Below are positions 1 to 21,026 of a stretch of DNA of 21,026 bases, in pieces. The DNA lies in the IMG/VR virus record IMGVR_UViG_3300050025_000251, positions 1 to 21,026 of that record; one strand, written 5' to 3'. Positions within the stretch are counted from its first letter, which is position 1, and each line of letters opens with the position of its first letter. A program made the position numbers and the translations under genes. Under the pieces are notes generated by a model. That model had not been told where the DNA came from, did not search any database, and was given only the letters and a program-made list of their open reading frames with translations. The stretch comes from a virus.

Positions 1-566
1 GCACCAACCAATGCACCAGCACCAGCACCTTTGCCCGCGCCATGCTTGAGTGCTTTACCTAGAGCCGCACCTACTCCAGCGCCTACTCCAGCTCCAGCAG
101 CTTGCCCAGCAATACCATGGGTTGTTGCCCTACCGATAGCTCGTGACCACTTGCCACCCGATGGCTTCTCTTCGCCGGCATCCTTTTCGATCTCCTTGCA
201 CTCTTGTGCAAACGAGTGAGCCATCACACGGCCCAGGAAATCTGCCTCTGCCACCTTCTCCGCAGCTTCTGCCTTCTTGGCTTCTGGAGACTCTGAAGAG
301 GACTCACCAGACTCTTTCGATTCCGGGGTCTCCTTCTTCTCTTCTCCCTCTTCCTTCTTTTGGAACTGTGGAGGAAGTTCTGCTTGCTTTTGCAACTCTA
401 CAACCATATCAGCTACTTCAGCGTCACTGAACTGGCTAAGGTCCACGTTGTTGTCCCCTGCCAGCTTGACTAGAAGCTCAGCAGCAGCCAACTTCACCTG
501 ATCATCTTCAGCATTAGCCTCTTGGCCAGTGCCATAGATCTCTGCTAGTTGTGCGTCCATGCTCAT
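1..566 (-). CDS. Acidic protein with glycine-zipper C-terminal part, 3' end outside window
   Basis: Reads on the minus strand from ATG at 566 and runs off the left edge after about 188 codons, so it is partial. The start is supported by AGGAG seven bases upstream; a second ATG lies at 560. The N-terminal half is a short helical region rich in Leu/Ala/Asp. It is followed by a low-complexity Glu/Lys/Ser stretch (codons from about 245-355), then a segment with the pattern LGRVMAHSF, then a Gly/Ala region with regular GxxxG spacing (from about position 120 leftwards). Glycine zippers often pack helices or insert in membranes, but here they could equally be structural. It lies 81 bases downstream of the probable protease gene and is probably co-transcribed with it. 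A scaffold or internal head protein is possible from position only. I do not recognise the family. Confidence 0.75.
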   Translation of the reverse strand, partial: MSMDAQLAEIYGTGQEANAEDDQVKLAAAELLVKLAGDNNVDLSQFSDAEVADMVVELQKQAELPPQFQKKEEGEEKKETPESKESGESSSESPEAKKAEAAEKVAEADFLGRVMAHSFAQECKEIEKDAGEEKPSGGKWSRAIGRATTHGIAGQAAGAGVGAGVGAALGKALKHGAGKGAGAGALVG

Positions 567-647
567 TTGGTAACTCCTGTGTGTCTCGGTTGATCGTTAG
601 GTTCCATTGATCGGTTTCTGTGTCTTCGAGGTACGAAGCCTCTAACA

Positions 648-2495
648 TCACCGAGGTGTCACTACTTTCTTGCCCATACTGGTCAGTTTAGCAATCAAAT
701 CGGCCGGAAGAGGAGACCCCTGCGAATGAAGCATACCCAATCCGGCCAAAGCTGCCAGTATATGAGGATGCTCTGCAATCAAGTCAGTCAAAAAGCCCAC
801 AGAATCTCCCTTTCGATCTGACTCTTTCCTGCTGTGCTCTGCAAGAGCGGATAGTATCTCAGCAGCTCCCACTGCTCCCAATACTGGAGCAACCTCAGCA
901 GACGTCTTATAGAACCCATCCCCCAGCCCTTGGCCGTGGACTTTGTTCCATAGTTCTGTGTCGGAATTGATGACATCGGGAATGTCGTGTAGGCAGTGTG
1001 CTAGCTGTTGTAAGTACCCATTATAGGCCGCACTTATCTTTAGTAGGAAGCGGTCTGATGAAGCTATTTTTTCACCCTCTTCCGGCCCCCTTGAACCACC
1101 CATTATGATGATTTTGACCATCCGTCTCTTGGCTACTGGTTCCAAGAAACTCTTGTCCTCCATGAAGGGTAACAGTATCTTCTTGAGTACCTCGCTCATT
1201 CGATCTGAACCCATCTCCCCCGGGCTCTCTGCATCATCCGTGGGCCCAAACACCATATTATGCCTGTCTAGCTCATCAGCTAATGGCTTGTTGCCCATGT
1301 GTATTATGGTGATTCTTTGAAACTCCCGAGGCTTGAGTAACATCCCCATCATCGCGGGAGTAGAAAGAGCTTCACCCATATCTGAAGAACCAAGCCTATC
1401 CAGAACTTCATTAGGTAGGTCTGGTCTAGCTGGTATAGCTTTGCCACCGAACTGAGAAGGAGTGATGTCCTTTTCTATCTCACCGGCTTTGATTTGAGCA
1501 ACCTTAGCCCTAGGCTTCAAATGGCCAACAGGCTTTTTGGTGGCTACTGTACCCGTGAAGAAGCCACTCCCATCAGGCAACACAGCCGCTTGAGCTGCCT
1601 TCTCCATCTGCTCCTCCACATCTGGAAGATACCCCTCATCCTCTGCCACCCTCCATGACGGTACTGTCTCCCCCGTCCCTACTGATGCTAACTTAGCCAT
1701 CACCTTCGCCGTCTTATCCGCACCTATGAAAACCCCCGAAAGGTCAAAAAACCTGGGGTAGTCATTTATAGCAACGAACTTGACTCCATTCGGAAGTATC
1801 TTGTTGAGGTATTTACGTAAATGCTCGCAGTAGTCGTTACGAGTAATAGACACCCCTCGAATAGGCTCCTTCTTGTGAGCCTCCAACACAGCATCCCCAG
1901 GACTCTTATGCCTGGAGGGATCGAAGCTAGCAACAGCCTGTTGGAATCTTTCTAGATCTGTACAATAGGAACATCGATCAAATGGAACTTTTGTTCCCAT
2001 CGATACATCGAAGTAGATTCCTTGATCAAGTTTGTCGCAAATATCTGTAGCACCCACTCTAGCAGCTACTTCCCTATCTATCTCGATAACCAACTCCACA
2101 CGCTTCATTAGATCATGCCATGCTGATAGCATGATTGTTCCGAAGCTTTTTGATGGGTCCTTGTTTTGGTGGTGCTTGAAAACGCCAGCAGTATTAAACG
2201 TTTCATAACCATAGACTGGGCCACGATGGATCAAAGCTGCTTCTGGAAATGCGTCGCCGTTGATGTTCCCGCCCCAGTACTCACTAGCTCCAAGAGCATT
2301 CACCAGTATGTAAATTTTTCTAGGGCTGGGCTTGATTCTTTTAAGTAAATCACTGACGGAAGGAAGAAGAGGGGCTGCAGTTTTACCCATACCAAAGAAA
2401 GCCGCAGCCTTCTCCATATCTCCCGGCTGGAAGACTTGTATAAGTCGCTCACCACTAGGCTGGTGAGCTTGAAACTGGCAGACCTTTATGATCAC
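648..2495 (-). CDS. Probable prohead (head maturation) protease / virion protein
   Basis: 615 aa from a GTG start at 2495 with only a weak GAG-type ribosome site; an internal ATG at codon 27 (2417) is an alternative. Residues 60-170 show the layout of HK97-type prohead serine proteases: NGDAFP (79-84), a His pair in FKHH (108-109) followed by a glycine-containing turn, a strand with hydrophobic alternation (VELVIEID, 133-140), then DVSMG (163-167). The last two would supply the catalytic His and Ser; the assignment is by motif order, not alignment. CSYC (175-178) and CEHL (223-226) could bind one zinc ion. The last ~250 residues are helical and unassigned. KTA occurs near the N-terminus (38-40) and again downstream of residue 240. 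Its neighbours are putative virion genes, which fits a morphogenesis role. A structural protein without protease activity is the main alternative. Confidence 0.6.
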   Translation of the reverse strand: MIIKVCQFQAHQPSGERLIQVFQPGDMEKAAAFFGMGKTAAPLLPSVSDLLKRIKPSPRKIYILVNALGASEYWGGNINGDAFPEAALIHRGPVYGYETFNTAGVFKHHQNKDPSKSFGTIMLSAWHDLMKRVELVIEIDREVAARVGATDICDKLDQGIYFDVSMGTKVPFDRCSYCTDLERFQQAVASFDPSRHKSPGDAVLEAHKKEPIRGVSITRNDYCEHLRKYLNKILPNGVKFVAINDYPRFFDLSGVFIGADKTAKVMAKLASVGTGETVPSWRVAEDEGYLPDVEEQMEKAAQAAVLPDGSGFFTGTVATKKPVGHLKPRAKVAQIKAGEIEKDITPSQFGGKAIPARPDLPNEVLDRLGSSDMGEALSTPAMMGMLLKPREFQRITIIHMGNKPLADELDRHNMVFGPTDDAESPGEMGSDRMSEVLKKILLPFMEDKSFLEPVAKRRMVKIIIMGGSRGPEEGEKIASSDRFLLKISAAYNGYLQQLAHCLHDIPDVINSDTELWNKVHGQGLGDGFYKTSAEVAPVLGAVGAAEILSALAEHSRKESDRKGDSVGFLTDLIAEHPHILAALAGLGMLHSQGSPLPADLIAKLTSMGKKVVTPR

Positions 2496-2498
2496 TGG

Positions 2499-2564
2499 TT
2501 AAATCTCACGTATTTCAAAATCCGGCAGCATGCGTACAACATCTTCGCGTAGTTCTTGGATGCT
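2499..2564 (-). other. Coding-like in-frame extension beyond UGA stop
   Basis: Directly after the TGA that ends the cysteine-repeat gene (2565-2567), the same frame stays open for 21 sense codons and ends at TAA 2499-2501. The translation ends ELREDVVRMLPDFEIREI, an amphipathic, charge-rich, protein-like sequence, unlike the other two frames. The TAA is three bases before the GTG start of the next gene, which restores the tight packing typical of this operon. Without the extension the gap is 69 bases. Possible explanations are UGA readthrough or recoding, a recent nonsense mutation, or a base error. TGA is used as an ordinary stop elsewhere in the window, so a general code change is unlikely. 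Confidence 0.35.
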
Positions 2565-3005
2565 TCAAGACACTGTGCATGTTCTCCGTACCTCAGCTGT
2601 ACTCAGGGTACAATCTTCTTCGGTAGATAACACTATAGGCTCTCCTCGATAGGCAATTCTACCAGTAAGAGCCTTGTACTCTTCTTCCGAAAACTGCACA
2701 TTCTTGATCATCCATTTCTTTCCTTGCTGACCTGTGCAATACAAGCAAAAAATGCAGTCCACACAGTCTAGACAGTGCATGCAGTGTCTACATTTCTCGC
2801 AACTATCGCAGTTTGAACAGCTGTTACAACTTTCACAATTACGACAATCTGAGCAATTTTCACAGCTATTACAACTCTTGCAAGAAATACAATTTTTGCA
2901 AGAGTTGTTGTCTCCTAACAACTTGGTCAATTCTGCAAAGTTGGCAGCTTGCAGTTGTTCTTTGGTGACCTTAACATCTGTACCAACTTGATCCTTACTG
3001 TGCAT
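2565..3005 (-). CDS. Cysteine-tripeptide-repeat (xxC)n protein
   Basis: 146 aa from ATG at 3005, with GTAGGG about ten bases upstream, 12 bases after the previous stop. Residues 1-35 form a short helical, Lys/Asp/Leu-containing leader. Residues 36-90 carry 19 cysteines placed at exactly every third residue. The residues between are mostly Asn, Ser, Lys, Glu and Asp at first, turning hydrophobic (MH, LD, VD, IF, LY) in the last five repeats. Residues 91-146 form a compact tail with GKKWMIKNVQFSEEEYKALTG and two more Cys. No signal peptide is visible, so the repeat would be made in the reducing cytoplasm. Dense metal binding or a late-oxidised disulfide ladder in the particle are both conceivable. 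I do not recognise a named family. See the separate entry for a possible C-terminal extension. Confidence 0.8.
   Translation of the reverse strand: MHSKDQVGTDVKVTKEQLQAANFAELTKLLGDNNSCKNCISCKSCNSCENCSDCRNCESCNSCSNCDSCEKCRHCMHCLDCVDCIFCLYCTGQQGKKWMIKNVQFSEEEYKALTGRIAYRGEPIVLSTEEDCTLSTAEVRRTCTVS
2736..2900 (-). repeat. 9-bp-periodic cysteine codon repeat
   Basis: Codons for Cys36 to Cys90 of the overlapping gene: TGC/TGT recurs every nine bases 19 times with no break in register. The intervening codons are varied, so this is a diverged protein repeat and not a fresh tandem duplication. Confidence 0.85.
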
Positions 3006-3017
3006 TTTACTATATCC

Positions 3018-3650
3018 CTACTTTCCGTACATTCTGTCTCCAGCTCTGCGCCCAGGCCCTGTACGAGCAAGCTCATCGCCGGGATTTATTTGGGGAAGTG
3101 GATTCGAGAGCATACCCATCACAGGTGACTGAGAAGGCATAAGACCTCTATCCTTCTGCACACCCATCACGTTCTTCTGAATTCCCGCCAACATGTTGGC
3201 GGTCTCCATAGGTACGGCTGGGCTACCCTCCGGGCCTCTGTCCAGCAAGTTGCGTACGAAGGAGCCGGCAATCACAGGGTCAGCTGCCATGTGTGGAGAC
3301 ATATGCCGGAGGGAGTTGTACAAAGCCTGCACCTTGCCAGCGTCTTCCTTTCGAAGCTCTGGATGTGCTTCGATCATAGCCTGGTACTCCATAGGCTTTT
3401 TGACCTTATCCACCCCGAAATTTACCATCTGCCTAGCACCACGAATACCTGCATCCAGTGCTAGACCCGCTGACCCTACGACAGCTGCAGTCTGTAGGTT
3501 GCCACCAAGATTGTACCCAAATCGCTGAGGCGCAGTATCTAAAACTGGTTTACCGGAACGAAATCCCTCTAGTAGCGACTTAAAAAACCCAGGTGCTTTA
3601 CTTGCAGGACCTGCTGTTTTCTCTTGAAGAAATGCTTCTACTGGGTTCAT
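3018..3650 (-). CDS. Putative virion-associated protein, 210 aa
   Basis: I place the start at ATG 3650, where ATGA overlaps the stop of the upstream 102-aa gene by four bases and AGGGG lies eight bases upstream. A longer reading from 3692 would overlap the neighbour by 46 bases. The N-terminus reads AFLQEKTAG, close to the KTA-bearing N-termini of two neighbours. A Gly/Ala-rich hydrophobic stretch follows (about residues 55-75). The rest is helical, and the C-terminus is Pro/Gly/Arg-rich (MLSNPLPQINPGDE onwards). No catalytic motif is visible. Position in a run of putative head genes suggests a particle component. The family is not recognised. Confidence 0.8.
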   Translation of the reverse strand: MNPVEAFLQEKTAGPASKAPGFFKSLLEGFRSGKPVLDTAPQRFGYNLGGNLQTAAVVGSAGLALDAGIRGARQMVNFGVDKVKKPMEYQAMIEAHPELRKEDAGKVQALYNSLRHMSPHMAADPVIAGSFVRNLLDRGPEGSPAVPMETANMLAGIQKNVMGVQKDRGLMPSQSPVMGMLSNPLPQINPGDELARTGPGRRAGDRMYGK

Positions 3651-3955
3651 TCGTTGTACCCCTGTGCTTTTAGCTGTCTTTGGTATTTCCACTCATCCAA
3701 CTTGTTCTTTGCACCTTTTCCGCCCTTATACACCCCATAGCCCACCCCTAGTGTAGGTGCTGCTGTAATCAGGCCAGTAAGAGCTTTAGGTGCTCCAACA
3801 CTACCAAGATGCCCAGCTGTAGCCTGGGCACCTGCATTTGCAGCATTCCACAAGTGCCCGGTAGTTCTTCCTATTTTACCGGCAGCATCTCCTACAATCC
3901 CTGCTGTCTTTGCCCGCAGGATACCTAGGGCCTTAGCATATTGCTCTGGTGACAT
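3647..3955 (-). CDS. Small Gly/Ala-rich putative virion protein, 102 aa
   Basis: ATG at 3955 overlaps the upstream stop by one base (TAATG), and the stop at 3647 overlaps the next start by four (ATGA). Both are signs of translational coupling. Residues 1-18 contain ILRAKTAG, resembling the N-termini of neighbours. Residues 20-85 are rich in Gly, Ala and Thr, with a mildly hydrophobic stretch (LTGLITAAPTLGVGYGVY) that could be one short membrane or packing helix. The last 20 residues are basic (Lys/Arg/Gln). No known domain is recognised. A membrane-active or internal head protein is possible, but nothing in the sequence decides it. Confidence 0.75.
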   Translation of the reverse strand: MSPEQYAKALGILRAKTAGIVGDAAGKIGRTTGHLWNAANAGAQATAGHLGSVGAPKALTGLITAAPTLGVGYGVYKGGKGAKNKLDEWKYQRQLKAQGYNE

Positions 3956-4899
3956 TAGATCATCCCGTGCAGCTTAGAGCGAACCTCTGTAAGCTGCTCA
4001 TCAAGTACTTCGATACTCTTCTGCAGGATGTGATGCCCATGAGCAACCTTGGTGAAGGCTACAAACTGCGACACCAAGGGGTGGGACGGATTGGGTAATG
4101 TACCAGCACTGGCAGTCTTATTGAGGGACTTTCCCAACTCGTCCTCGGAGTGCCCACGAGTCTGGAGATGCTTTACCACCAGGGCCATGGCCTCTTTGAA
4201 CATAGGAGCATTAGGTGAATAGCTAGCCCAAACTCTAGCTATATCTCCCATAGGAGTACCGGTCTCTAGTTCTTGTGCCGCCGTTTTACACAAGTCTAAA
4301 GAGATATCATCATAGACCACACCGGAAGTAGAGAGCTTACTGATCATAGTCTCTCTAGTTCCCTCCAGACATAGTCTCAAATCATTGAGCTCATCTATTG
4401 GATTGTAGTGGCTCATATGATCTCTGTCCGACCCTGAATGTGCTGAAGCAGTCTTTTCTTTGCCCCCTAGCTTAATGCCAAATGCCTCGGCAAATGCATC
4501 TTCGGAAACACTGGCCGTCTTGTACTGCCCAACAGGCTCGGCGTAGTCATTAGATCCTACCTTGCTGAGCATAGGATTACCTCCGTCATTCAGGTCTTTG
4601 AGTACCGTGCCAGGGTTAGCGGGCCCACCTTCAAAGGTGACATTCCGCATCTCCCCAGCCTTCTCAAACTCCGTCAGGTAGGCATTGGTATTGGCAAACT
4701 CACATACCCGCTTCACCTGTTCCGGTGACAACTTGGCCTCCTTCACCACCTCCACCACCGCATCAGAAAGCCTGGTGCCATGCTCGCTGTAGGCTGCAGC
4801 AGCACGTTTACCCATCAATTCCAGCTGTTCTGGGTCTATGGGTTTTGCTGCCTGTTGTAAAGCTAGACCAAGTGGCAGAGAGTCAACAGAATCACTCAT
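3955..4899 (-). CDS. Putative virion protein, 314 aa, first gene of the left operon
   Basis: ATG at 4899 with AGGAG six bases upstream, about 13 bases after the inferred transcription start of a sigma70-like promoter. The protein is mostly helical. Residues 35-80 form a compact helical segment (SPEQVKRVCEFANTNAYLTEFEK), and residues 90-130 are Gly/Asn/Pro-rich. Four K-T-A tripeptides occur (Lys at 127, 149, 205, 261), dividing the chain into segments. The C-terminal 40 residues look like a coiled helix (LQKSIEVLDEQLTEVRSKL). No enzyme motif is visible. As leader of an operon that includes the probable protease, a structural or core role is likely but unproven. Confidence 0.8.
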   Translation of the reverse strand: MSDSVDSLPLGLALQQAAKPIDPEQLELMGKRAAAAYSEHGTRLSDAVVEVVKEAKLSPEQVKRVCEFANTNAYLTEFEKAGEMRNVTFEGGPANPGTVLKDLNDGGNPMLSKVGSNDYAEPVGQYKTASVSEDAFAEAFGIKLGGKEKTASAHSGSDRDHMSHYNPIDELNDLRLCLEGTRETMISKLSTSGVVYDDISLDLCKTAAQELETGTPMGDIARVWASYSPNAPMFKEAMALVVKHLQTRGHSEDELGKSLNKTASAGTLPNPSHPLVSQFVAFTKVAHGHHILQKSIEVLDEQLTEVRSKLHGMI

Positions 4900-4919
4900 C
4901 AGGTTCTCCTATGCAGAGT

Positions 4920-4949
4920 ATGATACAAAGTGTTCTCGTTATGTGTCAA
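4920..4949 (-). promoter_or_regulatory. Sigma70-like promoter for the left minus-strand operon
   Basis: On the minus strand, a perfect TTGACA (4944-4949) is followed by an 18-base spacer and TATCAT (4920-4925). The expected start near 4912 leaves a very short leader carrying AGGAG before ATG 4899. This is the only near-consensus -35/-10 pair I found in the window. Confidence 0.65.
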
Positions 4950-4972
4950 CGCACAAAGAAACCCACAACTAT

Positions 4973-5515
4973 ATGGATAGCATGGAGCGGAAGAACATGG
5001 GAAGCAATGCGAACGAGGCTGAGCACACTGCAAGATTACTTGATGCCCGGATGGATGGTCTAGAGAAACAAGTAGCTTTTCTACTCCGGGTGAATGGGTT
5101 GGACCTATCCCATTTCCGCACCGTCAAGGACGATGAGCTACTTGGGCTCTATCAAGATGCTGTTCAACTAGTGGCGGTAGTGCCAAAAGGGATGGCACTT
5201 GAGGTGATAGAGCGGTGGGCCGAGTTTTTCATACAGCTTTCCGAGTATGAATTCACCAGACTACAGCCGATAGTGTCTTTCGATCATACGTGGGAGCCCT
5301 TCTTTTTACTCTGCACCAAGATGATGACCCAAGTACGCCATGACCCCAAACTACCAGACAGCCTACGTATTCAGCAACTATATGCCTTACTAGATAAGGG
5401 CCGGAAGAATTTAAGAGATGCTGCTGTAATCATGTGCAGGAAATACCCAGGCACACTTACGAAGAGGGGCATGGTTATGATCAAGGATGGGGACCTCTTA
5501 GCCAGCATTTCCTGA
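4973..5515 (+). CDS. Unknown helical protein, about 180 aa
   Basis: Plus-strand gene divergent from the left operon. Candidate starts are ATG 4973, 4982 and 4997. The last has the best ribosome site (GGAG nine bases upstream) and would give 172 aa; I give the longest reading that does not invade the divergent gene. The N-terminal 40 residues are charged and helical (ARMDGLEKQVAFLLRVNG), followed by mixed helical sequence with a Trp/Phe/Cys-containing core (HTWEPFFLLCTKMM) and a basic stretch near the end. No signal peptide, membrane helix or catalytic motif is seen. No copy of the GGTATAAGG motif precedes it, so its promoter is unclear. A weak TATGAT at 4919-4924 lacks a good -35. Confidence 0.75.
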   Translation: MDSMERKNMGSNANEAEHTARLLDARMDGLEKQVAFLLRVNGLDLSHFRTVKDDELLGLYQDAVQLVAVVPKGMALEVIERWAEFFIQLSEYEFTRLQPIVSFDHTWEPFFLLCTKMMTQVRHDPKLPDSLRIQQLYALLDKGRKNLRDAAVIMCRKYPGTLTKRGMVMIKDGDLLASIS

Positions 5516-5582
5516 AGATCAAAAATCGACCCCCTAATATGGTCAAAAGCTGGGTATTTGGTGCAAAAACAAGGGGTATATC

Positions 5583-5597
5583 GGTATAAGTATAGTG
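5583..5597 (+). promoter_or_regulatory. Repeated promoter motif, copy 1
   Basis: GGTATAAGTATAGTG, two differences from the copies at 6340 and 11869. An A-rich tract (GCAAAAAC) lies about 20 bases upstream and there is no TTGACA. It is followed within nine bases by a 10-bp hairpin (5606-5629, two G-U pairs, AGTT loop) and then the AAGGAG-led gene at 5677, giving a leader of about 75 bases. Confidence 0.6.
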
Positions 5598-5676
5598 AAC
5601 CGGAGAAGCTAGCCCAGTTGGGTTGGCTTGCAATAGCTGACCTAGAAACCGGGCGACCCCAAACAAGGAGAAAGTT

Positions 5677-6177
5677 ATGGTAACCGAGAAGACCGAAAAT
5701 GCACAAAGCACGAACAACACGACACCAGCAGCAGAGGAGCATGACGTGACCAAGATGACCCCGGCGCAGTTGAAGGCGCGAGTGGAAATTCTGCAGGAGC
5801 AGCTCACGGCTGCGAAAGACAACCTAGGAGGGTTGTCGGCAGAAGTTATTCTCCTCCGCAACCAGCTCAACACAGGCATGACGGACGAAGCCCTTGCCAA
5901 GAAGGGTGTGTTCCCACGAGGGTCGTTGCTCACGTTGGGCCTGGGGCAGGACGTGGTCAACATGTTCAATGACCCAACGGTGGCCGGCAAGATCTATCAT
6001 GGTGTGTCCACCACCGTCAAGGTGGTGGGCGTGGCAACCGTAGCATCGGCTACGTACGGCCTGATTGCGGGCTGGTTGGCCAAGCGGGCTGCCCTCAAAG
6101 CAGTCAGCCATGTTGCTGGAATTGAGGCTGGAAACAGCCTTGAAACTGCCGCGATGGCCACTGCGGCGGTGTTCTAG
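5677..6177 (+). CDS. Small protein with coiled coil and one C-terminal membrane helix, 166 aa
   Basis: ATG 5677 with AAGGAG eight bases upstream. Residues 1-30 are polar (Thr/Asn/Glu). Residues 28-68 read as a coiled coil (MTPAQLKARVEILQEQL then LSAEVILLRNQL). After a linker, residues 113-135 form a hydrophobic helix (VVGVATVASATYGLIAGWL) suited to a membrane, and the last 30 residues are Ala-rich. A coiled coil plus a single helix could make a membrane-anchored oligomer, but no family is recognised. The gene prefers G/C-ending codons (GTG, CTC, AAG, GCC) more than its neighbours, possibly from high expression or separate origin. It has its own promoter motif and terminator. Confidence 0.8.
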   Translation: MVTEKTENAQSTNNTTPAAEEHDVTKMTPAQLKARVEILQEQLTAAKDNLGGLSAEVILLRNQLNTGMTDEALAKKGVFPRGSLLTLGLGQDVVNMFNDPTVAGKIYHGVSTTVKVVGVATVASATYGLIAGWLAKRAALKAVSHVAGIEAGNSLETAAMATAAVF

Positions 6178-6188
6178 AAAAGTCCCTT

Positions 6189-6279
6189 GTGCGGCCCGTC
6201 CACAGTCATACTGGTAATTCCTGCCGGATGCACCAGGTGGAGATTGTGGGCGGGTCGCGCTTGGGGTTCAAAGCCCCGG
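6189..6279 (+). ncRNA. Structured RNA in the 3' region of the 166-aa gene
   Basis: A long helix pairs 6189-6204 with 6245-6260: 16 consecutive pairs, three of them G-U. Inside it CTGGT/ACCAG forms a 5-bp stem (6211-6215 with 6231-6235). A second hairpin follows at 6261-6279 (GGGG TTCAAAG CCCC), with a T-arm-like loop, and then the terminator at 6280. It could be a protective 3' UTR or a processed small RNA. No matching tRNA acceptor strand exists. Confidence 0.5.
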
Positions 6280-6306
6280 AGAAGACACCCTAACGGGTTC
6301 TTCTTT
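6280..6306 (+). terminator. Terminator of the 166-aa gene
   Basis: AGAAGA-C-ACCC (6280-6290), loop TAAC, GGGTTCTTCT (6295-6304): ten base pairs with one bulged C, followed by TT. The U-tract is short. The 3' arm resembles those of the terminators at 6625 and 9974. Confidence 0.6.
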
Positions 6307-6312
6307 AGCCAC

Positions 6313-6338
6313 GATCTAAGCAAATCAACCCTTAGATC
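6313..6338. repeat. 8-bp inverted repeat upstream of promoter motif copy 2
   Basis: GATCTAAG (6313-6320) and CTTAGATC (6331-6338) are perfect inverted copies separated by 10 bases, ending one base before the motif at 6340. It may be an operator or a hairpin of the upstream transcript. The other motif copies lack it. Confidence 0.5.
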
Positions 6339-6339
6339 T

Positions 6340-6354
6340 GGTATAAGGATATTG
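6340..6354 (+). promoter_or_regulatory. Repeated promoter motif, copy 2
   Basis: GGTATAAGGATATTG, identical to the copy at 11869. It is directly followed by an 8-bp hairpin (6355-6362 with 6371-6378) that would form the very 5' end of the transcript, and then by the AAGGAG-led gene at 6407. Confidence 0.7.
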
Positions 6355-6406
6355 ATCAGGGAAGTGTTAATCCCTGGTTGAACCCCACACAAGGAGAACC
6401 CAAGTC

Positions 6407-6586
6407 ATGACGGCTATACAAGAATTGATCAATCTGGTGACTCAAGGAATCATGCAGTTGAACACAGAGATCACCCCAGCAGTCTATAACATCGATCCTG
6501 CCCACGCGGAGGCGAGAGCCAGGAACATCGTGCAGGCCCTGATCTCGAATTTTGATATTCAACCACTGCCGCAAGAGGTGCTCTGA
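6407..6586 (+). CDS. Small unknown protein, 59 aa
   Basis: A short gene from ATG 6407 to TGA 6586. It is supported by AAGGAG eleven bases upstream, its own promoter motif at 6340 and a terminator at 6625-6671. The predicted protein begins MTAIQELINLVTQG and ends IQPLPQEVL. It is mostly helical and slightly acidic, with no Cys, no membrane segment and no signal peptide. Having an entire transcription unit for 59 codons suggests a small regulator or host-takeover protein, which is only inference. I do not recognise it. Confidence 0.7.
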   Translation: MTAIQELINLVTQGIMQLNTEITPAVYNIDPAHAEARARNIVQALISNFDIQPLPQEVL

Positions 6587-6598
6587 TGACCTGACCCC

Positions 6599-6624
6599 AC
6601 AGGCGCTAGAGATAGCGGACCTGT
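6599..6624 (+). ncRNA. GNRA-capped hairpin abutting a terminator
   Basis: ACAGG-CGCTA, loop GAGA, TAGCG-GA-CCTGT: ten base pairs with a two-base bulge and a GNRA tetraloop. It sits 12 bases after the 59-aa gene's stop and directly touches the terminator at 6625. It is probably a 3' UTR structure. Confidence 0.5.
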
Positions 6625-6671
6625 AGAGAAGCCAACCTGCTACCTCCGATCTCAGGTTTTGGCTTCTCTTT
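6625..6671 (+). terminator. Terminator of the 59-aa gene
   Basis: AGAGAAGCCAA (6625-6635) pairs perfectly with TTGGCTTCTCT (6659-6669). CCTG/CAGG extends the stem inward past a two-base bulge, and TT follows. It lies before the next promoter motif at 6718. Confidence 0.7.
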
Positions 6672-6717
6672 AACCCGCGATTCTATTAGCACGTGGAAGA
6701 AAAAACCAGCATATGCA

Positions 6718-6732
6718 GATATAAGGATACTG
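6718..6732 (+). promoter_or_regulatory. Repeated promoter motif, copy 3
   Basis: GATATAAGGATACTG, two differences from copies 2 and 4, with an A-rich tract (AGAAAAAA) about 20 bases upstream. It precedes ATG 6765 by about 30 bases and probably drives the run of genes to 9971, since no terminator is seen before 9974. Confidence 0.6.
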
Positions 6733-6764
6733 GTTCCCAAACATTCACCATTTACGGAGATCAA

Positions 6765-7334
6765 ATGAACGACAAGAAGAACCATGCCCTTTGCTACTTC
6801 CACGCATATGGTAAAGTGTGCCTCACAATCTCAGCTCAAAGAATTTGGCGTGCTCCCGGTCTACAAGCACATGAAGCCACACCTAAAGCCGTAGGTGCCT
6901 ATGCTACTCATATGTGGGCAGTAGGTATGGCTTTATGCTTACCAACCAACAGAGATACAGGAACTAGAAGACGCGGGAGAGTTGTGGCAGAAGGGAGAGC
7001 TCAGTCTTGCTGTACCGAAATGAGTGAACATGTGGACGTACTTCCCTCAAAACAACTCGTATGGAGAAGCCCCATAGAGCCAAATACAGCGGGGCAGTAC
7101 CTCATGAATGAGGATGCCCTAGACCATCTTCTTAGCAAACTCCGGTTCATGGAGTATAAAAGTAAAGCCGGTGTGGTTGCAGTTGACGCTATGATCAACC
7201 GGGTGGAGAGGTTGGAACTGGACCTAGTACTAATCAACACGTTGAAGAGATTACGAAAGCTAGCTGCAGCTCATGATGGTAGTGCCGGACTGTACAAAGT
7301 CTACAAGGAAGTATTCAACACTGGAAGTGTATGA
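6765..7334 (+). CDS. Unknown protein, 189 aa, first gene of the NAD operon
   Basis: I choose ATG 6765 because GGAG lies seven bases upstream and the promoter motif at 6718-6732 lies inside any longer reading. The N-terminal half contains Cys, His, Arg and Gly residues (ALCYFHAYGKVC near the start, TGTRRRGRVV, QSCCTEMSEH) that might bind metal or nucleic acid. The C-terminal third is helical and basic (INRVERLELDLVLINTLKRLRKL). No named domain is recognised. It leads the transcript that carries PRPP synthetase and NAMPT, so a link to NAD metabolism is possible by context only. Confidence 0.75.
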   Translation: MNDKKNHALCYFHAYGKVCLTISAQRIWRAPGLQAHEATPKAVGAYATHMWAVGMALCLPTNRDTGTRRRGRVVAEGRAQSCCTEMSEHVDVLPSKQLVWRSPIEPNTAGQYLMNEDALDHLLSKLRFMEYKSKAGVVAVDAMINRVERLELDLVLINTLKRLRKLAAAHDGSAGLYKVYKEVFNTGSV

Positions 7335-7387
7335 ATATTCTCGAACAAGTAACAAACCTAGCACTCTGAACTCCGAGGAGATCAAAA

Positions 7388-8263
7388 ATGTTATCCAATG
7401 ATCCTGCGCACGTCTACATTAGATCTTGGCCGGTCTCAAGAGAGGTAGACACGCATAGACTGACACCACTTCAAATTCATACATATCCTGATGGAGTTCC
7501 CCTTGTACGCAAGCTCCCATATGTGGACACACACGAGAATCTGTCCTTGCTTCTAAGACCACGCGGGATGACTGATTTCATAGCCGGTTTGTTTTGGGTA
7601 GACGCATACCGAGAACGCCACAGCTTGGGGTCTGTTAAGCTAGTTCTTCCCTTTGTACCAGGAGCCAGACAAGATCGCCTCAACAATCAAGGCGACTATC
7701 TATTTACAGCCAAGTCAGTTGCGCACATGATCAATGCCCGAGCATTCAGTTCCGTTGTAATTCTGGACCCACACTCCGAAGTTATCTCAGGATTGATCGA
7801 CCGCTGCAAAGTTGTTCACTCTCACGAACTAGGCATAGTAAAGGAGGTATTAACAGGTCTATACGGCGCAGTGATATCCCCTGATGCAGGAGCCGAAAAG
7901 AGAGCCTCAGCCTTAGCCAAGTGTCTTAATGTACCTCTTTTCCACGCATGGAAAGTACGAAGTTTGGTAGACGGTAGCATCACAGGATTCGGGCATGAAC
8001 CAATCCCCCTTCCCCCTGGTGCAGATAAGAAGTTGCTTATTGTGGATGACATTTGTGATGGTGGCGGAACTTTCGTTGGGCTGGGTAAGTTACTTCACCA
8101 GGAGGGCTACAGACTAGACCTGTTTGTTACACACGGAATCTTCAGCAAAGGCACTCAAATTCTTACAGACTACTTCGAAAGAATATTCTGTACCGACTCC
8201 ATTCTTCCGGCAGAGGGCAATCGTGTAACTGTATTCAACGTATGTGCATCACTTCTTGAGTAA
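7388..8263 (+). CDS. prs: Ribose-phosphate pyrophosphokinase (PRPP synthetase)-like enzyme
   Basis: 291 aa; ATG 7388 with GAGGAG nine bases upstream. The family transfers pyrophosphate from ATP to ribose-5-phosphate, giving PRPP. Conserved elements are in the expected order: PGARQDR (91-97, flexible-loop/ATP region), LDPHSE (126-131, metal-binding DxHxx equivalent), SPDAGAEKR (164-172), the PRPP loop IVDDICDGGGT (218-228) and THGIFSKG (248-255). The chain is somewhat shorter than typical bacterial Prs (about 310-320 aa), mainly at the N-terminus, so allosteric control may be reduced. It is 12 bases upstream of NAMPT, which uses PRPP as co-substrate. This pairing is known in other large phages. 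Confidence 0.9.
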   Translation: MLSNDPAHVYIRSWPVSREVDTHRLTPLQIHTYPDGVPLVRKLPYVDTHENLSLLLRPRGMTDFIAGLFWVDAYRERHSLGSVKLVLPFVPGARQDRLNNQGDYLFTAKSVAHMINARAFSSVVILDPHSEVISGLIDRCKVVHSHELGIVKEVLTGLYGAVISPDAGAEKRASALAKCLNVPLFHAWKVRSLVDGSITGFGHEPIPLPPGADKKLLIVDDICDGGGTFVGLGKLLHQEGYRLDLFVTHGIFSKGTQILTDYFERIFCTDSILPAEGNRVTVFNVCASLLE

Positions 8264-8275
8264 GAGGAACTACTA

Positions 8276-9742
8276 ATGGCAACCCAACTGAATCCAATCA
8301 CCCTTATCGACGGTTACAAACTTGATCATCGTAGACAGTACCCTGAAGGTACTACTCGGGTATACAGCAACTGGACTCCTCGATCTTCCCGATTTCCCGA
8401 CCAAAAAGAAGTTGTCTTTTTCGGACTTCAGTACTTCTTGAAACGATACCTTATGGAAGAGTACGGCCGGTTCTTTGCGAGAGATGTAGAGACGGTGTGT
8501 GATTCTTACTCACGCAGGGTCGATAGCTACTTAGGGCCCAACCAGATTGGAGTTGACCATATTCGAGCCCTACATGATCTCGGCTACATACCTCTTCGCT
8601 TCTGTGCAATTCCAGAAGGTACCCCAGTTCCACTTCGGGTTCCCATGTTGACAGTTGAGAACACTCATCCGGATTTTGCCTGGTTGCCAAATTACTTCGA
8701 GACTTTAATGTCCAGCGTGTTGTGGTTGCCTTGTACCTCAGCCACAACAGCATCAAGGATGTACAAGTTGTTGAAACTTGCAGCTAAGAATACTGGATCT
8801 CCGGAAGAATTTGTCAGGTGGCAAGGGCACGATTTCAGTATGCGAGGAATGGAGGGACCGGAAGCTGCAGCTCTTAGTGGAGCAGGGCATCTTCTGTACT
8901 TCACTGGTACCGATACCATACCAGCTCTCGATTTGATAGAGAGCTATTACGGTCCACTACATCCAGACTACCTTATTGGTGGAAGTGTCGCAGCAACTGA
9001 ACACAGTGTCATGTGCGCTGGAGGAGAAATCAACGAATTGGATACTTTCCGTAGGCTCCTGCACCTGTACCCGCAGGGGATTCTAAGTGTAGTCTCTGAC
9101 ACCTGGGATTTGTGGTTCGTCCTTACAAGGATTCTTCCTGTTCTAAAGACAGAGATCATGGCACGTCCTGGTAAGCTGGTGATCCGACCTGACAGCGGAG
9201 ATCCAGTGGACATCATCTGTGGCAATCCAAATGCTAAGAATGCTCCAGAATACAAGGGGGTGATTGAGCTTCTGTGGGACCTGTTTGGTGGAACCATAAC
9301 TCCAACTGGGCATAGACTTCTTGATTCCCACATTGGTTGTATCTATGGAGATGGAATAACATTCGAGCGTGCAACAGCAATCATGGCACGGCTAGAAGCA
9401 AAAGGTTTTGCATCAGCTAATGTAGTCCTTGGCATAGGTAGCTTCAATTACCAGTACGTTACCCGTGATACCTTCGGATTTGCCATGAAGGCCACTTGGG
9501 TTGAGATAAACGGGAAAGGTATGGACATCTTCAAGAAGCCGGTAACGGATGACGGAGTCAAGAATAGTGCCAAAGGTCGACTTGCAGTAACCACCGATCG
9601 AGATGGTCGTATGGTTCTAATCAAGCAAGCATCCGAGGAACAAGAAAAGGACAGTCTTCTAGGTCCTGTTTGGCAGGATGGAGAATTTCTAGTCCTTGAT
9701 AACTTCAAGGACATCAGAACCAGGGCAGCCCACTATCGATAA
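8276..9742 (+). CDS. nadV: Nicotinamide phosphoribosyltransferase
   Basis: 488 aa, close to the usual ~490 of NAMPT; ATG 8276 with GAGGA seven bases upstream. The enzyme makes NMN from nicotinamide and PRPP, the committed step of NAD salvage. Family features visible: N-terminal YKLDHRRQYPEGTTRVYSNW (14-33), HDFSMRGM (185-192, nicotinamide stacking Phe and Arg), GTDT (211-214), TEHS (241-244, with the catalytic His at 243), IRPDSGDP (303-310, phosphoribosyl binding), and GDGI plus GIGSF in the C-terminal barrel. All expected active-site residues appear intact. No NMN adenylyltransferase lies in this window; the last step would come from elsewhere in the phage or from the host. Confidence 0.95.
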   Translation: MATQLNPITLIDGYKLDHRRQYPEGTTRVYSNWTPRSSRFPDQKEVVFFGLQYFLKRYLMEEYGRFFARDVETVCDSYSRRVDSYLGPNQIGVDHIRALHDLGYIPLRFCAIPEGTPVPLRVPMLTVENTHPDFAWLPNYFETLMSSVLWLPCTSATTASRMYKLLKLAAKNTGSPEEFVRWQGHDFSMRGMEGPEAAALSGAGHLLYFTGTDTIPALDLIESYYGPLHPDYLIGGSVAATEHSVMCAGGEINELDTFRRLLHLYPQGILSVVSDTWDLWFVLTRILPVLKTEIMARPGKLVIRPDSGDPVDIICGNPNAKNAPEYKGVIELLWDLFGGTITPTGHRLLDSHIGCIYGDGITFERATAIMARLEAKGFASANVVLGIGSFNYQYVTRDTFGFAMKATWVEINGKGMDIFKKPVTDDGVKNSAKGRLAVTTDRDGRMVLIKQASEEQEKDSLLGPVWQDGEFLVLDNFKDIRTRAAHYR

Positions 9743-9764
9743 GACCCGAAAGGAAAGCACGCTA

Positions 9765-9971
9765 ATGATGTTTAGTAGTATACCCCAAGAAGAACGATTC
9801 TTGTCTGCCTTCGAAAAGGCTGCCTCGGCACACAAACAGATGGTTAACTGTTTTGATACTCGTTTCAGCCAGTTAGCTGATTGGTTAGGAGTGCACAGTG
9901 GCCAATCTCTTGAACAACACATCAGGTTTGCCCTCAGCCAAATCAGAAACTACATTCACAGGTATTGCTAG
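9765..9971 (+). CDS. Small unknown protein, 68 aa
   Basis: Follows NAMPT by 22 bases. AGGA ten bases before ATG 9765 supports this start; a second ATG follows immediately. A longer reading would overlap the end of NAMPT. The protein is helical, with FEKAASAHKQMVNCF in the first half, a Trp-containing middle and basic residues near the C-terminus (QIRNYIHRYC). It has no membrane segment. It is probably the last gene of the NAD transcript, which ends at the hairpin at 9974. Function unknown. Confidence 0.65.
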   Translation: MMFSSIPQEERFLSAFEKAASAHKQMVNCFDTRFSQLADWLGVHSGQSLEQHIRFALSQIRNYIHRYC

Positions 9972-9973
9972 AC

Positions 9974-10005
9974 AAAGAGAAAGCCAAAGGTGGCCTCTTC
10001 TCTTT
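9974..10005. terminator. Bidirectional terminator between the NAD operon and terL
   Basis: AAAGAGAA (9974-9981) pairs with TTCTCTTT (9998-10005); an inner CCA/TGG stem with an AAGG loop extends it across an internal loop. It lies between convergent genes and overlaps the terL stop. The A-rich and T-rich outer arms give a U-rich 3' end on both strands. Confidence 0.65.
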
Positions 10006-11836
10006 AGCCATTTGATCCGTAATTCTCCATGAGCCCACTGTCCTGCGAAGGTGCAAAGATATCTGGACGTGGGCGCTCTATACAAGAAGCCAGCAAGCAC
10101 AACAACAAAGAATGAAATGCATCATCTGCTTTTCCCGGCGGCTTCTTGTATTCGTTCATCCTGAGTCGCACGTTATACTCGGTGAAGATACTTAGGATGT
10201 CAGAGCCATGCGGGTCCTGGAAGTCTTCCCACCTGGGTAAGTCAATCTTCTTTGCCTTCAAGGCATTGAAGATATCACTCATGACTTCGGAACGGTGGCA
10301 CATCCAACGACGCAGGTTTGGCTCCCAATAGATCTTCTTTTTCTGCCGCGGGTTGTACTGGAACTTCATTACCTTGTTGGCACCAAATCGCTTGATGAGT
10401 TTGTCGTTCGGGTAGAAACCACCACCGTAGTCTACACCTATGATCTTTACGTGTACCTGCGCAAGCATCTGCGTGATTAGATCTAGCTGCTTCTCTGGGT
10501 CTAAGTCTTGCCCCGTGAAACGGTGACACCAAAAGATGGAGAAGTTACCTGTACCAAAGTATCCGCCAAATGAGATATGTGTGAAGCTTGACTCAGTGCC
10601 CCCGCCCCAATCTATTCCGGCGTAGATAGACATACCTTGTGCCAATCTTCGGAAAGACTCTATGTCGCCCAATAGAATCTCAGGCTTGCACACAGATTGT
10701 AATTGCGCTCTGGTAATAGGTCGTACGCCGGAATCATAAGACCTTCCCAACTTCTCGTTCATGAACTGGGAACGGGAGTATTGCTCTTGAGCTATCAGTA
10801 TCTCTCCCCAGTCTACCCATGGGACCATGATTTGAGGAACACGGTACCCCTCAAAAGTAACCTTGTCTCTGTTGTCTTCCCGCATTGGGTTCATGGCAGC
10901 CCATTGCGCCCTGGGGTGCTGCGCAGAAATAGTCTCACCGCACTTGTCGCAGATTAAACCGGTAGACCCTATGTTTTTCTCCGTCAGAACATTCCAATGC
11001 CAAGTACTTGAATCACTAGGTAAACCATGCCTCTCGCACGGTACTACCCATTCGTTCTGTGTGGAGAATTCTGACCAATAGAATTCAATAGTGTTATCTA
11101 CGGACTTAGGCGTACCCGAATACAAGAACATCTTGTACTTGGAGTGAAATGCACATTGCTCAATGACAGGAATATTGTCTATCAAGATATCTTGAATCTC
11201 ATCGATCAGAATTTGATCCGAGGCAATTCCGCGCACTCGATCTGCAGTTAGATACGCATAACGAAGTCTGATTTGCGAATAATTGATGAACTTTTTGAAG
11301 AAGACTGCTTGATTGATAGCTGACGAGGTATATGCACGAAGCAAAGGGGATGCGTCTATCGCATCTTTAATACGATCGTTAGAGAATACTTTTGCCTGCT
11401 CAGCAGATGGAGCTACATACAAAGATCTAAAGTTGCTAACTAGTGCAGAGTAACAGAGCATTCTGTTACCGAGCGTAGTGGTTTTTTCCGTCTGGCGGCC
11501 AAAAACTAGTAGCACTTTGTTGGCCGGAGTATCGTAGACCTTACGAAGGTACTCACGACCCTTGAATGAGAAGTCCGCAATACGTCCAGCCTCAGGTATA
11601 CGAATAGCTGTTTCTGCAAACTCGGACGGAGAGACACCAAGCAGTTCTGTTGATGACGAGGCTCCAGGCAGTATAACTTCTGCAGGTTCTGCATCTATAC
11701 CGAAGTCGACAGCTTCACCATCTTCGTTATAGTCAAAGACTGGCTCTGCTATTCCATGATCGTCGAAGCAGTAGGATAAAGGAATAGTGTGTGCTGCTTT
11801 GAGCAGCTCAGCTTCAGCTAGGGTGATAGTTGCCAT
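10004..11836 (-). CDS. terL: Terminase large subunit
   Basis: 610 aa; ATG 11836 with only a weak GGAT upstream. This is the DNA-packaging motor: an ATPase that translocates DNA into the prohead and a nuclease that cuts the concatemer. Walker A-like GRQTEKTT (113-120), Walker B QILIDEIQD (208-216) and coupling motif YSGTP (239-243) mark the ATPase. CERH (267-270) and CDKC (296-299) form a probable zinc site between domains. The RNase H-like nuclease shows acidic residues in GIDWGG (Asp409), GVDYGG (Asp469) and KADDAFHS (Asp571/572). The gene stands alone on the minus strand; a structured-RNA region lies upstream and a convergent terminator downstream. No small subunit is identified with confidence. 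Confidence 0.95.
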   Translation of the reverse strand: MATITLAEAELLKAAHTIPLSYCFDDHGIAEPVFDYNEDGEAVDFGIDAEPAEVILPGASSSTELLGVSPSEFAETAIRIPEAGRIADFSFKGREYLRKVYDTPANKVLLVFGRQTEKTTTLGNRMLCYSALVSNFRSLYVAPSAEQAKVFSNDRIKDAIDASPLLRAYTSSAINQAVFFKKFINYSQIRLRYAYLTADRVRGIASDQILIDEIQDILIDNIPVIEQCAFHSKYKMFLYSGTPKSVDNTIEFYWSEFSTQNEWVVPCERHGLPSDSSTWHWNVLTEKNIGSTGLICDKCGETISAQHPRAQWAAMNPMREDNRDKVTFEGYRVPQIMVPWVDWGEILIAQEQYSRSQFMNEKLGRSYDSGVRPITRAQLQSVCKPEILLGDIESFRRLAQGMSIYAGIDWGGGTESSFTHISFGGYFGTGNFSIFWCHRFTGQDLDPEKQLDLITQMLAQVHVKIIGVDYGGGFYPNDKLIKRFGANKVMKFQYNPRQKKKIYWEPNLRRWMCHRSEVMSDIFNALKAKKIDLPRWEDFQDPHGSDILSIFTEYNVRLRMNEYKKPPGKADDAFHSLLLCLLASCIERPRPDIFAPSQDSGLMENYGSNG

Positions 11837-11868
11837 TGATCATCCGTGAAAAAGATATAGCGTAGTCG

Positions 11869-11883
11869 GGTATAAGGATATTG
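11869..11883 (+). promoter_or_regulatory. Repeated promoter motif, copy 4
   Basis: GGTATAAGGATATTG, identical to the copy at 6340, with GAAAAAG about 20 bases upstream. It points away from terL into a gene-free stretch, towards the candidate RNA at 11885-12072. Confidence 0.65.
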
Positions 11884-11884
11884 T

Positions 11885-12072
11885 CAGGAATGGAAGATAG
11901 CCATCACATCATTCCTGCAATTCCCGCTCGCCTTAAACAAGTCACAAAAACATGACGAGTACCAGGGTTCTTGACTCCAGCACGAACGTGTGTGATTGAA
12001 GAGGGTGGTCAAGTGAAGTGCAAAAGTTTGTGGTGGCCCTACTCGTCTAACTTAGGCCGGCAGGAGCCGGCC
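11885..12072 (+). ncRNA. Candidate structured non-coding RNA beside terL
   Basis: Fills most of the 241-base gap between terL and the next gene. A 5' hairpin pairs CAGGAATG (11885-11892) with CATTCCTG (11910-11917). A long-range stem pairs GACGAGTA (11954-11961) with TACTCGTC (12040-12047), continued by GGG 11965-11967 with CCC 12037-12039. Within it CTTGAC (11970-11975) pairs with GTCAAG (12008-12013). A perfect 7-bp GC hairpin with an AGGA loop (12055-12072) closes the 3' end, though without a U-tract. Only very short reading frames without ribosome sites occur (21 and 15 codons). Function unknown. Confidence 0.5.
12055..12072. terminator. GC-rich hairpin between convergent transcripts
   Basis: GGCCGGC, loop AGGA, GCCGGCC: seven perfect GC pairs. 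It lies five bases beyond the stop of the 175-aa minus-strand gene and at the 3' end of the plus-strand candidate RNA. There is no U-tract on either strand, so termination is a guess from position. Confidence 0.4.
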
Positions 12073-12077
12073 AACCT

Positions 12078-12605
12078 TTACCCCGCTTCTTTAGCTACCT
12101 CTACCTGCCCTAGCCTATGTGCCACATTGAGTACAAAGCCAGCTACATGCTCTGAGCTTTGTACTCCCAAAGACATGGCCTCCATAGGTATCACCACCGA
12201 CCAGCTATCCACCTCACGTGAATACTTCACATTGGCTAGAATATCCTTAAAATGATCTCTTATTGCAGACGCAATACACGAATGCATGCTAGGCAACCAC
12301 GGTGTCAACTCCAGAGCTTTGTTTGCTTCCTCAGCAATGGATTGCCTATCTTCAGCATAACGGCTCTCGTCCAGCTGCTTGGTAGCAGTGTCGAAAATGG
12401 CCTTTCTGTCTGTGTGGTAAAAATGATAGATCAACATACCATCTTTAACCCCAAACTCCGCAAACAGTTTACCTATAGTACATTCCTTGAACTTAGGTAC
12501 TGCTTTAGCTAGAGCCTCCGTTGTTACGGTATTGGTGGGTAGGGTATCTACTGCAGCATGTTCATCTTCATTTGCTTCGAACGGTACAATGTTCAACTCA
12601 GCCAT
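12078..12605 (-). CDS. Unknown protein, 175 aa
   Basis: I place the start at ATG 12605: GGAGG lies six bases upstream and the start overlaps the preceding stop by eight bases (ATGGCTGA). A longer reading from 12656 would overlap by 59 bases. The protein begins MAELNIVPFEANEDEH, is acidic at the N-terminus, then mixed helical with a central YHFYHTDRKAIF segment. A Trp/His-containing part follows (LTPWLPSMHSC), then a helical C-terminus. No domain is recognised. As the last gene of the right-hand operon it is probably made with the particle proteins. Confidence 0.75.
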   Translation of the reverse strand: MAELNIVPFEANEDEHAAVDTLPTNTVTTEALAKAVPKFKECTIGKLFAEFGVKDGMLIYHFYHTDRKAIFDTATKQLDESRYAEDRQSIAEEANKALELTPWLPSMHSCIASAIRDHFKDILANVKYSREVDSWSVVIPMEAMSLGVQSSEHVAGFVLNVAHRLGQVEVAKEAG

Positions 12606-13506
12606 CAGCGTCCTCCAGTAATCTATCGGCCTCGGACATAGCATCAGTTCCACCACCAGACTGGCTGAAATTCACACCAGCCACATCTTCAATAGCGAGG
12701 ACCTTGCGATCATCCTTCTTCATTCGGAACTTCTCAAAGGCATTCAGAACTTCACGTAGAGCTACATCACTCTGGCGCATCTCATCCTCGGCTGCCTTGA
12801 TTACAGACATATACTTGCTCATCATGTTAGCATGGTCTAAGGAGGCTGGTTCTCTCTCAATCTCCAGCACCTTCAGGAATGCTACATCACGCATACGGCG
12901 TGCTACAGCACCAGTGTTGATGCTGGAAGGAGGACCCGACATACCCGCCAACCAAGGCACAACCATGTCTGCTGTGTCTGGTGATGCTTTCAGAGTAGTG
13001 ATGCGTGCATAAGCAGCAGGCTTATCTTCCATGTACGCAACCCACTCTCCCATGGAGAGTAGCTTGCGATTCCAGAAGTAATGCCCGAATGCCTCTACCC
13101 CTTCCGCCGTCAGCTTGACTTTGTGGTGGTCATTCAATCGCCTGACTGTCTCCTCCACTCGGAGAGGAGACAGCAGGAGCTGCTCTGTATGTTCTCTTAG
13201 CCCCGGATTTCCGAGAATCTGAAAAGCTTCTTGAGCAGCTGCACTGGGGTACCACAAGTCATGGATACCATGTGTACGTAGATATTCTTTGGTAATCAGA
13301 TGCTCATCTTCTGTCCCCAGATTGAGCGTTGGTGCCCAAGGCTCTGGGAAAGGAAGCATCTTCTCTTGTAGACGCTCTATGTACCTGTGATTGACTGCGT
13401 AGAGATTATGGTCTTCCAGAATATGGATAATGGTGTCCACTGAGTGTTTCTGCTGGCTAAGCAGAAACATGCAAAAGAATTCTGCGGGACTACGCTTAAC
13501 GTCCAC
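12598..13506 (-). CDS. Unknown protein, 302 aa (terminase small subunit not excluded)
   Basis: Starts at GTG 13506, with AGGA six bases upstream and a 13-base gap to the previous stop. The chain is strongly helical throughout. The N-terminal 35 residues (RSPAEFFCMFLLSQQKHSVDTI onward) could hold a small helix-turn-helix. Residues 130-165 contain AFGHYFWNRKLLSMGEWVAYM. The C-terminal third is a charged helix followed by an acidic tail (SEADRLLEDADG). Helical make-up and closeness to terL would fit a small terminase subunit or assembly factor, but I see no diagnostic motif and the gene is not in the terL transcript. Confidence 0.75.
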   Translation of the reverse strand: MDVKRSPAEFFCMFLLSQQKHSVDTIIHILEDHNLYAVNHRYIERLQEKMLPFPEPWAPTLNLGTEDEHLITKEYLRTHGIHDLWYPSAAAQEAFQILGNPGLREHTEQLLLSPLRVEETVRRLNDHHKVKLTAEGVEAFGHYFWNRKLLSMGEWVAYMEDKPAAYARITTLKASPDTADMVVPWLAGMSGPPSSINTGAVARRMRDVAFLKVLEIEREPASLDHANMMSKYMSVIKAAEDEMRQSDVALREVLNAFEKFRMKKDDRKVLAIEDVAGVNFSQSGGGTDAMSEADRLLEDADG

Positions 13507-13519
13507 GGCAAGTCCTAAA

Positions 13520-15535
13520 CTACACTCGTGGCAAATTGCTAAGTGTCTTTAGACCAGCAACAACCTTATCCAAATGAATCATAGAACGTTGAAGTGCCCC
13601 CTCATCCACCGAGTTGAGCCCCATACGAGTAGCTACTAGTAACTCCGCCAGCTTCCGTATAACTGCCTCGAACTCTGGTACATAGCTGGCAAAGATGGTG
13701 ACGTTCTCGGAGTTGATGAACCCCACTGACAGTATCTTGTCCACCGACGTCGGGTCCTCGAGCATGGCTGCTTCCTTGAGCAAGTAAGCCCTTAGGTTAG
13801 GCAGGCTCTTCAAGTACTCGGCAGCAGCAGTCTTGGCCTTCTGGAAGCTATCCTTGAATGGGGTTACCTTCCCAGCCTCAAACCAAATCTCCTGGCTGCC
13901 TTGCTTACGCATGCCCACCAGGTCCTTCTCGAACTGTACAGGGTCCTGCCCCAGCACAGTGCCCAAGAAGACTGCATCATCCTTACCCAGACACACAGAC
14001 TCCATTACACCTGCCAATTTATCTATGGCTTCTCCCTGGAAGGTGAAATTCTTTCCGCTATCCGTGATGACCCGCACAGCAGTTGGCAAAGCACGAGCTT
14101 CAGCAACCTTGGTATATTCATCTGGGGATGAGGCCAGATCAACTACCTCATTGAAGGACAAGAAGCCACAATCTTCAGGAATTCCGTAGTGTCCTTCTTC
14201 GATCATGGACACTTCTTTTAGGTCTGGTAGCTTGGTTATGATCAGTTGCTCGCCAGTAACAGTGTCACACTTGAACCCACTACCTTCCGGCGTTTCAATG
14301 GTTGCATGAATGTTGACGGGCACAAATGCAATAGCGCCTTCGGGAGTGGCGTAGTAGAAGGAGCCGAAACCTTCTGGGTCTGTATCCAGAAGGTCTGTGT
14401 GTCGACCAATAGGTACACCAGCAATGTTCTCCTGCATCGCTGACTCACTACCGTTTGTGAACAAGGCCATAGGTAGAAGAGTACCGCTGAAATCCATGAC
14501 CTTCGGAAAGACCCAACCCACTAGCTCCCGGTTCTCATCTTGGGTCTTGACTTTGTAGATACCAAACGAATTGACCACTTCGATCTGAAGGTCAAGCAAC
14601 GTATCCTTTACCACCGGTTGCGTAGTGATAGTCGTAGTGCCATCAGCCTCTACTCTGGATACCATGTCCCCACCTAGTGCACCTACTGCTGCCGGGCGAG
14701 GAACATCTTGAGAGTCCGGAATCAGAGCTTCGGTATTTGCTGTCTTGATCCGAAAACCACTTTCAATCTTCTGAATCTGAATAACATTGGGTGTGATGGC
14801 CCTGGCCACCTTCTGCAAGTAGTCGGGTCCAGTTTCTCCCGATAGGTCTGCCTTGCCCAACTTGTCTAGGAACTCGTGCACATATTCATTCCTTGTGACC
14901 TGGGCATATGTCACTGGGTCGTTAGCCCCCAGTTTCTCTATAGCATCTCCAGCTTGTTTCTCTGTGATGGTCGGAAGAATGGCATCGAACAAACACTGAG
15001 CCTGAGCACTACTCTCCTTACCCATTCCCGCAGCTCCGATGTCTGCCATGATGGGTCCACGTGCACCACCGTACTGTCTGTGCGGCGGATACAACTGTTC
15101 GATCAGAGAGATATCCCCTGGTCGTTCACGGATAGCCTCAAATAGATTGGGCCTGAACAGAGCCTTCTTCAGTCTCTCATCCGTCAGAGGTTCTACCTTC
15201 CCGTCATACATCAGAACATCAAGCGGTTTCAACTTACCATCCTGGATGATGACTGGGATCAAAGCCTTCTGTCTGCCCTTCAACACTTCGGGAGTGTCAT
15301 CATCCCTAGGATTGATGGCCATCTTGTTGAGTAGCTCAATCTGACCTAGACCATATCTCCGGTCAGCATCGATAGTACGAAGCACAACCTTCGGAGAGTA
15401 GTCGCTGGAATAAGGTACTTGCCGATACAGCTCGTCTAGGATTTGCTGAGGCCAGTCGTTAGCATCCTCACTTAGACCTGCCTCCATACCTGTCTTTTCG
15501 ATCTGAATAGGTGCGTTGTCTAGAAACAGGTCCAT
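13520..15535 (-). CDS. Probable large structural protein, 671 aa
   Basis: I choose ATG 15535: GAGGAG lies six bases upstream, overlapping the stop of the preceding gene, whereas the reading from 15565 overlaps that gene. The N-terminal 150 residues are acidic and Pro-rich, followed by Gly-rich GGARGPIMADIGAAGMGKE (156-174). The middle (about 250-450) has alternating hydrophobic residues typical of beta sheet and many Gly/Thr/Asp, as in tail or baseplate proteins. The C-terminal 150 residues are helical. K-T-A occurs at Lys264 and once more near residue 570. There is no enzyme motif. It lies between the baseplate spike and the terL region, so a tail, neck or head component is likely. Confidence 0.75.
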   Translation of the reverse strand: MDLFLDNAPIQIEKTGMEAGLSEDANDWPQQILDELYRQVPYSSDYSPKVVLRTIDADRRYGLGQIELLNKMAINPRDDDTPEVLKGRQKALIPVIIQDGKLKPLDVLMYDGKVEPLTDERLKKALFRPNLFEAIRERPGDISLIEQLYPPHRQYGGARGPIMADIGAAGMGKESSAQAQCLFDAILPTITEKQAGDAIEKLGANDPVTYAQVTRNEYVHEFLDKLGKADLSGETGPDYLQKVARAITPNVIQIQKIESGFRIKTANTEALIPDSQDVPRPAAVGALGGDMVSRVEADGTTTITTQPVVKDTLLDLQIEVVNSFGIYKVKTQDENRELVGWVFPKVMDFSGTLLPMALFTNGSESAMQENIAGVPIGRHTDLLDTDPEGFGSFYYATPEGAIAFVPVNIHATIETPEGSGFKCDTVTGEQLIITKLPDLKEVSMIEEGHYGIPEDCGFLSFNEVVDLASSPDEYTKVAEARALPTAVRVITDSGKNFTFQGEAIDKLAGVMESVCLGKDDAVFLGTVLGQDPVQFEKDLVGMRKQGSQEIWFEAGKVTPFKDSFQKAKTAAAEYLKSLPNLRAYLLKEAAMLEDPTSVDKILSVGFINSENVTIFASYVPEFEAVIRKLAELLVATRMGLNSVDEGALQRSMIHLDKVVAGLKTLSNLPRV

Positions 15536-15545
15536 GATGAACTCC

Positions 15546-15827
15546 TCACTTGATTTGACCAGCAACTGCCCCAGCAGGACAAGTGCCTACTACTTGCGCT
15601 GCTGCAGTAAGCTGAGCACAGACACCGTTAGCTACAGCATCTGCAATGGTACGTGCCAAAGATTGATCTAATGTAACCGGGGTCTGACCGGTAACGGATG
15701 TCTTCACATCCACAGTGCCATCCTCATTTGGTGTCTTTAACAAAGACATTGCGGGGGCTGAGCCGATAGGTTTTGCTACCAGCAAAGCATAAATGGCATC
15801 AGACATGACGGAAGGTACAAGAGGCAT
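15546..15827 (-). CDS. Small unknown protein, 93 aa, between spike and structural gene
   Basis: ATG 15827 lies five bases after the spike gene's stop. No clear ribosome site is visible, so translation is probably coupled; an alternative ATG at codon 8 has none either. The first 20 residues are mildly hydrophobic (MSDAIYALLVAKPIG), the middle is Thr/Val-rich, and the C-terminus is Ala/Gly-rich with two Cys (GVCAQL, GTCPAG). A small baseplate partner of the spike is a reasonable guess from position, but I see no PAAR signature. Confidence 0.65.
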   Translation of the reverse strand: MPLVPSVMSDAIYALLVAKPIGSAPAMSLLKTPNEDGTVDVKTSVTGQTPVTLDQSLARTIADAVANGVCAQLTAAAQVVGTCPAGAVAGQIK

Positions 15828-15832
15828 TTGAT

Positions 15833-17077
15833 CTATTTAACCACAACTTTCTTGGCCAGAATAGCTTGCAACGTACCTACCTGTGTAGGTGGAGCGTACG
15901 GCAAATGTGTATGAGTAGCAAGCCACTGCACTAACTGTAGCCCAAGAGGGGCCGGCTCGGAAGCGTCAGGACCACCTATTTTTGTAAGGGGGGCGTCGAT
16001 TGTCTTGATCTTAGCCCAAGTCTCGGTGCTTGAGTCTGCACCAGTGATGGTATGTTCACCTGTGATGGTCTCAGTAACCTTACCGTTCACAGTTACTGAA
16101 CGGTCTCCAGTTACCTGAATGGTCTGGTCACCTCCGACCGTCAAGGAATCATCCTGCTTCACCTCTACCGTACGAGAGCCAGCCTGCATGGAGTAAGAGT
16201 AGCCATCCTTAGATATCCGCAGTACATAGGCCGGGTCTCCTGAAACCTTGCCACTAGCAGGGTCTATGTTACTGGGTGCAATCACAACCTCTATGAATGT
16301 CTTGTCATCACTAGGTCCGCCAGGAGGCTTAGGTTCTGAATCTAACGAACCTACACTTACCTTAATAGAGGCATTCTTATCCTGAGCAAACTCTCTAGTC
16401 AAAAGGGTGAACTCAGTAGGTGCATTGCCCCCAGGGTCTTTCTCTACCGGGTGTACTAGCCAGGACAAGGAACCAGCAGCTGTGTTGAGTTCATAGTTCT
16501 CACAGAAGTCCCGGATGTAATTATTGATAGGGACATAGGCACGTTGGCAAATATTCGTAGACCCTATTTGCAGGACCCCACCCCTCTTTAAGATCAAAAA
16601 GTTCTCATCTCTGCCCTGTATCCATATGTCCCCCGGGTTCATCACAGGACGCCCAGCACGATAGCTAGCATCTGTGGTCTTAGGTGTAGTTGTCCCGCCC
16701 GAGTTGGTAGTCTGAGCTGGAGGCATATCATCAGGACTCTCTACATCCGGATCTTGTGCCTCTTGTTTAACATCCCCAGAGACAGCCCCTGTCACCTCTG
16801 GGGCTGTGATGAAACCCATAACAAACGGAGACTCTTCATCTGAAGGCCAACATAGAACACAGATTGCCCCTACTTCCGGGCAACAGTTGAATCCTTCTCC
16901 GTTGTTGTAGTGCAGGTATGGAGACATCACCTGTACCCCAACCATCTGTTTACCGCTATGTTGAGCCGTCCAGTCCACGGTCATGTTCTGGGTATTCGCA
17001 CCCGCGATTACACCTGTCTCGAATCTAGCTGTTCGATTGCCGGTTCTAGCAGCAGAGTTTCTGAAGGAGGCAGCCAT
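15833..17077 (-). CDS. Baseplate spike protein, gp5/VgrG-like
   Basis: 414 aa from ATG 17077, which overlaps the beta' stop by one base (TAATG), with GGAG nine bases upstream. The N-terminal ~110 residues resemble an OB fold (VGVQVMSPYLHY, then a VGAICVLCWPSDEESPFVMGFI pattern typical of gp5/gpV spikes). A Pro/Thr/Gly linker follows. Residues from about 315-375 have regular short repeats (SLTVGGDQTIQVTGDRSVTV, then NGKVTETITGEHTI), the signature of the intertwined trimeric beta-helix needle. The C-terminal WLATHTHLPYAPPT pattern recurs in phage spike proteins. It would puncture the host envelope during tail contraction. No lysozyme domain is present, unlike T4 gp5. Confidence 0.85.
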   Translation of the reverse strand: MAASFRNSAARTGNRTARFETGVIAGANTQNMTVDWTAQHSGKQMVGVQVMSPYLHYNNGEGFNCCPEVGAICVLCWPSDEESPFVMGFITAPEVTGAVSGDVKQEAQDPDVESPDDMPPAQTTNSGGTTTPKTTDASYRAGRPVMNPGDIWIQGRDENFLILKRGGVLQIGSTNICQRAYVPINNYIRDFCENYELNTAAGSLSWLVHPVEKDPGGNAPTEFTLLTREFAQDKNASIKVSVGSLDSEPKPPGGPSDDKTFIEVVIAPSNIDPASGKVSGDPAYVLRISKDGYSYSMQAGSRTVEVKQDDSLTVGGDQTIQVTGDRSVTVNGKVTETITGEHTITGADSSTETWAKIKTIDAPLTKIGGPDASEPAPLGLQLVQWLATHTHLPYAPPTQVGTLQAILAKKVVVK

Positions 17078-20000
17078 TAGTACCACTCCGGATGTTCTTT
17101 AGGGGGGCGCCCCAGCTCGGCAGCATATACGATCGCCGGGATAGGATGTAGGCTGTGTATGTGACTCTGCCATCCTTGTTGAGCTGCCTGGATAACAGTC
17201 TTTGCCAAATCCTCGTGGTTGAGCTTCGCCATCCAGTCCTCTTGCATATCCATGGGTAGTACGTTTACACCCTTCAGTATAGGCTCGTGAACTATTGGCC
17301 GCTCTCCCTTAGCCATATGCCTATTCAGAGATGATACATATGTAGTAGGAGCAAAGTCACCACGGATAAAGTGTGTAGAAGACCCTGGGTCTTTGATCTT
17401 GGTAAGATTAGTAAGAGCCTTGATCACAATCTCATGGTTGCGTCTACGAATCCCTTCCCCTTTGTACATATTATCTAGATCATTAGCTAGCAAAGCTTGC
17501 ACTGGCTCCAGCCCGGTCAAGGGGAGCATCTCATGCGGATTCACACGGCCTTCTGATATAGGTAGCCCCTTCTTGACTTCCGTGCCTACTACCAGTGGTT
17601 TCTTATCATAGACAGGCAGTCCTCTGGACTGCGGGATATAGTGTCGCTCGCCCTCTATGATCACATTGTGACCACCGGCTGTATCCTTTTCAATCTTAGT
17701 CACCTTCCCATTCACAGTACTCAAAGTAGCAGAACCAGGAAGGTTCTTCGGGAACATGAGTAAGTCTTGTACCTGCTCAAACTGATCAACAAGGGATGAT
17801 TTAGATGCTGCAGTGCCCCCGCCATGAAAAGCCTTCATCGCAAGCTGTGTTGCACGTTCTCCCAAAGCCTGGCCAGCAAGCACACCCACATTCAAGCCTA
17901 TTTCTGGAAGGGTACCATTCTCGGTTAGCCCTATGCATTTTTGACAGAATCCTGGTCCATGCAGACAACGAAGCGGAGACCTTACCACTACCTTGCCTAC
18001 ATTATTGTTCCGAAAAGCACTTCTGAGTTCTGGTGTGATGAGAGTTCCTGTCTTTACGACCTTGTTACCTAGCTTAACATCTGCGGCCGTATACCGATCT
18101 AAGATGTCCTTCTCATCTACAGACAGAGCAATACCTTTGTCTGTGCCACAGTCATGATCTAAGATGAGATTATTCATCGTAGAGTTTATGACCTGCTTGG
18201 TGATGTGCCCAGGCTCTTGTACTGCTTGTACCTTCTGAATAACACCCTTACGCCCACCACTAGTAGCTGTCCAATAGCCGGCAATATCAAGCCCTTCAGC
18301 ATAGGACCTACGTACAGGGTTAGGTAATATCTCCCCCTTGTGATTGGCCATAAGCATGGGAGCGGTACGTATCTGCCGAATGGTATCTATACCTCCCTTC
18401 ATACCCATATTGTGCAGCAACATGAGATTGTTGCCCTCTTCAGGTATAGCTTTTAGATGGGCATTCAATTCGTCTGTAGCCTTCGCATAGGCTTCGATAG
18501 CTTTAGCATCTCTAGTTGGGCCCGACATTTTAGAAACCAGAGCATCGGCTTTAGCCAAAATTCTATCTCTGGCTTCCCGTTCAGGAGCCAAATCCTTTAG
18601 GCCGACAGAGAAGGCAGTCTGGGTAGCCCACATATTTCCCAAGTCTTTAAGCTTGTTGATGGACTGCCCATACTCGTTCTTATGCTCCTTCGCAATGCGA
18701 GTCATCAGCTCTTCTTGGGCTGATGAGTTTAGCGGGTCCTTCTTCTCTAGATACTCCCGTCGCATAGCTTCAGGTAAGGCGCCGGCCACCATGAACCTAC
18801 CTACTGTAGAGTGAATGCCACCAACCTTTACTTGATCTGTGAGCTTGGCTTCTCCTTTTCTTACCGCAGTCTCTACATCCTGAATCGTAGAGAACTCGTG
18901 GTTGGTGACAGCTCCTACACGTGTAAGACCATACAGACCCAATTTACTTTCGCCAGATGGACTATACATAATCCGGCCACTGGCGGGGCTGAATAGGTTA
19001 TTGGATGGAAACATCTTGTAAGCTTCAGCAACGGCATCTGAGCCGATAGGTACAAAAGCTCCCATGCAGTCCCAAACTGCAGCACCATTAGCCATAGTAA
19101 ATGTCCAAGGCCCTGGAACTTTCAGATCATACATGGTTTTGATCTCACCAGTAGCCTTGGAAGATACTACCTTGTCCCAACCTACGTTATCATTCAGAGC
19201 GAGACTGAACCACCTGGAAAGGTATCCAGAACGAATAGACGTATCAATTAGCCGGTTCAAAATCTGTGCTGATATTCTAGTTATACCTCCATCAGATTTG
19301 TGCAAAGTAATGTAACAAGATCTAGCCGCAACATGCTGACCATGCCCCTTTCTTTTAGCTGCACCCAAGCCAAGCAAATGCTTTAACAACTCTTCTTTGG
19401 CCAAATCTGGAAGAGGTACCTTATCTGCTCGACCGTGTGCTATTTTATCGGAACTTCGAAGCTTAGCAAGTGCAGCTCTCTTAGTGGAGTGCTCCAACAC
19501 AATCCAGGTGGCGTCTTGTACAGTACGTATTGAGAATGTAATAACCCAAGATGATTTGCCAGCAGGTGTATGTGTGGGTGTACAGCTAGCCACAAGACCT
19601 AGCGATAATCCAAGAAGCTGGATACTCTCCATCAAATCTTGACTAGTGGTACTGTAGGACATTGAGAATTGCGGAGCTTTGCCACCAGTACCTTTAGTCC
19701 AGTTCACAGTACCATCTGTATCGATCAAACCGCAAAACAGGCCCTTACAAAATTCTGTGGGGAAGTGCAGAAAACCTTCTGGCAGGTGTTTGTTAGCAGC
19801 TCCTTCTCCGACTAGAGGCTCCAACCATAGCCCTAAAGCGGTAGAACTTATACTTGATTTGAATGACTGACATTCATACTCCCCGAACTTGTGCGTAGCT
19901 GAGATGTCGCCAGTATGTGTCTTCTGTGAGATGTACTTACCTATGGTATCCCATTTGTCAGCCACATCTCTACCATCAGCACCATAAGCCAAGTGCACTG

Positions 20001-21026
20001 ATCTACTCTCAGAAGCAGACTTGTCTATTAACTTACCCGTAAAACCATAACTGGGTCCTTTGTTAGTCACCCAACCGTCTCCAACAGTCGCACCCAAAAA
20101 CCAACCTACATCAAATGTAGCTGGTACATCCGCCAACATGGCGGTGGCTCTATTACTCTTTGCTGTGGCGCCGGGTAAAGAGGGTATAGGTGCTGGTCCT
20201 GAATTCAAGTATCGCAAAGTTGGTAACCACATACCTTCAGCATTTGCCGGCACAGCATCATAAACCTCCAAGGTGGCCGGGTTAAGAAGAGCCAGGCTAT
20301 GATCTTCGGAGACGAACATCTCCCGGCCTCTCTCCGTCTCTATCCTCCATTCTTCGCATGCAGGATGCACAGAGTATTCAGTCACCTCTGACATCTCAAA
20401 TGCACCATCACTATACGCTGGTACAAATGTACCAGGTGGTACCTCATATACGCTAACGCCAGCTTCTGTTGTCCGAATTGGATCAGGCAAGTGCGGGAAG
20501 TTTGCAAGGTCTACGATCTTATATGAGAAGAGTTTTCCAGTGTGTGGCATGCCATCAGCATACTTCTCATCAAGTACCGATGCAAGTAGAATCTCGCCTA
20601 TGACGCTATCGCCGTCGAAGTCAGCATTGAATCCACTAGTAACTAGTGGATGTACCTGAATAGCCTTACCACTCACAATTCTGGGTTTGAAAGCCTGAAT
20701 ACCGTACTTGTGTAGTACGGGGTCTCTCTTCAATAGAATAGGCCGGTGAAGGATAACTCTATCCAACGCTCGATTTACTATTTCCCCACCCTCCGCCAAC
20801 TTCTTTTGTGCCGCCAAAGGTGAAACCCCCAATAGGTTTCTCAACTCGCGGATTATGAAAGGCTTGTACAATTCTAGTGCCGCAGCTTTTGGTATACCTA
20901 CCTCATCCAAACTAAGGGATGGTTCCGGGATGATAGTTCCACGCATAGTCATGTCTTGCTTACGTGTAACCAACTGCTCCTGGAAAAAGCCTTCCTTAGG
21001 TTGCCCTACCTTAGAGTCGGTACTTG
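17077..21026 (-). CDS. rpoC: RNA polymerase beta' subunit, bacterial type, with intein; 5' end outside window
   Basis: The frame stays open to the right edge, so the gene is partial; a TTG at 20973 is only an internal codon. The visible part begins at the QEQLVTRKQDM region, matching bacterial beta' shortly before the active site. NADFDGD (20608-20628) carries the three Mg-binding Asp and is interrupted right after it by an intein (19069-20607). Beyond it are PSNNLFSPASGR, the bridge/trigger-helix region with EGLDIAGYW and SGGRKG, the zinc site (DCGT plus CLHGPGFCQKC) and GQALGERATQLAMKAFHGGG. The mature chain is shorter than E. coli beta' and lacks the large trigger-loop insertion. Its stop overlaps the spike gene, so it is expressed with particle proteins. 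The bacterial-like conservation is stronger than in phiKZ-type polymerases. Confidence 0.95.
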   Translation of the reverse strand, partial: STDSKVGQPKEGFFQEQLVTRKQDMTMRGTIIPEPSLSLDEVGIPKAAALELYKPFIIRELRNLLGVSPLAAQKKLAEGGEIVNRALDRVILHRPILLKRDPVLHKYGIQAFKPRIVSGKAIQVHPLVTSGFNADFDGDSVIGEILLASVLDEKYADGMPHTGKLFSYKIVDLANFPHLPDPIRTTEAGVSVYEVPPGTFVPAYSDGAFEMSEVTEYSVHPACEEWRIETERGREMFVSEDHSLALLNPATLEVYDAVPANAEGMWLPTLRYLNSGPAPIPSLPGATAKSNRATAMLADVPATFDVGWFLGATVGDGWVTNKGPSYGFTGKLIDKSASESRSVHLAYGADGRDVADKWDTIGKYISQKTHTGDISATHKFGEYECQSFKSSISSTALGLWLEPLVGEGAANKHLPEGFLHFPTEFCKGLFCGLIDTDGTVNWTKGTGGKAPQFSMSYSTTSQDLMESIQLLGLSLGLVASCTPTHTPAGKSSWVITFSIRTVQDATWIVLEHSTKRAALAKLRSSDKIAHGRADKVPLPDLAKEELLKHLLGLGAAKRKGHGQHVAARSCYITLHKSDGGITRISAQILNRLIDTSIRSGYLSRWFSLALNDNVGWDKVVSSKATGEIKTMYDLKVPGPWTFTMANGAAVWDCMGAFVPIGSDAVAEAYKMFPSNNLFSPASGRIMYSPSGESKLGLYGLTRVGAVTNHEFSTIQDVETAVRKGEAKLTDQVKVGGIHSTVGRFMVAGALPEAMRREYLEKKDPLNSSAQEELMTRIAKEHKNEYGQSINKLKDLGNMWATQTAFSVGLKDLAPEREARDRILAKADALVSKMSGPTRDAKAIEAYAKATDELNAHLKAIPEEGNNLMLLHNMGMKGGIDTIRQIRTAPMLMANHKGEILPNPVRRSYAEGLDIAGYWTATSGGRKGVIQKVQAVQEPGHITKQVINSTMNNLILDHDCGTDKGIALSVDEKDILDRYTAADVKLGNKVVKTGTLITPELRSAFRNNNVGKVVVRSPLRCLHGPGFCQKCIGLTENGTLPEIGLNVGVLAGQALGERATQLAMKAFHGGGTAASKSSLVDQFEQVQDLLMFPKNLPGSATLSTVNGKVTKIEKDTAGGHNVIIEGERHYIPQSRGLPVYDKKPLVVGTEVKKGLPISEGRVNPHEMLPLTGLEPVQALLANDLDNMYKGEGIRRRNHEIVIKALTNLTKIKDPGSSTHFIRGDFAPTTYVSSLNRHMAKGERPIVHEPILKGVNVLPMDMQEDWMAKLNHEDLAKTVIQAAQQGWQSHIHSLHPIPAIVYAAELGRPPKEHPEWY
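19069..20607 (-). mobile_element. LAGLIDADG intein in beta', 513 aa, at the catalytic motif
   Basis: Removing these 513 codons joins NADFDGD to CMGAFVPIGSDAVAEA, restoring the continuous beta' alignment. The N-terminal splicing residue is Ser (20605-20607). Block B reads REMFVSEDHSL with its His at 20299-20301. The homing endonuclease has FLGATVGDG (20074-20100) and LFCGLIDTDG (19711-19740), both acidic residues kept. Block F reads MYDLKVPGPWTFTMANG. The C-terminus is AVWD before Cys+1, in place of the usual His-Asn: Trp replaces the penultimate His and Asp replaces the terminal Asn. Inteins ending in Asp are known to splice, but the double change is unusual. Without splicing, the polymerase would be dead. 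Confidence 0.9.

Follow-up and report, generated by a model that had tools for sequence, protein, structure and literature searches.

The element that interrupts the RNA polymerase gene of a 21-kb virus fragment (IMGVR_UViG_3300050025_000251, 21,026 nt, analysed over its whole length and called the window below) is confirmed, at the level of sequence, as an intein. It sits immediately behind the final catalytic Asp of NADFDGD, in a phage RNA polymerase whose beta and beta' subunits are fused. The explanation we favour, and consider probable as a whole, is that it belongs to a mobile, splicing-competent and virus-restricted family that occupies the site following DFDGD in multisubunit RNA polymerases, and that would use a class 1 route with an Asp-driven third step. 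What is new is best filed as a family of class-1-like inteins that interrupt the RNAP catalytic loop, end in Asp and lack the helper His residues; DFDGD-site inteins were described in no paper found by our literature search, which is not proof that none exists.

The intein and its borders

A single uninterrupted frame (17077-21024, minus strand) encodes the C-terminal part of the multisubunit RNA polymerase, split by the intein segment. Pfam places Rpb1_2, Rpb1_3 and Rpb1_5 on either side of LAGLIDADG_3 (3e-8) and Intein_splicing (1e-4, a score under the curated cut-off for that family). The full empty-allele ORF of a relative (L008) shows the polymerase to be a beta-beta' fusion of 2062 aa. 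All parts lie on the minus strand. The N-extein (20608-21024), part of the fused polymerase gene that runs past the window edge, ends in NADFDGD (20608-20628); the intein (19069-20607) has 513 aa, from Ser1 to Asp513; and the C-extein (17077-19068), which carries Rpb1_3 and Rpb1_5, begins with the Cys+1 codon (19066-19068). Elsewhere in the window, a PRPP synthetase and nicotinamide phosphoribosyltransferase pair (7388-9742, plus strand) forms a phage NAD salvage module, and an ORF at 2565-3005 (minus strand) has a long run of Cys-x-x-Cys repeats.

Relatives without the intein (L008, L009 and L010) join NADFDGD directly to AMGAFVP, with AATGCTGACTTTGATGGAGACGCG as the empty-allele DNA across the site, and the occupied alleles of the window, L002, L003 and L004 read NADFDGD/S...WD/CMGAFVP, where slashes mark the borders. 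These three relatives supply the uninterrupted homologue, joined at the borders, by which an intein is recognised, and because of their direct join the borders GD/S and WD/C are exact. The +1 residue in the window's clade is Cys in every occupied allele and Ala (GCG or GCT) in every empty one. An alignment of the empty allele with bacterial beta' (NADFDGDQMAVHVP, NADFDGDQM) needs no gap, which places the insertion after the third Mg-binding Asp. An earlier note on this DNA had proposed an intein directly after the last Mg-binding Asp, to be checked by aligning the exteins to bacterial beta' and by looking at the join in intein-less homologues; the gapless alignment, run on the empty allele, and the empty alleles themselves, which do join there with Ala for Cys+1, bear this out. 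Of the span 19069-20628 that it gave, position 19069 stands, and 20628 does not, since it takes in the NADFDGD codons of the extein.

Block A is SVIGEILL, with Ser1 as its nucleophile (20584-20607). Block B is Ser-Glu-Asp-His (20299-20310), with S100 and H103 invariant in the alignment. The LAGLIDADG homing endonuclease domain, delimited by Pfam LAGLIDADG_3 and the alignment, lies at 19243-20112 and contains both acidic motifs, GWFLGATVGDG (about 20074-20106) and GLFCGLIDTDG (about 19711-19743). Blocks F and G (MYDLKVPGPWTFTMANGAAVWD, 19069-19134) keep Asp494 at F:4 and have Trp501 at F:13, Trp512 at G:6 and Asp513 at G:7. Both class 1 nucleophiles are present (Ser1 and Cys+1), and the canonical step-3 residues, namely terminal Asn with penultimate His and the block F His, are absent. 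The earlier note had correctly described Ser1, the SEDH of block B, the terminal Trp-Asp and Cys+1; it was right that the C-terminus is atypical, and it overlooked both the missing block F His and the fact that these features are common to a family.

An AlphaFold2 model of the intein (pLDDT 82.1) has the HINT/LAGLIDADG fold. Foldseek with this model matched HEN-inteins, and the best PDB matches were the homing inteins TliVMA and PI-PfuI. With such class 1 LAGLIDADG inteins (PI-PfuI, TliVMA, and the blocks of the Ssp DnaB mini-intein) the window intein shares the HINT plus LAGLIDADG fold, the block A nucleophile, the block B His, the F:4 Asp and the +1 nucleophile; it differs in having Asp for Asn at G:7, Trp at both G:6 and F:13, and Ser for Thr in block B. 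VPGPWTF of the window intein aligns with VPGPHNF of the Ssp DnaB mini-intein.

Asp-ended inteins at the DFDGD site

Viral contigs were searched with DNA patterns for NADFDGD followed by Ser, Cys or Thr, with follow-up within the same records. Same-site inteins ending in Asp were found in 18 viral lineages, 11 of them in cis (ending WD, YD or QD) and seven whose N and C parts are encoded by separate ORFs (ending QD, FD or YD). G:6 is Trp, Tyr, Gln or Phe and never His (0/18), and F:13, seven residues after Asp F:4 in block F, likewise has no His in the Asp-ended family; Asp F:4 itself is invariant wherever block F was found. Block B keeps its His and has Ser in place of Thr (SxDH or SxNH) in the 19 rows where the block was found. 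SEDH and Trp-Asp are common to the same-site family and are therefore not private losses of the window element.

Residue 1 is Ser or Cys in all 18 Asp-ended lineages. Unusual block composition might point to a class 2 or class 3 route, in which the N-terminal nucleophile is not needed, but the constant nucleophile at residue 1 argues against both, and the Asp at F:4, where class 3 has the Cys of its WCT motif, argues against class 3; we find such a route hardly credible. Position +1 is likewise occupied by Cys, Thr or Ser in 18/18 lineages; empty RNAPs with Thr at that position are abundant in viruses, so the members with Thr+1 have a residue often found there anyway. This constancy bears on the idea that the element only cleaves, as autoprocessing without ligation, giving a two-piece polymerase. 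Asp ends without His could favour cleavage, and split RNA polymerase subunits exist in some jumbo phages. The +1 nucleophile is needed by ligation alone, however, and is not only kept throughout but newly placed over Ala in the window's clade, and the break would land in the catalytic loop, so that we judge cleavage alone very improbable.

In several relatives the same site holds natural split inteins: L030 (6769-11288, minus strand), L044, L049, L047/L196 and L016/L195. Between the two halves lie ORFs that match DUF7487 in both L030 and L044; the one in L030 also has a weak match to DUF559 and may be a free-standing endonuclease. L017 and L048 have apparently atypically split inteins with very short N parts (44 and 26 aa), and their C parts end in Asp too (FVFD/T and LVYD/T). 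The virus of L047 (G005) has two beta' genes in one record, one (L196) with the split DFDGD intein and the other (L205) empty (NADFDGDQ). Fractured genes with natural split inteins are matched by L016, L030, L044, L047 and L049, whose N and C halves lie in separate ORFs; as against the fractured-gene inteins, the window element is in cis, and the split members related to it interrupt RNAP beta' and have a terminal Asp.

The first junction search assumed a terminal Asp, and an unbiased reading of the remaining loci then added two members: L236, which ends in His-Asn, and L239, which ends in His-Gln and has its N half on another contig. Both keep the block F His. The same-site total by last residue is 18 Asp, one Asn and one Gln, so the site does not force Asp. 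Nine inteins that the same viruses or relatives of theirs carry elsewhere served as further controls: all end in Asn, eight of them in His-Asn (L206, L208, L209, L210, L216, L217, L218 and L227) and one, in the beta region of L003, in Gly-Asn. A penultimate His is found in 10 of 11 amide-ended inteins and in none of the 18 Asp-ended ones (Fisher p 5e-7, descriptive only, since lineages share ancestry). In these sequences, loss of the His residues goes together with the Asp end. A tree of the splicing domain leaves a single origin of the Asp family neither demonstrated nor rejected (p-AU 0.10), with the L003 beta intein and L236 on long branches; because the family may have arisen once, common descent might by itself account for the association of Asp with His loss.

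Among the inteins at other sites, the one in L003 is a second intein of that locus, 338 aa long and inserted in beta at the conserved GNKG region (GNKGIVT/C...WSGN/CIVPDH); its +1 residue is Cys, where relatives have Arg or Ala. TerL of the relatives L210, L211 and L206 has His-Asn inteins at two sites, and both are empty in the window TerL (10004-11836). L217, a relative of the window head protease (648-2495), has a His-Asn intein in the protease gene.

Cultured phages yielded no same-site member, their weak matches being other LAGLIDADG inteins, and a scan of cell genomes limited to TSN codons yielded only two intein-like matches, L058 and L062.

Mobility and selection

At the DNA level the inteins of L002 and L004 share 98.7% identity, against 76-78% for their exteins, which shows that the element passed recently from one polymerase background to another. 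Occupied alleles in different backgrounds have in common the 21 bases just before the intein (AATGCTGACTTCGACGGCGAY) as well as the Cys codon; empty relatives differ at both. These shared edge bases and codon appear to be the mark of homing with co-conversion, which would explain the arrival of the non-native nucleophile Cys+1. What is expected of a LAGLIDADG homing intein is thus found, that is, the two acidic motifs (GATVGDG and GLIDTDG) and evidence of horizontal movement. The window intein is itself a mosaic, since it is 90-100% identical to that of L002 over the first 540 bases and the last bases and 57-85% identical between. Its ends are nearly identical to those of L002 and L004 while the endonuclease core has strongly diverged, which points to recombination within the element.

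The whole intein has an omega of 0.09-0.13 and its C-splicing region one of 0.09-0.11. For the C-extein omega is 0.05 between intein-bearing lineages, like the 0.035 between empty ones. Between the window and L003, divergence is about equal for inteins (74% identity) and exteins (76-77%), so constraint on the polymerase seems to have persisted with the intein in place. With 513 extra residues in its catalytic loop the enzyme would presumably be inactive, and efficient removal of the intein is the simplest reading. Degeneration of the intein with loss of splicing, in phages whose polymerase is lost or redundant, would fit the non-canonical residues at G:6, G:7 and F:13, but is at odds with an omega of 0.05 in occupied C-exteins and of about 0.1 in the intein, with open frames and with intact endonuclease motifs; we give it very little credence. 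Taken with the predicted fold and the near-identical intein in diverged polymerases, the omega values make the window intein look functional and mobile.

Proposed splicing route and closest known systems

Catalysis of step 3, the His-assisted cyclisation of Asn, is debated, and inteins without Asn and His are usually single oddities. In the review view (PMC4031507), the F:13 His activates the Asn side-chain amide and the G:6 His the scissile bond; neither is required in all inteins, the G:6 His is missing from about 5% of functional ones, and Asp-ended inteins follow the same route, probably with Asp cyclisation. For the present family we propose a class 1 route in which an ester formed at Ser1 would be transferred to Cys, Thr or Ser at +1, and the terminal Asp carboxylate would then take over from the cyclising Asn amide, attacking the scissile carbonyl or breaking the bond in another way. 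A carboxylate would have no need of an activating base, making both helper His residues dispensable; the Asp end and the loss of both His are chemically coherent in that a carboxylate needs no deprotonation. Spread of the element by its endonuclease would target the stretch of the polymerase gene with the most conserved DNA, and the +1 Cys codon would come along by homing.

The earlier note had gone on to suggest that splicing is slow or triggered and makes the polymerase conditional. PolD-loop inteins with terminal Gln do splice slowly, with Gln to Asn speeding the reaction (PMC4031507, PMC8175363), and changes at the penultimate residue tune splicing in phage inteins (PMC5050341). Against this, a native penultimate Gly is faster than His in one phage intein (PMC5050341), no sensor or regulatory feature was seen, and the claim finds no support here, where the ending is fixed in 18 lineages, exteins and intein are under strong purifying selection and the element was recently mobile; we regard conditional splicing as unlikely. 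Most likely, as far as chemistry can be read from sequence, splicing is constitutive and class-1-like with Asp-driven C-terminal cleavage, and the native, His-free Asp end has the look of an established alternative chemistry.

The nearest parallel is found in the Pyrococcus PolD (Pol II) inteins, which interrupt the catalytic loop of a polymerase of the two-barrel type, with an active site related to that of RNAP, and which have a last residue other than Asn (Gln) (PMC4996933, PMC8175363). They differ in being archaeal, in lying before CDGDED where the window intein lies after DFDGD, in having Cys1 and terminal Gln rather than Asp, and in keeping the block F His. Inteins in RPB2, RPA2 and RPC2 of eukaryotes and their viruses are also in conserved RNAP active-site surfaces, but all in the second-largest subunit (PMC1635734), whereas the window intein is in beta'. 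A mycobacteriophage RDF intein is, like the window intein, a class 1 phage intein without the G:6 His; the paper on it treats terminal Asn, whereas the window intein ends in Asp and has lost the block F His too (PMC5050341).

More tentatively, and at somewhat less than an even chance, the cis and split members may form a mechanistic subclass, common in viral RNA polymerases, in which the Asp carboxylate drives C-terminal cleavage without helper His and which evolved with a catalytic Asp at -1. Because 18 lineages of one natural family can be set against His-Asn and His-Gln counterparts at the same site, the roles of G:6, F:13 and G:7 become testable within one extein context. From the split members, natural split inteins whose end is not an amide could be gained. 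NADFDGD of beta' joins the intein hot spots in polymerase active sites, beside the related PolD loop.
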